In this document: piece by piece, positions 1 to 64,000 of the stretch
Layout: each line of letters begins with the position of its first letter
How positions within the stretch are numbered: the stretch's first letter is position 1
NCBI RefSeq assembly: GCF_000382185.1
Contig: NZ_KB907784.1
Location: 3,426,633-3,490,632 of the forward strand
Reading direction: 5' to 3'
Origin: Bordetella sp. FB-8
GTDB taxonomy: Bacteria; Pseudomonadota; Gammaproteobacteria; Burkholderiales; Burkholderiaceae_B
DNA: 64,000 bases
The notes under the pieces: generated by a model
The model's database searches: none
What the model was told of the DNA's origin: nothing
The model's input: only the letters and a program-made list of their open reading frames with translations
Translations under genes and position numbers: made by a program

Positions 1-369
1 GTGGTCGCCGGCGAAGTGCGCGGCCTGGCCCAGCGCAGCGCATCGGCAGCCAAGGAAATCAAGGAATTGATCACCACCTCGGTCGAGCGCGTCGGCAACG
101 GTTCGCAATTTGCAGAAGAAGCCGGCCGGACGATGGATGAAGTCGTGCAAGCGGTCAAGCGCGTGACGGACATCATGAACGAGATCTCGGCTGCCACCTC
201 CGAGCAGAGTTCAGGCATTGAGGAAATCAACGACGCGATCTCCCAAATGGATTCGAGCACCCAGCAGAACGCGGCGCTCGTCGAACAAGCAGCGGCGGCG
301 GCCCAGTCGCTCGACGATCAGGCCAAGTCGCTCACGAGCCTGGTCGAGAAGTTCACGCTGGCGAGATAG
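1..369 (+). CDS. Methyl-accepting chemotaxis protein, C-terminal end (partial)
   Basis: This is the last 122 codons of a chemoreceptor; the gene starts before the window. What is visible is the distal half of the cytoplasmic signalling domain, beginning with [14 protein letters not shown], which directly follows the hairpin tip in this family, and continuing through the methylation helix with [19 protein letters not shown]. The domain contacts CheA and CheW. There is no NWETF-like pentapeptide at the end (it ends VEKFTLAR), so adaptation enzymes would bind elsewhere. The first codon shown is not a real start. The gene converges on a second chemoreceptor gene and a terminator-like hairpin follows. 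Confidence 0.93.
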
Positions 370-417
370 CGCCGGATTCAAGCAGGGAAAAGCTGGCGAG
401 GTGATTTTTTGTTCCAC

Positions 418-452
418 CTCCAGGCCTCATAGCGGCTCCTGGAGTCTTTTTC
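418..452 (+). terminator. Rho-independent terminator after the first chemoreceptor gene
   Basis: A hairpin with CTCCAGG and CCTGGAG arms (extended by CC/GG with one mismatch) is followed by TCTTTTT. It lies about 50 bases after the TAG stop and before the convergent chemoreceptor gene. The T-run is only on the plus strand. Confidence 0.6.
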
Positions 453-495
453 CCGCCGATCCTGCCCGAGCCCCAGCGTCTGCAGAGCTAATCTG

Positions 496-2130
496 TTACA
501 GGGCCAGCTTGAATACGCCCACCGAGCGCGCGAGCGAACCGGCCTGCTCCTGCATGCTGGCCGCCGCCGCGGCGGCCTCTTCGACCAGCGCCGCATTCTG
601 CTGGGTCATCTCGTCCATGTGCGAGACGGCGCGGTTGACCTCTTCGATGCCAGTGCTCTGCTCGGCGCCGGCGCGGTGAATGTCCGACATCAGTTGAGTC
701 ACTTCCTGCACCGAGGCCACGATCTGCGTCATGGTCTGACCGGCCTGGTCGATCAACTGGCTGCCTTCGTTGACTTTGCCCACCGAGTCCGTGATCAAGC
801 TCTTGATCTGCCTGGCCGCTTCGGCGCTGCGCTGGGCAAGCGTGCGAACCTCGCCCGCGACCACCGCGAAGCCTTTGCCCTGTTCGCCAGCGCGCGCGGC
901 CTCGACCGCGGCGTTCAGGGCGAGGATATTGGTCTGGAAGGCGATGCCTTCGATGGTACCGACGATCTCGGCCACCTTGCCCGAGGACGAACGGATGCCG
1001 TGCATTGTGGCCACCGCCTGCCCCATCAGGGAAGATCCTTGGCTGGCCAGCTCGAACGTCGAACCCACGTGGCGGTTGGCCTGCTCCGCATTCTCGGCGT
1101 TGCTGTGCACGGTAGAGGTAAGCTGGTCCATGGCCGCGGCGGTCTGCTCCAGAGAGCTGGCCTGCGTCTCGGTGCGCGAGGACAGCTCGGCATTGCCCGC
1201 CGCGATCTGGCGCGACGCCACGGCCAGGGTGTCGGTAGATGTGCGCACATTGCTGACCAGGTTGGCCAGGCCAGTATTGATGCCGTTCAGCGCGTCAAAG
1301 AGCAAACCGATTTCGTCGCCGCGCTTGACCGCGATCTGTCTCGACAGGTCGCCACTGGCCAACAGCCGGGCTGCGGCTTGCGCCACCTGCAGTTGCCGTC
1401 CTACCTTGCGCTGGATGACGGCATAGACCCCCAGGCCGAAAAGGCAGGCCATCCCCAGGCTGGACCATGCATTGATCCAATTCAGACTGCCCGACCGACT
1501 CTTGAATGCCGCGGTCAGGAAATCCAGCCCGGCCTGCAGCACTAGCGCCATTGCGAAGGCCGACAGGCCCAACGATTCGGCCAGTGACAGGATGCGGAAT
1601 CTGCTGATGTCCAGGCCGACCGCGAAGATGCCGATGATGCGCCCTTGATCATCGTAGATGGGGCGGTAGTCGAAGACGAATTTGCGTCCGGCCAACGTGG
1701 TATTGCCGAAATAGGATTTACCCGCCTGGTTGAGCGCATAGGCAGGATGCGAGCGATCCAGCACGACACCCAGCGCCCGGTTGCCCTGGGAATCTTTCAC
1801 GCTGGTCGCCACGCGGATGAAATCGTCGCCCGTTCGCGCCAGGATGGATGCGACGCTGCCCGTCTGCTGCTCGAAGCGATCCAGCACGTCGCACTGCAGG
1901 CTGACCGGTCGGTCGCCGTTGAGCATCAAGGGCGTCTGGCGGCCCTTGATTTCCACCGGATGGGAAGGATCCAGCCTGAATGCCTCGGAGTACTGGGCCA
2001 GAAGCTTCTTGGACAGCGCATCGACCTGCGCTTGGAGCGAACGGAATCGGATCACTTTGTCTCCACCACCTGGCAAGGGGTTGTGCACCGGACTTCGGTC
2101 CCCGGCAAGCACAGCACCGGTCCGGTCCAT
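496..2130 (-). CDS. Methyl-accepting chemotaxis protein with single-Cache-type sensor (intact part)
   Basis: From the ATG at 2130 this frame encodes 544 residues: a periplasmic Cache-like domain (about residues 20-190, with the motif FDYRPIYDDQGRIIG), a membrane segment near 205-250, a HAMP region, and a complete signalling domain with the tip motif [20 protein letters not shown]. It ends VGVFKLAL without a pentapeptide. The first transmembrane helix expected before the sensor domain is not readable in this frame; homologous fragments lie upstream in other frames (see 2131-2270). The gene may be non-functional, or expressed without its N-terminal anchor. Its ligand cannot be deduced. Confidence 0.7.
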   Translation of the reverse strand: MDRTGAVLAGDRSPVHNPLPGGGDKVIRFRSLQAQVDALSKKLLAQYSEAFRLDPSHPVEIKGRQTPLMLNGDRPVSLQCDVLDRFEQQTGSVASILARTGDDFIRVATSVKDSQGNRALGVVLDRSHPAYALNQAGKSYFGNTTLAGRKFVFDYRPIYDDQGRIIGIFAVGLDISRFRILSLAESLGLSAFAMALVLQAGLDFLTAAFKSRSGSLNWINAWSSLGMACLFGLGVYAVIQRKVGRQLQVAQAAARLLASGDLSRQIAVKRGDEIGLLFDALNGINTGLANLVSNVRTSTDTLAVASRQIAAGNAELSSRTETQASSLEQTAAAMDQLTSTVHSNAENAEQANRHVGSTFELASQGSSLMGQAVATMHGIRSSSGKVAEIVGTIEGIAFQTNILALNAAVEAARAGEQGKGFAVVAGEVRTLAQRSAEAARQIKSLITDSVGKVNEGSQLIDQAGQTMTQIVASVQEVTQLMSDIHRAGAEQSTGIEEVNRAVSHMDEMTQQNAALVEEAAAAAASMQEQAGSLARSVGVFKLAL

Positions 2131-2270
2131 TTGGCCTGATCGTAAACCTAGCCAGGTCAGCGCCAAACTGACGACCGATGCCAATTTGCGGTTCTTGACA
2201 GTAGTCCCGGAACTCAAAAAAATCGCGGCACCGACGGATGCACGCACACGAACCGCAACGATACCCGCAT
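2131..2270 (-). pseudogene. Frame-disrupted N-terminal coding region of the chemoreceptor
   Basis: Upstream of the intact frame the expected chemoreceptor start is split over reading frames. An ATG at 2270 opens with MRVSLR. The next frame then gives VRVRASVGAAIFLSSGTTV and later LALTWLG. A third frame gives YDQAKWTGPVL, a phrase typical of the stretch just after the first membrane helix, before the main frame resumes with AGDRS. At least two or three small indels would restore one reading frame. This could be real decay or sequencing error. Confidence 0.5.
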
Positions 2271-2325
2271 GGCCGGAGGTTGCGCTTAAATAGTGGCTTG
2301 GCTGACTCCGGATTATCCCGACACG

Positions 2326-3345
2326 ATGCAACCCCAAGACACACTGAAATATGGCCCCCTCGTCATGTCCTGGGCCGACACGCTGGCGGCCTGGTCCGAC
2401 CAGCAAGGCAATCTGACCTGCACTTACCTGACTGGCGCGCACCGCGCCACGGCCAGGCGCGCCACGGCCAGGCAGATAGGCCAGTGGATGCGGGAGGCCG
2501 GTTTCGATACAGTAAGGCCCGATGCGGTGGGCAATGTAATCGGCTGCTACGACCCCGCCTGGCTGGACTTGGCCGACGCCCAGGGCGACTGTGCGCCAGA
2601 GCATGGCCGATGCCGGCCTGGACCCTGACGACGTCGCCCAGGCCGCTGTCGACACAACGCGCATCAAGCATTATTTCTAAGTGCACATCGAGCAGGCCCC
2701 GTGCTGCTCGATGCCGGCCTGGCGCTGGGTGTGGTTACCTCGATCGCGGGCAGCATGCGCCGCAGGCTGCGGCTAAAGGGCCGGGCCGGACACGCCGGCA
2801 CTACGCCCATGCGCATGCGCCGCGACGCCGCCTGCGCCGCCGCAGAAATTAGGCTCTATGTGAAAGAGCGCTGCAGCCAGACCGAGACGCTGGTGGGCAC
2901 CGTGGGTATGCTGGAAGTACCCGCCGGGTCGGTCAACGTGATCCCGGGCGCCTGTCGGATGAGTCTGGATATCCGTGCCGCGGACGACGCCACGCGCGAC
3001 GCGGCGGCGGCCGACATCGAGCGCAAGATCCAGGAGATATGCGCCCGCCGCAATGTCAGCATCGAGGACACCCAGGCACCCTGGACCGTGGCCGCCGCGC
3101 CTTGCTCGACCGAGCATCGCGCGATGTGGCGAGCCGTGCTGGCCGAATTGGGCCAGCCTGCATTCGAACTGCCGTCGGGTGCGGGCCACGACGCCAAGAT
3201 CCTCGAAGACGTCGCACCGGTGAGCATGCTGTTCACCCGCTGCGGCAATGGCGGCATCAGCCACAGCCCGCAAGAAAGCATCGCCACCGAAGACACCGAG
3301 CGGGCGGGACGCGCTGTAATCGCCTTTCTGCGCAAGCTGGGCTGA
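2326..3345 (+). pseudogene. Broken Zn-dependent amidase (hydantoinase/carbamoylase family)
   Basis: This is a remnant of an M20-type N-carbamoyl-amino-acid or allantoate amidohydrolase, recognised by comparison with the intact paralogue at 8519-9772. The N-terminal 70 residues are readable (NLTCTYLTGAHRATARR). About 70 residues carrying the metal-binding HYDT and EEEG motifs are deleted. A frameshift follows near 2590, a TAA replaces the Glu codon of the YFEVHIEQ motif at 2678-2680, and one base is missing near 2696. After that the C-terminal half (from 2701, RGAGHAGTTP-like dimerisation domain, SGAGHDAK) is open to 3345. It also has a 15-base tandem duplication. It cannot make an active enzyme. 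Confidence 0.88.
2443..2472 (+). repeat. 15-bp tandem duplication in the broken amidase gene
   Basis: CGCGCCACGGCCAGG occurs twice back to back at 2443-2457 and 2458-2472, adding five codons (RATAR repeated). The intact paralogue has only one equivalent. It is consistent with slippage in a gene no longer under selection. Confidence 0.85.
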
Positions 3346-3364
3346 CGCCGGCCGCAGCGCCGGG

Positions 3365-3402
3365 CGCGCCATAATGGTGCAACTATGCGCCATTGCGGTT
3401 CA
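3365..3402 (+). promoter_or_regulatory. Two adjacent NtrC-like enhancer sites
   Basis: Site 1 is CGCGCCATAATGGTGCA (3365-3381) and site 2 is TGCGCCATTGCGGTTCA (3386-3402). Each matches 10 of the 12 fixed bases of the NtrC consensus TGCACC-N5-GGTGCA. Their centres are 21 bp apart, so they lie on the same helix face, and they sit about 85-105 bp upstream of the sigma-54 element at 3465. The arrangement resembles a nitrogen-limitation enhancer. Binding is inferred. Confidence 0.5.
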
Positions 3403-3464
3403 TCCCCGCACAGCACGAGGCACGACACTTCCGAAGTGCCGTGCCGGACGCCTTCGCCGCCAAG

Positions 3465-3481
3465 TTGGCACAGTCTTTGCT
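3465..3481 (+). promoter_or_regulatory. Sigma-54 promoter of the amino acid ABC transporter operon
   Basis: TTGGCACAGTCTTTGCT contains the -24 GG and -12 GC elements separated by exactly 10 bases, matching the RpoN consensus TGGCAC-N5-TTGC without mismatch. It lies 67 bases before the binding-protein start codon. Transcription would begin near 3491, inside the TTTTTGTATAC motif. Confidence 0.7.
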
Positions 3482-3485
3482 TTGG

Positions 3486-3496
3486 TTTTTGTATAC
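3486..3496 (+). promoter_or_regulatory. GTATAC operator candidate overlapping the transcription start
   Basis: TTTTTGTATAC here is identical to one half and the centre of the 18-bp palindrome at 9824-9841 in front of the amidase gene. It sits where sigma-54 transcription should start, so a repressor such as the GntR protein encoded at 6396-7091 could block it. FCD-type GntR regulators commonly bind TTGTATACAA-like sites. Confidence 0.45.
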
Positions 3497-3547
3497 CGAT
3501 ATGGTGTGCATTTTTCCAAACTTACTTACCACCCTGGAGATACGACG

Positions 3548-4330
3548 ATGAACCGCAGAAAGCTGTTTCTCTCTTTTTGTGCCGCGGCGACGATGCTGAC
3601 GTCTGCTGTTTCCCATGCGGATGAGCTGGCTGACATCCGCCACGCCGGCGTCCTGAAGGTTGCCGTGCCGCAGGACTTCCCACCCTTCGGTTCGGTGGGC
3701 ACCGATATGCAGCCGCAGGGCTATGACATCGACATGGCGCGCCTGATCGCCAAGCAGATGCACGTCAAGATCGATCTGGTCCCGGTCACCAGCGAGAATC
3801 GCATCCCCTTCCTGCAGACGCACAAAGTCAACCTGGTGATCTCCAGCCTAGGCAAGAATGCCGAGCGCGCCAAAGTCCTCGATTTCTCCGACGCCTATGC
3901 CCCCTTCTACAACGGCGTCTTCGGCCCGGCCAACGTGAAGGTCAAGGACGCCGCCGATCTGGCGGGCAAGACGATCGGAGTGACGCGCGGTGCCATCGAA
4001 GACCTGGCGCTGTCCAAGATTGCTCCGCCCACGGCCGACATCAAACGCTATGAAGACAACAACGCCACCATCACCGCCTTCCTGTCAGGGCAGGTGAAGT
4101 TGATCGCCACGGGCAATGTCGTGGCGGCGGCCATCGTCGCGCGTCATCCGGCCAAGGAACCTCAGCCCAAATTCCTGATCAGCAATTCGCCCTGCTATGT
4201 CGGCATGAACAAAGACGAGCCGGCGCTGATGAAGGAGGTCAACACCATCATCGCCAAGTCCAGGAAGGACGGCGCGCTGAACAAGATTTCTGAACACTGG
4301 CTCGGCCTGCCGCTGCCCAAGGATCTGTGA
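3548..4330 (+). CDS. Amino acid ABC transporter, periplasmic substrate-binding protein
   Basis: The 260-residue protein has a signal peptide (residues 1-23, ending SHA) and the family 3 solute-binding fold, with GVLKVAVPQDFPPFG near residue 30 and GYDIDMARLIAKQM following. It would capture a polar amino acid or related compound in the periplasm for the permeases encoded immediately downstream. The start is set by a GGAG element 8-12 bases before ATG 3548; the frame is open further upstream but that would not give a signal peptide. The gene overlaps the frame of the next one and is first in the operon. The ligand cannot be read from sequence. Confidence 0.9.
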   Translation: MNRRKLFLSFCAAATMLTSAVSHADELADIRHAGVLKVAVPQDFPPFGSVGTDMQPQGYDIDMARLIAKQMHVKIDLVPVTSENRIPFLQTHKVNLVISSLGKNAERAKVLDFSDAYAPFYNGVFGPANVKVKDAADLAGKTIGVTRGAIEDLALSKIAPPTADIKRYEDNNATITAFLSGQVKLIATGNVVAAAIVARHPAKEPQPKFLISNSPCYVGMNKDEPALMKEVNTIIAKSRKDGALNKISEHWLGLPLPKDL

Positions 4331-4356
4331 ACGAACCGGCGGATCAAGGGGTCACG

Positions 4357-5025
4357 ATGGCTTATCAGTTTGATTTCGGCGCGGTGCTGGCCTATACGCC
4401 CGTGCTGATCAAGGGAGTGGCCGTGACGGTCGAGCTGACCGTCTTCGGCGCGGTCTTCGGCCTGCTCATGGGTGTGGCCGGCGCCTGGGCGCGCACGCAC
4501 GGCCCGGCCCTCGTGGGCAGGCCCGTCACCGCCTATGTCGAACTGGTGCGCAATACCCCCTTCCTGATCCAGTTGTTCTTCATCTTCTTCGGCCTGCCGT
4601 CGCTGGGCATCCACATGGGAGAGATGAACGCCGCCTGCCTGGCCATGGCCTTGAATCTCGGGGCTTACTGCACCGAGATCATCCGCGCGGGCATCGCGGC
4701 CACACCGCGCGGGCAGTTCGAGGCCGCCGCCTCCCTGGCCATGTCGCGCGTCCAGACATTCATGCACATAGTGATCAAGCCGGCGCTGCGCCGCGTGTGG
4801 CCGGCGCTGGTGTCGCAGATTGTCATCGTGATGCTGGGTTCGGCCGTCTGCTCGCAGATTGCCGCGCCCGACCTTTCCTACGCGGCCAATTTCATCCAGT
4901 CGCGCAACTTTCGCGCGTTCGAGTCGTACCTGGTGGCCACGGGCCTGTACTTGGCGCTGTCGTTGCTGACCCGGCAGATCCTGCTGCTGCTCGGACATTG
5001 GTATTTCGGCAGGAGATCCGCATGA
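4357..5025 (+). CDS. Amino acid ABC transporter permease (HisM/GlnP type)
   Basis: The product is a 222-residue inner-membrane permease with several hydrophobic helices and the ATPase-contact loop containing EAAASLAMSRVQTF (about residues 125-140). The usual family motif VRNTPFLIQLFFIFFGLP is present near residue 65. ATG 4357 is preferred because AAGGGG precedes it and family members begin MAYQFDF; a GTG at 4327 overlapping the previous stop is the alternative. It pairs with the next gene to form the heterodimeric membrane channel. Confidence 0.9.
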   Translation: MAYQFDFGAVLAYTPVLIKGVAVTVELTVFGAVFGLLMGVAGAWARTHGPALVGRPVTAYVELVRNTPFLIQLFFIFFGLPSLGIHMGEMNAACLAMALNLGAYCTEIIRAGIAATPRGQFEAAASLAMSRVQTFMHIVIKPALRRVWPALVSQIVIVMLGSAVCSQIAAPDLSYAANFIQSRNFRAFESYLVATGLYLALSLLTRQILLLLGHWYFGRRSA

Positions 5026-5681
5026 CGGCATTCACGCAATGGGACATATTGCGCGGCTTGCTGCTGGGCGCGCGCTGGACCGCGGTGCTTTCGCTGGTGA
5101 CTTTTGCCGGCGCGGCAATACTGGGCATGGTGCTGCTGCTGGCCCGTACCTCGCGCCATAACGGGCTGCGCGCAGCTGCGCGCCTGTACATCGAACTATT
5201 CCAGGGCACGCCGCTGCTGATGCAGTTGTTCCTGGCTTTTTTTGGTCTGTCGCTATTCGGACTGGACGTGCCTTCGTGGCTTGCGGCCGGCATGGCGCTC
5301 ATCCTGTGGGCCTCGGCGTTTCTCGCTGAGATCTGGCGCGGCTGCGTCGAGTCAGTGCCGCGCGGCCAGTGGGAAGCCTCAGCCAGCCTGGCCATGGGCT
5401 ATTTCCAGCAGATGCGCCATGTCATCCTGCCCCAGGCGCTCAGGCTGGCGATTGCGCCGACCGTGGGTTTTTCCGTGCAGATCGTCAAGAGCACGGCGCT
5501 CACCTCCATTATCGGTTTCACCGAACTGTCCAAGGCCGGAACCATCATCACCAATGCGACGTTCGAGCCGTTCACGGTCTATGGCTATGCGGCGTTGATC
5601 TATTTCGCATTGTGCTGGCCCATGTCCTATTTGAGTCATAGTCTGGAAAGGAGATTGCAACATGCCGCTGATCGCGCTTGA
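5022..5681 (+). CDS. Amino acid ABC transporter permease, second subunit
   Basis: The product is a 219-residue permease of the same family as its upstream neighbour, with IELFQGTPLLMQLFLAFFGL in the N-terminal half and the coupling loop motif EASASLAMGYFQQM near residue 125. Its ATG overlaps the upstream stop codon (ATGA), which implies translational coupling, and its end overlaps the ATPase gene by 20 bases. It forms the transmembrane channel with the preceding permease. Confidence 0.9.
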   Translation: MTAFTQWDILRGLLLGARWTAVLSLVTFAGAAILGMVLLLARTSRHNGLRAAARLYIELFQGTPLLMQLFLAFFGLSLFGLDVPSWLAAGMALILWASAFLAEIWRGCVESVPRGQWEASASLAMGYFQQMRHVILPQALRLAIAPTVGFSVQIVKSTALTSIIGFTELSKAGTIITNATFEPFTVYGYAALIYFALCWPMSYLSHSLERRLQHAADRA

Positions 5682-6384
5682 AGATGTGCACAAACGCTTT
5701 GGCGAGAACGAAGTACTCAAGGGCGTGACATTGCGCGTGGACGCAGGCGAGGTCGTGGCCATCATCGGCAAGAGCGGTTCGGGCAAAAGCACGATGCTGC
5801 GGTGTATCAATGGTCTGGAAACGCCGGACAGCGGGGCCATCATGGTCGCCGACGCGCAGGTCGCCGCCGACGAGCTGCGCCTGCGCGCCCTCAGGCTCAA
5901 GGTGGGCATGATCTTCCAGCAGTTCAATCTCTTTGCTCACTTGACCGTCGGGCGCAACGTCATGCTCTCGCCCATGGTGACCCGGAAGGTGCCGCGCGAT
6001 CAAGCCGAGGCCACGGCGCGGCGCATGCTCGATCGCGTCGGCCTGCTGCACAGATTCGACGCTTGGCCCGACCAGCTCTCCGGCGGCCAGCAGCAGCGCG
6101 TGGCCATCGCGCGCGCCCTGGCCATGGAGCCGATGGCCTTGCTGTGCGATGAAATTACCTCTGCCCTGGACCCGGAACTGGTGGCCGAGGTGCTGGCCGT
6201 GGTGCGCGAGCTGGCGGCCGACGGCATGACGCTGCTCATGGTGACGCACGAGATGCGCTTTGCGCGCGAAGTCTGCGACCGCGTCGTATTCATGCACCAG
6301 GGCCGCATCCACGAGTCCGGTGCGCCTCAGGAACTGTTCAACGCGCCGCAAACAGCCGAGCTGCGGCAATTCCTGGGCCTGTGA
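5662..6384 (+). CDS. Amino acid ABC transporter ATP-binding protein (GlnQ type)
   Basis: This 240-residue ATPase carries Walker [10 protein letters not shown] (near residue 36), the Q-loop in IFQQFNLF, the signature LSGGQQQR, Walker B ALLCDE (the last position a Glu) and the switch His in VTHEM. It energises the transporter of the three upstream genes. It overlaps the second permease and ends 11 bases from the convergent regulator gene, so the operon is complete: binding protein, two permeases, ATPase. Confidence 0.93.
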
Positions 6385-6395
6385 CTGCGGCCCGC

Positions 6396-7091
6396 TCAGG
6401 CCAGCAACGCGGAAACCAGGTCCACGCCGCCGTCGTGTTCGCCGGTGAATTTCAGGCTTTGTTCGACGTGCTCGATATGCCGCACCATCAGCTCGCAAGC
6501 CCGCGCTGCGTCGCCCGTCTTGGCAGCCTTGATGAACGCAACGTGCTCGTCGTGCGAACAGCCGGCATCGATGGTCGATTGGTAGAACACGGTAATGATG
6601 GCGCTGCGCGCCGACAGTTCCTGGAGCATCTCGGTCAGCACCGTGTTGCCGACCACTTCGGCCAGCAGGATGTGAAACCTGCCCAGCAATTGATTGCGCA
6701 GATGCACGTCCGGCCCGGCGATGGCCTGGCGTTCGTTCTTGAGGTGCAGGTCGATGCGCTTGTAGTCGACGGGTTTGGCGCACAAAACAAACTCGCGCGC
6801 CAGCGCGCTTTCCAGGATGCGGCGCACTGCGTAGATCTCGCGGGCCTCGGCGGCGCTGGGCTTGCTGACGAACGCCCCCTTCTCCGGCATGGTGCGGATG
6901 AGCTTGTCCTTGGACAGCATCAACAGCGCGGCGCGGATTTTGGTGCGGCTGACCCCGTAGGCCCGCGCCAGCGCTTCTTCGCGCAAACGCGTGCCCGGGG
7001 GCAGTTGGCGTGCGACGATGGCATCGGAAATGCTGCGCGCGATTTGTTCGGCGCTCAAATCGGGGGGCTTGGCGGTGGAGGTCGGCTTCAT
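6396..7091 (-). CDS. GntR-family transcriptional regulator, FCD domain
   Basis: The 231-residue regulator has an N-terminal winged helix (about residues 15-80: PPGTRLREEALARAYGVSRT) and a C-terminal all-helical FCD ligand domain starting at AREIYAVRRILESALAREF. FCD proteins usually sense small carboxylates or amino acids, often through a bound metal. It is divergent from the M20 peptidase gene and convergent with the ABC operon, so it is the obvious local repressor. Candidate operators are the GTATAC motifs at 3486 and 9824 and the inverted repeat at 7125. Confidence 0.9.
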   Translation of the reverse strand: MKPTSTAKPPDLSAEQIARSISDAIVARQLPPGTRLREEALARAYGVSRTKIRAALLMLSKDKLIRTMPEKGAFVSKPSAAEAREIYAVRRILESALAREFVLCAKPVDYKRIDLHLKNERQAIAGPDVHLRNQLLGRFHILLAEVVGNTVLTEMLQELSARSAIITVFYQSTIDAGCSHDEHVAFIKAAKTGDAARACELMVRHIEHVEQSLKFTGEHDGGVDLVSALLA

Positions 7092-7124
7092 GGCAGCGAT
7101 AGTCTATCTAAAATTTAACTACAC

Positions 7125-7153
7125 TTATTGAATACAATTTTTGCATTCAATAA
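7125..7153. promoter_or_regulatory. Inverted repeat between gntR and the M20 peptidase gene
   Basis: The left arm TTATTGAATACAA (7125-7137) and the reverse complement of the right arm (TTATTGAATGCAA, from 7141-7153) match at 12 of 13 positions, with a TTT spacer. It lies in the AT-rich gap between two divergent genes, a typical place for a shared regulator site. Confidence 0.5.
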
Positions 7154-7209
7154 ATCGGCCTCTTGCGGCGCCGCCCACGCGCCGTTTTCCTCTTGCTTCG
7201 GTTCTTCCC

Positions 7210-8475
7210 ATGTCCACGCAGATCTTCGACTCCATCGACGCATTCCTCCTGGCTCAGCAGCCGGCCCAGACCCGATTCCTGGCCGAGCTCGTGCGCCAAC
7301 CCTCGGACAACCCTCCCGGCGATTGCGCGCCCCATGCAGAGCTGGCCGAGCGCCTGCTGGCCGGATTGGCGCTGCCGGTGGAGCGCTATACCCCGGACAT
7401 CGAACGCGTACGCGAGCAAGGCATGGCCTCGATTATCAACCTGATCGTGCGCCACGCTTTTTCCGAAGACGGTCCGGTCGTCGCGCTCAATGCCCACGGC
7501 GACGTGGTGCCGCCCGGCCAGGGCTGGACGCGCGAACCCTATGGTGCGCAGATCGAGCAGGACCCGCGGCACGGGGCGGTCATGTATGGGCGCGGTGTCG
7601 CGGTGTCCAAGTCCGACTTCGCCACATACACCTGGGCGCTGCTCGCGCTCAGAGAGGCGCAGCGCGCAGGCGCACGCCTGCGCGGCGCCATCGAGCTGCA
7701 CCTGACCTACGACGAGGAGGCCGGCGGCCTCAACGGCCCGGCCTTTCTGCTCGATAGCGGTGCCAGCCGTCCCGACCTGGCGATTTCCGCCGGGTTTGCC
7801 TATCACGTCACCACTGCGCACAACGGCTGCCTGCATCTGGAAGTCAGCGTGCACGGCCGTCAGGCTCACGCGGCCATGCCGCATACCGGCGTGGATGCCC
7901 TGCAGGCGGCCAATGCCATCATGCAGGCGCTGTATGTCTATCGGCGCGGCCTGGGCGAGGCCGCATCGGCAGTGCCTGGCATCGGCTCGCCGAACATGAC
8001 CATCGGCTTGATACGAGGCGGAATCAATACCAATGTCGTGCCCGACTTGGTGACTTTCCGCCTCGATCGGCGCCTGATTCCCGAAGAGTCCGGCCCGCAG
8101 GCAGAAGCCGAACTGTGTGCGGTCATCGCCGAGGCAGCCCGCGCCTGCGCGCAAGGCATCGAGGTCCGAACGCGGCGCCTTCTGCTGACCGAACCGCTGG
8201 TGGAGCTGCCGGGCGCCGCGGCGCTCATCGAACCGCTGCGCCGGCATGCAGAGGCGGTCTTCGGCGTCGATGTGCCCGTCCAAGGGGTACCGCTCTACAC
8301 CGATGCGCGCCACTATACCCAGCGCGGCATCCCCACCGTGCTGTATGGCGCGGGCCCGCGCACACTGATGGAGGCGCGCGGCCACAACACCGACGAAAAC
8401 CTGCGCCTGAACGATCTCTACGGCGCGACCCGGGTGGTGGCGCATACTCTGGCCGACATTCTGCGCGCCGACTGA
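7210..8475 (+). CDS. M20-family metallopeptidase (ArgE/DapE/ACY1 type)
   Basis: This 421-residue cytosolic two-zinc amidohydrolase would remove an N-acyl group or cleave a short peptide. Visible ligands and catalytic residues include NAHGDVVPPG (metal His plus Asp), YGRGVAVSKSDF, TYDEEAGG (catalytic Glu) and a C-terminal ARGHNTDENL. The lid/dimerisation domain spans about residues 190-300 (HGRQAHAAMPHTGVD). ATG 7210 was chosen; the longer frame starting at 7141 lies in the regulatory gap. It probably processes the compound imported by the neighbouring ABC system; the exact substrate is unknown. Confidence 0.85.
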   Translation: MSTQIFDSIDAFLLAQQPAQTRFLAELVRQPSDNPPGDCAPHAELAERLLAGLALPVERYTPDIERVREQGMASIINLIVRHAFSEDGPVVALNAHGDVVPPGQGWTREPYGAQIEQDPRHGAVMYGRGVAVSKSDFATYTWALLALREAQRAGARLRGAIELHLTYDEEAGGLNGPAFLLDSGASRPDLAISAGFAYHVTTAHNGCLHLEVSVHGRQAHAAMPHTGVDALQAANAIMQALYVYRRGLGEAASAVPGIGSPNMTIGLIRGGINTNVVPDLVTFRLDRRLIPEESGPQAEAELCAVIAEAARACAQGIEVRTRRLLLTEPLVELPGAAALIEPLRRHAEAVFGVDVPVQGVPLYTDARHYTQRGIPTVLYGAGPRTLMEARGHNTDENLRLNDLYGATRVVAHTLADILRAD

Positions 8476-8490
8476 GGCCTGCGCGCGGAC

Positions 8491-8514
8491 ACGGGCCGCC
8501 CGGGCGCGGCCCGT
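8491..8514. terminator. GC-rich hairpin between convergent genes
   Basis: ACGGGCCGC and GCGGCCCGT form a perfect 9-bp stem around a 6-base loop in the 43-bp gap between the M20 peptidase and amidase stops. No T-run follows on either strand, so intrinsic termination would be weak. Confidence 0.4.
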
Positions 8515-8518
8515 CGGC

Positions 8519-9772
8519 TCATGCCAGCCGCGACAGGAACGCCTGGGTGACGACCGCAGCGGTGTCGATGTCGGCAGCGCTGACGGTTTCGTCCGGATGA
8601 TGGCTGATGCCGCCGTTGCCGCAACGCACGAACAGCATGCTCACCGGCGCAACCTCGGCCATCTTGATCGCGTCGTGCCCCGCCCCCGATGGCAGTTCGC
8701 AGACTTCCAGCCCTTGGGCGGCGATTGCCTCGCGCCAAAGCGCGCGGGCGTGCTGGTCGCAGGGCGTGGCAGGCACGCCCATAAGGGTTTCGGATTCCAG
8801 CTCGATGCCGCGCCGCGCGCAGATTTCTCCGGCCGCCGACAAAATATCGGCCAGCGCAGCGTCGCGCAGCGCGTCCACGGGTGCGCGCAGGTCCAGCGTG
8901 AAGGCGCATCGACCCGGCACCACATTGATGGAGCCGCCAGGCACTTCAATCTTGCCGACGGTGCCGACCAGCTCCGGATGGGCGCGGCAACGCGCTTCGA
9001 TCGCCAGCACGATCTCTGCTGCGGCGCAGGCCGCGTCGCGGCGCATGTCCATAGGCGTGGTACCCGCGTGTCCGGCCCGGCCCTGCAGCGTGAAGCGCCT
9101 GCGCGTGGCGCCGGCGATAGCGCTGACCACTCCCACGGCCAGTCCGCGCGCCAGTAACACAGGCCCCTGTTCGATATGAACCTCGAAGTAATGGTCCGGG
9201 CGCGCGCCTGCGCCCGCCGCGGCAAGCGCCCGCGGATCGTGGCCCGCGTCGTTCAACGCCTGCGCCATGGATATGCCCAGCCCATCGTGCGCCGCCAGCA
9301 TGGCGGCGTCGAACCGGCCGATGTAGGCGGACGAACCCAAAAAAGTGCTGCCAAAGCGCACGCCTTCTTCTTCGGCAAAGCCTACGACTTCGAAATCGAA
9401 ATCCGGACGCCAATGTCGCGCATGCCACTGGGCCACCAGCGCCATCGGCAGCAAGATGCCCAGGCGACCGTCGTACAGGCCGCCGTTGCGCACGGTGTCG
9501 TAGTGGCTGCCGGCGGCCACCAGAGGCGGCGCCTGGACCCGGGGACAGGCCCGATAGCGTCCGACGACATTGCCAGCCTCATCCACCCGCACGGCATCGA
9601 ACCCGGCTTGGCGCATCCACAGGGCCAATTGGGCCGCGACCTTGCGGTGCGCCGCGGTCATGTAGGCGCACGTCAGGCCATCGGAGTCGTCCGAATGCTT
9701 GGCAAGCTCGTGGGCCTGGGCGAGGATTACAGGGCCCAGCGCGGTTGCGCTAAGGACGGTAGGGTCGGGCAT
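8519..9772 (-). CDS. Zn-dependent hydantoinase/carbamoylase-family amidase
   Basis: The 417-residue enzyme belongs to the N-carbamoyl-L-amino-acid/allantoate amidohydrolase group of M20 proteins. Key motifs are AAGSHYDTVRNGG (metal His and Asp), GFAEEEGVRFG (catalytic and metal Glu), EVHIEQGPVL, GRAGHAGTTPMDMRRD in the dimer domain and SGAGHDA plus GGISHHPDE near the C-terminus. It would release ammonia and carbon dioxide from an N-carbamoyl compound. ATG 9772 follows GGAG at suitable spacing; an upstream ATG at 9787 is less likely. It has a broken paralogue at 2326-3345. The 18-bp palindrome lies 50 bases upstream of its start. Confidence 0.88.
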   Translation of the reverse strand: MPDPTVLSATALGPVILAQAHELAKHSDDSDGLTCAYMTAAHRKVAAQLALWMRQAGFDAVRVDEAGNVVGRYRACPRVQAPPLVAAGSHYDTVRNGGLYDGRLGILLPMALVAQWHARHWRPDFDFEVVGFAEEEGVRFGSTFLGSSAYIGRFDAAMLAAHDGLGISMAQALNDAGHDPRALAAAGAGARPDHYFEVHIEQGPVLLARGLAVGVVSAIAGATRRRFTLQGRAGHAGTTPMDMRRDAACAAAEIVLAIEARCRAHPELVGTVGKIEVPGGSINVVPGRCAFTLDLRAPVDALRDAALADILSAAGEICARRGIELESETLMGVPATPCDQHARALWREAIAAQGLEVCELPSGAGHDAIKMAEVAPVSMLFVRCGNGGISHHPDETVSAADIDTAAVVTQAFLSRLA

Positions 9773-9823
9773 GGCGGGACTCCGCAACCGCGCCGGGCTA
9801 GCGCGCTACGGATAATTCTAACA

Positions 9824-9841
9824 ATTTTTGTATACAAAAAT
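9824..9841. promoter_or_regulatory. Perfect 18-bp palindromic operator before the amidase gene
   Basis: ATTTTTGTATACAAAAAT is a perfect palindrome in the 86-bp gap between the amidase start and the boxA stop. Eleven bases (TTTTTGTATAC) recur at the ABC transporter promoter (3486-3496). The likely ligand is the GntR/FCD regulator encoded at 6396-7091, which would tie the two transcription units into one regulon. Confidence 0.6.
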
Positions 9842-9858
9842 CCCACAATATCCCGAAA

Positions 9859-11094
9859 CTAATAGGTCTCCAGGTGCAGGCGCCCCTGCTCACGCAACTG
9901 GGCATGCAAGGCGTCCCAACCTGCGCCAACGACCTCGCGCAAGGCCAGCAGCACCCCCTCTTCCATGCCCTTGAGTCCGCAGACGTAGATGTAGGTGTTT
10001 TCGTCGGCCAGCAGCGCGGCCACGTCGGTGGCGCGCTCGCGCAGCGCGTCCTGCACATAGCGTTTGGGCTGATCCGGCTCGCGTGAAAGCGCGAGATTGA
10101 TGTCGATGAAGTCCCTGGGCAGTTTCATCAAGGGACCGAAATACGGTAGCTCGCGCTCTGTACGCGCGCCGAAGAACAGCATGAGCTTGCCGTTGACGTC
10201 CTGCGCAATGCGGCGGCGGCAATGCTCGGTCATGGCGCGCATGGGCGCCGAACCCGTGCCTGTGCAGATCATCACCAGATTGGCGCGCGCGTGGTTGGGC
10301 ATGAGAAAGCTGTTGCCGAACGGGCCGATGACCTGCACCGTGTCGCCCTTGGACAGATCGCACAGATAGTTCGAGCACAGGCCGTTCAAGGGCTTGCCGT
10401 CGTAGTCTTCGGTGACGCGTTTGACCGTCAGGGACAGGTTGTTGTAGCCAGGACGCTCGCCGTCGCGCGGGCTGGCGATTGAATACTGGCGCGCGAAATG
10501 CGCGCGGCCCTGCGCGTCGGCGCCCGGCGGCAGGATGCCCAGCGACTGCCCTTCCAGCACGGGGAAGAACAGCTTGCCGAAATCGAGCACGATGTGATGC
10601 ACATCGCTACCCATCTGGGCATCAGTGACGCGATAGTTGCCCACTACGGTCGCAGTGATGGGCGCCTTGGGCGCGTAAAGGTTCACGTAAGGATGCGCGG
10701 CCGACCACGGCGGCAGCACCGAACCAGGTGCCGTAAATGCCGGCGCTTGCGCCGCGCGCGCGGAGGCGTCCCGCGAATTCTGGAGCGGCGCCGCGACGGC
10801 CTCGCCCCCGGTGGACGACGGCTTTTCGAGAGGCAGCTCGTCCCAGCTGAACTGGTCTTGCAGGCTGTAGGCCTCTTCGCGCGGCATCAGCCGCCAGTTG
10901 TCGATCGAACCGGTCGGACACGGCGGAATGCAGGCCATACAGCCATTGCAGATGGCCGGGTCCACCACGTAGTTGCGACCGTCGTGCGTAATCGCATCGA
11001 CCGGGCAGGTTTCCTCGCAGGTGTTGCAGCGGATGCATATCTCGGGATCGATCAGATGCTGCTTCAACACTTCGGCGGGCAGGGGCGCACTCAT
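9859..11094 (-). CDS. boxA: Benzoyl-CoA 2,3-epoxidase reductase subunit BoxA
   Basis: BoxA passes electrons from NADPH through FAD and two [4Fe-4S] clusters to the oxygenase BoxB, which converts benzoyl-CoA to its 2,3-epoxide. The 411-residue protein shows two ferredoxin motifs near residues 20-30 and 50-60 ([12 protein letters not shown] and [12 protein letters not shown]), an Ala-rich linker, an FAD site (ARQYSIAS) and a nucleotide site ([14 protein letters not shown]). ATG 11094 is preferred over an upstream start at 11130 because family members begin with a short tail before the first cluster. It is the last gene of the boxCBA operon. Confidence 0.93.
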
Positions 11095-11166
11095 CTTTTT
11101 GCTTCCATCGCAGGATCGGCCTATTGGCAAGCCGGCGGGTGAGCCGGCGCCTTCCGATTATGAACC

Positions 11167-12594
11167 TCAGTTGAAGCGGACGTATTCAAACTGCACGGGG
11201 TTGCGGTTGATGCCCATGACCGGCGGCGCGATCCAGTTGGCGAACTTGCCGGGCTCGGCCACGCGGCCCATGAGCGAGGCGACGAAGGCGCGGTCTTCCG
11301 GCGTGGGCAGCCAACGGTCGACGTTGGCCTTCCACTGCGCATCGCCCAGCACCTCGCCCTGCGGCGAGACGCGCACGCCCGCGAGCGTGCCGATCTGGCG
11401 GTTGAACGCTTTGTGCGGCACCGTCAGCCGCACGGGAATGCCCGCCTTCTCGATTACCTTGTTCCAGCGCCCCACGCCGGCCACCGAGTCGCGGATGAAA
11501 TCGTCGCGCAGCACTTCGTTGAGCGCGTTGAGCATGGGCACCTCGACCTCGACCAATTTGGCGTCCTGCACCTGCAGCACACGGTAGGTGTCGTTCTTGA
11601 GCTGGTGATCGTCCGTGCGTTTGCCTTCTTCGAAGCGTCCCTTCAAGCCAGCGCCGTAGAAGATAGCGGCGTTGGACGATTGGTCCGCGCCGAACAGATC
11701 GATAGTGACACTGTAGTGAAAGTTCAGGTAGCGTTGAATGGTGGGCAGATCGATCACACCGGCCGCGCGTATCGTGGCGGGGTCGTCGGTCTTGAGTTGG
11801 TTCATCACTTCGCAGGTGCGCTGGATTACGCGCGACACGCCCGATTCGCCCACGAACATGTGATGCGCTTCTTCGGTCAGCATGAATTTGGTGGTGCGGG
11901 CCAACGGGTCGAAGCCCGATTCGGCCAGCGCGCACAACTGGAACTTGCCGTCGCGGTCGGTGAAATAGGTGAACATGTAGAAGGCGAGCCAGTCGGGGGT
12001 CCTCTCGTTGAAGGCGCCCAGGATGCGCGGATTGTCGGTGTCGCCCGAGCGGCGTTCGAGCAGCGCGTCGGCTTCTTCGCGACCGTCGCGACCGAAGTAG
12101 CGGTGCAGCAGATAGACCATGGCCCACAGGTGGCGGCCCTCTTCCACGTTGATCTGGAACAGGTTGCGCAGGTCGTACTGCGACGGCGCGGTCAGTCCCA
12201 GGTGGCGTTGCTGCTCGATCGAGGCCGGTTCGGTGTCGCCCTGCGTGACGATGATGCGGCGCAGATTGGCGCGATGCTCGCCCGGCACGTCCTGCCATAC
12301 CTCGCGCCCCATGTTCTCGCCAAAATGGATCTTGCGCTGGCCGTCCTGCGGCGCGAGGAAGATGCCCCAGCGATAGTCGGGCATCTTGACGTGGCCGAAA
12401 TGCGCCCAGCCGTCGGGTTCGACACTGACCGCGGTGCGCAGATAGACGTCGAAATTGTGCGAGCCGTCGGGCCCCATGTCCTGCCACCACTGCAGATAGT
12501 TGGGCTGCCAATGTTCGAGGGCGCGCTGCAGCGCGCGGTCGCCGGAGAGGTTGACGTTGTTGGGGATCTTCTCGCTGTAGTTGATGCCGGACAT
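11167..12594 (-). CDS. boxB: Benzoyl-CoA 2,3-epoxidase oxygenase subunit BoxB
   Basis: BoxB is a soluble di-iron monooxygenase that adds one oxygen atom to benzoyl-CoA. The 475-residue product has the normal length. Candidate carboxylate/His iron ligands are in EEGRHLWAMVYLLHRYFG and LTEEAHHMFVGESG, about 85 residues apart, as expected for the E-ExxH-E-ExxH four-helix core. The start ATG 12594 follows AGGAGA. It sits between boxC and boxA in the same orientation with gaps of 72-80 bases. Confidence 0.95.
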   Translation of the reverse strand: MSGINYSEKIPNNVNLSGDRALQRALEHWQPNYLQWWQDMGPDGSHNFDVYLRTAVSVEPDGWAHFGHVKMPDYRWGIFLAPQDGQRKIHFGENMGREVWQDVPGEHRANLRRIIVTQGDTEPASIEQQRHLGLTAPSQYDLRNLFQINVEEGRHLWAMVYLLHRYFGRDGREEADALLERRSGDTDNPRILGAFNERTPDWLAFYMFTYFTDRDGKFQLCALAESGFDPLARTTKFMLTEEAHHMFVGESGVSRVIQRTCEVMNQLKTDDPATIRAAGVIDLPTIQRYLNFHYSVTIDLFGADQSSNAAIFYGAGLKGRFEEGKRTDDHQLKNDTYRVLQVQDAKLVEVEVPMLNALNEVLRDDFIRDSVAGVGRWNKVIEKAGIPVRLTVPHKAFNRQIGTLAGVRVSPQGEVLGDAQWKANVDRWLPTPEDRAFVASLMGRVAEPGKFANWIAPPVMGINRNPVQFEYVRFN

Positions 12595-12674
12595 GAGGTG
12601 TCTCCTGGTTCTATCGGACCGGTGTCGGGCCGGCCCGCGGTGTGTCGTTGACGGTGCGCGGAAATCGGGTGCGG

Positions 12675-14336
12675 TCAGACGCGGTTCCAATCAAAAGCAG
12701 CCTGCTCTCCCTTGCCGTAAAGCTTGAGAGCGCCCTTCTCGCCGGCCGCGTTGGGACGGTTGAAAATCCAGTTCTGCCAGGCCGTGAGGCGGCCAAAGAT
12801 GCGGGTCTCCATGGTTTCGCCAGGACCGAAGCGCAGATTGGCCTCCAGACCAGTCAGCGCGTCGGGCGACAGCGCGCGGCGCTCTTCCAGCACCATGCGC
12901 AGTTCGTCTTCCCAGTCGATCTCATCGGGCGTGAAGGTGACCAGGCCCAGTCGCTGCGCCTCGCCCGGCTCGATGGCCTGGCCGATGCGGCTGCGTACGG
13001 CTTGCATCGGGCCAGCCTCGTCGTAGAAGCGCCGCTGCAGGCGGCTCTGGCCATTGACCATGGGATAGGCGCCGAAATTGCGCTCGCCCAGCACGATGGC
13101 CGCGGGCGACTCGGCCTGGGCGTCGTCCAGCATATAGATGCGGTCGGCAGCCAAAGCCAGTTCGAATAGCGTGCCGGCGAAACACGACCCCGGTTCGATG
13201 AAGGCCAAGAGCGAACGCGAGGTCACGTCCAGGCGCGCCAGCGTACGGCGCAGCATGCCCGCAGTCTCGCGCACGAACCAGTGTCCGGCGTGAGCCTGCA
13301 GGTCGGCGTCGGCGGCCAGCACGGCCTGCGCATCGCCCTCGGTCTTGAAGACCCAAGTGCCAATTTCCAGCTCGTTGGTGCGCAGGTGCAGGATGGCGTC
13401 GTCCAGTTCGCGTGCCACCTGCAGCGGCCACCAGGAGGCGCCCGCGGCGACGATGGCTTCGATGCCCTGCGGCAGCGGCGCTTGCGGCGCGCGTACCGTC
13501 CAGGTGGCCAGGCGCTTGTCGCGGTCGATGCGCACGTCCACATATTGATAGGCGATGCCGTCGGCATCTTCGGTGCGCGCCAGGCGTGTCAGTTCGATGC
13601 CGCTCGCGCCCTCGCCCGGACGGTCGCTGCCAGCGGCCAGTTCAAGGGCGCGAGCCTGGACGGCGGCGCCGAACTGCGCGGGCTTGATCACTTCGTCGAC
13701 CAGGCGCCAGGCCTTGGCGCGCTCGCCGCGCACGCCTTCGACCAAAGTGCAGAAGATATCGGCATGATCGTGGCGCACGCGGCGCTTGTCGGTCACGCGG
13801 GTCAGGCCGCCGGTGCCGGGCAGCACGCCCAGGAGCGGCACTTCGGGCAGCGCCACCGACGAGGAGCGGTCGTCGACGAGCAGGATTTCATCGCAGGCCA
13901 GCGCCAGCTCGTAGCCGCCCCCGGCGCAGGCGCCGTTGACCGCCGCGATGAATTTCAGGCCGCTATGGCGGCTGGAGTCTTCGATACCGTTGCGGGTTTC
14001 GTTGGTGAACTTGCAGAAGTTCACCTTCCAGGCGTGCGAGGACAGGCCCAGCATGAAGATATTAGCGCCCGAGCAGAAGATGCGTTCCTTCATGCTGGTC
14101 AGCACAACCGTGCGCACCTCGGGATGCTCGAAGCGGATGCGCTGCAAGGCGTCGTGCAACTCGATGTCCACCCCCAGGTCGTAGGAATTGAGCTTGAGCT
14201 TGTAGCCGGGGCGCAGGCCGGCGTCTTCGGCCACGTCCATGGCCAGGGTGGCGACCGGGCCTTGGAAGCTCAGGCGCCAGTGACGGTATTGCTGGGGGTC
14301 GGTGCGAAAGTCCACCTGGGGGGTCGTGCTGCTCAT
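12675..14336 (-). CDS. boxC: 2,3-epoxybenzoyl-CoA dihydrolase BoxC
   Basis: BoxC hydrolyses the ring of 2,3-epoxybenzoyl-CoA, releasing formate and a 3,4-didehydroadipyl-CoA semialdehyde. The 553-residue protein is a crotonase-fold enzyme of the length expected for BoxC. The oxyanion-hole regions are visible as SSMKERIFCSGANIFML-like sequence near residue 85 and AAVNGACAGGGYELALACDE near residue 135; a second degenerate crotonase-like half follows. It is the first gene of boxCBA, preceded by GGAGACAGGCC and by a TGCA-N6-TGCA operator candidate at 14405. Confidence 0.94.
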   Translation of the reverse strand: MSSTTPQVDFRTDPQQYRHWRLSFQGPVATLAMDVAEDAGLRPGYKLKLNSYDLGVDIELHDALQRIRFEHPEVRTVVLTSMKERIFCSGANIFMLGLSSHAWKVNFCKFTNETRNGIEDSSRHSGLKFIAAVNGACAGGGYELALACDEILLVDDRSSSVALPEVPLLGVLPGTGGLTRVTDKRRVRHDHADIFCTLVEGVRGERAKAWRLVDEVIKPAQFGAAVQARALELAAGSDRPGEGASGIELTRLARTEDADGIAYQYVDVRIDRDKRLATWTVRAPQAPLPQGIEAIVAAGASWWPLQVARELDDAILHLRTNELEIGTWVFKTEGDAQAVLAADADLQAHAGHWFVRETAGMLRRTLARLDVTSRSLLAFIEPGSCFAGTLFELALAADRIYMLDDAQAESPAAIVLGERNFGAYPMVNGQSRLQRRFYDEAGPMQAVRSRIGQAIEPGEAQRLGLVTFTPDEIDWEDELRMVLEERRALSPDALTGLEANLRFGPGETMETRIFGRLTAWQNWIFNRPNAAGEKGALKLYGKGEQAAFDWNRV

Positions 14337-14404
14337 GGCCTGTCTCCTTCAGGGTGCTTACCGAAATATTCAATAAGCACAATAATTCATGAACAACAGA
14401 ATAA

Positions 14405-14418
14405 TGCACTAAAATGCA
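14405..14418. promoter_or_regulatory. TGCA-N6-TGCA site upstream of boxC (BoxR operator candidate)
   Basis: TGCACTAAAATGCA lies in the AT-rich 97-bp gap between boxR and boxC. BzdR/BoxR-type regulators of benzoyl-CoA pathways are reported to recognise repeated TGCA half-sites. The position suits repression of boxCBA, relieved by benzoyl-CoA. Confidence 0.55.
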
Positions 14419-14433
14419 GAAATCAATCTTTTT

Positions 14434-15339
14434 CTATACCAAGGCGCCCGCCGCCTTGCGCACCTGATCCCGCAGGCCGACAAAACTCTCATCCAGCGAC
14501 CTGCCGCTGGTGTTCCAGGTGAGGTCGGCCTTGGCATAGAAAGCCTCGCGGCCGGATAGAATGCGCTTGAGGTCGGCCATCGCTTCGTTATTGCCCGACA
14601 TGGGCCGGAAGTCGCCCTGCGCCATGACCCGACCCATGTGGTCTTCGGGCGTGGCGCGCAGCCAAATGGTGTAGCAGCGCTCGAGCAGCAGGTTATAGGC
14701 GGCCGGCTCGGACACAAGACCACCCGGCGTGGCCAGCACCATTTCGGGGTAGATCTGCATCGCCTCTTCGAGCGCACGGCGCTCGTAACGACGATAGGCG
14801 CTGGGGCCATAGAGATTGTGGATCTCGAGAAGTCCGCACCCGGCCACGCGCTCGATCTCGCGGTTCAGCTCGACGAAGGGATAGTCCAGATCGTCGGCCA
14901 GCATCTGGCCCAGCGTGGATTTCCCCGCGCCGCGCAGGCCGATGAGCGCGATGCGGCGCATGCGCCCCGCGCGCTCGACGCCAACGCCGAACAACTGCGT
15001 CAGCGCCTCGCGCGCGCGCTGCAACTGATCTTCGCCGCGGCCATCGAGCAGATCGCGGATCAACAGCCACTCAGGCGAACCGGTTGTGACATCCCCCACC
15101 AACTCGGCCAGGGCGCAGCCGAAAGCCCGGGCGATCTGCAGCAGCACCAGGATCGAGGCATTGCCCACCCCCTGCTCGAGGTTGGCCAAGTGCCGCTCAG
15201 ACACGCCGGTGGCCTGCGCCAGGCCCTTGCGCGTCATGCCGCGGATGGCTCGCAGGCGCCGCACACGCTCGCCCAGAGCTGCCAGAAAAACCGTTTCGCG
15301 CGGCGGCGGGGCAGAAACCCGGTCTAGCGCTTCGCTCAT
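14434..15339 (-). CDS. boxR: BoxR/BzdR-type regulator: HTH domain fused to a shikimate-kinase-like domain
   Basis: The 301-residue protein has an XRE-type helix-turn-helix at residues 25-80 (ATGVSERHLANLEQGVGNAS), a linker, and a C-terminal domain resembling shikimate kinase with an intact P-loop GLRGAGKSTLG (about residues 133-143). In the known family the kinase-like domain binds benzoyl-CoA, which releases the HTH from its operators. The gene lies between boxCBA, in the same orientation, and the divergent DUF4863-ligase pair, so it can control both. TGCA-type sites flank it on both sides. Confidence 0.92.
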   Translation of the reverse strand: MSEALDRVSAPPPRETVFLAALGERVRRLRAIRGMTRKGLAQATGVSERHLANLEQGVGNASILVLLQIARAFGCALAELVGDVTTGSPEWLLIRDLLDGRGEDQLQRAREALTQLFGVGVERAGRMRRIALIGLRGAGKSTLGQMLADDLDYPFVELNREIERVAGCGLLEIHNLYGPSAYRRYERRALEEAMQIYPEMVLATPGGLVSEPAAYNLLLERCYTIWLRATPEDHMGRVMAQGDFRPMSGNNEAMADLKRILSGREAFYAKADLTWNTSGRSLDESFVGLRDQVRKAAGALV

Positions 15340-15381
15340 GGTCGTGCCCGCTCCTGAGGTAGGAAGGATTTTTTCACATCA

Positions 15382-15395
15382 TGCATTATATTGCT
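15382..15395. promoter_or_regulatory. TGCA-N6-TGCT site between boxR and the ligase operon
   Basis: TGCATTATATTGCT matches the 14405-14418 site in spacing, with one mismatch in the second half-site. It lies between the divergent starts of boxR (15339) and the DUF4863 gene (15502), where it could govern boxR autoregulation and ligase expression. Confidence 0.4.
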
Positions 15396-15501
15396 TGACC
15401 CGTCCATAAAAGCGCATTATTTTTCCATCCACACAATAGATAAAGGCCGGCAAGCGGGCGTAGCGCGCATGCGAAACGGGCCAGAGTGTAAGGGAGACAT
15501 T

Positions 15502-15972
15502 ATGAGTACGCCTGAGCAATTTCGCGGGCTGATGCGCGAAGTCACCGACAGCATCGCCGGCCATGCCCTGAACTTGGCACTGCAGGACCGGCTCAACCGC
15601 GAATTCGGTCCGACCAGTGCGGTCTACCGCGGCATTTTCGAAGCCTGCAAAAGCGCCGTTGCGGCCGGTTGGATGTGCAAGCACGAGGCCGCCGGCATCC
15701 GCTACGGCCGCGTCATCAAGCCGGCCGAGGATCTGGCCGGCTACTCGGTCGACGTGGTGGACATGGACAACCTGGCCGGCCCATACCATGCGCACCCGAA
15801 CGGGGAAATCGACTTGATCATGCCGCTGGCCGGCCCGGCCCGATTCGACGGCCACGACGCCGGCTGGCTGGTCTACGGCCCGGACTCGGCGCACAGCCCC
15901 ACGGTAAACGGGGGCCGCGCCCTCGTGCTGTATCTGCTGCCGCAAGGCGCCATCGAATTCACCCGTGATTGA
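15502..15972 (+). CDS. DUF4863 family protein of the box cluster (PnbB-like fold)
   Basis: This 156-residue soluble protein belongs to the small family that includes 4-hydroxylaminobenzoate lyase PnbB. A cupin-like second half is suggested by GPYHAHPNGEIDLIMPL (His-x-His plus Glu, possible metal ligands near residues 93-100) and a later DSAHSP. It is divergent from boxR and 22 bases ahead of the benzoate-CoA ligase gene. A well-placed AGGGAG precedes ATG 15502. Its role in benzoate degradation is not established; context suggests an accessory activity on an aromatic intermediate. Confidence 0.75.
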   Translation: MSTPEQFRGLMREVTDSIAGHALNLALQDRLNREFGPTSAVYRGIFEACKSAVAAGWMCKHEAAGIRYGRVIKPAEDLAGYSVDVVDMDNLAGPYHAHPNGEIDLIMPLAGPARFDGHDAGWLVYGPDSAHSPTVNGGRALVLYLLPQGAIEFTRD

Positions 15973-15994
15973 ATCAACCCGGATAAGACTCCTC

Positions 15995-17566
15995 ATGACC
16001 ACTTGCCCTGCCGAACTCAATTTCGCCAGCCATCTGACCGAACTCAATGCCACGCGCGCCGGAAAGACGGCCTATATCGACGACAGCCGGCGCTTGAGCT
16101 ATGGCGAATTGGCCGAGCGCGTGGCGCGCTTTGCCGGGCTACTGCAAGGCCTGGGCCTGCGCCGTGAAGAACGCGTCCTGCTGCTGCAGCACGACACGGT
16201 GGACTGGCCCGTGGCCTTTCTGGGCGCGCTGCATGCGGGCGTGGTACCGGTGGCGGTCAATACCCTGCTGTCGGTCGACGACTACGCCTATATGCTGCAG
16301 CACAGCCGCGCGCGTGCCGCATTCGTCTCGGGCAGCCTGCTGCCGATGCTGCAGGCTGCGCTGGCGCATGGGGGGCACGATGTCGCCCACGTCGTGGTGT
16401 CGCAACCCGTGCAAGCACTGCCGACCGGCGCGGCCGAACTCGAAGCCCTGCTTGCGGCCGCGCCCTGCGTGGCCGCGGCGCGCACGCAGGCAGACGAAAT
16501 TGCCTTCTGGCTCTACTCCTCCGGCTCCACCGGCAAACCCAAGGGTGTAGTGCATACCCACGGTAACCTTTGGTATACGGCCGAGCTGTATGGCAAACCC
16601 GTCCTGGGAATACACGAAGACGACATCGCTTTTTCGGCAGCCAAGCTGTTCTTCGCCTATGGCCTGGGCAACGGATTGACCTTCCCGCTGTCGGTGGGCG
16701 CCACCGTGGTGCTGATGGGCGAACGCCCCACGCCTCAGGCCGTGTTCAAGCGCCTGACCGAACACCGCCCCACCGTGTTCTACGGCGTGCCCACACTTTA
16801 CGCCAGCATGCTGGCTTCGCCCGACCTACCGCCGCGCGAACACGTGGCGATGCGCGTGTGCACCTCGGCCGGCGAAGCGCTACCGCGCGACATCGGCGAG
16901 CGCTACACGCGCCACTTCGGCTGCGATATCCTCGACGGCATCGGCTCGACAGAGATGCTGCACATCTTCATCTCCAACCGCGCAGGCGCGCTGCGCTACG
17001 GCACCACCGGCCAGCCCGTGCCGGGCTACGAGGTTCAACTGCGCGACGAACAGGGTCAACCGGTGCCGCCGGGCACCATCGGCGATCTGTACATCAAGGG
17101 CCCCAGCACCGCCTTGATGTACTGGAACAACCGCGAGAAGACCCGCCAGTGCTTCCTGGGCGATTGGCTAAAGAGCGGCGACAAATATCAGTGCGACGCC
17201 GAGGGCTATTACACCTACGCCGGCCGCAGCGACGACATGATCAAGGTCAGCGGCCAGTACGTGTCGCCGGTGGAGGTGGAGAACGTGTTGATCCAGCACG
17301 AGGCCGTGCTCGAGGCCGCGGTAATCGGCGTGGCCGACCAGGACGGCCTGGTCAAGACCAAGGCCTTCGTGGTGCTGCGCGACGGCAACGAGGCCGGGTC
17401 CGCCACCTGCGCGTCGCTGCAGGCCTACGTCAAGACCCGGCTCGCGCCGTTCAAATACCCCCGGGAAATCGACTTTATCGAGGAACTTCCCAAGACCGCG
17501 ACAGGGAAAATACAGCGTTTCCGGCTGAGGCAAAGGGAAGGCGCCGCCGAGCCCGCGAAGGTTTGA
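15995..17566 (+). CDS. bclA: Benzoate-CoA ligase
   Basis: This 523-residue AMP-forming ligase activates benzoate to benzoyl-CoA at the expense of ATP, the entry step of the box pathway. The adenylate-forming signature FWLYSSGSTGKPKGVVH lies near residue 170, the aromatic-pocket and A5 region LDGIGSTEMLHIFISN near 315, and the catalytic Lys in PKTATGKIQRF near the C-terminus. ATG 15995 gives the normal family start; the frame is open 10 codons further up. It is second in a two-gene unit divergent from boxR. Confidence 0.93.
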   Translation: MTTCPAELNFASHLTELNATRAGKTAYIDDSRRLSYGELAERVARFAGLLQGLGLRREERVLLLQHDTVDWPVAFLGALHAGVVPVAVNTLLSVDDYAYMLQHSRARAAFVSGSLLPMLQAALAHGGHDVAHVVVSQPVQALPTGAAELEALLAAAPCVAAARTQADEIAFWLYSSGSTGKPKGVVHTHGNLWYTAELYGKPVLGIHEDDIAFSAAKLFFAYGLGNGLTFPLSVGATVVLMGERPTPQAVFKRLTEHRPTVFYGVPTLYASMLASPDLPPREHVAMRVCTSAGEALPRDIGERYTRHFGCDILDGIGSTEMLHIFISNRAGALRYGTTGQPVPGYEVQLRDEQGQPVPPGTIGDLYIKGPSTALMYWNNREKTRQCFLGDWLKSGDKYQCDAEGYYTYAGRSDDMIKVSGQYVSPVEVENVLIQHEAVLEAAVIGVADQDGLVKTKAFVVLRDGNEAGSATCASLQAYVKTRLAPFKYPREIDFIEELPKTATGKIQRFRLRQREGAAEPAKV

Positions 17567-17660
17567 CAAAATTTTTCTTGCAAAACCCTGATCTTTCACC
17601 CCCTTTATCTCCGATTGCCTTGGCGCGGCGCTGGCTAGAATTCCACTAGGATATCCCTAA

Positions 17661-17706
17661 CTCGGCTGCGAGCCGAGGCGGCCCGATCCCCCATCGGGCC
17701 GATTTC
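17661..17706 (+). terminator. Two consecutive hairpins after the benzoate-CoA ligase gene
   Basis: Hairpin 1 is CTCGGCT-GCG-AGCCGAG (17661-17677). Hairpin 2 has arms CGGCCCGAT and ATCGGGCCG around five C (17679-17701) and is followed only by ATTTCC. The second is likely a weak terminator. Both lie in the 161-bp gap before the motA-like gene and could also act in its leader. Confidence 0.5.
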
Positions 17707-17727
17707 CATGGGGCATGCAGCGCACAC

Positions 17728-18573
17728 ATGAATCTTTCCACTCTCATCGGCTTGGTCCTCGGTCTGATCACCCTCATCCTGGTGCTGGTGTTCTCGGCCA
17801 TCAACAGCTGGGCCTATCTGAACCTGCCGGGCCTGATCATCGTGATCGGCGGCACCCTGGCCGCCCTGTTCATCAGCTACCCCATGCGCGAAGTGCTGCG
17901 CATCCCCCACCTGCTGCGCGCCATATTCCGCAGCGACAGGCTCCCTATCCAGCGCGACATCGACGAACTGAGCAACCTGGCCCAGATGTGGATGAACGAG
18001 GATGTGCACAAAGCCGAGGAAGCGCTCAAAAAGGTGACCAATCCCTTCCTGCGCACCGGCGTGCAGCTCATCATCAACCACACACCCGAAGATCAGATCA
18101 TCGAGCTGCTGCAATGGCGCATCGCCCGGCTGCGCGCCCGTGAACACGCAGAATCCCAGATGTTCCGCACCATGGCCAGCTTCGCGCCGGCCTTCGGCAT
18201 GCTGGGCACCCTGATAGGCCTGGTCAGTCTGATGACCGTGCTGGGCACCGGCGGCATGGACCTGATCGGCCATCACCTGAGCATCGCGCTCATGGCCACG
18301 TTTTACGGACTGCTACTGTCTAATCTGATCTGCAAGCCCATTGCCGTCAAGCTCGAGCGCCGCACCGAGCAGCGTGTCGTGCTGATGAATATGATCATGC
18401 AAGGCGTCTCGATGATGTGCGAGAGGCGCGGCCCGGCTCTGGTGCGCGAGACCCTGAACTCCTTCATGCTGCATGTCGACGACGAAATCGACGACGGCGG
18501 CCCCGCGGCGCCCGTCGTAAGGCGCGCGCGCCGCCAGCGCGTCCCGTCCGTGAAGGTGACGGGCCGGTCATGA
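17728..18573 (+). CDS. MotA/PomA-like proton or sodium channel stator subunit
   Basis: The 281-residue inner-membrane protein has two N-terminal helices (residues 5-25 and 32-55), a cytoplasmic loop of about 115 residues, and two C-terminal helices including FAPAFGMLGTLIGLVSLM and LSIALMATFYGLLLSNLI, which line the ion channel in MotA/PomA proteins. The basic tail (RRARRQR) is unusual. It overlaps the MotB-like gene by ATGA. No flagellar or chemotaxis signalling gene adjoins it, so it may be a supplementary stator or power another envelope machine. Confidence 0.82.
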   Translation: MNLSTLIGLVLGLITLILVLVFSAINSWAYLNLPGLIIVIGGTLAALFISYPMREVLRIPHLLRAIFRSDRLPIQRDIDELSNLAQMWMNEDVHKAEEALKKVTNPFLRTGVQLIINHTPEDQIIELLQWRIARLRAREHAESQMFRTMASFAPAFGMLGTLIGLVSLMTVLGTGGMDLIGHHLSIALMATFYGLLLSNLICKPIAVKLERRTEQRVVLMNMIMQGVSMMCERRGPALVRETLNSFMLHVDDEIDDGGPAAPVVRRARRQRVPSVKVTGRS

Positions 18574-19634
18574 GCGATGGCCCTGCGACCATCATCCAGC
18601 AGCGCCGCCGCCCCTCGCTGGCGGACCTGGTAGATCAGCGCAAGCGCGAAGCCACGCGTCAGCGCAGTTTCTCTCCCGCCCGCCAGAGCCTATTGGATAG
18701 CGACCGTTTCGCGCGCTGGCATGTGCCCGATCTCGTCGATCACGAATCGGACAACTGGCTGCTGACCTATCTGGACATGCTCACTTTGCTGCTGGCCATG
18801 CTGGTGGTGATGCTGGGCATTTCCCGACTGCCGCAAACGCACAAGCCGGTCGATAAGCCCGCAGTCCTGGTCGGTTCGGTCGACAGCCATGGATTGCCGG
18901 CCTACGCAGGTCCGATCAAATTCGACGAAACACCGCTGGTTCCGGCCAGTTGGTCCAAGGTACCCCTGCCCGGGGAACTGCCACCCGCCAACCCGGCCGA
19001 CGTCGGTCCGCTGCCGCGCTCCGAACAGCCGGCCATGCCGTCCGCCGCGCCCATGAAGGCGCCCTCCATCAAGGACCTGGGCCTGGAGAATCTGGGCAAG
19101 GACGTGCAGGTGTTGATCAACAGCCAATCGATCAGTTTTCGCATCAGCAACGAGTTGCTCTTTCCTTCGGGCCAGGACACGCTCAACCCAGAAGGCCTGG
19201 CCGTGCTCAGGAAGCTGGCCGTGGTCATCAACCGCACCCAATATCCCGTGTCGGTGGAGGGCCACAGCGACAATCAGCCCATCAAAACCCGGCAATTCCC
19301 CTCGAACTGGGAACTTTCGACCAGCCGCGCCACCAGCGTGCTGCGAGCGCTGGTACGCGATGGCGTGAACGAAAAGCGCTTGCGCGCCGTGGGCTACGCC
19401 GACACCCGGCCAATCGAGTCAAATTCCACGCCCGAAGGCCGCGCGGCCAACCGGCGCGTGGAATTGATACTGCAGATCCAGCCGCATCACCCCGACGAAC
19501 CCGTGGCCGCCCGACCCGAGGCATCGCCGCCGGCTGCCCGGCCGGCCATAGCCGCCGAGCCGACGGTGCCCGAGCCACCTGCCAGGATTCTGATTACCGG
19601 CGCCAGGCCGGTGGCTGCGCCGACGCAACGCTGA
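18570..19634 (+). CDS. MotB/OmpA-domain stator anchor protein
   Basis: The 354-residue protein has one N-terminal membrane helix (about residues 65-88) with the motif LLTYLDMLTLLLAMLVVML, whose Asp corresponds to the ion-binding Asp of MotB. A Pro-rich periplasmic linker follows, then an OmpA-like peptidoglycan-binding domain (residues 180-310: VEGHSDNQPI and NWELSTSRATSVLRALV) and a Pro/Ala-rich tail. The cytoplasmic N-terminus, about 60 residues, is longer than in E. coli MotB. ATG 18570 overlaps the upstream stop, so both channel subunits are translationally coupled. Confidence 0.85.
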   Translation: MSDGPATIIQQRRRPSLADLVDQRKREATRQRSFSPARQSLLDSDRFARWHVPDLVDHESDNWLLTYLDMLTLLLAMLVVMLGISRLPQTHKPVDKPAVLVGSVDSHGLPAYAGPIKFDETPLVPASWSKVPLPGELPPANPADVGPLPRSEQPAMPSAAPMKAPSIKDLGLENLGKDVQVLINSQSISFRISNELLFPSGQDTLNPEGLAVLRKLAVVINRTQYPVSVEGHSDNQPIKTRQFPSNWELSTSRATSVLRALVRDGVNEKRLRAVGYADTRPIESNSTPEGRAANRRVELILQIQPHHPDEPVAARPEASPPAARPAIAAEPTVPEPPARILITGARPVAAPTQR

Positions 19635-19640
19635 ACCACC

Positions 19641-19965
19641 ATGCCGCTACTCAATCTCGTGCTGCTCTAGGCCATGACCGCCGTGGCAGAAATCAGCGGC
19701 TGCTATCTGGCATGGCTGGTGCTGACCCAACACCGCAGCTACGGTTTGCTGCTGCCTTCGGCCGTATCGCTGGCGCTGTTCGCATGGCTGCTGACCCTGC
19801 ACCCAGCCGCCGCAGGACGCGTCTACGCGGCCTATGGCGGCATGTACATCGCTGTGGCTCTGGCTGCGCCTGGTCGACGGCGTGGCGCTGACCCGCTGGG
19901 ACTGGACCGGCGCGTTCCTGGCTCTGGCCGGCATGGCAGTGATCGGCCTGCAACCCGCGGCCTAG
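19641..19965 (+). pseudogene. ynfA: YnfA/UPF0060 small membrane protein, inactivated
   Basis: The reading frame starts MPLLNLVLL and is stopped by TAG at codon 10 (19668-19670). It continues [18 protein letters not shown] and [17 protein letters not shown], then must shift frame near 19855-19862 to reach [16 protein letters not shown] and [14 protein letters not shown] before the stop at 19963. UPF0060 proteins are about 108-residue four-helix membrane proteins. One nonsense codon and one frameshift are needed to explain the sequence. The IS element begins immediately after the stop codon. Confidence 0.88.
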
Positions 19966-20023
19966 GGGCTGTCATCAATTGATGGCTTGAGATTTTAGGC
20001 CAGGCGTTCCAAACTTCGGCCGT

Positions 20024-20395
20024 ATGTCGAGACGATATGCATTGCGAGATGATCAGTGGGAGCGGATTGAAGGTTTGCTGCCTGGGCGAGCGGGCCATGC
20101 TGGCGTGACCGCGCGAGACAATCGCCTATTCGTAGAGGCGGTGCTGTATCGCTATCGCGCAGGTATACCCTGGCGGGATTTGCCGGAGCGCTTCGGGGAT
20201 TTCCGCGTCGTGCATCTGAGGCACATGCGTTGGAGCCGTAGCGGCGTGTGGCGGCGCGTGTTTGAGGCGCTGGCACAGGATGCGGACAACGAGTACGCGA
20301 TGATAGATGCCACGATTGTGCGAGCCCACCAGCATGGCACAGGCGGAAAAGGGGGGCTCAGGCGCAAGCCATCGGACGCAGCCGAGGGGGGCTGA
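20024..20395 (+). CDS. IS5-family transposase, first frame (OrfA)
   Basis: This frame holds the 123-residue N-terminal part of the DDE transposase: a helix-turn-helix-like start (YALRDDQWERIEGLLPG), the conserved RDLPERFG region and the first catalytic Asp in YAMIDATIVRAHQHG. The frame ends at 20395 after the A4G6 run at 20347-20356. A -1 shift on that run joins it to the second frame, giving a complete transposase of about 250 residues. Confidence 0.88.
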   Translation: MSRRYALRDDQWERIEGLLPGRAGHAGVTARDNRLFVEAVLYRYRAGIPWRDLPERFGDFRVVHLRHMRWSRSGVWRRVFEALAQDADNEYAMIDATIVRAHQHGTGGKGGLRRKPSDAAEGG

Positions 20396-20781
20396 GCACA
20401 AAGATTCATGCCACGGTCGATGCGCTGGGCAACCCAACGCGTTTTCACCTGACGCCGGGGCAGGCCTCGGATTTGGAAGGGGCCGATGCCCTGTTGCCGC
20501 ATACGCAAGGGGAAACAGTGATGGCCGACAAAGCCTATGACGCGCAGCAGCGCGTGATCGAACCCCTGTTACGCGCTGGAAAGTCCGTCGTCATCCCCTC
20601 TCTACGCACACGCAAGCACCAGCGAGACTATGACCGGCACTTGTACAAGGCGCGTCACCTGATCGAGAACTTCTTCGCCCGCCTCAAGCAGTACCGCGCC
20701 ATCGCCACGCGCTACGATAAAACCCGCACCGCGTTCCTTGGCGCCATTCATCTCGCCGCTGCCGTCATTTGGCTCAATTGA
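20356..20781 (+). CDS. IS5-family transposase, second frame (OrfB)
   Basis: This frame supplies the rest of the DDE domain: TKIHATVDALGNP, the second catalytic Asp in VMADKAYDAQQR, and the helix with the catalytic Glu in RHLIENFFARLKQYR. It has no convincing start of its own before ATG 20521 and is expected to be read by -1 frameshifting from OrfA at the A4G6 run. Its stop is nine bases before the right inverted repeat ends. Confidence 0.86.
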   Translation, partial: AQAQAIGRSRGGLSTKIHATVDALGNPTRFHLTPGQASDLEGADALLPHTQGETVMADKAYDAQQRVIEPLLRAGKSVVIPSLRTRKHQRDYDRHLYKARHLIENFFARLKQYRAIATRYDKTRTAFLGAIHLAAAVIWLN

Positions 20782-20822
20782 TGACAGACCCTAGCCTACA
20801 ACTCGGATACTGCCGCCGCGTC

Positions 20823-21872
20823 TCAATCCTCGTGCGGTGAGAACAGGTCCCAGGCGGCCATGAACAAAGCCGCCACCAGCGGGCCGATCACGAAGCCATT
20901 CAGGCCCACTAGCGCCATGCCGCCCAGAGTCGAAATCAGGATCACATAATCTGGAAGCTTGGTTTCCTTACCCACCAGCAGGGGCCGAAGAAAGTTGTCC
21001 ACCATGCCAATTATCAGCACGCAGAACAGCACCAATACGATGCCCTGCCACAAAGCGCCGGTAAGCAAGAAATAGACTGCAACCGGCACCCACACCAAGG
21101 CCGAGCCGACCGCTGGCAGCAGCGACAGGAAACCCATCACCACGCCCCACAGCAGCGCGCCCTGGATGCCCAGCGCCCAGAAGATGAAGCCACCCAGCAC
21201 GCCCTGCGCGGCCGCCACCGCCACATTGCCCTTGACGGTGGCGCGCACCACGGTGGTGAACTTCTGCATCAGCGGCTCCTTGTGCTCGTCGCTCAAAGGA
21301 ATCGCGCGCAGCATGCGACGGGACAACCCGGGCCCGTCGCGCAGCAGGAAAAACAGCAGGTACAGCATGATGCCCAGGTTGATCACGAACTGAAACGTGT
21401 CCTGGCCTATGCTGAAAGCCTTGGTCGCCAGAAAACGGCTAGCCTGCATGGCGCCCTGGCTCAGCTTGTTGCGCAGACTGTCCAAATTGTAGAGGTCGAA
21501 ATGGGCCAGGACATCGTGCAGCCAGCCCGGCAACGCTGCCTGGACCTGCTGGACATAGGCACCGAAATCCAGGCTGCCGCTGCGCAGGCTCTGATAGAGC
21601 AACGCGCCCTCGTTCACCAACGATCCGGCGATGAAGGCCAGCGGCAGGATCGCCACCAGCAGCACCAGCAACACGGTCAGCAGCGCCGCCAGATTGCGCC
21701 GGCCGCGCAAGCGCACTACCAGCCGGCGCTGGACCGGGCTAAAGAGGATCGCCAGTACCGTTCCCCAGAACACTGCGCCCCAGAACGGCCACAGCACCCA
21801 GCCAAAAGCCACCGACACCAGGGCCAGCAAAGCATGGAAATTCTTGTCGTGCATCAGGGTGGACCGGTTCAT
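20823..21872 (-). CDS. AI-2E family transporter (PerM/TqsA-like permease)
   Basis: The 349-residue inner-membrane protein has about eight hydrophobic segments: two near the N-terminus (FGWVLWPFWGAVFWGTVLAI), one at 60-85, then a long periplasmic or amphipathic stretch and five C-terminal helices. The family motif VDNFLRPLLVG lies near residue 290, and the GFVIGPLVAALFMAAW end is typical. Members export diverse small molecules; an AI-2 role is not implied. It is transcribed toward the IS element and stands alone. Confidence 0.87.
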   Translation of the reverse strand: MNRSTLMHDKNFHALLALVSVAFGWVLWPFWGAVFWGTVLAILFSPVQRRLVVRLRGRRNLAALLTVLLVLLVAILPLAFIAGSLVNEGALLYQSLRSGSLDFGAYVQQVQAALPGWLHDVLAHFDLYNLDSLRNKLSQGAMQASRFLATKAFSIGQDTFQFVINLGIMLYLLFFLLRDGPGLSRRMLRAIPLSDEHKEPLMQKFTTVVRATVKGNVAVAAAQGVLGGFIFWALGIQGALLWGVVMGFLSLLPAVGSALVWVPVAVYFLLTGALWQGIVLVLFCVLIIGMVDNFLRPLLVGKETKLPDYVILISTLGGMALVGLNGFVIGPLVAALFMAAWDLFSPHED

Positions 21873-21995
21873 GCGCCTTTCCTCAGAGAAGGTCGATCAT
21901 AGCCGCTACGCCCTTCCCGCGCCCTGCTTTACGCACTCGGACAGGCGCCTTGATGCTACATTGCTCGCAGCCCTCCAACTCCAACGCCCGCCGCC

Positions 21996-22667
21996 ATGCC
22001 CAACGTGCGTATCTGGGATCTGCCCACCCGCGTCTTCCACTGGTGCTTTGCCGCCTGCATCGTCGGCGCCTACGTCAGCGCCAAGCTGGGAGGACTGTAT
22101 ATGGACTGGCACGTGCGCTTCGGCCTGACTGCCCTGGGTCTGGTGATCTTTCGCGTGATATGGGGCTTCATAGGCCCGCGCCACGCCCGCTTTGGCGGCT
22201 TCGTGAAAGGCCCTGGCCAGATATGGGCCTATCTGCGCGACATGGCAGCCGGCACGGCCAAGAGCGCCGGACACAACCCACTGGGCGCCCTGTCGGTGAT
22301 GGCCATGCTGGTCGATGTGGGCGTACAGGCCGTGCTGGGTCTTTTTTCTTCCGACGACATCATGGTCCAAGGCCCGCTCTACAACACCGTATCCGAATCG
22401 ACAGCCGACTTCCTGACCTCGCTGCACAGGGCCAACCAATGGATCATCCTCGCGCTGGTGATCCTGCACCTGCTGGCCGTGGCCTGGCACACCCTGGTCC
22501 GCAAAGAACCCCTGGTGCGCGCCATGATCGCGGGCGACAAGCCTGTCGACCATCTGCCGGCAGGTACCCCCCCCAGCGCCGACGGCGCCGGCGTGCGGTT
22601 GCGGGCGCTGGCTCTGGCTGTCGGCGTGGCGGCCTTCGTGCTTTGGATACGATCGCTGGGCTCATGA
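21996..22667 (+). CDS. Cytochrome b561-type membrane protein (Ni/Fe-hydrogenase b-subunit family)
   Basis: The 223-residue integral membrane di-haem cytochrome has four or five helices. Candidate axial His residues are in TRVFHWCFA (near residue 16), YMDWHVRFGL (near 49), and LHRANQWIILALVILHLLAV (near 148 and 161). Such proteins pass electrons between quinones and small periplasmic cytochromes. A c-type cytochrome gene lies 1.7 kb away on the other strand, but no partner gene adjoins it. Confidence 0.85.
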   Translation: MPNVRIWDLPTRVFHWCFAACIVGAYVSAKLGGLYMDWHVRFGLTALGLVIFRVIWGFIGPRHARFGGFVKGPGQIWAYLRDMAAGTAKSAGHNPLGALSVMAMLVDVGVQAVLGLFSSDDIMVQGPLYNTVSESTADFLTSLHRANQWIILALVILHLLAVAWHTLVRKEPLVRAMIAGDKPVDHLPAGTPPSADGAGVRLRALALAVGVAAFVLWIRSLGS

Positions 22668-22718
22668 TTTTTCTCGGGTAGCCCGCGGTCGGCCCAGCGG
22701 CATTTCTTTTTCCAGCTT

Positions 22719-23660
22719 ATGCAGATAATCGACCAGAACGAGACCTCGAAACGCCTACCCATGCCCGGCCTGATCGAAGCGCTACGGTCCATGTTCCGGG
22801 AAGGCTGCGAAGTTCCCTTGCGCCATGCGCACACCATCGACAACGGCGATCCCGGATCGAGCGGCACCTTACTGCTCATGCCCGCCTGGCAACCTGGCCG
22901 CAAGCTCGGCCTGAAGACCGTGTCGATCTACCCCGGCAATCGTGATCGCGGGCTGCCGGGCCTGCATTCGACCTACCTGCTGTTGGACGCGCAGACCGGA
23001 GTTCCCCTGGCCATGCTCGACGGCGACACCATTACATCCCGGCGTACGGCCGCCGCCTCGGCGTTGGCGGCGCAATACCTGAGCCGCCCCGACGCATCGA
23101 CGCTGCTGCTGGTGGGAACCGGCCGGGTCGCGGCGGTGATTCCCCAAGCCTATAGCGCGGTGCGTCCCATCAGACGCGTCCTGATCTGGAATGTCCGCCA
23201 GGAGAGCGCCCGTCGGCTTGCCGCGCAGCTCAAGCTCGACGGATACGACGCTGAACCCACCGCGAATCTCGAAACCGCCGTCGCACAGGCCGACATCGTC
23301 TCCTGCGCGACGCTGTCGACGGCCCCCCTGATCCGAGGCAAATGGCTGCGTCCCGGCACGCACCTGGACCTGATCGGCAGCTTCAAGCCCACGATGCGCG
23401 AAAGCGACAATGACTGCTATGTCGGCACCTCGGTTTTCGTCGACACCGACGAAGCATTGCTCAAGGCGGGCGATCTGCTCGAACCGGTCAAGGCAGGCGT
23501 CCTGCGCAAAGAATCGATACGCGCGCAGTTGGTCCAGCTTTGCCGGGGTCAGCACGCCGGCAGGCAACGTGCCGAAGAAATCACGGTGTTCAAGGCTGTG
23601 GGCAACGCGCTCGAAGATCTTGCCGCGGCTTGCCTAGCCACGGAGTCGGGATCGCGATGA
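22719..23660 (+). CDS. Ornithine cyclodeaminase/mu-crystallin family protein
   Basis: This 313-residue NAD(P)-dependent enzyme has substrate-binding segments GRKLGLKTVSIYPGN (with the conserved Lys near residue 66) and LLDAQTGVPLAMLDG, a Rossmann domain with VGTGRVAAVI (about residue 127) and the TSRRTAAASALAA helix. Members act as ornithine cyclodeaminases, ketimine reductases or opine-type dehydrogenases. The Rossmann loop GTGRVA deviates from the usual GxGxQA, so activity cannot be assigned. Its stop overlaps the start of the next gene. Confidence 0.82.
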   Translation: MQIIDQNETSKRLPMPGLIEALRSMFREGCEVPLRHAHTIDNGDPGSSGTLLLMPAWQPGRKLGLKTVSIYPGNRDRGLPGLHSTYLLLDAQTGVPLAMLDGDTITSRRTAAASALAAQYLSRPDASTLLLVGTGRVAAVIPQAYSAVRPIRRVLIWNVRQESARRLAAQLKLDGYDAEPTANLETAVAQADIVSCATLSTAPLIRGKWLRPGTHLDLIGSFKPTMRESDNDCYVGTSVFVDTDEALLKAGDLLEPVKAGVLRKESIRAQLVQLCRGQHAGRQRAEEITVFKAVGNALEDLAAACLATESGSR

Positions 23661-24391
23661 AACCGGACTACGACGAAACCTCGGACGGCGACCAAGCCTT
23701 GGACGAGACGGAGCCGCTCAAGGAGCCGATGTCGGCCGCCTTCATTGCGTGCGCGCTGATTACGTCCCTGTTCGCCTTGGCGGCAATTCTCTGCGCGTTC
23801 AAGCCGCATATCGGTCAATACCTGCGGACCGCGCACTGGACGGTTGCGCATCTGGCGCTACTGTTGGGCGCGCTGGCAGTGGCAAGCGGCGTCGCGACGA
23901 TAGCCATACGCCCGCTGGGATATGGTCGCGATCTGCTGGCCTGGCCGCTAGCCGGCCTGGTCTGGCTGCTGGTGGCTGCGGCGATACTGCTGTTCGGGTT
24001 CCGGCATCCGTTCGAGTTCTTTGCGCACTACGGCAAGGATACTGCCCAAGGCCAGACTTACGGCGTCCCGCGGAGCCAGCTCCTGGCGTTCAGCAGCGAG
24101 GGTGGGCGCAAGCTATGGGGAACGCGAACCACCTACAGCCTGACCTGGGTAGGCGGACCCAGCGCCCATTGCGCATTTCCGGGCTTGGCTGCGCCCGGCC
24201 AATGCACGTTGATGGAATGCGTGGCGGAAAAAACCTGGTGGCTGGCTGGCGCCAGCTTCACCCGTTCGTGGCAGGTGACGCCCTTGAGCAAAACGGACGA
24301 GATCCGCAACGCGCAATGCCGCATCGTCGACCCGATGACGATAAAGCCTGGCGACTACGATGCCCAGGGGCAACGCAGCGTGCAGCACTGA
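23657..24391 (+). CDS. Hypothetical membrane protein of unknown function
   Basis: This 244-residue protein is not recognised. It has an acidic N-terminus (about 28 residues), three hydrophobic segments (residues 30-50, 62-85 and 95-115) and a C-terminal extracytoplasmic domain of about 125 residues. That domain holds Cys residues in SAHCAFPGL, GQCTLMECVAEKTWW and AQCRIVD that could form disulphides. The ATG overlaps the stop of the mu-crystallin-like gene (ATGA), so the two are translationally coupled. Confidence 0.65.
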   Translation: MKPDYDETSDGDQALDETEPLKEPMSAAFIACALITSLFALAAILCAFKPHIGQYLRTAHWTVAHLALLLGALAVASGVATIAIRPLGYGRDLLAWPLAGLVWLLVAAAILLFGFRHPFEFFAHYGKDTAQGQTYGVPRSQLLAFSSEGGRKLWGTRTTYSLTWVGGPSAHCAFPGLAAPGQCTLMECVAEKTWWLAGASFTRSWQVTPLSKTDEIRNAQCRIVDPMTIKPGDYDAQGQRSVQH

Positions 24392-24403
24392 CGCCGCGCA
24401 CCG

Positions 24404-24859
24404 CTATTTGCGATAGGCGTCGTGGCAGGCCTTGCAGCTTGCCCCCACTGCTCCCACCGCTGCACGCAATTTGGCGATATCGCCCGCATCCGCCGCGGCC
24501 GACAAGGCCGCAATATGGGTTTGCAGGACTTCACGCTTATGCTTGAAGTCCGCCGGATTGCTCCAGATATTTGACTTGCTGTCACCGCCTTGCATGCCCG
24601 GCCCATAGGCCGACCAAGGCAGCGAAGCGAGCATCTGCAGCACATGGGCGTTTTCCTTCACCTGCGCCGGATCGTTGGGAGCGGCGCCACGCGCCACTGC
24701 GGCCAGGCGGCCAAAATGTGCCGCCATCAGCGTCATCGCCGACTGGCGATACTTGACCGCATCCTGCGGTCTGGCGAACTGCGCATGAGCCGGGGCGGCG
24801 GCAAGCGCCGCCAGGCTCAGAATCAGGGTGGAGCCGATAACGGCCGCAAATTCTCGCAT
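24404..24859 (-). CDS. Cytochrome c556/c'-type haem protein
   Basis: The 151-residue exported four-helix cytochrome has a signal peptide (residues 1-24, ending AHA) and a single haem-binding motif CKACH six residues from the C-terminus, as in cytochrome c' and c556. The axial Met or open site would be in the first helix (KYRQSAMTLMAAHFG). ATG 24859 is preferred because the signal peptide starts there. It probably carries electrons in the periplasm. Confidence 0.88.
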   Translation of the reverse strand: MREFAAVIGSTLILSLAALAAAPAHAQFARPQDAVKYRQSAMTLMAAHFGRLAAVARGAAPNDPAQVKENAHVLQMLASLPWSAYGPGMQGGDSKSNIWSNPADFKHKREVLQTHIAALSAAADAGDIAKLRAAVGAVGASCKACHDAYRK

Positions 24860-24894
24860 GAGCAATCTCCTTGGCGCTGCAGGCAGTTCGAACA

Positions 24895-26445
<1,551 letters not shown>

Positions 26446-26447
26446 TC

Positions 26448-27056
26448 ATGAAACTGATCGGCTCGCTTACCAGTCCTTACGTCCGCAAAGTTCGGATCGT
26501 CATGGCCGAAAAAAAGCTGGACTATCAGGTGGAAATCGAAAACGTCTGGTCGCCCGACACGAAAATCCAGAAGTACAACCCGCTGGGCAAGGTGCCATGC
26601 CTGGTGATGGAAGACGGCGGCGCCCTGTTCGACTCGCGCGTCATCGTCGAATATCTCGACACGCTCTCTCCCGTCGCGCGCCTGCTGCCGCAATCCGGCC
26701 GCGAGCGCGCCGCGGTCAAGTGCTGGGAGGCCATCGCCGACGGTCTGTTGGACGCCAGCATCATGATCGTCAGAGAACGCATGCGTCCCGCGGCCCAGCA
26801 GAGCGCCGAATGGATTGAACGGCATTACGGCAAAATCCATGCCAGCATCGATGCCATGAACAAGAGCCTGGGCGAAAATCCGTACTGCATGGGAATCAAC
26901 TACACGCTGGCCGATATCGCTGTCGGCTGCGCGCTGGGCTATCTGGACCTGCGCTTCCCTGATCTGGACTGGCGGACTTCCCAGACCAACCTGGCCCGGC
27001 TGTTCGACAAGCTGGCGGTACGCCAGTCGTTCGTCGATACGGTGCCGGTGATCTGA
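26448..27056 (+). CDS. Glutathione S-transferase family protein
   Basis: The 202-residue soluble protein has an N-terminal thioredoxin-like domain (SLTSPYVRKVRIVMAEKKL, with the cis-Pro in GKVPCLVMEDG near residue 52 and DSRVIVEYLD for the glutathione glutamyl group) and an all-helical C-terminal domain with YTLADIAVGCALGYLDLRF. It resembles the YibF-like subgroup. The catalytic Ser or Cys would be among residues 7-9 (TSP). It is divergent from purB with a 176-bp gap. Confidence 0.9.
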   Translation: MKLIGSLTSPYVRKVRIVMAEKKLDYQVEIENVWSPDTKIQKYNPLGKVPCLVMEDGGALFDSRVIVEYLDTLSPVARLLPQSGRERAAVKCWEAIADGLLDASIMIVRERMRPAAQQSAEWIERHYGKIHASIDAMNKSLGENPYCMGINYTLADIAVGCALGYLDLRFPDLDWRTSQTNLARLFDKLAVRQSFVDTVPVI

Positions 27057-27071
27057 CGCCACGCAACAAAA

Positions 27072-28196
27072 TCAAGCAATCATTCCGCCCCCCAGGCACA
27101 CGTCGCCGTCATAAAGCACGGCCGATTGCCCTGGCGTAACGGCCCATTGCTGTTGATCGAACTGCAACATGAATTGCGCGCCTTGCGCGGCGGACAATGC
27201 GCAAGCGGCATCGGCTTGGCGATAACGCGTCTTGGCGCCATAAGCGCCCGCCTCGGGCGGACGGCCTGCCACCCAGCTGGCGTCTTGGGCCAGAAGCGCG
27301 TCGGACAACAGCCAGGGATGGTCGTGGCCCTGCACCACGTAAAGTATGTTCTTGTCCAGGTCCTTGCGGGCGACATACCAGGCCTGCGCGGTGCCGTCCT
27401 CGTTCTGCCTGCCTTTGACCCCGCCCACGCCCAGGCCCTTGCGCTGGCCCAGGGTATAGAACGACAGGCCGTGGTGCGTGCCGACCTTCTGGCCTTCGGG
27501 CGTGAGGATGGGGCCGGGCGCAGTGGGCAGGTAGCGCCCGAGGAATTCGCGAAACGGCCGCTCTCCGATAAAGCAGATGCCGGTCGAGTCTTTCTTTGCG
27601 GCGTTGTGAAGCCCGATCTCATGGGCGATGCGACGCACTTCGGTCTTGGGTATTTCTCCCAGGGGAAATAGGGTGCGCGCCAATTGCGCCTGGTTCAGGC
27701 GGTGCAGGAAATAGCTTTGGTCCTTGGTGCCGTCCAGCGCCTTGAGCAACTGGTATTCGGAACCCGACGCACCGTCGGCGCGACGCACGCGTGCGTAGTG
27801 ACCGGTGGCGATATGCTCGGCACCGAGCGACATGGCGTGGTCCAGAAAGGCCTTGAACTTGATCTCGGCATTGCACAGCACGTCGGGGTTGGGCGTGCGC
27901 CCCGCCGAGTACTCGCGCAGGAAGTCGGCGAAGACGCGGTCCTTGTATTCGGTGGCGAAATTGACGTATTCGAACTCCACGCCCACACGATCAGCCACGC
28001 TGGCCGCGTCCAGCAAGTCCTGGCGGGTGGAACAGTATTCGGAGTCATCGTCGTCTTCCCAGTTCTTCATGAACAGGCCGACGACTTCGTAGCCCTGCTG
28101 CTTGAGCAGCCAGGCAGTGACCGAGGAATCGACGCCGCCCGACATGCCGACGACGACGCGGCCCTTGGGGGCCTTTTTTGCTGAAATAGCTGACAT
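27072..28196 (-). CDS. mnmA: tRNA-specific 2-thiouridylase MnmA
   Basis: MnmA places sulphur on U34 of Lys, Glu and Gln tRNAs. The 374-residue enzyme has the PP-loop [11 protein letters not shown] (near residue 15), the catalytic Cys in [12 protein letters not shown] (near 107) and the second catalytic Cys in [14 protein letters not shown] (near 205), followed by the central and beta-barrel tRNA-binding domains. ATG 28196 is used; a GTG three codons earlier is possible. It converges with the GST gene. Confidence 0.96.
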
Positions 28197-28342
28197 GATG
28201 GCCACATTTTAACGCTATGGTCCTGAATGCCCGCCAGCCGCGACCACGACGATTTTCCCGGACTTTGCATGGACGGCGAAAGCACAAGGCCGACGCCCCG
28301 ATCGCGGCAGCCCAGGGTTAGTCCTAGCCCAGCGCCGCCTGG

Positions 28343-28356
28343 ATTGTATAGACAGG
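28343..28356. promoter_or_regulatory. Imperfect HutC-type site before the NitT/SsuA-type transporter
   Basis: ATTGTATAGACAGG matches the perfect CTTGTATATACAAG palindrome upstream of hutH at 11 of 14 positions. It lies 75 bases before the binding-protein start, a location suited to HutC control of this transporter. Confidence 0.35.
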
Positions 28357-28431
28357 TTGAGAATAATGTGGCGAAAATAGCCGCGACTGGCGCCATGAGG
28401 CGTTGGATCTCCTCCCCCTACAGGACACGTC

Positions 28432-29394
28432 ATGATGATTCGATCATTCGGAAGACTAGCCGTCGCCGCCGCAGTGAGCGCCGGCATCGCCACACCGGCC
28501 ATGGCCGCCGAAAACACCAGGCTGGCCCTGGGCATTTCGGGCTGGACCGGCTTTGCGCCGCTGATCCTGGCCGACAAGGCAGGCATCTTCAAGAAGCACG
28601 GCATCGAAGTCGACCTGAAGATGATCCCGCAGTCATCGCGCAACCTGGCGCTGGCCTCGGGTTCGATCGAATGCGCCGCGACCACCGTCGAAACGCATGT
28701 GGCCTGGAACACCAACGGCGTGCCCATCACGCAGATCTTCCAAATGGACAAGTCCTATGGCGCGGACGGCATCGTGGCGCGCAACGGCATCAAGAGCATT
28801 GCCGACCTGAAAGGCAAGAGCGTGGCCGTCAGCGCGCCCGGCACCTCGCCGTACTTCCTGGTGGCATGGGTGCTGAACAAGAACCACATGTCCATGAAAG
28901 ATATCAATGTGGTCACACTCGAACCCGATGCCGCCGCACAGGCCTTCATCGCCGGCAGCAACGATGCGGCCTCGACCTACGAACCCTACCTCTCGTCTGT
29001 GCGCGACAAGCCCCAGGTCGGCCACATCCTGGCCACCACCCTCGACTACCCCATGATCATGGACACGGTCGGCTGCTCGCCCAAGTGGCTCAAGGCCAAC
29101 CCCAAGACGGCCAAGGCGCTGACCGACTCTTACTTCGACGCGCTGGACATGATCACCAAGGATCCCGACCAGGCCTACACGATCATGGGCGCGGCATCCA
29201 AGCAGACGGCCCAGCAATTCAAGGAATCGGCCTCCCTGCTGCGCTGGGCCAACCGCGCGGACAACGAAAAGTTCTTCGCCAGCCAGATCGTGCCCTTCAT
29301 GAAGGAAGCGTCCGTGATCCTCAAGGAAGCCGGCGTCATCCGCAAGTTGCCCGACAACTACGCGGCCCTCTACGACGCGAGCTACATCAAGTGA
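28432..29394 (+). CDS. NitT/SsuA-type ABC transporter substrate-binding protein
   Basis: The 320-residue periplasmic protein has a signal peptide (residues 1-25, ending AMA) and the NMT1/SsuA-like fold, with SGWTGFAPLILADKAGIFKK near residue 35 and GSIECAATTVETH near 80. It would bind an organic nitrogen or sulphur compound. The permease, the ATPase and hutC follow directly, so a histidine-related ligand such as urocanate is plausible but unproven. A start at the second ATG (28435) is equally possible. Confidence 0.88.
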   Translation: MMIRSFGRLAVAAAVSAGIATPAMAAENTRLALGISGWTGFAPLILADKAGIFKKHGIEVDLKMIPQSSRNLALASGSIECAATTVETHVAWNTNGVPITQIFQMDKSYGADGIVARNGIKSIADLKGKSVAVSAPGTSPYFLVAWVLNKNHMSMKDINVVTLEPDAAAQAFIAGSNDAASTYEPYLSSVRDKPQVGHILATTLDYPMIMDTVGCSPKWLKANPKTAKALTDSYFDALDMITKDPDQAYTIMGAASKQTAQQFKESASLLRWANRADNEKFFASQIVPFMKEASVILKEAGVIRKLPDNYAALYDASYIK

Positions 29395-30179
29395 AGCGTC
29401 GCGCACTCGCACCGCTCGAGCCCGTCGGCTCGGGCGAGCGCTGGGTTCTGGGCGCCGCCTTCTTCGCTCTTTTCATCGCTGCCTGGGCCGCCATCACCTA
29501 TGGCGGCCTGGTCCCGCCCCTGTTCCTGGCCGATCCGCTCACCATGCTGCGACAAGGCTGGAACCTGTTCGCCCAATATAACTTCCTCACCGATATCGGC
29601 ATGACCGTCTGGCGCGTGCTGGGCGGGTTCGCGCTAGCGAGCGCGGTCGGCGTGCCGCTGGGCATCGTCATGGGCGCATACAAACGCATCGAAGCCTTCT
29701 TCGAACCCTTCGTCTCGTTCTGCCGCTACCTGCCCGCCTCGGCCTTCATTCCGCTGCTCATTCTCTGGGCCGGCATCGGCGAGGTGCAGAAGCTGCTGGT
29801 GATCTTCATCGGTTCGTTCTTCCAGATCGTGCTGATGGTGGCCGTGACGGTCGGCGGCGCGCGGCGCGACCTGGTTGAGGCCGCCTACACGCTGGGGGCC
29901 AGCTATCGCGGTGTGGTGCGCCGCGTGCTGCTGCCCGGCGCCGCCCCCGGCATCGCCGAGATCCTGCGGCTGGTGCTGGGCTGGGCCTGGACATACGTCA
30001 TCGTTGCCGAACTGATCGGCGCTTCCACCGGCATCGGCCACATGATCGTGCAGAGCCAGATCCTGGTGAACACCGGGCAGATTATCTTCGGCATTATCAC
30101 CATCGGCATCATCGGATTGATTTCCGACTTCGTCTTCAAGGCGGTCAACCGTCGCATCTTCGCCTGGAGCAATCTCTGA
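29391..30179 (+). CDS. NitT/SsuC-type ABC transporter permease
   Basis: The 262-residue inner-membrane permease has six hydrophobic segments. The ATPase-contact EAA loop is EAAYTLGASYRGVVRRVLLPG near residue 165, and the LPASAFIPLLILWAGIGEVQK region is typical of the tauC/ssuC family. It starts with GTG 29391 overlapping the upstream stop (GTGA), so expression depends on translation of the binding protein. Confidence 0.9.
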   Translation: MKRRALAPLEPVGSGERWVLGAAFFALFIAAWAAITYGGLVPPLFLADPLTMLRQGWNLFAQYNFLTDIGMTVWRVLGGFALASAVGVPLGIVMGAYKRIEAFFEPFVSFCRYLPASAFIPLLILWAGIGEVQKLLVIFIGSFFQIVLMVAVTVGGARRDLVEAAYTLGASYRGVVRRVLLPGAAPGIAEILRLVLGWAWTYVIVAELIGASTGIGHMIVQSQILVNTGQIIFGIITIGIIGLISDFVFKAVNRRIFAWSNL

Positions 30180-30955
30180 TGAACCTGCTGTCCGTGCAGA
30201 ACGTCACCCGCGTATTCGAAAGCAAGCGAGGCCAGGCCACGCAGGCCCTGCAACCCATCGATCTGATTGTGACGGAAAACGATTTCGTCACGATCCTGGG
30301 GCCTTCGGGCTGCGGCAAGTCCACGCTGCTGCGCATCGTCGCCGGCCTGGATTTTCCCAGTACCGGCAGGGTGCTGCTCGATAGCAAACCCGTTGAAGGC
30401 CCCGGTGCCGACCGCGGCATGGTGTTCCAAAGCTATACCCTGTTTCCCTGGCTGACCATCGAGGAAAACATCCGCTTCGGCCTGCGCGAGCGCGGCCTGG
30501 GTCCGGCCGAGCAGAAAGAGCGCAGCGACGACTTCATCGCCAAGGTGGGCCTGCGCGGCTTCGAACAGCACTATCCCAAGCAGCTCTCGGGCGGCATGCA
30601 GCAGCGCACCGCCATCGCCCGCGCGCTGGCCAACGATCCGCGCATCCTGCTGCTGGACGAGCCTTTCGGCGCGCTCGACAACCAAACCCGCGTGCTCATG
30701 CAGGAGCTGCTGCTGGGCATATGGGAGTCGGCGCAAAAAACCGTGATCTTCGTCACCCACGACATCGATGAGGCCATCTTCATGGCCAGCCGCGTGGTGG
30801 TGTTCAGTGCCCGCCCCGGCCGCATCAAAGCCGACATTCCGGTCGACTTTCCGCACCCGCGCAGCTATACCCTCAAGACCTCGCCCGATTTCATGGACAT
30901 CAAAGCCAGGCTGACTGAGGAAATCCGCATAGAGGCGATGGCGGCGGCGCATTGA
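30179..30955 (+). CDS. NitT/SsuB-type ABC transporter ATP-binding protein
   Basis: This 258-residue ATPase has Walker A GPSGCGKST (near residue 41), the Q-loop VFQSYTLFPW, the signature LSGGMQQR, Walker B ILLLDEPFGALD and the switch His in VTHDIDEA. It overlaps the permease stop (TGATG) and completes the transporter encoded from 28432. hutC follows within a few bases. Confidence 0.93.
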   Translation: MNLLSVQNVTRVFESKRGQATQALQPIDLIVTENDFVTILGPSGCGKSTLLRIVAGLDFPSTGRVLLDSKPVEGPGADRGMVFQSYTLFPWLTIEENIRFGLRERGLGPAEQKERSDDFIAKVGLRGFEQHYPKQLSGGMQQRTAIARALANDPRILLLDEPFGALDNQTRVLMQELLLGIWESAQKTVIFVTHDIDEAIFMASRVVVFSARPGRIKADIPVDFPHPRSYTLKTSPDFMDIKARLTEEIRIEAMAAAH

Positions 30956-30963
30956 GCCGCGCC

Positions 30964-31722
30964 ATGCATCCCACCATGAACAATGCCCAGGCACGCCCCG
31001 GCTCCGTGGCCCTGTACCAGCAAATCAAGGACTTCATCTCGCGCAACATCACCAACGGCGCCTGGCCGCCCGGCCATCGTCTGCCGTCCGAACACGAGCT
31101 GGTGGCGCAGTTCGGCATCTCGCGCATGACGGTCAACCGTGCCCTGCGCGAGCTCACCGCGCAGGGCCAGGTCGAGCGCATCGCCGGCGTGGGCAGTTTC
31201 GTCGCGCGCGAAAAACCGCAGTCCACGCTGCTGCATATCGCCAACCTGGCCGAGGAAATCCGCCGCCGCGGCCACGACTACCACTGCGACGTGCTGGTGA
31301 GCGAACGCGTCTCGGCGCCGCTGGAAGTGGCCACCGCGCTGAATTTGAACGTGGGCATGTCGGTCTTTCATACCCTGTGCGTGCATCGCGAGGACGGCGT
31401 GCCCGTGCAGCTCGAAGACCGCTATGTCAACCCGCAGGCCGCGCCGCAATTCGGCCTGCAGGACTTCACACTGGTTCAGCCTTCCGAATACTTGCTGCGC
31501 AACATTCCCTGCGACCAGATCGAACACGTCATCGACGCCGTACTACCCAGTGCCGAACAAGCCCGCCAACTTGAAATGCAAGCCAGCCAGCCCTGCCTGC
31601 TGCTGACCCGCCGCACCTGGACCCATGGCCTGCCGGTCACGCTGGTGCGCTGCCTGCATCCCAGCACCCGCTATCAGCTCGGCAGCCGCTTCACGCCGGG
31701 CGGCCTCCTGGCGAGCAGTTGA
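30964..31722 (+). CDS. hutC: Histidine-utilisation repressor HutC (GntR family)
   Basis: The 252-residue regulator has a GntR winged helix (residues 15-80: PPGHRLPSEHELVAQFGISR) and a C-terminal UTRA ligand domain that in HutC proteins binds urocanate, releasing DNA. It follows the ABC ATPase gene by eight bases and precedes hutH, with a perfect CTTGTATATACAAG palindrome in between. A TTG at 30952 overlapping the previous stop and an ATG at 30976 are alternative starts. Confidence 0.92.
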   Translation: MHPTMNNAQARPGSVALYQQIKDFISRNITNGAWPPGHRLPSEHELVAQFGISRMTVNRALRELTAQGQVERIAGVGSFVAREKPQSTLLHIANLAEEIRRRGHDYHCDVLVSERVSAPLEVATALNLNVGMSVFHTLCVHREDGVPVQLEDRYVNPQAAPQFGLQDFTLVQPSEYLLRNIPCDQIEHVIDAVLPSAEQARQLEMQASQPCLLLTRRTWTHGLPVTLVRCLHPSTRYQLGSRFTPGGLLASS

Positions 31723-31828
31723 ATCTTCCCCCGTCGTAGACAAGGCCCGGCGCAGCGCAGCGCGGTTCCGGCATGACCCAGGGAAATCCCTAGATCAACA
31801 AAACCTGGGGGAGTGCGTTATTGTTTAG

Positions 31829-31842
31829 CTTGTATATACAAG
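31829..31842. promoter_or_regulatory. HutC operator upstream of hutH
   Basis: CTTGTATATACAAG is a perfect 14-bp palindrome and matches the known HutC operator type. It lies 27 bases before the hutH start codon, where bound HutC would block transcription of hutH and the downstream genes. Confidence 0.75.
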
Positions 31843-31868
31843 ACAAGACAACCAAGGTCCATCTCACC

Positions 31869-33428
31869 ATGATGAACGCAAGCGACTCCTCTTCGTCCAC
31901 CGCCGGACTCGTGCTAGAACCCGGTCGCGTCGGCCTGTCCGACCTGCGCCGCATCCACGCGGGCGGTTCCGCCCTCGCGCTGCATCCGGACTCGCAAGCC
32001 GTGCTGCGGGCCTCGCAAGCGGCCGTGCGGCACATCGTCGATACCGGCGCGACCGTTTATGGCATCAACACCGGCTTCGGCAAGCTGGCCAGCACACGCA
32101 TTGCGCCCGAACGGCTGGCCGAACTGCAGCGCAATCTGGTGATCTCGCATAGTGTGGGTACAGGCGATCCGCTGCCGCCGTCGGTGGTGCGCCTGGTGCT
32201 GGCCACCAAGGCCGTAAGCCTGGCGCGCGGCCATTCCGGGGTGCGCCCGGAACTGGTGGACGCCCTACTGGGCCTGCACAACGCCGGCATCCTGCCGCGC
32301 ATCCCCTCCAAGGGTTCGGTAGGCGCCTCGGGCGACCTGGCCCCGCTGGCCCACCTGGCCTGCGTGCTGATCGGCGAAGGCAGCGCCGACACCCCCGAGG
32401 GTCAGACCATCTCCGGCCGTGAAGCCATGAAGCGCATCGGCCTGGCCCCCTTCGTACTCGGTCCCAAGGAAGGCCTGGCCTTACTCAACGGCACCCAGGT
32501 CTCGACCGCGCTGGGCCTGGCGGGCCTGTTCGGCGCCGAACGCCTGGTGGCCGCAGGCCTGGTGTCCGGCGCCCTGTCGCTCGAAGCCATCCAGGGCTCG
32601 GTCAAGCCCTTCGACGCGCGCATCCATGCCGCGCGCGGCCAAGCCGGACAGATCGCGGTGGCCGGGGCCATGCGCGCCCTGCTCGAGGGCAGCCAGATCG
32701 TGACCTCGCACGCCAACTGCGGCCGCGTGCAGGACCCCTACTCCGTGCGCTGTATCCCGCAAGTCATGGGCGCCTGCCTGGACAACCTCACGCACGCCGC
32801 GCGCGTGCTCGCCACCGAAGCCAACGCCGCCTCCGACAATCCGCTCGTGTTCGACAACGGCGATGTCATCTCCGGCGGCAACTTCCACGCCGAACCCGTC
32901 GCCTTCGCCAGCGACATCATTGCCCTGGCCGTCGCCGAGATCGGCGCAATCGCCGAGCGCCGCTTGGCCCTGCTTCTGGACAGCGGCCTGTCTGGCCTAC
33001 CGCCCTTTCTGGTCGAGGATGGCGGCGTCAACTCCGGCTTCATGATCGCCCAGGTCACCGCCGCAGCCCTGGCCTCGGAAAACAAGTCCCACGCGCACCC
33101 CGCCAGTGTCGACAGCCTGCCCACCTCGGCCAACCAGGAAGACCACGTATCCATGGCCACCTATGCCGGCCGCCGCCTGGCCGAGATGGTGGGCAACACG
33201 GCGGTCGTCCTGGGCATCGAGGCCATGGCCGGCGCGCAGGGCATGGAACTCAGGCGCGGCCCCAAGAGCTCGCCCCTGATCGAAGCCGAATTTGCCCGCA
33301 TCAGGACGAAAGTCGCCTTCCTCGACAAGGACCGCTACCTGGCCGACGATATCGAGGCGATGAAGCAATGGGCGCTCAATTCCGAATGGCCCGCGGCGCT
33401 GCAAAACATCCTGCCGTCGCATCAATAA
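31869..33428 (+). CDS. hutH: Histidine ammonia-lyase
   Basis: HutH removes ammonia from L-histidine to give urocanate, the first step of the pathway. The 519-residue protein carries the Ala-Ser-Gly triad that forms the MIO electrophile in [15 protein letters not shown] (near residue 155) and the [10 protein letters not shown] loop with the catalytic Tyr near residue 65. ATG 31869 was chosen because further upstream codons run into the HutC operator. hutU follows after 91 bases. Confidence 0.96.
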
Positions 33429-33519
33429 AAGACAGCCATCGTCATTTGAGCGCGCACTGTCAATGAGTAAGCACGCAAGCGCAGCACAGCCAGCTCCACC
33501 TGCAAGGACACCAGAAACC

Positions 33520-35244
33520 ATGAACGCCGACACCCGCACTTCCCAGGCCGCCGCCACCGCCGCCGCCCGCCACGACTCCAGCCGCGTCATCCATGCCCCC
33601 ACCGGTAACCAGCTGCACTGCAAGAACTGGCTCATCGAAGCGGCCTATCGCATGATTCAGAACAATCTGGACCCCGCCGTAGCCGAGCGTCCGCAGGATC
33701 TGGTCGTTTACGGCGGCATCGGCCGCGCCGCGCGGGACTGGGCCAGTTACGACCAGATCCTGGCCAGTCTGCGCAAGCTCGAAGCCGACGAATCCCTCCT
33801 GGTCCAGTCCGGCAAGCCCGTCGGCGTCTTCAAAACCCATGAAAACGCCCCGCGCGTGCTCATTGCCAACTCCAATCTGGTGCCGCGCTGGGCCAACTGG
33901 GAACACTTCAACGAGCTCGATCGCAAGGGCCTCTTCATGTATGGCCAGATGACGGCTGGCAGCTGGATCTATATCGGCAGCCAAGGCATCGTTCAGGGCA
34001 CCTTCGAGACTTTCGTCGAAGCCGGCCGCCAGCACTACGGCAACGATCTATCGGGAAAATGGATTCTGACTGCCGGCCTGGGAGGCATGGGGGGCGCGCA
34101 GCCGCTGGCCGCCACGCTGGCTGGCGCCGTCTCGCTCAACATCGAATGCCAGCAGCGCAGCATCGACTTTCGCCTGCGCACCCGCTATGTGGACAAGCAG
34201 GCCAAGGACATCGACCAGGCCATCGCGCTCATCGCGCAGCACACCGCCGCGAAACAGGCCGTTTCCATCGCGCTGCTGGGCAACGCGGCCGAGATCCTGC
34301 CCGAACTGGTCAGGCGCGCCCGCGCCGGCGGCATCAAACCGGACCTGGTCACCGACCAGACCTCGGCGCACGACCTCATCAACGGCTACCTACCCGCGGG
34401 CTGGACCGTGCAGCAATGGCGCGATGCCGCCGCCGACCCGGCGCGCCACGCAGAGCTCAAGGCCGCGGCTGCCCGCTCCTGCGTCGCGCATGTCCAGGCC
34501 ATGCTCGACTTCCAGGCCATGGGCATCCCAACGGTGGACTACGGCAACAACATCCGCCAAGTGGCCTACGACGAGGGCGTGGCCAATGCCTTTGACTTCC
34601 CCGGTTTCGTGCCGGCCTACATCCGCCCGCTGTTCTGCGAAGGCAAGGGGCCCTTCCGCTGGGTGGCGCTGTCGGGCGACCCGCAGGACATTTACAAGAC
34701 GGACGCCAAGATCAAGGAGCTCTTTCCCGATAACAAGCACACTCACCGCTGGCTGGACATGGCGCGCGAGCGCATCAGCTTCCAAGGGCTGCCCGCGCGC
34801 ATCTGCTGGCTGGGACTGGGCGAGCGCCACAAGGCCGGCCTGGCGTTCAACGAAATGGTGCGCAAGGGCGAACTGAAGGCGCCCATCGTGATCGGCCGCG
34901 ATCACCTGGACACCGGTTCGGTGGCCAGCCCCAACCGCGAAACAGAGGCGATGCGCGACGGCACCGACGCGGTGTCCGACTGGCCCCTGCTCAACGCGCT
35001 GCTCAACACCGCGGGCGGGGCCACCTGGGTCAGCCTGCACCACGGCGGCGGCGTGGGCATGGGCTATTCGCAGCACGCCGGCATGGTAATCGTATGCGAC
35101 GGCACGCAGGAAGCCGACGCGCGTCTGGCCCGCGTGCTGTGGAACGACCCGGCCACCGGCGTCATGCGTCACGCCGACGCCGGCTACGACCAGGCCGTGC
35201 AGACGGCCAAAAGGCACAGGCTGAACCTGCCTATGGTGAAATAG
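33520..35244 (+). CDS. hutU: Urocanate hydratase
   Basis: HutU adds water to urocanate, giving imidazolonepropionate, with a bound NAD+ as electrophile. The 574-residue protein contains [10 protein letters not shown], the NAD-binding [14 protein letters not shown] (near residue 185), the catalytic-loop Cys in [15 protein letters not shown] and [19 protein letters not shown], and the final [21 protein letters not shown] 33520 is preceded by AAGGA; the frame is open 19 codons further up. Confidence 0.96.
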
Positions 35245-35322
35245 AACGCGTCGGCCCAGACACCCGGGCCAGTATCGGCCCGAGCGCGCCCGAGGTACCG
35301 ACATTCACAACAAGGGGATTCC

Positions 35323-36075
35323 ATGCAAAACCGTCGCACCTTCCTGGCCCGCGCCCTGCTGGCCTGCAGCCTGACCCTGGCGAGCGCCGCGCCGGCCCTG
35401 GCCGCCGATCATGTCATCCGCATCGCCACCGACGCCACGTTCCCACCCATGGAGTTCGTCGAAAACGGCAAGATGACCGGCTTTGACATCGACCTCACCA
35501 ACGCCCTGGCCAAGCAGATGGGCAAGACCGTGCAGTGGACCCAGATCGACTTCAAGGGCCTGATCCCGGGTGTGCTCTCGGGCCGCTTCGACATGGCGGT
35601 ATCGGCCATCTACATCACGCCCGAACGCGCCAAAGTAGTGGATTTCGGCGACTCGTACTACGCCGGCGGGCTGGTGGTCATGGTCAAGAAGAACAACGAC
35701 GCCATCAAGTCGATCGCCGACCTGGACGGCAAGAACGTCACCGTTCAGGTTGGAACCAAGTCGGTTGAATACCTCAAGACCCACTACCCCAGGATACACA
35801 CCGTCGAGGTAGAGCAGAACGAGCAGATGTTCAACCTGGTCGAGATCGGCCGCGCCGACGCCGCGGTCACGGGCATGCCCGCAGCCTATCAATTCGCGCG
35901 CACCAAAGGCACGCTCAAAGTGCTGCCCAAGCCACTCACCACCGAAGCCTACGGCATGGCGGTTAGCAAAGGCGAACCCCAGCTCACGGCCGCGCTGAAC
36001 AAGGCGCTCGCGCAACTCAAGGCCGACGGCACCTACGACAAGATCGTGCACAAGTGGCTCTCCAACGACAAATAA
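35323..36075 (+). CDS. Polar amino acid ABC transporter binding protein (probably histidine-related)
   Basis: The 250-residue periplasmic protein has a signal peptide (residues 1-28, ending LAA after APALA) and the family 3 fold with IATDATFPPMEFVENGK, the typical AA-binding Asp in SGRFDMAVSAIYITPERAK and the Gly-rich ITP segment. It lies between hutU and the permease gene, so histidine or urocanate is the likely ligand. The gene is preceded by AAGGGG and followed by its permease after 10 bases. Confidence 0.9.
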   Translation: MQNRRTFLARALLACSLTLASAAPALAADHVIRIATDATFPPMEFVENGKMTGFDIDLTNALAKQMGKTVQWTQIDFKGLIPGVLSGRFDMAVSAIYITPERAKVVDFGDSYYAGGLVVMVKKNNDAIKSIADLDGKNVTVQVGTKSVEYLKTHYPRIHTVEVEQNEQMFNLVEIGRADAAVTGMPAAYQFARTKGTLKVLPKPLTTEAYGMAVSKGEPQLTAALNKALAQLKADGTYDKIVHKWLSNDK

Positions 36076-36085
36076 GGACGCGCCG

Positions 36086-36754
36086 ATGCGCCTGGACTTC
36101 TCGCCGGTCCTCGCCGGCTGGCATGACCTGCTTCACGGCACGCTGATCACCGTGGCGGTCACGCTCGGCGCGCTGGCGCTGAGCTGCGTGCTGGGCTTGC
36201 TGATCGGCATTGGGCGGCTGTCTTCCGGCCACCGCATCGTCTACGGTTTCTGCACGGCCTACCTGGCCGTAATCCGCGGCACGCCCCTCCTGGTCCAGCT
36301 CTTTATCTGGTTCTTCGGCCTGCCTTACTTCGGCATACTGCTGCCGGCCTTTTTCTGCGGCGTGATCGGCATGGGCATGTACTCTGCGGCCTATGTCTCG
36401 GAGATCGTGCGCGGCGCCATCCAATCGGTCTCGGGCGGACAGCTGCAAGCCGCCCTATCCATCGGCATGACGCCGCGCAAGGCCATGCGTCACGTCATCC
36501 TGCCCCAGGCTTTCGTGCGTATGATCCCGCCGCTGGGCAATGAATTCATCGCACTCATTAAAAATTCGGCCCTGGTATCGCTCTTGACCATCCAGGATCT
36601 CATGCACGAAGGCCAGAAGATCATCAGCGTTTCCTATCGCTCGCTGGAGGTTTACCTGGTCATCGGCCTCGTGTATTTCGTGTTGACCGGCATCACGGCC
36701 TTGGCCTTGTACGGACTCGAAAGGCGCCTGCGCGCCGGAGGACTGGTGCGATGA
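36086..36754 (+). CDS. Polar amino acid ABC transporter permease
   Basis: The 222-residue HisM/GlnP-type permease has the motif IRGTPLLVQLFIWFFGLP near residue 68 and the ATPase-contact loop QAALSIGMTPRKAM near 128. Only one permease accompanies the binding protein, so the channel would be a homodimer. No ATPase gene is present within the hut locus for this system; it may borrow a subunit encoded elsewhere. Its end overlaps hutD. Confidence 0.9.
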   Translation: MRLDFSPVLAGWHDLLHGTLITVAVTLGALALSCVLGLLIGIGRLSSGHRIVYGFCTAYLAVIRGTPLLVQLFIWFFGLPYFGILLPAFFCGVIGMGMYSAAYVSEIVRGAIQSVSGGQLQAALSIGMTPRKAMRHVILPQAFVRMIPPLGNEFIALIKNSALVSLLTIQDLMHEGQKIISVSYRSLEVYLVIGLVYFVLTGITALALYGLERRLRAGGLVR

Positions 36755-37347
36755 GCCTGCAGCGATTCGACCGCGCCACCCTACCCGCGTCGCCCTGGAA
36801 GAACGGCGGCGGCGTCACCCGCGAGATCGCCTGCTGGCCACCGGGCGCAGGCATGGACGATTTCCAATGGCGGCTGAGTATTGCTGCCATCGCCGCCAGC
36901 GGCCCGTTCTCGGCGTTTGCGGGCGTGGACCGCATCATTACCCTGCTGGACGGACCGGGCGTGCGGCTGGCGTCAAGCGATGGCGCGATCGATCATGTGT
37001 TGAACCGGCCGCTCGAGCCTTTTCCTTTTCCCGGTGAAGCCATGATCCACGGCACCATGCTGGGCGCAGTGTCCAGCGACTTGAACGTCATGACGCGCAG
37101 GGCTTTGCTCGGTGCGGAAATAAAGGTGCTGCGCGCATCCGCATCGAGCGCGGCGTCCGCGCACGGTATGCTGCTGGCCGCGCAGGGCCGCTGGCATGCC
37201 CATGCCTCAACCAACACGACGCAGTACGGGCTCGAGCCTGGCCAGGGCGGCTGGTGGGCCGAGGAGAGCCTGGCCTGGCGGCTCGAGCCTCTCTGCGCCG
37301 ATGCCGCCCTGATCTGCGTGCGCATGCACGCAACGGCCCAACCATGA
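36751..37347 (+). CDS. hutD: HutD family protein
   Basis: This 198-residue cupin-like protein has the family's opening motif [17 protein letters not shown] (near residue 13) and [19 protein letters not shown]. HutD is linked to histidine utilisation in pseudomonads, where it is proposed to limit excessive hut activity, but its biochemical function is not firmly known. ATGA-type overlaps on both sides (with the permease and with hutI) show tight translational coupling. Confidence 0.88.
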
Positions 37348-38582
37348 GCCCGGCCAGGATGGATTTTTCCGCGCTGCCCGGCGCCGACGGCCTCTGGCAC
37401 AACCTGCGTCTGATGCAGACCGACGGCTCGGTCCTGCCTGGCATGTGTCTGGTGGTGCGCGAGGGCAAGCTGGCCTGGATAGGTCTGGAGGCGATTCTGC
37501 CCATCGAACACGCCGAACTTCCCCGTCATGACGGCCAAGGCAGCCTGGCGACTGCGGGCCTGGTCGATTGCCACACTCACCTGGTGTACGGCGGCCAGCG
37601 TGCCAATGAATTCGCCATGCGCCTGGAAGGGGCCGATTACGAGACCATCGCCCGCAGCGGCGGAGGCATCGTCTCGACCGTGCGCGCCACGCGCGCAGCC
37701 AGCGAGGACGAACTCTACGCCAGCGCCGCGCCGCGCCTGCAAGCCCTGCTGGACGAGGGTGTCTGCGCCGTCGAAATCAAGTCCGGCTATGGCTTGGCGC
37801 TCGAACACGAGCGCAAGCAGTTGCGCGTGGTTCGCCGCCTCGGACTGGACTATGGCGTGACGGTGCGCGCCACCTTCCTCGGGGCCCACGCCCTGCCACC
37901 CGAGTACACAGACAGAAGCGGCGGCTACATCGACCTGGTCTGCGAGGAGATGCTGCCCGCCCTGGCCGCCGAAGGTCTGGTCGATGCGGTGGATGTGTTC
38001 TGCGAGCGTATCGCCTTTTCGCTGGCCGAAACCGAGCAAGTCTTTCGCACAGCCCAGTCCCTGGGCCTGCCCGTCAAACTGCATGCCGAACAGCTGTCCG
38101 ACATGGATGGCGCGGCCCTGGCCGCGCGTTATCGAGCCCTGTCTTGCGACCATATCGAGCATCTGTCGCAGCAAGGCATAGACGCCATGAAAGCGGCCGG
38201 GACCGTGGCAGTGCTGCTGCCCGGCGCCTACTATGCGCTGCGCGATACACACCTGCCGCCCATTGCCGCACTGCGCGCGGCCGGCGTGCCCATGGCGGTG
38301 TCCACCGACCACAATCCTGGCACCTCGCCCGCGCTCAGCCTGCTGCTCATGGCCAATATGGCCTGTACGCTGTTTCGCCTGACAGTGCCGGAGGTCCTGG
38401 CGGGCATCACCCTGCATGCGGCGCGCGCCCTGGGCATCGCCGATACGCATGGCGCGCTGCACCTGGGCCGTCCCGCCAATTTCGTGCTGTGGTCGCTGCA
38501 AGAGCCCTCCGAGTTGGCCTATTGGTTCGGCCAGCGCCCGGTCCACGCCATCGTCCGCCAAGGACGCATAGCGACATCATGA
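37344..38582 (+). CDS. hutI: Imidazolonepropionase
   Basis: HutI opens the imidazolone ring to N-formimino-L-glutamate. The 412-residue amidohydrolase has the metal motif [17 protein letters not shown] near residue 72, the further ligands AHALPPEY (His) and LHAEQLSD (His) and the catalytic Asp in [10 protein letters not shown] near 320. Its start overlaps the hutD stop. The next gene, hutF, overlaps its stop, which places the two sequential enzymes in one coupled unit. Confidence 0.95.
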
Positions 38583-39967
38583 CGCAAATACACCAATTGC
38601 ATGCGGCGCATGCGCTGTTGCCCGAAGGCTGGGCCGAGGACGTCCTGCTCGTCTGGAACGGAGCGGGCCAATTCACGTCCGTGCAAGCCGGTGTTCCCTG
38701 CCCGGCCAGCGCGGCGCACGCAAACGGACCGGTGCTGCCCGGCATGCCCAATCTGCATTCGCATGCCTTCCAGCGCGCCTTCGGCGGCCTGACCGAATAC
38801 CGCGGTCAGGCGCAGGACAGCTTCTGGAGCTGGCGCACGCAGATGTACCGTTTCGCCGCGCAGATCACGCCCGAACTACTTGAGACCATCGCGACCTGGC
38901 TTTACGTGGAAATGCTACAAGCAGGCTATACCTCGGTCTGCGAATTCCACTACGTACATCACGATCGCGACGGCCAGCCCTATGCCGACCGCACCGAGCT
39001 CTCCCATGCACTGCTGCGCGCCGCCGAGTCTGCGGGCATCGGCCTGACCCTGCTGCCGGTGCTCTACCAGAGCGGCGGCTTCGGCGGCCAGCCACCGGGC
39101 GAGGGCCAGCGCCGCTTCCTCAATGAAACGCAGGCCATGCTCGACATGCTGGCCGCCCTGCGCCCGCTGTGCGCGGCGCAAGACGCGCGGCTGGGCCTGG
39201 CGCCCCATTCGCTGCGCGCCGTGCCGCCCCAGGCATTGGCCGAGGCCGTAGCCGGACTGCACGCGCAGGACGCAACCGCACCAGTGCATATCCACATCGC
39301 CGAGCAGACTGCAGAGGTCGACGCCTGCCTGGCCTGGAGCGACAGGCGTCCGGTGCGCTGGCTGCTGGAGCACATGCCGGTCGACGCGCGCTGGTGCCTG
39401 GTGCACGCCACGCACATGACACCGGACGAATACCGCGATGCCGCACATAGCCGGGCGGTGGCCGGACTGTGCCCCACCACCGAAGCCAATCTGGGCGACG
39501 GCATCTTCGACCTGCCCGCCTGGCAGGCCGCGGGCGGCGCCTGGGGCCTGGGCTCGGACAGCCATGCCACTGTGAACGCCGCAGAGGAATTGCTGATGCT
39601 GGAATACAGCCAACGGCTGGCCCTGCGCCAGCGCAATGTCGCCGCCAGCGCCAGGCATCCCGATGTCGCCACGCACATGATGCTTGCCGCCGTGCGCGGC
39701 GGCGCGCAGGCGTCGGGGCGTAAGATTGCAGGCCTGAACGCCGGAGAGCGCGCCGACTTTATTGTGCTCGACGCCGAGCATACGGCCCTGCGCGGCCTGC
39801 CCGCCTGCGCCATGCTGTCGGGCCATGTGTTCGCCAGCCATCGCACCTCCGCGGTCGACCGCGTGTTCTGCGGCGGCGTCGAACGCATCACGCGCGGCCG
39901 TCACGCTCTGCATGAACAGGCCGCTGCCGCATTCGCTCAGGCGCGCGCCCGGGTCATGCGCTCATAA
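38579..39967 (+). CDS. hutF: Formimidoylglutamate deiminase
   Basis: HutF deiminates N-formimino-L-glutamate to N-formyl-L-glutamate, defining the five-step pathway. The 462-residue amidohydrolase shows [17 protein letters not shown] (His-x-His near residue 60), [16 protein letters not shown] (metal His with catalytic Glu near 240), HATHMTPDE and the metal Asp in [10 protein letters not shown] near 325. ATG 38579 overlaps the hutI stop; a longer open frame to 38144 is an artefact of hutI codons. Confidence 0.95.
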
Positions 39968-40022
39968 GGCATCCGTGGGCCCCAGCGCGCCCGCTCAATT
40001 TTTTCATACAACTGCGTTCATC

Positions 40023-40841
40023 ATGTCCATCACAGACCGCCCCGCCTTTCATTTTCATCAGGGCACCGAGCCGCTGCTGCTGTCCATGCCGCACTCCGGC
40101 ACTTACATACCGCCGGGCATCGCTGCGCACCTGTCAGAGAACGCGCGACACGTACCCGACACGGACTGGCATCTGGAGCGGCTCTACGAGTTCGCCCGCC
40201 AGCTGGGCGCTTCGATCCTGGTGGCCACGCACTCGCGCTACGTCATCGATCTGAATCGTCCACCGGATGGCGCCAGTCTCTATCCCGGTCAGGCCACCAC
40301 GGGCCTGTGCCCGACTAGCACCTTCGACGCCACGGCGGTCTACCGCAGCAAAGCGGACGAACCCGGCGACGCCGAGATCGCCGAGCGCCGCGAAACCGTG
40401 TGGTGCCCCTATCACGCCAAGCTCGAGCAAGAACTCAAACGCATACGCGCCGAGCATGGCGTTGCAGGCCTGTGGGATGCTCACTCCATCCGTTCTGTAC
40501 TACCGCAATTCTTCGAAGGCAAATTGCCCGACCTGAACTTCGGCACCAACAGAGGCGCCACCTGCGACGCCGCCCTGACGCAGGCCCTCACCGCCGTCGC
40601 TGGCGAGGCTTCTGGCTATACGTGGGTACTGAACGGCCGCTATACCGGGGGCTACATCACCCGCCATTACGGCCGGCCGCTGGACGGCGTACACGCCGTC
40701 CAGCTCGAAATGTGCCAAAGCACCTACATGCAGGAAACGCCGCCCTTCGACTACCTGCCACACATGGCCGCCGGGATTCAGCCCCATCTGCAGCGCATGC
40801 TCCAGGCCATGCTGCACTTTCTGCGGAGCAAGGCGATATGA
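40023..40841 (+). CDS. hutG: N-formylglutamate deformylase
   Basis: HutG releases formate from N-formyl-L-glutamate, giving glutamate and completing histidine breakdown. The 272-residue protein shows the family's LLSMPHSGTYIP, VATHSRYVIDLNRPPDG, GLWDAHSIRS and GGYITRHYGRP motifs with the expected metal and substrate-binding His, Asp and Arg residues. A 55-base gap separates it from hutF, and its stop overlaps the next gene's ATG. Confidence 0.94.
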   Translation: MSITDRPAFHFHQGTEPLLLSMPHSGTYIPPGIAAHLSENARHVPDTDWHLERLYEFARQLGASILVATHSRYVIDLNRPPDGASLYPGQATTGLCPTSTFDATAVYRSKADEPGDAEIAERRETVWCPYHAKLEQELKRIRAEHGVAGLWDAHSIRSVLPQFFEGKLPDLNFGTNRGATCDAALTQALTAVAGEASGYTWVLNGRYTGGYITRHYGRPLDGVHAVQLEMCQSTYMQETPPFDYLPHMAAGIQPHLQRMLQAMLHFLRSKAI

Positions 40842-42247
40842 GCCACGCATTCATCGACGAATTGGGCGTCATCCTGGGCGACAAGGGCCTGCGCACCGGC
40901 CAGGACATCCCCCTGGCGCACTATACCGACTGGAGCGGCCACACGCCCACGCAGCCGCTGGCCCTGCTGCTGCCCGCCAGCACCGAAGAAGTCTCGCAAG
41001 TCCTGCGCGTCTGCAACGCGCATCGCGTTCCCGTCACGCCTCAGGGGGGCCTGACCGGCATGGCCGGCGGCGCCATCCCGGCGGCCGATACGGTCGCTTT
41101 GTCGCTTGCGCGCATGAGCGCCATCGAGTCCGTCGACGCATCCAGCGCCACGCTGCAGGTCCAGGCCGGCGCGACCTTGCAGTCCATACAGCAAGCCGCA
41201 CGCGAAGTTGGCATGCTGTTCGGCGTGGACCTGGGCGCGCGCGGTTCCTGCCAGATCGGCGGCAACATCAGCACCAACGCCGGCGGCATGGAAGTCCTGC
41301 AGTACGGCATGATGCGCGAGCAGGTGCTGGGCCTGGAGGTCGTGCTGGCCGACGGCACCGTGCTGCCCATGCTGCGCCCCATGCTCAAGAACAATACCGG
41401 CTACGATCTCAAGCAGTGGTTCATCGGTTCGGAGGGCACGCTGGGCATCGTCACTCGCGCCCTGCTGCGACTGCGCCCCGCGCCGCGCAGCCGCGCCACC
41501 GCGCTGCTGGGCCTGCCCCGCTACGAAGCCGCGCTGGCTGTGCTGGGCCGGCTGCAGCAGTATTTTCCCGGGGCGTTGACCTCGTTCGAACTGATGTGGG
41601 ACGATTTCTACGAAACCTCCCTGCAGTGGATGCAGGCCCGCTCGGCCATGGCCGACAAGCACCCGTTCTATGCGCTGATCGCCGTCATCGGCAACGACGC
41701 CGCCGCGCTGGCCGAACAGCTGCAGGACGCCTTGGGACTGGCCATGGATGCCGGCGACCTGTCCAATGCCGTCGTGGCGCAATCCGAAGCCCAGTCGGCG
41801 GCACTATGGCGCGTACGAGAGGCCCCGGCCGAATTCCCCACCCGCATGGATCCGATCAACTTCGACGTCAGCCTGCCCCTACCCAAGATAGGCGAGGTGG
41901 CCCAGGCCTGCGCGGACGAGATGCGCAGGCGCTGGCCAGGCCTGCCACAGCCGGTAATGCTGCGCTTCGGCCACATCGGCGACGGCAATCTGCATATCAG
42001 CGTCGATGCCCGCCACATCCCGGCTGCCAGCCGCGCGCAAGCCGAGCATATGGTCGACGAGCTGGTCTATACACGGGTGTCGGAAGCGGGCGGCAGCATC
42101 TCGGCCGAACACGGCATCGGCAGCATCAAACAGCCCTACCTGCCCGCCAGCCGCACTCCTGCCGAACTGACTGCCATGCGGGCGCTCAAGCAGGCGCTCG
42201 ACCCGCACGGCCTGCTCAACCCCGGCAAAATCCTTGCGCAGCGGTAA
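40838..42247 (+). CDS. FAD-linked oxidase (GlcD/D-2-hydroxyacid dehydrogenase type)
   Basis: This 469-residue VAO-fold flavoprotein binds FAD through VTPQGGLTGMAGGAIP (near residue 70) and GGNISTNAGGMEVLQYGMMR (near 145). The C-terminal substrate domain has FGHIGDGNLHISVDA and the SAEHGIGSIKQPYL motif, typical of D-2-hydroxyglutarate or D-lactate dehydrogenases. It overlaps hutG (ATGA), which ties it to the hut operon's tail, and converges on glcF. The substrate is uncertain; a D-2-hydroxy acid is likely. Confidence 0.85.
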   Translation: MSHAFIDELGVILGDKGLRTGQDIPLAHYTDWSGHTPTQPLALLLPASTEEVSQVLRVCNAHRVPVTPQGGLTGMAGGAIPAADTVALSLARMSAIESVDASSATLQVQAGATLQSIQQAAREVGMLFGVDLGARGSCQIGGNISTNAGGMEVLQYGMMREQVLGLEVVLADGTVLPMLRPMLKNNTGYDLKQWFIGSEGTLGIVTRALLRLRPAPRSRATALLGLPRYEAALAVLGRLQQYFPGALTSFELMWDDFYETSLQWMQARSAMADKHPFYALIAVIGNDAAALAEQLQDALGLAMDAGDLSNAVVAQSEAQSAALWRVREAPAEFPTRMDPINFDVSLPLPKIGEVAQACADEMRRRWPGLPQPVMLRFGHIGDGNLHISVDARHIPAASRAQAEHMVDELVYTRVSEAGGSISAEHGIGSIKQPYLPASRTPAELTAMRALKQALDPHGLLNPGKILAQR

Positions 42248-42267
42248 GCACACCGCCAGATCGGCAA

Positions 42268-43497
42268 TCAAGTCCCTCGCAGCCGCTCGTCCACGACCTC
42301 GATCCAGTGCCTGACCGGAACCTGCGTCCCGCTCTGCAGGTGTCCGATACACCCCATATTGGAAGAGACGATCACGTCGGGCCGGGCCTGCTCTAGGTGC
42401 GACAGCTTGCGGTCCCGCAAGGACAGCGACAGGTCTGGCTCGAGCACTGAATAAGCTCCCGCCGAGCCGCAGCACAAATGCGTTTCGGCAAAGGGCTGCA
42501 GCGCAAATCCCAGATCGGCCAGCAACGTCTCGCTCAGGGGCCGCAGCCCCTGCCAATGCTGCAAGGTGCACGGCGGATGAAACGCGGTGCGCGCATCGGT
42601 CGATGGCATGCGCGCCTTCAGTTCGGTCGCATGAGGCGCCACAACCTCAGCCACATCCTTGACCAAGGCCACGACGCGCGCCGCGCGTTCGGCATAGTCC
42701 GGATCTCCACGCAGATGGTGCGCATACTCCTTGACCATCGCACCACAGCCTGAAGCGTTCATCACGATAGCCTCGATCTGGCCGCGCTCGACCAGCGGCC
42801 ACCACGCATCCACATTGGCGCGCATCTGCGCCAGCGCCTCGTCCTGCGCATCCAGATGAAAATTGATCGCGCCGCAACAACCGCCGCTCGATGCCACGCG
42901 CGCACCGATTCCGATCGCATCGAGCACGCGGATGGTGGCCGCGTCTATCGTGGGCATCATGGCCGGCTGCACGCAGCCGGCCAGCATCAGCACCTGGCGT
43001 TCATGGCGCGACGCGTCGGGCAGCACGCCGACCTCGCGCCGAGCCGGCACCTTGCGCCGTACTCCCGGCGGCAACAGGCTGCGCAGCGATTGCCCCAACC
43101 GCAAGGCCGGCGCGAACCAGGAAGAGTTCAGGCCCTTGCGCAGCATGAACCGCTGCAGGCGCTGCACCAGAGGCCGCGACACGCGCTCAGCCACCACCTT
43201 GCGGCCTATATCGACTAGATGGCCATATTGCACGCCCGACGGACAGGTCGCCTCGCAGTTGCGGCAGGTCAGGCAGCGGTCCAGGTGCTGCAGCGTTGCC
43301 ACCGTCGGTTCGGCCCCCTCGAACACCTGCTTGATCAGATAGATGCGCCCGCGCGGGCTGTCCAGCTCGTCGCCCAGGACCTGATAGGTTGGACAGGTGG
43401 CCGAGCAAAAGCCGCAGTGCACGCAGCGGCGCAGGATGGCGTCCGCCTCCTTGCCCGGTTCGGTGTCTTGCGCCCAGGAAGCCAGATGGGTCTGCAT
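42268..43497 (-). CDS. glcF: Glycolate oxidase iron-sulphur subunit GlcF
   Basis: GlcF transfers electrons from the flavin subunits to the quinone pool. The 409-residue protein has two [4Fe-4S] motifs, CVHCGFCSATCP (near residue 26) and CLTCRNCEATCPSG (near 75), and two CCG motifs of the heterodisulphide-reductase-like domain (SGGCCGAINFH and HLCCGSAGAYS). It directly abuts the glcE stop and is last in the glcDEF operon on the minus strand. Confidence 0.94.
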   Translation of the reverse strand: MQTHLASWAQDTEPGKEADAILRRCVHCGFCSATCPTYQVLGDELDSPRGRIYLIKQVFEGAEPTVATLQHLDRCLTCRNCEATCPSGVQYGHLVDIGRKVVAERVSRPLVQRLQRFMLRKGLNSSWFAPALRLGQSLRSLLPPGVRRKVPARREVGVLPDASRHERQVLMLAGCVQPAMMPTIDAATIRVLDAIGIGARVASSGGCCGAINFHLDAQDEALAQMRANVDAWWPLVERGQIEAIVMNASGCGAMVKEYAHHLRGDPDYAERAARVVALVKDVAEVVAPHATELKARMPSTDARTAFHPPCTLQHWQGLRPLSETLLADLGFALQPFAETHLCCGSAGAYSVLEPDLSLSLRDRKLSHLEQARPDVIVSSNMGCIGHLQSGTQVPVRHWIEVVDERLRGT

Positions 43498-44601
43498 TTA
43501 AAGCTCCGGATAGAGCCGGCCCGGATTGAACAGGCCTGATGGATCGAGTTCCTGCTTGAGCCGCCGCGTGATCGTGGCCACGCCCGGCGGCAAGGGATGG
43601 AAGACCCCGCCCTCGGGTTCGCCCCCCTCAGCGGCACGAAACAGCGTCGCATGGCCGCCTGCGCGCTCGGCCGCCGCGCGCAATGCATTGGCGTCGGCCG
43701 AACCGCTGAACCAGCGCTGCGCGCCGCCCCACTCAAGCAGCATCGGCCCGCAGTCCAGGGAGGGCACCGTCGGCGGCAGCGCCACGCGCCACAAAGGCCG
43801 TTCGCGATCGAAAAAGTCATGGGTCTGTTCGCGCAGGCTGCGCCACCAGGCGCGGGCATCGCCCAGATCGTCGCCACCGATACGCGCCACGGCAGCCCGC
43901 ACAGCGGGCGGCGCGCCGGACAGGCGCACGGCCAGCCTCCCCCCGCCGGAGGCGACCTCGTCCGGCATCCAGGCCGATGCCGAGATCGGCAACGGCTGGC
44001 TGCGCCAATCCGTGAAAAGCTTCAAGGCCTCGTCCTGGGTCGCTTCGAGCACACGCGTGGATTCTTCGAGCGGACGCGGCAACACTTTGAGCGAGACTTC
44101 CAGCAGCGCACCGAAGATACCCAGGGAGCCGGCCATCAGACGCGACACATCGTAGCCGGCCACATTCTTCATGACCTCGCCACCAAAGGAGGTCAGATTG
44201 CCCTGCGCATCCAGCACGCGCACCCCCAACACGAAGTCGCGCACACTGCCCGCGGCCATGCGGCGCGGACCCGCCAGGCCCGCCGCCACGCAACCGCCCA
44301 CCGTCGCGGCGGCGCCGAAATGCGGCGGTTCGAAAGCCAGCATCTGCCCGCTGCGCTCCAGCTCGGACTCGAGCTCGGCCAGCGGCGTGCCGGCGCGGGC
44401 CGTCACCACCAGCTCGGACGGGTGATAGTTGACGATGCCGCGATAGACGGTCATGTCGAGCTGATAGTGCTCGTCCTGAGGCAGCAGGGCCCGGTGATTG
44501 CCGTAGAACGATTTAGTTCCACCGCCGGTAATGAACAGGGATTTCTTGGCGGCACGCGCCGTCAAAACCTGCTCGGCCAGCTCGGACAGTACGAATTCCA
44601 T
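43498..44601 (-). CDS. glcE: Glycolate oxidase FAD-binding subunit GlcE
   Basis: GlcE is the second flavin subunit of membrane-associated glycolate oxidase. The 367-residue protein is shorter than GlcD, as expected, and has only the FAD domain core: LFITGGGTKSFYGN, VTARAGTPLAELE, GAAATVGGCVAAGLAGPRR and GGEVMKNVAGYDVSRLMAGS. ATG 44601 is eight bases downstream of the glcD stop; the frame is open beyond it but that region is glcD. It abuts glcF. Confidence 0.93.
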   Translation of the reverse strand: MEFVLSELAEQVLTARAAKKSLFITGGGTKSFYGNHRALLPQDEHYQLDMTVYRGIVNYHPSELVVTARAGTPLAELESELERSGQMLAFEPPHFGAAATVGGCVAAGLAGPRRMAAGSVRDFVLGVRVLDAQGNLTSFGGEVMKNVAGYDVSRLMAGSLGIFGALLEVSLKVLPRPLEESTRVLEATQDEALKLFTDWRSQPLPISASAWMPDEVASGGGRLAVRLSGAPPAVRAAVARIGGDDLGDARAWWRSLREQTHDFFDRERPLWRVALPPTVPSLDCGPMLLEWGGAQRWFSGSADANALRAAAERAGGHATLFRAAEGGEPEGGVFHPLPPGVATITRRLKQELDPSGLFNPGRLYPEL

Positions 44602-44609
44602 GCCGCCCC

Positions 44610-46109
44610 CTAGAAGCGGCTCAAGTCGGGAAACATCATTTCGCCGCCATGCACGTGCATCTTGCCGTATTCGGCGCAACGCGCCAGCGTCGGTATGACT
44701 TTCTCGGGATTGAGCAGCATGGGCGGATCGAAAGCCTTCTTGATTGCGGTGAAGGTATCGAGCTCGTCCCGCGTGAATTGCACGCACATCTGATTTATCT
44801 TCTCCATGCCCACACCGTGCTCTCCAGTCACGGTTCCTCCCACCTGCACGCACAACTCGAGAATGGCGGCGCCGAACTTGTCGGCACGTTCGACCTCCTC
44901 GGGCTTGTTCGAGTCGAACATGATCAAGGGATGCAGATTGCCATCCCCCGCATGAAACACGTTGGCGCAGCGCAGGCCGTAGTCGTCTTCCATCTGCTCG
45001 ATGGCAGTCAGCACCCGTGCCAGATGACGGCGCGGAATGGTCCCATCCATGCAGTAGTAATCGGGCGACACCCTGCCAGCGGCGGGAAAGGCGTTCTTGC
45101 GGCCGGCCCAGAACCGCAGGCGCTCGGCCTCGCTGCCCGAAATCTGACAGCGCGTGGAGCCCGCTTCACGAAACAGCGCCTCGATTCGCTCGATCTCGTG
45201 GGCGACCTCCTCGGGCGTGCCGTCGGACTCGCACAGCAAGATGGCCTGCGCATCCAGGTCGTAGCCGGCCTTCACGAAAGGCTCAACCATGTGTACCGAG
45301 GGACGATCCATCATCTCCAGGCCAGCAGGAATGATACCTGCGGCAATCACCTGGGTGACCGCGCGGCCGGCCGCCTCCACGCTGGGAAAGCTCGCCATCA
45401 CCACCTGCGCGCAGGCCGGCTTGGGTATCAGCTTGACCGTCACTTCGGTGACGATGCCCAGCATGCCTTCCGAACCGATGAATACCGACAGCAGGTCCAC
45501 ACCCGGCGCGTCAGGCGCCTCGGAACCCAGCTCCACCACGTCGCCCTCGATGGTCACCATGCGCACCCGCAGCACGTTATGCACGGTCAGTCCGTATTTG
45601 AGACAGTGCACGCCGCCGGAGTTCTCGGCCACGTTGCCGCCGATCGAGCAGGCGATCTGGCTGGAAGGATCGGGCGCATAGTACAGGCCATATGGCGCAG
45701 CCGCCTCGGATATGGCCAGATTGCGCACGCCGGACTCGACCACGGCCACGCAGGCTTGGCGGTCGATACGCTTGATGCGGTTGAGCTTGGACAGTCCAAT
45801 CAACACGCCGCGCTCGTGCGGCAAGGCGCCGCCCGACAGGCCCGTGCCCGCGCCGCGCGGCACCAGCGGCACGTTCATGCGCTTGCACAGTTTGAGCACC
45901 GCGCAGACTTGCGCCTCATTCTCGGGCAGCACCACCGCCGCGGGCAGACAGCGGTATAGCGGTAGACCGTCGCATTCATAGGGCCGGGTTTCTTCTGCTC
46001 GAAACAGCACACAATGCGCAGGCAAAATACGACGCAGCGCCTCGATCAGAGGCACTGCCGAATGGGAATCCGACCCGGGAGCCAGGCCGCTATCGACGAC
46101 GGTATTCAT
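44610..46109 (-). CDS. glcD: Glycolate oxidase FAD-binding subunit GlcD
   Basis: GlcD oxidises glycolate to glyoxylate. The 499-residue protein has the FAD motifs VPRGAGTGLSGGALP (near residue 85) and CSIGGNVAENSGGVHCLKYG (near 155), the GSEGMLGIVTEVTVKL turn, and the C-terminal ANVFHAGDGNLHPLIMFD and TGEHGVGMEKI motifs with candidate catalytic His and substrate Arg. ATG 46109 is preferred; the frame extends 18 codons upstream. It is the first gene of glcDEF. Confidence 0.94.
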   Translation of the reverse strand: MNTVVDSGLAPGSDSHSAVPLIEALRRILPAHCVLFRAEETRPYECDGLPLYRCLPAAVVLPENEAQVCAVLKLCKRMNVPLVPRGAGTGLSGGALPHERGVLIGLSKLNRIKRIDRQACVAVVESGVRNLAISEAAAPYGLYYAPDPSSQIACSIGGNVAENSGGVHCLKYGLTVHNVLRVRMVTIEGDVVELGSEAPDAPGVDLLSVFIGSEGMLGIVTEVTVKLIPKPACAQVVMASFPSVEAAGRAVTQVIAAGIIPAGLEMMDRPSVHMVEPFVKAGYDLDAQAILLCESDGTPEEVAHEIERIEALFREAGSTRCQISGSEAERLRFWAGRKNAFPAAGRVSPDYYCMDGTIPRRHLARVLTAIEQMEDDYGLRCANVFHAGDGNLHPLIMFDSNKPEEVERADKFGAAILELCVQVGGTVTGEHGVGMEKINQMCVQFTRDELDTFTAIKKAFDPPMLLNPEKVIPTLARCAEYGKMHVHGGEMMFPDLSRF

Positions 46110-46193
46110 GGGCAAACACAATAAGCGGGACGCACCCTGACGCCCACCGGGACAAACCCGCAAGAAGCGACAGGCAAGGCCGGGAGGCGACCA

Positions 46194-47603
46194 TCACCAA
46201 GCGATGATCTTGCCCGGATTAAGGATATTGTTGGGATCGAAGGCATGCTTGAGGCTACGCATCAGCGCCAGCGCGGCCTCGCCATGCTCCTCCAGCATGA
46301 ACTGCATCTTGTGCAGGCCTACGCCATGCTCGCCCGTGCAGGTCCCGTCAGCCGCGATAGCTCGGCGCACCAGGCTGTGGTTGATGACCTCGGACTCCCG
46401 CCATTCCTGCTCGCTGTCGGGGTCGAGCATCATCAGCACATGGAAATTGCCATCGCCCACATGCCCCAGGATGATGGAGGGGAAGCTGGCGCGCGCCAGG
46501 TCGTCGGCCGTCTCGCGCACGCAGTCGGCCAGGCGCGAAATGGGTACGCACACGTCGGTGGTGCTGGCGCGGCAGCCCGGGCGCAGCTGCACGCCCGCGA
46601 AGTAGGCGTTGTGACGCGCCGTCCACAGCCGGCTGCGATCTTCCGGGCGTTCGGCCCATTCGAAATCCTGCCCGCCATTCTCCGCCGTGATCTCCTGCAC
46701 CGTCTGAGCCTGCTCCTGCACCCCAGCGGGACTACCGTGAAACTCGAACACCAACATGGGCGTCTCGCGCAGCGTGAGCTTGCTGTGCAGGTTGACTGCA
46801 CGCACCGCGGCGGCGTCCATGAACTCCACGCGCGCGATCGGCACGCCCATCTGAATGATTTCAATCACGCTCTTGACCGCGGCATCCAGCGTGGGAAAGT
46901 TGCATACGGCCGCCGACACGGCCTCCGGTTGAGGATACAGCCGCACGGTTACCTCGGTGATGATGCCCAGCGTGCCTTCACTGCCCACAAAAATGCGCGT
47001 CAGGTCGTAGCCGGCGGAGGACTTGCGCGCCCGGCCCGCGGTCTTCACGATACGGCCGTCGGCCGTAACCACGGTTAGCGACATCACGTTCTCACGCATG
47101 GTGCCGTAGCGCACGGCGTTGGTACCCGATGCGCGCGTGGCCGACATGCCACCCAGGCTCGCGTCGGCGCCCGGATCGATCGGAAAAAACAGACCCGTGG
47201 AGCGGATTTCGTCGTTGAGCTGCTTACGCGTCACGCCCGCCTGCACCGTTGCCGTCAGGTCCTCGGCATTGACGGCCAGCACCCGGTTCATCTGCGACAG
47301 ATCCAGGCTGATGCCGCCCTGTACGGCCAGCAGATGGCCTTCGAGCGAGGAACCGACGCCATAGGGAATGAGCGGGACGCGATGTGCGTTGCACAGCCTG
47401 GCCACCTCGGCGACCTCTTCGGTGCTGTGTGCGAAGACCACGGCTTCCGGCGGCACAGGCATATAGGGCGACTCATCCTTGCCGTGGTGCTCGCGCACCG
47501 CCGCCGCGACGGAAAACCGTTCGCCGAAACGGGCACGCAAGGCCTCCAGACAGGCTGGGGCAATGGGACGGCGCAAGGTCTCGGGATGATGGGGAGCATT
47601 CAT
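46194..47603 (-). CDS. FAD-linked D-lactate/2-hydroxyacid dehydrogenase
   Basis: The 469-residue VAO-fold flavoprotein has IPYGVGSSLEGHLLAVQGG in the FAD domain (near residue 88), DASLGGMSATRASGTNAVRYG and VGSEGTLGIITEVTVRL. The C-terminal domain holds ILGHVGDGNFHVLMM and TGEHGVGLHKMQF. The GVGSSLEGH variant is that of mitochondrial-type D-lactate dehydrogenases (LDHD/Dld). It lies 84 bases upstream of glcD in the same direction and may be co-transcribed with glcDEF. Confidence 0.86.
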   Translation of the reverse strand: MNAPHHPETLRRPIAPACLEALRARFGERFSVAAAVREHHGKDESPYMPVPPEAVVFAHSTEEVAEVARLCNAHRVPLIPYGVGSSLEGHLLAVQGGISLDLSQMNRVLAVNAEDLTATVQAGVTRKQLNDEIRSTGLFFPIDPGADASLGGMSATRASGTNAVRYGTMRENVMSLTVVTADGRIVKTAGRARKSSAGYDLTRIFVGSEGTLGIITEVTVRLYPQPEAVSAAVCNFPTLDAAVKSVIEIIQMGVPIARVEFMDAAAVRAVNLHSKLTLRETPMLVFEFHGSPAGVQEQAQTVQEITAENGGQDFEWAERPEDRSRLWTARHNAYFAGVQLRPGCRASTTDVCVPISRLADCVRETADDLARASFPSIILGHVGDGNFHVLMMLDPDSEQEWRESEVINHSLVRRAIAADGTCTGEHGVGLHKMQFMLEEHGEAALALMRSLKHAFDPNNILNPGKIIAW

Positions 47604-47659
47604 GATGGGCAGGTGTCTCTATTTGTTCTGAATCATGGTTCGCACTACGCCTGTGCATC

Positions 47660-48095
47660 TTAACCCCGCCCCGCGGCAAGGCGGCAACTGCCCAAGGCCC
47701 TGACCTGCATGGCCCGTATCCGCGCCACGGCGGGGGCATCGCTCAGCGTGGCCTCGTAGATCGCCCCCAGGTCGCGGGGCAGCAGGGTGCGCGATGCGCC
47801 GTCCAGATAAACCATGCGGCCGGACGGATAAAACCGCGCCGACAGATCGCGGCGCACGCCCGGGTCTTGCAAAGGCAAGCGCTGCAGGTCGATCATGACC
47901 AAGTAAAAAAGTGTCGCAAAATCGTAATAGACATTGCCCGACAGCAGCTTCAGATCGATGTTCAGCGCCATCACTGCTGCCGGGTCGCCGGCGATATAGC
48001 GCGTAATCCGGCCCTGCGCGTCGACGACGGCTGTGCATCCGTGGGGCCGATGTGATGGAAACCCCAGGTGGTCAAAATTCCTGGTCGTTCAGGCC
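47660..48095 (-). pseudogene. Unrecognised remnant open frame
   Basis: A frame readable from about 48095 to the stop at 47660 has coding character: AVVDAQGRITRYIAGDPAAV, VYYDFATLFYLVMIDLQRLP and SARFYPSGRMVYLDGASRTL. There is no convincing start at its upstream edge; the first ATG is at 47974. The upstream flank is degenerate. The product family is not recognised. It may be a truncated gene, or a short real one starting at 47971-47974 (about 103 residues). Confidence 0.4.
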
Positions 48096-48296
48096 GGTAA
48101 ACGACCCGGCGCAGGTGTAATGCAGTTCTTCATTCAGGTATACCTTTCACATCGCCATGTAAACGCCCGTCACCGCTGTCATGGTCGGATCGTTGCCGCC
48201 CGACTTGGGGTCGAGCCGTCCGGCTATGCCCGATTCAATACCGGTCACGCGATCATTACAGGCGCCCAGCGCCAGGCCGCGCTAGCGCAACAGCAT
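48072..48296 (-). pseudogene. Degenerate small lipoprotein-like frame
   Basis: From ATG 48296 the frame reads MLLR, a TAG (48282-48284), then RGLALGACNDRVTG with a lipobox-like LALGAC, GIAGRLDPKSGGNDPTMTAV, a TGA (48147-48149), and KVYLNEELHYTCAGSFTGLN to a final stop at 48072. Two in-frame stops interrupt what looks like a 70-residue lipoprotein. The 862-bp interval 47604-48465 thus holds decayed material and no intact gene that can be supported. Confidence 0.35.
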
Positions 48297-48465
48297 ATTA
48301 CGGAACAAGGCCCTCCCTGATGCCAAACGCGTGCCGTCAATGAAATGGACAGACATTTCGGCGGTAGCGAAATCCCTCGGGAAAAATGACTGACATTGTG
48401 TCTTTATGCAGGCAGAAGTAAACCAGGCGCGATTTTGCGCGCCCGATATCTGCCGACCGGGCCGC

Positions 48466-49542
48466 TCACTTACCAGCGACCACTCCCACCGCCAGGCGAC
48501 GCGCGCGCACGGCATCGGCCAAGCGCTGCAGCACCTCGCGGGTGCGGTCCCAGTCGATGCAGCCGTCGGTTACGCTCTGGCCGTATACCAGCGGCTGACC
48601 CGACACGTGGTCCTGCCGTCCGGCGACCAGATGGCTTTCGATCATCACGCCTGCGATGCGGCTTTCGCCATGCTCCATCTGCTGCGCCACATCGTCCATG
48701 ACCAGCGGCTGGTTCTGGGGATTCTTGCTGCTGTTGGCGTGGCTGGCATCGATCATGATGCGCTGGGCCAGGCCGGACTTGGCCATTTCCTGGCAGGCGG
48801 CCTCGACGCTGGCGGCATCGTAATTGGGCGTTTTTCCGCCGCGCAGAATCACATGGCAGTCCTCATTGCCTGCGGTCGAGACAATGGCGGAATGCCCCCC
48901 CTTGGTCACGGACAGGAAATGATGCGGCTGCGAAGCGGCCTTGATGGCATCGACGGCGATTTTCACGTTACCGTCGGTGCCATTCTTGAATCCGACCGGG
49001 CATGACAGTCCCGACGCCAGTTCGCGGTGTACCTGGCTCTCGGTGGTACGCGCGCCGATCGCCCCCCAGGACACCAGATCGGCAATGTATTGCGGCGTGA
49101 TCATATCCAGGTATTCGCAGCCGGCTGGCAGGCCCAGGCTGTTGATCTGCAAAAGCAGCTCGCGTGCCACCCGCACGCCTTTGTTGATATTGAAACTGCC
49201 GTCCAGGTCGGGATCGTTGATCAGGCCCTTCCAGCCCACCGTGGTGCGCGGCTTCTCGAAATACACGCGCATCACGATCTCCAGCTCCGGAGCCAGGCGG
49301 TCGCGCTCGGCCTTGAGCCGGCCGGCGTATTCCAGCGCGGCCTTGGTGTCGTGGATGGAGCAAGGGCCGACGACCACGATAAGACGGTCGTCCATGCCGT
49401 GCAGGATGCGATGCAAGGCGCGCCGCGCCTCGTACACCGTGGCGGAAACCTCGGGCGTAGCCGCAAACTCTCGCATCACATGCGCGGGCGGATTGAGCTC
49501 CTTGATTTCACGGATACGAAGGTCATCGGTATTGTGCGACAC
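48466..49542 (-). CDS. aroG: 3-deoxy-7-phosphoheptulonate synthase (DAHP synthase, class I)
   Basis: The enzyme condenses phosphoenolpyruvate and erythrose 4-phosphate, the first step of aromatic amino acid synthesis. The 358-residue AroFGH-type protein has VVVGPCSIHDTKAALEYA (catalytic Cys near residue 60), the metal and PEP residues in EKPRTTVGWKGLIND, GCEYLDMITPQYIADL, and the GGHSAIVSTAGNEDCH segment. The N-terminal extension that carries feedback-inhibitor sites is present (DLRIREIKELNPP). A Phe/Tyr-rich leader peptide and an attenuator lie upstream. Confidence 0.95.
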   Translation of the reverse strand: MSHNTDDLRIREIKELNPPAHVMREFAATPEVSATVYEARRALHRILHGMDDRLIVVVGPCSIHDTKAALEYAGRLKAERDRLAPELEIVMRVYFEKPRTTVGWKGLINDPDLDGSFNINKGVRVARELLLQINSLGLPAGCEYLDMITPQYIADLVSWGAIGARTTESQVHRELASGLSCPVGFKNGTDGNVKIAVDAIKAASQPHHFLSVTKGGHSAIVSTAGNEDCHVILRGGKTPNYDAASVEAACQEMAKSGLAQRIMIDASHANSSKNPQNQPLVMDDVAQQMEHGESRIAGVMIESHLVAGRQDHVSGQPLVYGQSVTDGCIDWDRTREVLQRLADAVRARRLAVGVVAGK

Positions 49543-49605
49543 GGGTTTGCTCCAAGAATGTGTGTGCGGATTGGGGCTGGGCTTGACCGCCAGCCTGCCG
49601 GCGGC

Positions 49606-49638
49606 AATAAAAAAGCCGCCAGGTTCGCTGGCGGCTTT
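49606..49638 (-). terminator. Attenuator terminator in the aroG leader
   Basis: Read on the minus strand, AAAGCCGCCAG and CTGGCGGCTTT form a perfect 11-bp stem around a CGAAC loop, followed by six T and then ATT. It lies 19 bases after the leader-peptide stop and 64 bases before the aroG start. Its 5' arm includes CCGCCAGCG, which is exactly complementary to CGCTGGCGG in the leader coding region (49680-49688), so an antiterminator hairpin is available. Confidence 0.88.
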
Positions 49639-49656
49639 GGGGAATTCTTGCTGTTT

Positions 49657-49737
49657 TCAGCTTGAACGCGACCCTTCCTCCGCCAGCGGCTTCAGAAAAT
49701 AAAAGTAAAAATAAAAGGCGGGGATCGCGAATTTCAT
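49657..49737 (-). CDS. Phe/Tyr-rich leader peptide of aroG
   Basis: This 26-residue open frame begins MKFAIPAFYFYFYFLKP and has seven consecutive aromatic codons (positions 8-14, TTT TAT TTT TAC TTT TAT TTT), with another Phe at position 3. The run is followed by Pro-Leu-Ala-Glu codons that contain the antiterminator segment CGCTGGCGG, and the peptide stops 19 bases before the terminator stem. The design is that of pheL or trpL: stalling for want of charged tRNA-Phe or tRNA-Tyr would free that segment to pair with the terminator's 5' arm. Confidence 0.85.
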   Translation of the reverse strand: MKFAIPAFYFYFYFLKPLAEEGSRSS

Positions 49738-49744
49738 GTGAACG

Positions 49745-49774
49745 ACTCTAGCACATAAATTCCTGGCCTGACAA
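49745..49774 (-). promoter_or_regulatory. Candidate sigma-70 promoter of the aroG leader transcript
   Basis: On the minus strand TTGTCA (49774-49769) and TAGAGT (49750-49745) are separated by 18 bases. They lie in the 45-bp gap between the chemoreceptor stop and the leader start, so a transcript would begin just before or at the leader peptide's ribosome-binding region. Both hexamers are imperfect. Confidence 0.4.
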
Positions 49775-49782
49775 ATCGCGCT

Positions 49783-51585
49783 TTAGTCGAGCTTGAATTG
49801 GCCCACAGCCTGGGCCAGGCTCAGCGCCTGGTCGCGCAGCGCCACCGTCGCAGCCGTCGATTGCTCCACCAGTGCTGCGTTCTGCTGCACCATTTCGTCG
49901 AGCTGGCTCACGGCGCGGTTCACTTCCTGGATGCCGCGCGTCTGCTCTCCCGCCGCGCTCGTGACCTCGGAGATTATGGTCGTGACGTTGCCCACGTTCT
50001 GCACGATTTCGTTCATCGTCTCGCCCGCGCGGCGCACCTGCTGCGAACCCGAGGTAACGCTGGTCACCGTCGATTCGATCAGATCCTTGATTTCCTTGGC
50101 TGCCTGGGCGCTGCGCTGCGCAAGGTTGCGCACCTCGCCCGCCACCACGGCGAAACCGCGTCCTTGCTCGCCCGCGCGCGCCGCCTCCACGGCGGCATTC
50201 AGCGCAAGAATGTTGGTCTGGAACGCAATACCGTCGATCACGCCGATGATGTCCGCGATCTTGACCGATGCCCCCTCAATCTCGGCCATGGTACTCACCA
50301 CGTCGCCGATGACAGCGCCGCCGCGCGAGGCCACCTGCGAGGCCGCTGCCGCAGTCGTGTCGGCCTGTTGCGCCGCATTGGCCGACTGCGCCACCGTCGC
50401 CGTGATCTGCTCCATCGACGCCGCCGTCTGCTCCAGGCTTGCCGCCGCCGATTCGGTGCGGCTGGACAGATCCACGTTGCCTGCGGCGATCTCGTCGCTC
50501 GCGTTACGCACGGACTCGCTCGCGACGCGGATCTGGCGCATCACATTGCGCAGCTTGGTCATGAAAGCGTTGAACGAGCGCGCGATCTGAGCAACCTCAT
50601 CGCCCCCCTCGTCGGGCAGACGTCGCGTCAGGTCGCCTTCGCCCGCGCTGATGTCGTCCATGGCATTGCGCACCCGCGAAAGACGCTTGAACGAGACAGC
50701 CGTCGCCGTCGCCACGATCACTGCAGCTGCGATCACGATCACAACAAGCGTGATCAGCGAAGTCGTCAGCAAAGAGCGCATGCCCGCCGTCGCATCGGCC
50801 TGATCGAAGGCGACGATCACGTGCCAGTCAGTACCCGTTATGGGTTTGGCGCTCATCAGCTTGATCTTGCCGTCCACTTTGACCGGCACCGGCTGCTTGG
50901 ATGTGTACAGCGAGGCGAGACGGTCGCCGGTCAACTCGGGCGCCAGCGCCGAGATCGGCTTGAGCGTGAGCTTGGCATCCGGGTGCGCGACGATCTTGCC
51001 GCTGTTGTCGACCAACATGCCAAAGCTGGCCGGCGTAGGGTGGACCGAGCGCACATTGGCAATCACGCTATCCATCGTGACATCACCTCCGATCACGGCC
51101 TTCGCTAAGTTGCCTTGCATCACCGGTACGGCAAAGGACACCACCAGCTTGCCAGTACCCGCATCGACATAGGGCGGTGTAACGATCACCTTGCCCGCTT
51201 GGATGGCTTGTTTGTACCAGGGCCGCACGGTCGGGTTGTAGCCTGCCGGAATACCGGTGGCATCGGTGAACTTCGCAGTCCCGTTGGCGTAGCCGATATA
51301 GACGTTGCTGAAGCCGCCCGCCGCCGCGACTTGCTTGAACATTGGCAGCGGATCGGCCGCATTCGCCCCTACGTCCTGCAGCGACGAGATCATCTGCTCG
51401 TGTATGCCGATCCAGTCGTCGATACCTTCGGCGTGGCTTTCGGCCACGGCCTGGAGCGTGTCGTTTACCGAATCACTGTTGTGCAGATTCGCGACGTAAT
51501 AGTTCAGCGCGGTATTGGCGCCAAGGGCAATCACGACGATGGCAACTGCCAGCGCGACAATGCGTGCACGTATGGTGGAGAACAT
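49783..51585 (-). CDS. Methyl-accepting chemotaxis protein with double-Cache sensor
   Basis: This 600-residue inner-membrane chemoreceptor has a first membrane helix at residues 8-30, a large periplasmic dCache domain (about 35-275; [20 protein letters not shown] is the usual ligand-pocket segment), a second helix (about 282-305), HAMP, and a signalling domain with the tip [20 protein letters not shown]. It ends VGQFKLD with no CheR pentapeptide. dCache receptors often sense amino acids or carboxylates. ATG 51585 begins MFSTIRARI. No other chemotaxis gene adjoins it. Confidence 0.93.
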
Positions 51586-51762
51586 GATGAGCGCCCTGGG
51601 TAAAAAATGAAGCCGTTGTTCGGGGAACGCGATTTCTTCAGAGCCCACCCGTATTTAGGATGGTGACTATAAGATACCCAAGGTAACACCATTATTACAA
51701 CCAGGAAACAGCCCCTCCCTAGGGGCCTTATCCTTGCTCGCACAGCAAAAAGACGACCTCGC

Positions 51763-53223
51763 TCAGGCCGTTCCGCCGACGGTCAGGCCGTCCATGCGCA
51801 CGGTAGGCATGCCCACGCCGACAGGCACGCTCTGGCCCTCCTTGCCGCAGGTGCCCACCCCCGAGTCCAGTTTCATGTCATTGCCGATCAGGCTCACACG
51901 ATTCATGGCGTCGGGACCGTTGCCGATCAGGGTGGCACCCTTGACCGGATAGGTAATCTTGCCGTTCTCTATCATGTAGGCTTCAGAAGCCGAAAACACG
52001 AACTTGCCGCTGGTGATGTCCACCTGGCCGCCGCCGAAATTCGCAGCATAAAGACCGCGTTTGACCGAGGCGATGATCTCTTCGGGGGGCGTCGCGCCGG
52101 CCAGCATGTAAGTATTGGTCATGCGCGGCATGGGCAGATGCGCGAAGGATTCGCGGCGGCCGTTGCCGGTAGCGCGCATTTTCATCAAGCGTGCGTTCAG
52201 CGTGTCCTGCATATAGCCGCGCAGGATGCCGTCCTCGATCAACACGGTGTGCTGGGTGGCATTGCCTTCGTCGTCGACATTGAGCGAGCCGCGGCGGCCG
52301 GCGAGCGTGCCGTCGTCGACCACGGTAACGCCCTTGGAAGCCACACGTTCGCCTATGCGGCCGGAAAACACGCTGGAACCCTTGCGGTTGAAATCGCCTT
52401 CCAGGCCGTGGCCCACGGCTTCGTGCAGCAGGATTCCGGGCCAACCCGAACCCAGCACCACCGTCATCTCGCCCGCCGGCGCAGGCCGCGCCTCCAAGTT
52501 GACCATGGCTTCATGCACGGCGCGATTCACGTATTCGCGCAGCACTTCATCGGTGAACATTTCAAGGCCTACACGTCCGCCCCCGCCTCCATGGCCCATT
52601 TCGCGCCGGCCGTCGCGTTCGGCAATCACGGTCAACGACAAGCGCACCAGCGGCCTCACATCCGCGGCCAGCCGACCGTCGCTGCCTGCCACCAGCACCA
52701 CGTCGTACTCGGCGCCCAGGCCCGCCATGACCTGGATCACATGCGGATCGGCCGCGCGGGCCATGCGCTCAATGCGCTCGAGCAGGGCGACTTTCTCCGG
52801 CGCGCTCAGTGTGGCCAAGGGATCGATACTGGCGTAAAGACTGCGGGAATCATCGGGGGGCACCTGGGCCGACACCTTGACCTTGCCCGCGCCGCGCCGC
52901 GCAATGCCGCGCACGGTATGGGCCGCCGACAGCAGTGCTTGCGGCGACAGGCTGTCGGAGTAGGCAAAAGCGGTCTTCTCCCCGCTGATGGCACGCACGC
53001 CCACGCCCTGTCCGATCGAAAAGCTGCCGGTCTTGACGATGCCCTCTTCCAGGCTCCAACCCTCGCTGCGGGTGTACTGGAAATACAGGTCGGCGTAGTC
53101 GACCTTGTGCGCAAAGATCTCCCCCAGCGCCTGAGCGAGGTTGGCCTCGGTCAGACCCCAAGGGTCGAGCAGCAGGGATTTGGCGGTGGCCAGGGAGTGA
53201 ATCGCGGGATCGATGAGTTTCAT
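51763..53223 (-). CDS. tldD: Metalloprotease TldD
   Basis: TldD, with TldE (PmbA), forms a heterodimeric zinc protease that processes unfolded peptides such as microcin precursors and CcdA. The 486-residue protein has the metal motif [13 protein letters not shown] (near residue 262), with the third ligand Cys expected in [12 protein letters not shown] near the C-terminus. The partner gene is not in the window. ATG 53223 is used. Confidence 0.95.
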
Positions 53224-53440
53224 TCTTACGGTGTACAAAAGTGACGGGCATCCAGCCGCTATGGTACTGCCGATCCGGTTGCGCCGATCACCCCTTGCAA
53301 TCGCGATATCGTCCGATATTTAAAATATCGCCCGAGAAATAGTCCCGCAAATAAAATAAATAGTATTATCCCGCCACCGAGGCCGCTGAAATTTCATTTC
53401 AAAATCAGAGTTCATGGCCCGCAGACCAACCGAGAAATAT

Positions 53441-53806
53441 ATGCCCCGAGTCTCCTACGCCAGCCAGCAGGCGAAAATCGAAAAGGAAATCTCCAAACTG
53501 CAAAAGCAGGCGGCCGCGCTGCATGACAGGCGCCGCAAGCCTGTCATTGCATCCATCGTCAAATCCATGCGCGAATACGGCATCACTCCGGACGATGTCG
53601 CGGCAGCCTACGGTTCGGCCAAATCCGGCCGCGGCGGCAAGCGCAAGGTCGCCGCCGGCCCTAACGGCGCCGCCAAGCGCGCCGTGGCACCCAAGTATCG
53701 CCATCCCCAGACTGGCGAAACCTGGAGCGGCCGCGGCAAGGCCCCCCGCTGGCTGGTGGCCGCCGAAACCGCCGGCGCAGCGCGCGACAGCTTTCTGATC
53801 GCCTGA
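53441..53806 (+). CDS. H-NS family nucleoid-associated protein
   Basis: The 121-residue protein has an N-terminal coiled-coil oligomerisation region (about residues 5-50: QQAKIEKEISKLQKQAAALH), a basic linker rich in Gly, Lys and Ala, and the C-terminal DNA-binding motif YRHPQTGETWSGRGKAPRWL typical of betaproteobacterial H-NS (BpH3-like). It silences AT-rich DNA. ATG 53441 gives the usual family start; an in-frame ATG at 53414 would add nine residues. The AT-rich upstream region (about 53310-53410) could be its own target. Confidence 0.88.
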   Translation: MPRVSYASQQAKIEKEISKLQKQAAALHDRRRKPVIASIVKSMREYGITPDDVAAAYGSAKSGRGGKRKVAAGPNGAAKRAVAPKYRHPQTGETWSGRGKAPRWLVAAETAGAARDSFLIA

Positions 53807-53828
53807 TTCCGATTAGCCGGCCGATGGC

Positions 53829-53860
53829 ATGGCGCGCCTCGGGCGCGCCATTTTCATTTT
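53829..53860 (+). terminator. Rho-independent terminator of the H-NS gene
   Basis: ATGGCGCGCC and GGCGCGCCAT form a perfect 10-bp stem around a 3-base loop (TCG), followed by TTTCATTTT. It starts 23 bases after the stop codon. The remaining 229 bases to pepN are AT-rich and contain no gene. Confidence 0.85.
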
Positions 53861-54089
53861 GCTTGCCCTCATATGGGCATTATCTTTTTCAAGGCCGGTG
53901 CATCTGCACGTCAAATAAAAATAAAACCTGGAAGCCTTGATGCAATTAATTCATTTCATAACGTTTTGCGATATTTCGAATACTGCCGATTCCTGCCGGC
54001 CGCCCTCTCATCGCGATGCGCAACCCGAATATCCGAACCCCGGCCCACTACAATAGCCCCATCTCATCGCCGCAAAGAAACAACTCCCC

Positions 54090-56801
54090 ATGCGCACCGA
54101 TACGCCCGTCACCGTCTACCGCAAGGATTACCAACCCTATCCTTACGGCATCCCACAGGTTTCTCTGACCTTCGATCTCGAGCCCGATGCCACCACCGTG
54201 CATTGCGCCATGCAGATCGACCGCCGGCAGGACATCCCGGCCGATACGCCCCTGGAACTGAACGGCGAAGCGCTGGAACTGCTTTCCCTGCACGTTGACG
54301 GCCAGCCTTGGCCGGCGGGCCTCTACACGGTTTCCGAGCACAGCCTGGTCATCCGCGGACTGCCCGCACAGTCCAGGATCGAAACCGTAAGCCGCTGCAA
54401 TCCCGCGGCCAACTCCACGCTCATGGGCCTTTACGTCTCCGGCAATAATTTCTTCACACAATGCGAAGCCGAGGGCTTTCGCCGCATCACCTGGTTCGCC
54501 GACCGCCCCGACGTCATGTCGCGCTACCGCGTCCTGCTTCGCGCTGGTGCCGACTATCCGGTACTGCTATCCAACGGCAACCTGATCGCCGAGCGCGAAC
54601 TGCCCGACGGCCGCCGCGAAGCCGAATGGGAAGATCCCTTTCCCAAGCCCTGCTATCTTTTCGCCCTGGTCGCCGGCAAGCTCACCCTGCGCGAAACCCG
54701 TGCCAGAACGCGCTCCGGACGCGAAGTACTGCTGCAGGTCTACAGCGATCCGGGTTCGGAATCGCGCACCGAATGGGCGCTGCAATCTCTGGTGCACGCC
54801 GTACACTGGGACGAAACCCGCTTCGGCCTGGAACTGGATCTGGACCGCTTCATGGTGGTCGCCGTGCGCGACTTCAATATGGGCGCCATGGAGAACAAAG
54901 GCCTGAATATCTTCAACGCGGCCTATGTGCTCGCCGATGCCGACACGGCCACCGACGCCAACTATGAGGGCATCGAATCGGTCGTCGGCCACGAATATTT
55001 CCACAACTGGACGGGCAACCGCGTCACCTGCCGCGACTGGTTCCAACTAAGCTTGAAGGAAGGCCTCACTGTCTTTCGCGACCAGGAATTCTCCGCCGAC
55101 ATGATGGAGCGCTCGCTTGCGCCGGCAGCGGCGGCAAGCGCCCGCGCGGTCAAGCGCATCGACGATGTGGCTACCCTGCGCGCCGCGCAATTCCCCGAAG
55201 ACGCGGGTCCCATGGCCCACCCCATCCGCCCCGAAAGCTATCAAGAGATCGGCAATTTCTACACCGCCACGGTGTACGAAAAAGGCGCCGAAGTCATCCG
55301 CATGCAACACACGCTGCTGGGCGAAACAGGATTTCGCGCCGGCATGGACGAATACTTCCGCCGCCACGATGGCCAGGCCGTGACCTGCGACGACTTCGTC
55401 GCTGCCATGGAGTCGGTCTATGTTGAACGGCACCCCGGCCGCGATCTGCGGCAGTTCCGCAATTGGTACAGCCAGGCCGGCACGCCGCGCGTAAGCGTGG
55501 CGCTGGGCTACGACCCGGCCGCGCACCGTTGCACCCTGACGCTGACGCAAAGCTGCCCGCCGGTGGGCGTGGAGCGCCGCCCCGGCCAACCGGCCAAGCA
55601 ACCCTTCCACATTCCTTTTGCCGTCGGCCTCATCGACCGCGCCGGCAAGGCCATGCCGCTCACATTGGACGGAAAATCCGCCGCCGGCACCGTGCTGCTG
55701 GAACTGACCGAAGTGCGCCAGCAATGGGTATTCGAAGACATTCCTTCGGCACCAGTGCCTTCGCTCCTGCGTGGCTTCTCGGCGCCGGTCATCGTCGACT
55801 ATGCCTGGACGGACCAAGAGCTGGCTCTGCTCTCGGCCCACGACACCGACGCCTTCGCCCGCTGGGAAGCCGGCCAGGAACTGGCCACGCGGCAGATTCT
55901 GATGCTGGCCCGCCAGCATCAGTCGGGCCGACCCCTGAGCGTGGCCGACGCCTTCATCGACGCCTGGCGCGCTCAGCTGACCGACCCCGACCTGGATGCC
56001 GCCTACCGTGCCCGCACCCTGCTGCTACCATCGGAGAAAACCCTGGCCGAGCGCATGGATCTCATGGATCCGCCGGCACTGGCCGCCGCGCGCGACCATC
56101 TGCGCGCCGAACTGGGCCGGAGCCTAGCCCCGCAGTGGCGAGCCGCCTTCGATTCCAATCAGACCCCGGGGACCTATAGCCCGGCGCCCGGTCCGGCCGG
56201 CATGCGCGCCTTGAAAAATCTGGCTCTGGCCCACCTGATGGCTGCCAAGGTCGAAGGCGCCCAGGCCCTGGCCGAACAGCAGTACGCGCAGGCCGGCAAC
56301 ATGACCGACAGCATGGCTGCGCTCTCGAGCCTTATCAACTACGGAGAAGGCCCGGCCCCGGCTCAAGCGTTGGCGGCTTTTTACGACCGCTGGCAGGACA
56401 ACCCCCTCGTCGTCGATAAATGGTTCACCCTGCAGGCCACCGCGCGCTCCACCGATGTGGCCGCCGTGCGCCTGCTCATGCAGCACCAGGCCTTCACGTT
56501 GCGCAATCCCAACCGCGCCCGTGCGCTGGTGTTCCAGTTCTGCCTGAACAATGCCCGCGGCATGCATGCGGCCAGCGGCCAGGGCTACGCCTACTGGGCC
56601 GACCAGGTCATTGCCCTGGATGGAATGAACCCCGAAATAGCCGCCCGCCTAGCCCGTGCGCTGGACAGCTGGGCGCGCTTCGTACCCACGCTTCGCGGCC
56701 GCATGCAGGAGGCGCTCGAACGCGTCGCCGGCCATCCCGGTCTATCGCGCAACGTGCTGGAAATCGTTTCGAAAGCTTTGGAATTTGCCCCACAGGCATA
56801 G
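54090..56801 (+). CDS. pepN: Aminopeptidase N
   Basis: PepN is a cytosolic M1-family zinc aminopeptidase that removes N-terminal residues from peptides. The 903-residue protein has the expected E. coli-type length, the exopeptidase motif [12 protein letters not shown] (near residue 268), the zinc site [11 protein letters not shown] with the downstream Glu in [14 protein letters not shown], and the long C-terminal helical domain. It starts at ATG 54090 in the canonical manner. fbp follows 10 bases after its stop, so the two may be co-transcribed. Confidence 0.96.
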
Positions 56802-56811
56802 GAATCCGCTC

Positions 56812-57837
56812 ATGAAGAAAAAGACCCTCACGCAATACCTGGTCGAACAGCAACGTTCGGCCCAGGCGATCTCGTCAGAGCTGCGCCTGCTCATCGAAGT
56901 GGTGGCGCGCGCCTGCAAGAGCATCAGCCATGCCGTGGGCAAAGGCGCGTTGGGCGGCGTGCTGGGCGCGCTCGAATCCGAAAACGTCCAGGGGGAAGTA
57001 CAGAAAAAGCTGGACGTACTATCCAACGAGATCCTGCTCGAAGCCAACGAATGGGGCGGCCACCTCGCCGCCATGGCATCCGAGGAAATGGAAACCCTTC
57101 ACGCCATCCCCAACCGCTACCCCAAGGGCGAATACCTGCTGCTGTTCGATCCTCTGGACGGCTCGTCGAACATCGACGTGAACGTGTCGATCGGCACGAT
57201 CTTCTCGGTGCTCAAGGCGCCGCACGGCCTGGGTCAGGAGATCGTCGAGAACGACTTCCTGCAGCCCGGCACCGCACAAGTGGCCGCCGGATATGCCGTC
57301 TACGGTCCGCAGACCATGCTGGTGCTCACCATCGGCCAGGGCGCAGTGGGCTTTACGCTTGACCGCGAAATGGGTTCGTGGGTGATGACGCAGGAAAAAT
57401 ACGAGATCCCCGAAGACACCAAGGAATTCGCCATCAATATGTCCAACATGCGTCACTGGGCCCCCCCCATGAAGCACTATATCGACGATTGCCTGGCTGG
57501 CAAGACGGGTCCGCTGGGCAAGGACTACAACATGCGCTGGATCGCTTCCATGGTGGCGGACGTGCATCGCGTACTCACCCGCGGCGGGATTTTCATGTAT
57601 CCCTGGGATTCGCGCGAGCCGTCCAAGCCCGGCAAACTGCGCCTGATGTACGAAGCCAATCCCATGAGCTTCCTGGTGGAGCAAGCCGGCGGCGTGTCGA
57701 TCACCGGCACGCAGCGCATCATGGAAGTGCAGCCCGAAAAACTGCACCAGCGCGTCAGCGTAATCCTGGGTTCGAAGAACGAAGTCGAACGCGTGGCCAA
57801 GTACCACGCCGAACAAGGCTGGGAGGCGACGCCATGA
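56812..57837 (+). CDS. fbp: Fructose-1,6-bisphosphatase, class 1
   Basis: Fbp hydrolyses fructose 1,6-bisphosphate in gluconeogenesis. The 341-residue enzyme has the metal site Glu-Glu in [29 protein letters not shown] near residue 115, and the active-site [20 protein letters not shown] near residue 275. ATG 56812 starts [10 protein letters not shown]. The stop overlaps the ATG of the next small gene. It is an enzyme of central carbon metabolism and gives no clue to the small partner's role. Confidence 0.96.
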
Positions 57838-58115
57838 CAATGAAGAAGTTCGACCTTGCAAAGAACAAGGCACTCAAGCTGACCAACGCGTTGAAGCAGA
57901 CGCATTCGGATCGTTTCGGTAAAAGCGCAGCTTCTGCCGAAACGGCCCCCGATCGGCGCGAGCAGCGCCTTCAGGATCAGGCCAAGGGGCTTGTTTCCTT
58001 TGCCTGCAAGCTCGACAGCAAGCTTGTGGCTCAATTGCGGGAGCGGGCCGCCGGGCATCCCGAAGGCATGAACGGGCTTCTGGATGAGTTGCTACGCGCG
58101 GCTTTGGCGGCTTGA
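57834..58115 (+). CDS. Small basic protein translationally coupled to fbp
   Basis: This 93-residue protein is not recognised. The first half is basic and Lys/Arg-rich ([20 protein letters not shown]). The second half (about residues 50-93) could form a strand-helix-helix unit, [19 protein letters not shown] then [14 protein letters not shown], reminiscent of ribbon-helix-helix regulators; that is an inference. Its ATG overlaps the fbp stop (ATGA), so it is co-translated with fbp. A 65-bp gap with a hairpin follows before the thrC end. Confidence 0.6.
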
Positions 58116-58133
58116 TCGCTTAATCGGTTTCCG

Positions 58134-58170
58134 TGCCGGCCATGGGACCCGAAAGGCTGCCTGGCCGGCA
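58134..58170. terminator. Hairpin between the convergent small gene and thrC
   Basis: TGCCGGCCA and TGGCCGGCA form a 9-bp stem around a 19-base loop in the 65-bp gap. No clear T-run follows on either strand, so its action as a terminator is uncertain. Confidence 0.3.
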
Positions 58171-58180
58171 TCTTGAAAAC

Positions 58181-59590
58181 TCAAAACTTCGCGTGCTTTT
58201 CAAGAAACTCCCGCACCCGATTTGCATCGCAATCCATCACTTGGACGCGCTGCGGCAGCGCCTCCAAACCTGCCAACTCAGGTGGCACGGGCGCAGGACG
58301 GCCAATGGCCTGCTGGATGGTTTCGGAGAACTTGGCCGGCAGCGCGGTTTCAAGCACCAGCATGGGTATGCCGGACTCGACATACCGGGCCGCCACCGTC
58401 ACGCCATCGGCCGTATGCGGATCCATCAGCACGCCCTTGGACTCGAACGTGGAGCGGATGGTGTCCAGACGATCCGCATGGCTGCTCTTGCCCGCCACGA
58501 AACCGAACTCGGACTCGAAGCGCGGGCGTTCGGCCGACAGATCGAAGCGGCCTGTCTTTACCATCTGGGCCCACAGTGCCTTGACCCGATTGCCGTCCTG
58601 GCCCACCAGGTCGTAGACGAAGCGCTCGAAATTCGAGGCGCGCGAGATGTCCATCGATGGACTGGAGGTGGCATAGGTCTGCTCGGGGCCCCGCGGACTG
58701 TAGACGCCTGTACGGAAGAACTCTTCGAGCACGTTGTTCTCGTTGGTGGCCAGCACCAGGCGACGCACCGGCAAGCCCATGCTGCGAGCGATATGGCCCG
58801 ACAGGATATTGCCGAAATTGCCCGAAGGCACCGTGAACGATACTTGTTGTCCCGGTCCGCGGGTGGCGCGCAGCCAGCCCCAGAAGTAGTAGACCACCTG
58901 CGCTGCGATGCGTGCCCAATTGATGGAATTGACTGCGCCCAGACGCATATGGCTCTTGAATTCCAGGTCGCCGGCCAGCGTCTTGACGATGTCCTGCGCT
59001 TGATCGAATACGCCGCGCACGGCGATGTTGTAGATGTTATGGTCCTGCAACGAATACATCTGCGCGCGCTGAAAGGCGCTCATGCGGCCGTGCGGCGACA
59101 GCATGAACACGGCAACGCCTTTCTTGCCGCGCAGCGCGTATTCGGCGGCCGACCCGGTATCGCCCGAAGTCGCCCCAAGAATGTTCAGCGTGGCGCCGCG
59201 CTTGCCCAGCACGTATTCGAAGGCCTGGCCCAGGAACTGCATGGCCATGTCCTTAAAGGCCAGCGTCGGGCCTTCGGACAAGCCCAGCAGCGCCATCGAG
59301 CCGTCGAGCGGTTTCAAAGGAACAATATCGGCGCTCTTGAAGCTGGAGGGCTGATACGCTGCGCGCGTCAGCCGGCGCAGATCTTCGGGCGCGATATCGG
59401 AAACGAAGCGCGACAAGACCTCGAACGCCAGGTCGGCATAGGCCAGCCCGCGCCAGGACTCCAGGGTCGCTGCGTCGATGCGGGGCAATGCCTGCGGCAC
59501 GGCCAGACCGCCGTCGGGCGCCAGCCCTTCAAGCAGAATGTCGGAGAACGCCTGCGGCGCCATGCCGCCTCGGGTAGATACGTAATTCAT
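58181..59590 (-). CDS. thrC: Threonine synthase
   Basis: ThrC converts O-phosphohomoserine to threonine with PLP. The 469-residue enzyme has the Schiff-base Lys in GPTLAFKDMAMQFLGQAF (near residue 110), ILGATSGDTGSAAEYAL, and the phosphate-binding TVPSGNFGNILSGHIA. It starts at ATG 59590, sharing one base with the hom stop (TGATG), so the two are translationally coupled. Confidence 0.95.
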   Translation of the reverse strand: MNYVSTRGGMAPQAFSDILLEGLAPDGGLAVPQALPRIDAATLESWRGLAYADLAFEVLSRFVSDIAPEDLRRLTRAAYQPSSFKSADIVPLKPLDGSMALLGLSEGPTLAFKDMAMQFLGQAFEYVLGKRGATLNILGATSGDTGSAAEYALRGKKGVAVFMLSPHGRMSAFQRAQMYSLQDHNIYNIAVRGVFDQAQDIVKTLAGDLEFKSHMRLGAVNSINWARIAAQVVYYFWGWLRATRGPGQQVSFTVPSGNFGNILSGHIARSMGLPVRRLVLATNENNVLEEFFRTGVYSPRGPEQTYATSSPSMDISRASNFERFVYDLVGQDGNRVKALWAQMVKTGRFDLSAERPRFESEFGFVAGKSSHADRLDTIRSTFESKGVLMDPHTADGVTVAARYVESGIPMLVLETALPAKFSETIQQAIGRPAPVPPELAGLEALPQRVQVMDCDANRVREFLEKHAKF

Positions 59591-60933
59591 CACTGAAGGT
59601 TTTCCATGCGCAGGCGCGTGACCTTGGAACGGACAAACGATAGCGTTTCGATGGCGCAGATCGCCTCGTTGACCTTGCCTTCGACGGCTTCGTGCGTGAG
59701 AAAGATGATGTCGGCCCCGCCGATATGCGAAGGCTGCTGGAGCATCGAGCCGATGGAAATGCCCCGGTCGGCCAGGATGCGGGCGATGTCGGCCAGCACC
59801 CCAGGGACGTCATCCACCCGCAGGCGCAGATAATACGAAGTGCGCACCTGGTCCATGGGCAGGATGGCCAGGTCCGACATGGCATCGGGCTGGAAAGCCA
59901 GGTGCGGCACGCGGTTGCCCGGATCGGCCGTATGCAGGCGCGTAATATCGACCAGATCGGCCACCACGGCCGAGGCTGTCGGCTCCTCCCCCGCTCCCTG
60001 GCCGTAATACAAGGTAGGGCCTACGGCATCGCCGTACACCAGCACGGCGTTCATGGCACCCTCGACGTTGGCCAGCAGCTTGTCCGCCGGCACCAGCGCG
60101 GGATGCACGCGCAGCTCGATGCCTTCGGCGCGTCGGCGCGTGATGCCCAGCAATTTGATGCGGTAGCCCAGCCGTTCGGCGTGAGCGATGTCCACGCCCT
60201 CCAGTTTGGAAATTCCTTCGATATAGGCCTTATCGAACTGCACCGGCACGCCGAAGGCCAGCGAGGCCAACAACGTCAGCTTGTGCGCCGCGTCCACACC
60301 CTCGACATCGAAGGTCGGATCGGCTTCGGCATAGCCCAGCCGCTGCGCCTCGGCCAGCACCTGGTCGAACGGCAGCCCGCGCGCGCGCATCTCGGACAGG
60401 ATGAAGTTGGTTGTGCCGTTGATGATGCCGGCCAGCCATTGGATCCGATTGGCAGTCAAGCCCTCGCGTATAGCCTTGATGATGGGAACGCCGCCGGCCA
60501 CCGCCGCCTCGAACGCCACCATCACGCCGCGCCTGGACGCCGCGGCAAAAATCTCGTTGCCGTGCTTGGCCAGAAGCGCCTTGTTGGCCGTGACCACATG
60601 CTTGCCATTGGCGATGGCCTCAAGCACCAATTCGCGCGCCAGCGTATCGCCACCAATCAATTCGACCACGATGTCGATCTCGGGATCGCGCACAAGACCG
60701 AACGCGTCGGTGGACACCGGTACGGCCTCGCCCACCTTGCTGCGAGCCTTGGCCATGTCGCGCACGGCCACGCGCGCAACTTCGATGCGCCGACCTGCAC
60801 GCCGGGCGATTTCCTCGGCGTTGCGCGCCAGCACGGTCCAGGTGCCGCCGCCTACCACGCCCAAGCCTACCAGGCCCACCCTCATCGGACCCATCGCCTC
60901 GACGTTTGCGTCGTGCTTGCTCGGATTTGTCAT
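59590..60933 (-). CDS. hom: Homoserine dehydrogenase
   Basis: Hom reduces aspartate semialdehyde to homoserine. The 447-residue monofunctional enzyme has the nucleotide motif [14 protein letters not shown] (near residue 20), [13 protein letters not shown] (near 115), the catalytic region [13 protein letters not shown] and a C-terminal ACT domain (about residues 360-435) for threonine feedback. Its start overlaps the alaC stop and its stop overlaps thrC, giving the coupled order alaC-hom-thrC. Confidence 0.96.
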
Positions 60934-62159
60934 TTCAGCAGACCGTCCTTGCGAAACATCTCTTTGATGCCGCGAACCGCCTGGCGCGTGCGCTGCTCGT
61001 TTTCGATCAGGGCGAAGCGCACGTATTCATCGCCGTATTCGCCGAAACCAATGCCCGGCGATACCGCAACCTTGGCGTCGGCCAGCACACGCTTGGCAAA
61101 TTCCAATGAACCCATTGCGCGGTAAGGCTCGGGAATTCGCGCCCATATATACATCGAGGCCTTGGGAATATCGACGTTCCAGCCCGCCTCGATCAGTCCC
61201 TTGGCCAGTACGTCACGGCGGCTCTGGTATTGCGCCACGATCTCGCTGACGCAGTCCTGCGGACCGTCCAGCGCGGCGATCGAGGCTACCTGGATGGGCG
61301 TGAAGGTGCCGTAATCGTGATAGCTCTTGATGCGCGCCAGCGCGCCAACCAGTTCGCGGTTGCCCACCATGTAGCCGATGCGCCAGCCGGCCATGTTGTA
61401 GCTCTTGCTCATGGTGAAGAACTCGACGGCCACGTCGCGAGCCCCCGGCACCTGCATGATGGAAGGCGCTACATAGCCATCGAAGCAAATGTCAGCATAG
61501 GCTAGGTCGTGCACCACCAGGATGTCGTGCTCCTTGGCCAGCGCGACCACGCGCTCGAAGAAGGACAGGTCCACGCACTGCGCCGTCGGATTGCTCGGAA
61601 AGCCCAGGATCATCATCTTGGGCTTGGGAATCGACTCGCGCACCGCGCGCTCGAGTTCGTCGAAGAAATCCACGCCCGGCGTCATGCGTACCGAGCGGAT
61701 GTTTGCGCCCGCAATCACCGCGCCGTAGATGTGGATGGGATAACTGGGATTGGGCACCAACACCGTGTCGCCGCGGTCCAGCGTGGCCAGCATCAAGTGG
61801 GCCAGGCCTTCCTTTGAGCCGATCGTGACAATGGCCTCGGAGTCCGGATCGAACTCGACCGCGTAGCGGCGCTGATACCAATCACATATGGCCTTGCGCA
61901 GACGCGGAATACCCTTGGAAACCGAGTAGCCGTGCGTGGTGGGCCGCAGCGTGGCCTCGACCATTTTGTCGACGATATGCTGAGGCGTAGCGCCGTCGGG
62001 GTTGCCCATGGACATGTCGATGATGTCCTCGCCGCGCCGCCGCGCGGCCATCTTGAGTTCGGCCGTGATGTTGAACACATAAGGCGGCAGGCGCTCGATG
62101 CGGGTGAACTGGCGCGCGGGTCTTTCCGCATTTTTGTCAACGGCACTCACGGCGGGCAT
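60930..62159 (-). CDS. alaC: Aspartate/alanine-type aminotransferase (AlaC-like)
   Basis: The 409-residue class I PLP aminotransferase has the PLP Lys in [17 protein letters not shown] (near residue 240), [10 protein letters not shown], and the NPTAQ motif in [12 protein letters not shown]. Proteins of this type (AlaC/YfdZ) transaminate alanine, glutamate or methionine-related oxo acids. It is the first gene of the alaC-hom-thrC unit. The 167-bp upstream region shows no leader peptide or terminator hairpin. Confidence 0.9.
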
Positions 62160-62326
62160 TCCTTAGTTGGAGATAAGCTGGGAAACTTTGTAATCTAGCA
62201 GCAACGTCGCAGTGCAGCAAATGAACTGCATCCGTCCCTCACCCTGTAGGCGCCATGCAACAATGCCGCCATCACGATGCGCTATGATCGAAGCGACCAG
62301 CCTGCATTTCACCGAAGCTGAGCATA

Positions 62327-62812
62327 TTGAAACTACATACTAATCCCGCGACGACGCTCAACACCGTCACCGCTTACGGCCTTGACTACATCGAGGTCAA
62401 CCAGGTCCGCTTTTCCCACGCAGTCGCTTTCGGTCCTGAGGGCGCCGTCACTGAATGGCCCGTAGCATCCGCGGCCGACATAAGCTGTGCTCTTCTCGAG
62501 CAAGCCGCCGGCCTGTCCCGAGCGTTGCGCGACCCACTGGCCTTTCTCGACGACCCCGAGTCCACCGCCTCGGGCGGGCTGTCCCTCGCCCGCTCGCCCA
62601 ACGCGCCCGAAGTGCTGCTGGTCGGCACCGGCGCGCGCCAGAAAATGTTATCTCCCGCCATCCTTCGCCCGCTGCTGGCCGCCGGCGTAGGCATCGAGGT
62701 AATGGACACCCAGGCCGCGGCACGCACCTACAACATCCTCATGGCAGAAGGCCGCCGCGTCGTCGCCGCACTTTTGCCCCCCAACGAATCCCTCCAAGGA
62801 GCAAGCGACTGA
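62327..62812 (+). CDS. Mth938/NDUFAF3-domain protein
   Basis: This 161-residue soluble protein of the DUF498 family (related to the complex I assembly factor NDUFAF3) has VLLVGTGARQKMLSPAILRP (near residue 97) and GIEVMDTQAAARTYNILMAEGRRVVAALLP, the conserved C-terminal block. Its precise function in bacteria is not settled. It appears to use TTG 62327; the following KLHTNPATTLNTVTAYG agrees with homologues and no ATG is suitably placed. Its stop overlaps the bcp start (TGATG). Confidence 0.85.
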   Translation: MKLHTNPATTLNTVTAYGLDYIEVNQVRFSHAVAFGPEGAVTEWPVASAADISCALLEQAAGLSRALRDPLAFLDDPESTASGGLSLARSPNAPEVLLVGTGARQKMLSPAILRPLLAAGVGIEVMDTQAAARTYNILMAEGRRVVAALLPPNESLQGASD

Positions 62813-63276
62813 TGTCCGCGCTCATCGGCAAGCCCGCCCCGCAATTCGTCGCCGAAAGCACTATCGGCACCATCGACCTGTCTCAATGCCGCGGCCGCGC
62901 CGTGGTGCTGTACTTCTACCCCAAGGACAACACCCCAGGCTGCACCACCGAAGGCCAGGACTTCCGCGACCTGCACGACCAATTTCTCGCGGCCAGTACG
63001 GTGGTCGTGGGCGTGTCACGCGACTCGCTCAAGTCGCACGCCAATTTCTGCGAAAAATTCAGCCTGCCCTTTCCCTTGATCTCCGACCCAGACGAGACGC
63101 TCTGCAATCTATACGGAGTCATCAAGCAAAAGAACATGTACGGCAAGCAAGTGCGCGGCATCGAGCGCAGCACCTTCCTGATCGACGCCCACGGCCTGCT
63201 GGTGCAGGCTTGGCGCGGCCTAAAGGTACCCGGCCATGCCAGCGAAGTTCTGCAGGCCGCTATCAGCATAGGCTGA
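62812..63276 (+). CDS. bcp: Thioredoxin-dependent peroxiredoxin (Bcp/PrxQ family)
   Basis: The 154-residue thiol peroxidase reduces hydroperoxides. The peroxidatic Cys is in FYPKDNTPGCTTEGQDF (near residue 43). The resolving Cys five residues later in E. coli Bcp is replaced (GCTTEGQ), so it would act as a 1-Cys type or use another thiol; further Cys residues occur near FCEKF and LCNLYG. It is translationally coupled to the preceding gene. Confidence 0.92.
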   Translation: MSALIGKPAPQFVAESTIGTIDLSQCRGRAVVLYFYPKDNTPGCTTEGQDFRDLHDQFLAASTVVVGVSRDSLKSHANFCEKFSLPFPLISDPDETLCNLYGVIKQKNMYGKQVRGIERSTFLIDAHGLLVQAWRGLKVPGHASEVLQAAISIG

Positions 63277-63343
63277 CGCCCGCGCGACCCGCCACCGCGT
63301 TCGTATCCGGGCCGGTTCCGGCCCACACAGGAGAGTCCAGCAT

Positions 63344-64000
63344 ATGCCGCTTCCCAAGATGCCCACCCGTCCCGCAGCCATTCTGACTTTCCACAAGGGC
63401 GAATCCGCGCCCGCTGCAAGTCCCGCGCCGAGCGCCGCCAGTTCCGCCGCCAGACCCGTCGATATGGAGCCGCACCACCAGCCCGAACTGGACGGCCTGC
63501 AAACCGAGGGGTTTTCTATCGCGCAGCCCGCCGCGCCGGCCCTGGTGCACGCAGAAGCCCCGCGCGCCAGACCCACGCCTGCCGCGGTCCGCAGGACCAA
63601 GGCCAAAACTCAACCAGCCGTGCGCAAGCTCTTCGTGCTCGACACCAACGTGCTGCTGCACGACCCGAGCTCGATCTTCCGTTTCGAAGAGCACGACATC
63701 TTCCTGCCCATGATGACGCTGGAAGAACTCGACCACCAGAAAAAGGGCATGTCGGAAGTTGCACGCAACGCCCGACAGGTCAGCCGCTCACTCGACTCGC
63801 TGGTGCAAAGCGCCAGCAATCTGAACGAAGGCCTGGACCTGGCCGGGCTGGGCAACAAGGAGGCCACAGGCCGCCTGCTATTCCAGACCACGGCCATCCA
63901 CAGCACCCTGCCATCGGATCTGCCCATGGGCAAGGCCGACAACCAGATCCTGGGCGTGGTGCGCGCCTTGCAGGAAAAATACCCGCAGCGCGAAGTGGTA
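63344..64000 (+). CDS. PIN-domain/PhoH-like protein, N-terminal part (partial)
   Basis: The first 219 codons are visible; the gene runs beyond the window. After an Ala/Pro-rich disordered stretch (residues 15-95) comes a PIN RNase domain with LFVLDTNVLLHDPSSIFRF (first catalytic Asp), MMTLEELDHQKKG (Glu), and SDLPMGKADNQILGVV (Asp residues). In the YlaK/PhoH2 family this domain is followed by a PhoH ATPase, which would lie beyond the edge. GGAG precedes ATG 63344. Confidence 0.88.
   Translation, partial: MPLPKMPTRPAAILTFHKGESAPAASPAPSAASSAARPVDMEPHHQPELDGLQTEGFSIAQPAAPALVHAEAPRARPTPAAVRRTKAKTQPAVRKLFVLDTNVLLHDPSSIFRFEEHDIFLPMMTLEELDHQKKGMSEVARNARQVSRSLDSLVQSASNLNEGLDLAGLGNKEATGRLLFQTTAIHSTLPSDLPMGKADNQILGVVRALQEKYPQREVV

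Follow-up and report, generated by a model that had tools for sequence, protein, structure and literature searches.

A predicted phenylalanine/tyrosine leader-peptide attenuator of DAHP synthase in Bordetella sp. FB-8 and related elements in other proteobacteria

The synthesis of all aromatic amino acids begins with DAHP synthase, whose gene in Bordetella sp. FB-8 very probably stands under a four-segment, ribosome-mediated transcription attenuator that tunes it to the charging of tRNA-Phe and tRNA-Tyr. The elements of this attenuator occupy the 240 bases of minus strand between a chemotaxis-receptor-like gene and the DAHP synthase gene. They are conserved in relatives, their pairing arms covary and they stay linked to DAHP synthase, and these observations give good support to the Phe/Tyr leader-peptide attenuator proposed in an earlier note on this DNA. 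Beyond that proposal, we describe a protector pairing between segments 1 and 2, a probable leaderless start, a wide distribution, and leaders of relatives that carry Trp codons as well. Chances appear about even that the elements of Burkholderiales, Xanthomonad-type gammaproteobacteria and rhizobia form one conserved, uncatalogued attenuator family, passed on together with DAHP synthase, and that one codon run in each leader reads two of the aromatic amino acids or all three. If this holds, shortage of any amino acid read would open the gateway of the shikimate pathway, replacing repression by TrpR and TyrR.

The attenuator locus

The window is the whole 64-kb stretch of DNA analysed. Its minus strand carries, in this order, a promoter-like site, a leader ORF, a terminator and the DAHP synthase gene, the attenuator elements lying about 70 bases 5' of the latter (Table 1). 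The 26-codon frame with seven alternating Phe and Tyr codons and the perfect 11-bp terminator stem with its T6 run are present as the earlier note had read them, its coordinates being exact; the loop has 5 bases and the T6 run lies at 49614-49609. The promoter candidate that had been noted on this strand is an extended -10 site, TTGTCA/TGC-TAGAGT (49774-49745), and the arrangement TTGTCA-18-TAGAGT is expected 0.3 times in shuffles of the 801 bases scanned. All seven consecutive codons of the run (7/7; TTT TAT TTT TAC TTT TAT TTT) specify Phe or Tyr, as in a short ORF rich in codons for the end products of the pathway, and in a degenerate 21-mer search with at most two mismatches the run was the sole match in the window, with none in 100 shuffles. 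The terminator-like site alone is unremarkable, one being seen and 0.9 expected by chance in 801 bases. The aroG-type assignment of the downstream gene is borne out by its match to the AroG equivalog profile NF006723.0 (586.4 bits; cut-off 568). The nearest named DAHP synthase locus, with 84% identity, is that of Bordetella genomosp. 2, a member of a genus of Alcaligenaceae. The upstream gene, named by reading as chemotaxis-receptor-like, has the same orientation and its end at 49783.

Table 1. Features of the DAHP synthase attenuator locus (positions in the window)
Feature	Position	Strand	Basis
-35-like hexamer, TTGTCA	49769..49774	-	Promoter scan
Extended -10, TGC TAGAGT	49745..49753	-	Sequence, promoter scan, motif in relatives
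Predicted transcription start, at leader ATG or 1 nt before	49737..49738	-	Inferred from 7-nt gap between -10 and ATG
Leader ORF, 26 codons, MKFAIPAFYFYFYFLKPLAEEGSRSS	49657..49737	-	ORF and leaders of the same kind in relatives
Segment 1 (protector), CGCGATCCCCGCC	49717..49729	-	Can pair with segment 2 if leader is untranslated
Sensor, seven alternating Phe/Tyr codons	49696..49716	-	Degenerate 21-mer search
Segment 2, CGCTGGCGG, antiterminator 5' arm, in Pro-Leu-Ala-Glu codons	49680..49688	-	Complementarity, alignment
Segment 2, second part, GGGTCGCG, pairs with segment 1	49667..49674	-	Folding, arm-swap test
Segment 3, CCGCCAGCG, antiterminator 3' arm, overlaps terminator 5' arm	49626..49634	-	Complementarity
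Segments 3:4, intrinsic terminator hairpin, 11 bp	49612..49638	-	Hairpin scan, covariation
GGAG, likely ribosome-binding site of DAHP synthase	49550..49553	-	Sequence
DAHP synthase, aroG type, GTG start, controlled gene	48466..49542	-	NF006723.0 profile

Of the 98 leaders, 96 were used to count the extended -10 motif TGNTANNNT. It occurs 39 times in the 45 nt preceding the leader ATG, and in 34 of these cases, one in each of 34 leaders, it ends 6-9 nt short of the ATG. Thirty of the 34 belong to the family of the window's genome or its nearest relatives, the others being L015, L044, L069 and L126; Burkholderia-type and Oxalobacteraceae leaders have no such motif. Because the -10 hexamer lies 7 nt before the ATG, the leader mRNA is predicted to start at its own ATG, and it would probably be translated as a leaderless message. 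A leaderless leader mRNA, as predicted here, is known for trpL of S. meliloti (PMC10117765, excerpt), and leaderless mRNAs are described as common in Cupriavidus (PMC7563307, excerpt).

Two other loci of the same genome bear on aromatic amino acids. A second DAHP synthase homologue (L131, G000:C1:3078398-3079438; 60% identity) has no Phe/Tyr-type leader in the 450 nt scanned upstream; since it lacks the leader, the two DAHP synthases are probably under different control. Outside the window, trpE (L164, G000:C1:1631714-1633123) has its own Trp-rich leader upstream (..TWRWWRSTSGW..). By reading, a G+C-rich hairpin with a T run comes after it; the strict scan did not list this hairpin. This leader is a probable separate trp attenuator.

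Conservation and distribution

Regions upstream of DAHP synthase homologues were scanned in 150 loci (80 from named records, plus 30 and 40) for an ORF with at least four aromatic residues in eight and, 15-110 nt downstream of it, a hairpin with a T run and an energy no higher than -10 kcal/mol. Both elements were found in 98 of the 150 regions, which is no prevalence figure because the regions were chosen by similarity to this gene: in 89/110 of loci L001-L110, 8/20 of L111-L130 and 1/3 of L148-L150. The same procedure on other stretches of these loci gave 4/1288. None of the 17 second DAHP synthase homologues (L131-L147), including that of the window's genome, is preceded by leader and terminator. 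Loss of the aromatic run or of the alternative pairing in relatives had been named in the earlier note as grounds for abandoning the proposal; both were found to be kept. Seven of the leader peptides, compared with the NCBIfam and Pfam models, matched none.

The leader is absent from 21 of the first 110 loci, among them L059, whose upstream sequence is just 55 nt long. Seven changes between presence and absence suffice for the 21 absences on a quick unrooted tree of the 110 proteins, and thus the element largely follows the gene. In what follows, the Alcaligenaceae-type set comprises the 21 loci nearest to that of the window; the other set names come from the records and the tree. The DAHP synthases of rhizobial and Devosia-type loci (L032-L075) group with the Xanthomonad ones on this quick unrooted tree (SH-aLRT 98), and leaders containing Trp are common to both. 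The DAHP synthase gene and its attenuator may have moved together between classes. In four loci (L083, L087, L089 and L094) there is an extra terminator-like hairpin just 5' of the attenuator promoter, which perhaps terminates the upstream gene.

A covariance model was built from the alignment of relatives and the window sequence, with the terminator as its sole structure; training rows match it by construction. In the window's genome it gave one strong full-length match (91.7 bits), the next reaching 30.9 bits over the terminator part only, and each of 20 genomes from other clades, drawn from the first set, had one match. Within the family, 33 of 39 genomes and 32 of 38 genera have a match, part of them being in the training set, and six genomes have none in this search; among the 15 family genomes new to the analysis (G364-G378), 13 match. 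In all 33 matching genomes (33/33) DAHP synthase follows the best match. There are two further matches in the family. One, in G368, is cut by a contig end. The other is a second copy of the attenuator in G018 (L195, G018:C1:1193543-1193663), lying before an ORF whose start (VSHN) resembles that of DAHP synthase and which goes on in frame as MnmA without about the first 90 positions of that family's profile. Here the control element is duplicated and fused to another gene.

Wider samples were searched with stricter filters, scoring 13 candidates per genome for the class and 9 for the phylum, and the counts are thus lower bounds. At least 52 of 398 phylum genomes have a match, and in at least 46 of 398 the element stands before DAHP synthase; 46 of the 55 phylum matches precede this gene, including all 44 with E < 7.8e-5. 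In the class sample at least 6 of 274 genomes match, 5 of the 6 before DAHP synthase; the remaining one (L163) looks by reading like a groEL terminator and was rejected as an attenuator. We also rejected the idea that the same element controls another gene. Nine phylum matches lie elsewhere than before DAHP synthase, each of them weak (E 7.8e-5 to 8.3e-4). By reading of the translations, five appear to be plain terminators; the others comprise a pheA-type leader, a pheS-type leader and two leaders of Leu/Val/Ile type that precede an ilvC-like gene. The Leu/Val/Ile-type leaders, each with a terminator, come from two genomes of one family (L243 and L246; by reading, from weak model matches).

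Pairing, switching and the amino acids read

As the earlier note had seen, CGCTGGCGG in the Pro-Leu-Ala-Glu codons of the leader is exactly complementary to CCGCCAGCG in the 5' arm of the terminator. For the comparison of pairings, 62 of the 98 regions were kept in alignment A1, one per group at least 90% alike, with L018, L058 and L123 removed by hand. Terminator columns are paired in 93.0% of cells, and 40 cells are changed on both sides against 8.6 in shuffles; antiterminator columns are paired in 79.3% of cells, with 23 such cells against 7.9. These shuffles, like the permutations below, ignore the relatedness of the sequences. Slid controls were lower throughout, at best 62.2% paired for the terminator and 54.3% for the antiterminator. 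The number of antiterminator pairs with a double change (5, with 3.4 in shuffles, reached by 63/500) is not unusual. At alignment pair 47/120, U-A is found in 12, C-G in 6 and no pairing in 44 of the 62. In addition, the duplexes between each leader and its own terminator arm have a mean of -23.6 kcal/mol against -22.5 (sd 0.27) for permuted partners, a value that none of 2000 permutations reached; in 79 of 98 loci the real leader is equalled in its pairing with the terminator arm by no more than 5 of 100 shuffled ones.

The 1:2 pairing joins leader codons 3-7 (CGCGATCCCCGCC) with GGCGG...GGGTCGCG and is present in the fold of this sequence; the GGG of the latter part has an alternative partner, a CCC before the terminator. 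With all sets together, own 1:2 duplexes average -18.2 against -16.3 when permuted, which 0/5000 permutations reach. Within sets, the arm swap was significant in the Alcaligenaceae-type (0/5000) and alphaproteobacterial (38/5000) sets and not in the Xanthomonad (1145/5000), Burkholderia-type (4698/5000) or Oxalobacteraceae (2896/5000) sets. The median z against shuffled segments is -1.2, and in just 32 of 98 loci do no more than 10 of 200 shuffles reach the strength of the real pairing. The modelled 1:2 step belongs to the fold of this sequence, and the arm swaps speak for it only in the Alcaligenaceae-type and alphaproteobacterial sets. In 10 of the 62 aligned leaders the GGCGG element sits in another reading frame, and therefore it is the RNA rather than the peptide that is kept in those leaders; a conserved Pro-Leu-Ala-Glu peptide signal, considered as a candidate, was rejected for these changes of frame.

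From these elements we infer the following course of events. Transcription would start at or next to the leader ATG, leading to leaderless translation of the leader. When charged tRNA-Phe or tRNA-Tyr is short, the ribosome would stall in the Phe/Tyr run, leaving segment 2 free just ahead of it to pair with segment 3 before segment 4 is transcribed; with 2:3 formed there would be no terminator, and the DAHP synthase gene would be read. With both charged tRNAs plentiful, the ribosome would reach the stop codon, its footprint lying over or beside segment 2, and with segment 2 covered the 3:4 terminator would form and transcription end. If the leader is untranslated, 1:2 pairing would leave the terminator free again. 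Joint sensing of Phe and Tyr, as the earlier note proposed, is a prediction from the codons only.

Counted from the first base of the last aromatic codon, the antiterminator starts after 10 nt (median; range 7-16). Given the usual ribosome footprint, segment 2 would stay free of a ribosome stalled anywhere in the run, except perhaps at the last codon. Folding was done for 97 of the 98 loci, L018, whose frame runs past the terminator, being dropped. When the stalled ribosome was masked and the RNA ended before segment 4, the antiterminator formed in 94 of the 97. At equilibrium, with the complete RNA and the ribosome stalled, 82 of the 97 loci fold into the terminator and 14, the window's locus among them, into the antiterminator. 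Because the terminator wins at equilibrium in those 82, the switch must rest in most relatives on the order of transcription, and within the folding model this result counts against a purely thermodynamic switch. An antiterminator that forms first, during transcription, is in our view normal for attenuators.

Codon choice differs between leaders and the genes behind them. Phe codons TTT and TTC stand at 299:59 in the leader cores and at 95:474 in the DAHP synthase genes; for Tyr codons TAT and TAC the counts are 136:83 and 172:373. The preference for aromatic codons ending in T in the leaders could reflect slower wobble decoding or avoidance of structure.

Of the 98 leader cores, 46 contain Trp codons, and the presence of these codons varies with the set: 8/8 Xanthomonad, 15/15 alphaproteobacterial and 11/14 Burkholderia-type leaders have them, against 0/13 in Oxalobacteraceae and 2/21 in the Alcaligenaceae-type set. 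A type II DAHP synthase was found in 16 of the 36 genomes searched, all of them Xanthomonad-type or alphaproteobacterial, and each of these 16 has Trp leaders and one type I enzyme. In the searched genomes of Burkholderia type with Trp leaders, type II is absent and type I is represented by two to five homologues. The pattern follows clades and obeys no simple rule, and we rejected the idea of Trp codons as a mark of genomes that have just one DAHP synthase.

Tyr provides three of the seven run codons here and 219 of the 624 aromatic codons in the 98 leader cores, and by the footprint given above a Tyr codon of the run would expose segment 2 like any other except perhaps the last. Both points argue against an attenuator that answers in practice to Phe alone, with the Tyr codons adding little. 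Such a response, a variant of the main reading whose likelihood is not to be added to that of the latter, seems to us rather unlikely, and yet it has a precedent in C. glutamicum, where the aroR leader has Phe-Tyr-Phe and Tyr availability is without effect on aroF transcription (PMC11802643, excerpt). A different emphasis would have the leader RNA or peptide act mainly in trans, as peTrpL/rnTrpL are reported to do in Sinorhizobium, with attenuation secondary. The predicted product of termination, a leader RNA of about 130 nt that is itself leaderless, would suit this, and trans action is reported for the S. meliloti trp leader (PMC7298713 and PMC10117765, excerpts). Nevertheless, the GGCGG element under the C-terminal part of the peptide is read in other frames in the leaders counted above, and the strong model matches precede DAHP synthase with the exception of one rearranged locus and one contig end, which makes action mainly in trans quite improbable.

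The reading of the hairpin as the terminator of the upstream chemotaxis-receptor gene, with an accidental leader ORF, takes its appeal from the orientation of that gene, which ends at 49783 on the same strand, and from the expectation of about one terminator-like site by chance in 801 bases. However, in the 110 loci, a few of which have little upstream DNA, the receptor-like neighbour is found only in the window's locus, and leader and terminator stay with DAHP synthase across loci. Moreover, a promoter-like site separates the receptor gene from the hairpin, and the terminator arm covaries with the leader. The neighbour changes and the attenuator stays; we reject this reading, to which only a minimal likelihood can be given, in favour of ribosome-mediated attenuation of DAHP synthase.

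Relation to known systems

The four-segment logic proposed here, with 1:2, 2:3 and 3:4 pairings, is that of the trp leader (RF00513). In contrast to our element, the latter has Trp codons before trpE, and the RF00513 score here is 24.5 bits against a gathering score of 41. The E. coli-type pheA leader is similar in having a Phe-rich leader followed by a terminator, and RF01859 (Phe_leader) matches 49606-49734 over the full model length, but with 29 bits against a gathering score of 55 and a different gene downstream; the pheA-type leader found in the phylum sample has no Tyr, unlike the window's leader. An Rfam scan of the window region and the loci of 20 relatives gave no family at gathering score, and RF01859 and RF00513 had no matches in the relatives.

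The earlier note set the attenuator against E. coli, whose DAHP synthases it held to be regulated by repression and not by attenuation. The contrast is broadly right, as the E. coli genes are repressed by TyrR and TrpR (PMC11802643 and PMC5343134, excerpts), except that attenuation of aroF has been put forward as a hypothesis for E. coli (PMC8632094 and PMC2659441, excerpts); an aroF attenuator in Shewanella has also been noted, with reference to a 1980 E. coli study (PMC2659441, excerpt). Among the genomes treated in PMC5343134, TrpR and TyrR are described, in the part available, as absent from the non-gammaproteobacterial classes. In our data the TrpR profile had no match over the cut-off in 21 genomes (two weak matches), and TIGR04381 (HTH_TypR), which has matches in E. 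coli, had none in the window's genome. The attenuator offers a candidate replacement for TrpR/TyrR repression, and it is found in alphaproteobacterial and Xanthomonad-type loci as well.

In Bordetella parapertussis a 2005 paper placed a putative attenuator before the gyrA-serC-aroQ.pheA-tyrA cluster, DAHP synthase being outside that row (PMC1173090, excerpt). No such attenuator was recognised for Bordetella, Burkholderia, Xanthomonas or rhizobia among the matches listed in a literature search with subscription papers mostly outside its scope, and excerpts of PMC2965389 and PMC7563307 contain nothing on this gene. The uORFC-13-1 motif, predicted before aroF in Acholeplasma, is similar in that a terminator and an upstream ORF whose Phe codons are U-rich precede a DAHP synthase gene; compared by its description, it comprises 24 sequences from Acholeplasma and the environment and has at least one Phe codon and an extra substructure (PMC8632094, excerpt). 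Finally, the relatives described here are natural variants, with Phe/Tyr and Phe/Tyr/Trp leaders, for the sensing of several amino acids by one ribosome.

The aroR leader of the aroF operon in Corynebacterium glutamicum was reportedly described by Neshat et al. in 2014. It has Phe-Tyr-Phe before aroF, and Phe limitation acts on it, whereas Tyr availability does not (PMC11802643, excerpt; a further source on this attenuation is PMC4046766, also an excerpt). Like the leader described here, aroR places Phe and Tyr codons before a DAHP synthase gene, and ribosome stalling on it is described as raising transcription. Likened by description only, the two differ in that aroR belongs to an actinobacterium, has an aromatic run of three codons against seven here, and responds to Phe and not to Tyr. 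Judged by its sequence features, which are those of the trp and phe attenuators, the element of Bordetella sp. FB-8 would work as they do, and by the thresholds it lies outside RF01859 and RF00513. Attenuation of DAHP synthase by a Phe-Tyr leader was already known from C. glutamicum, and what is new is a widespread, uncatalogued proteobacterial element.
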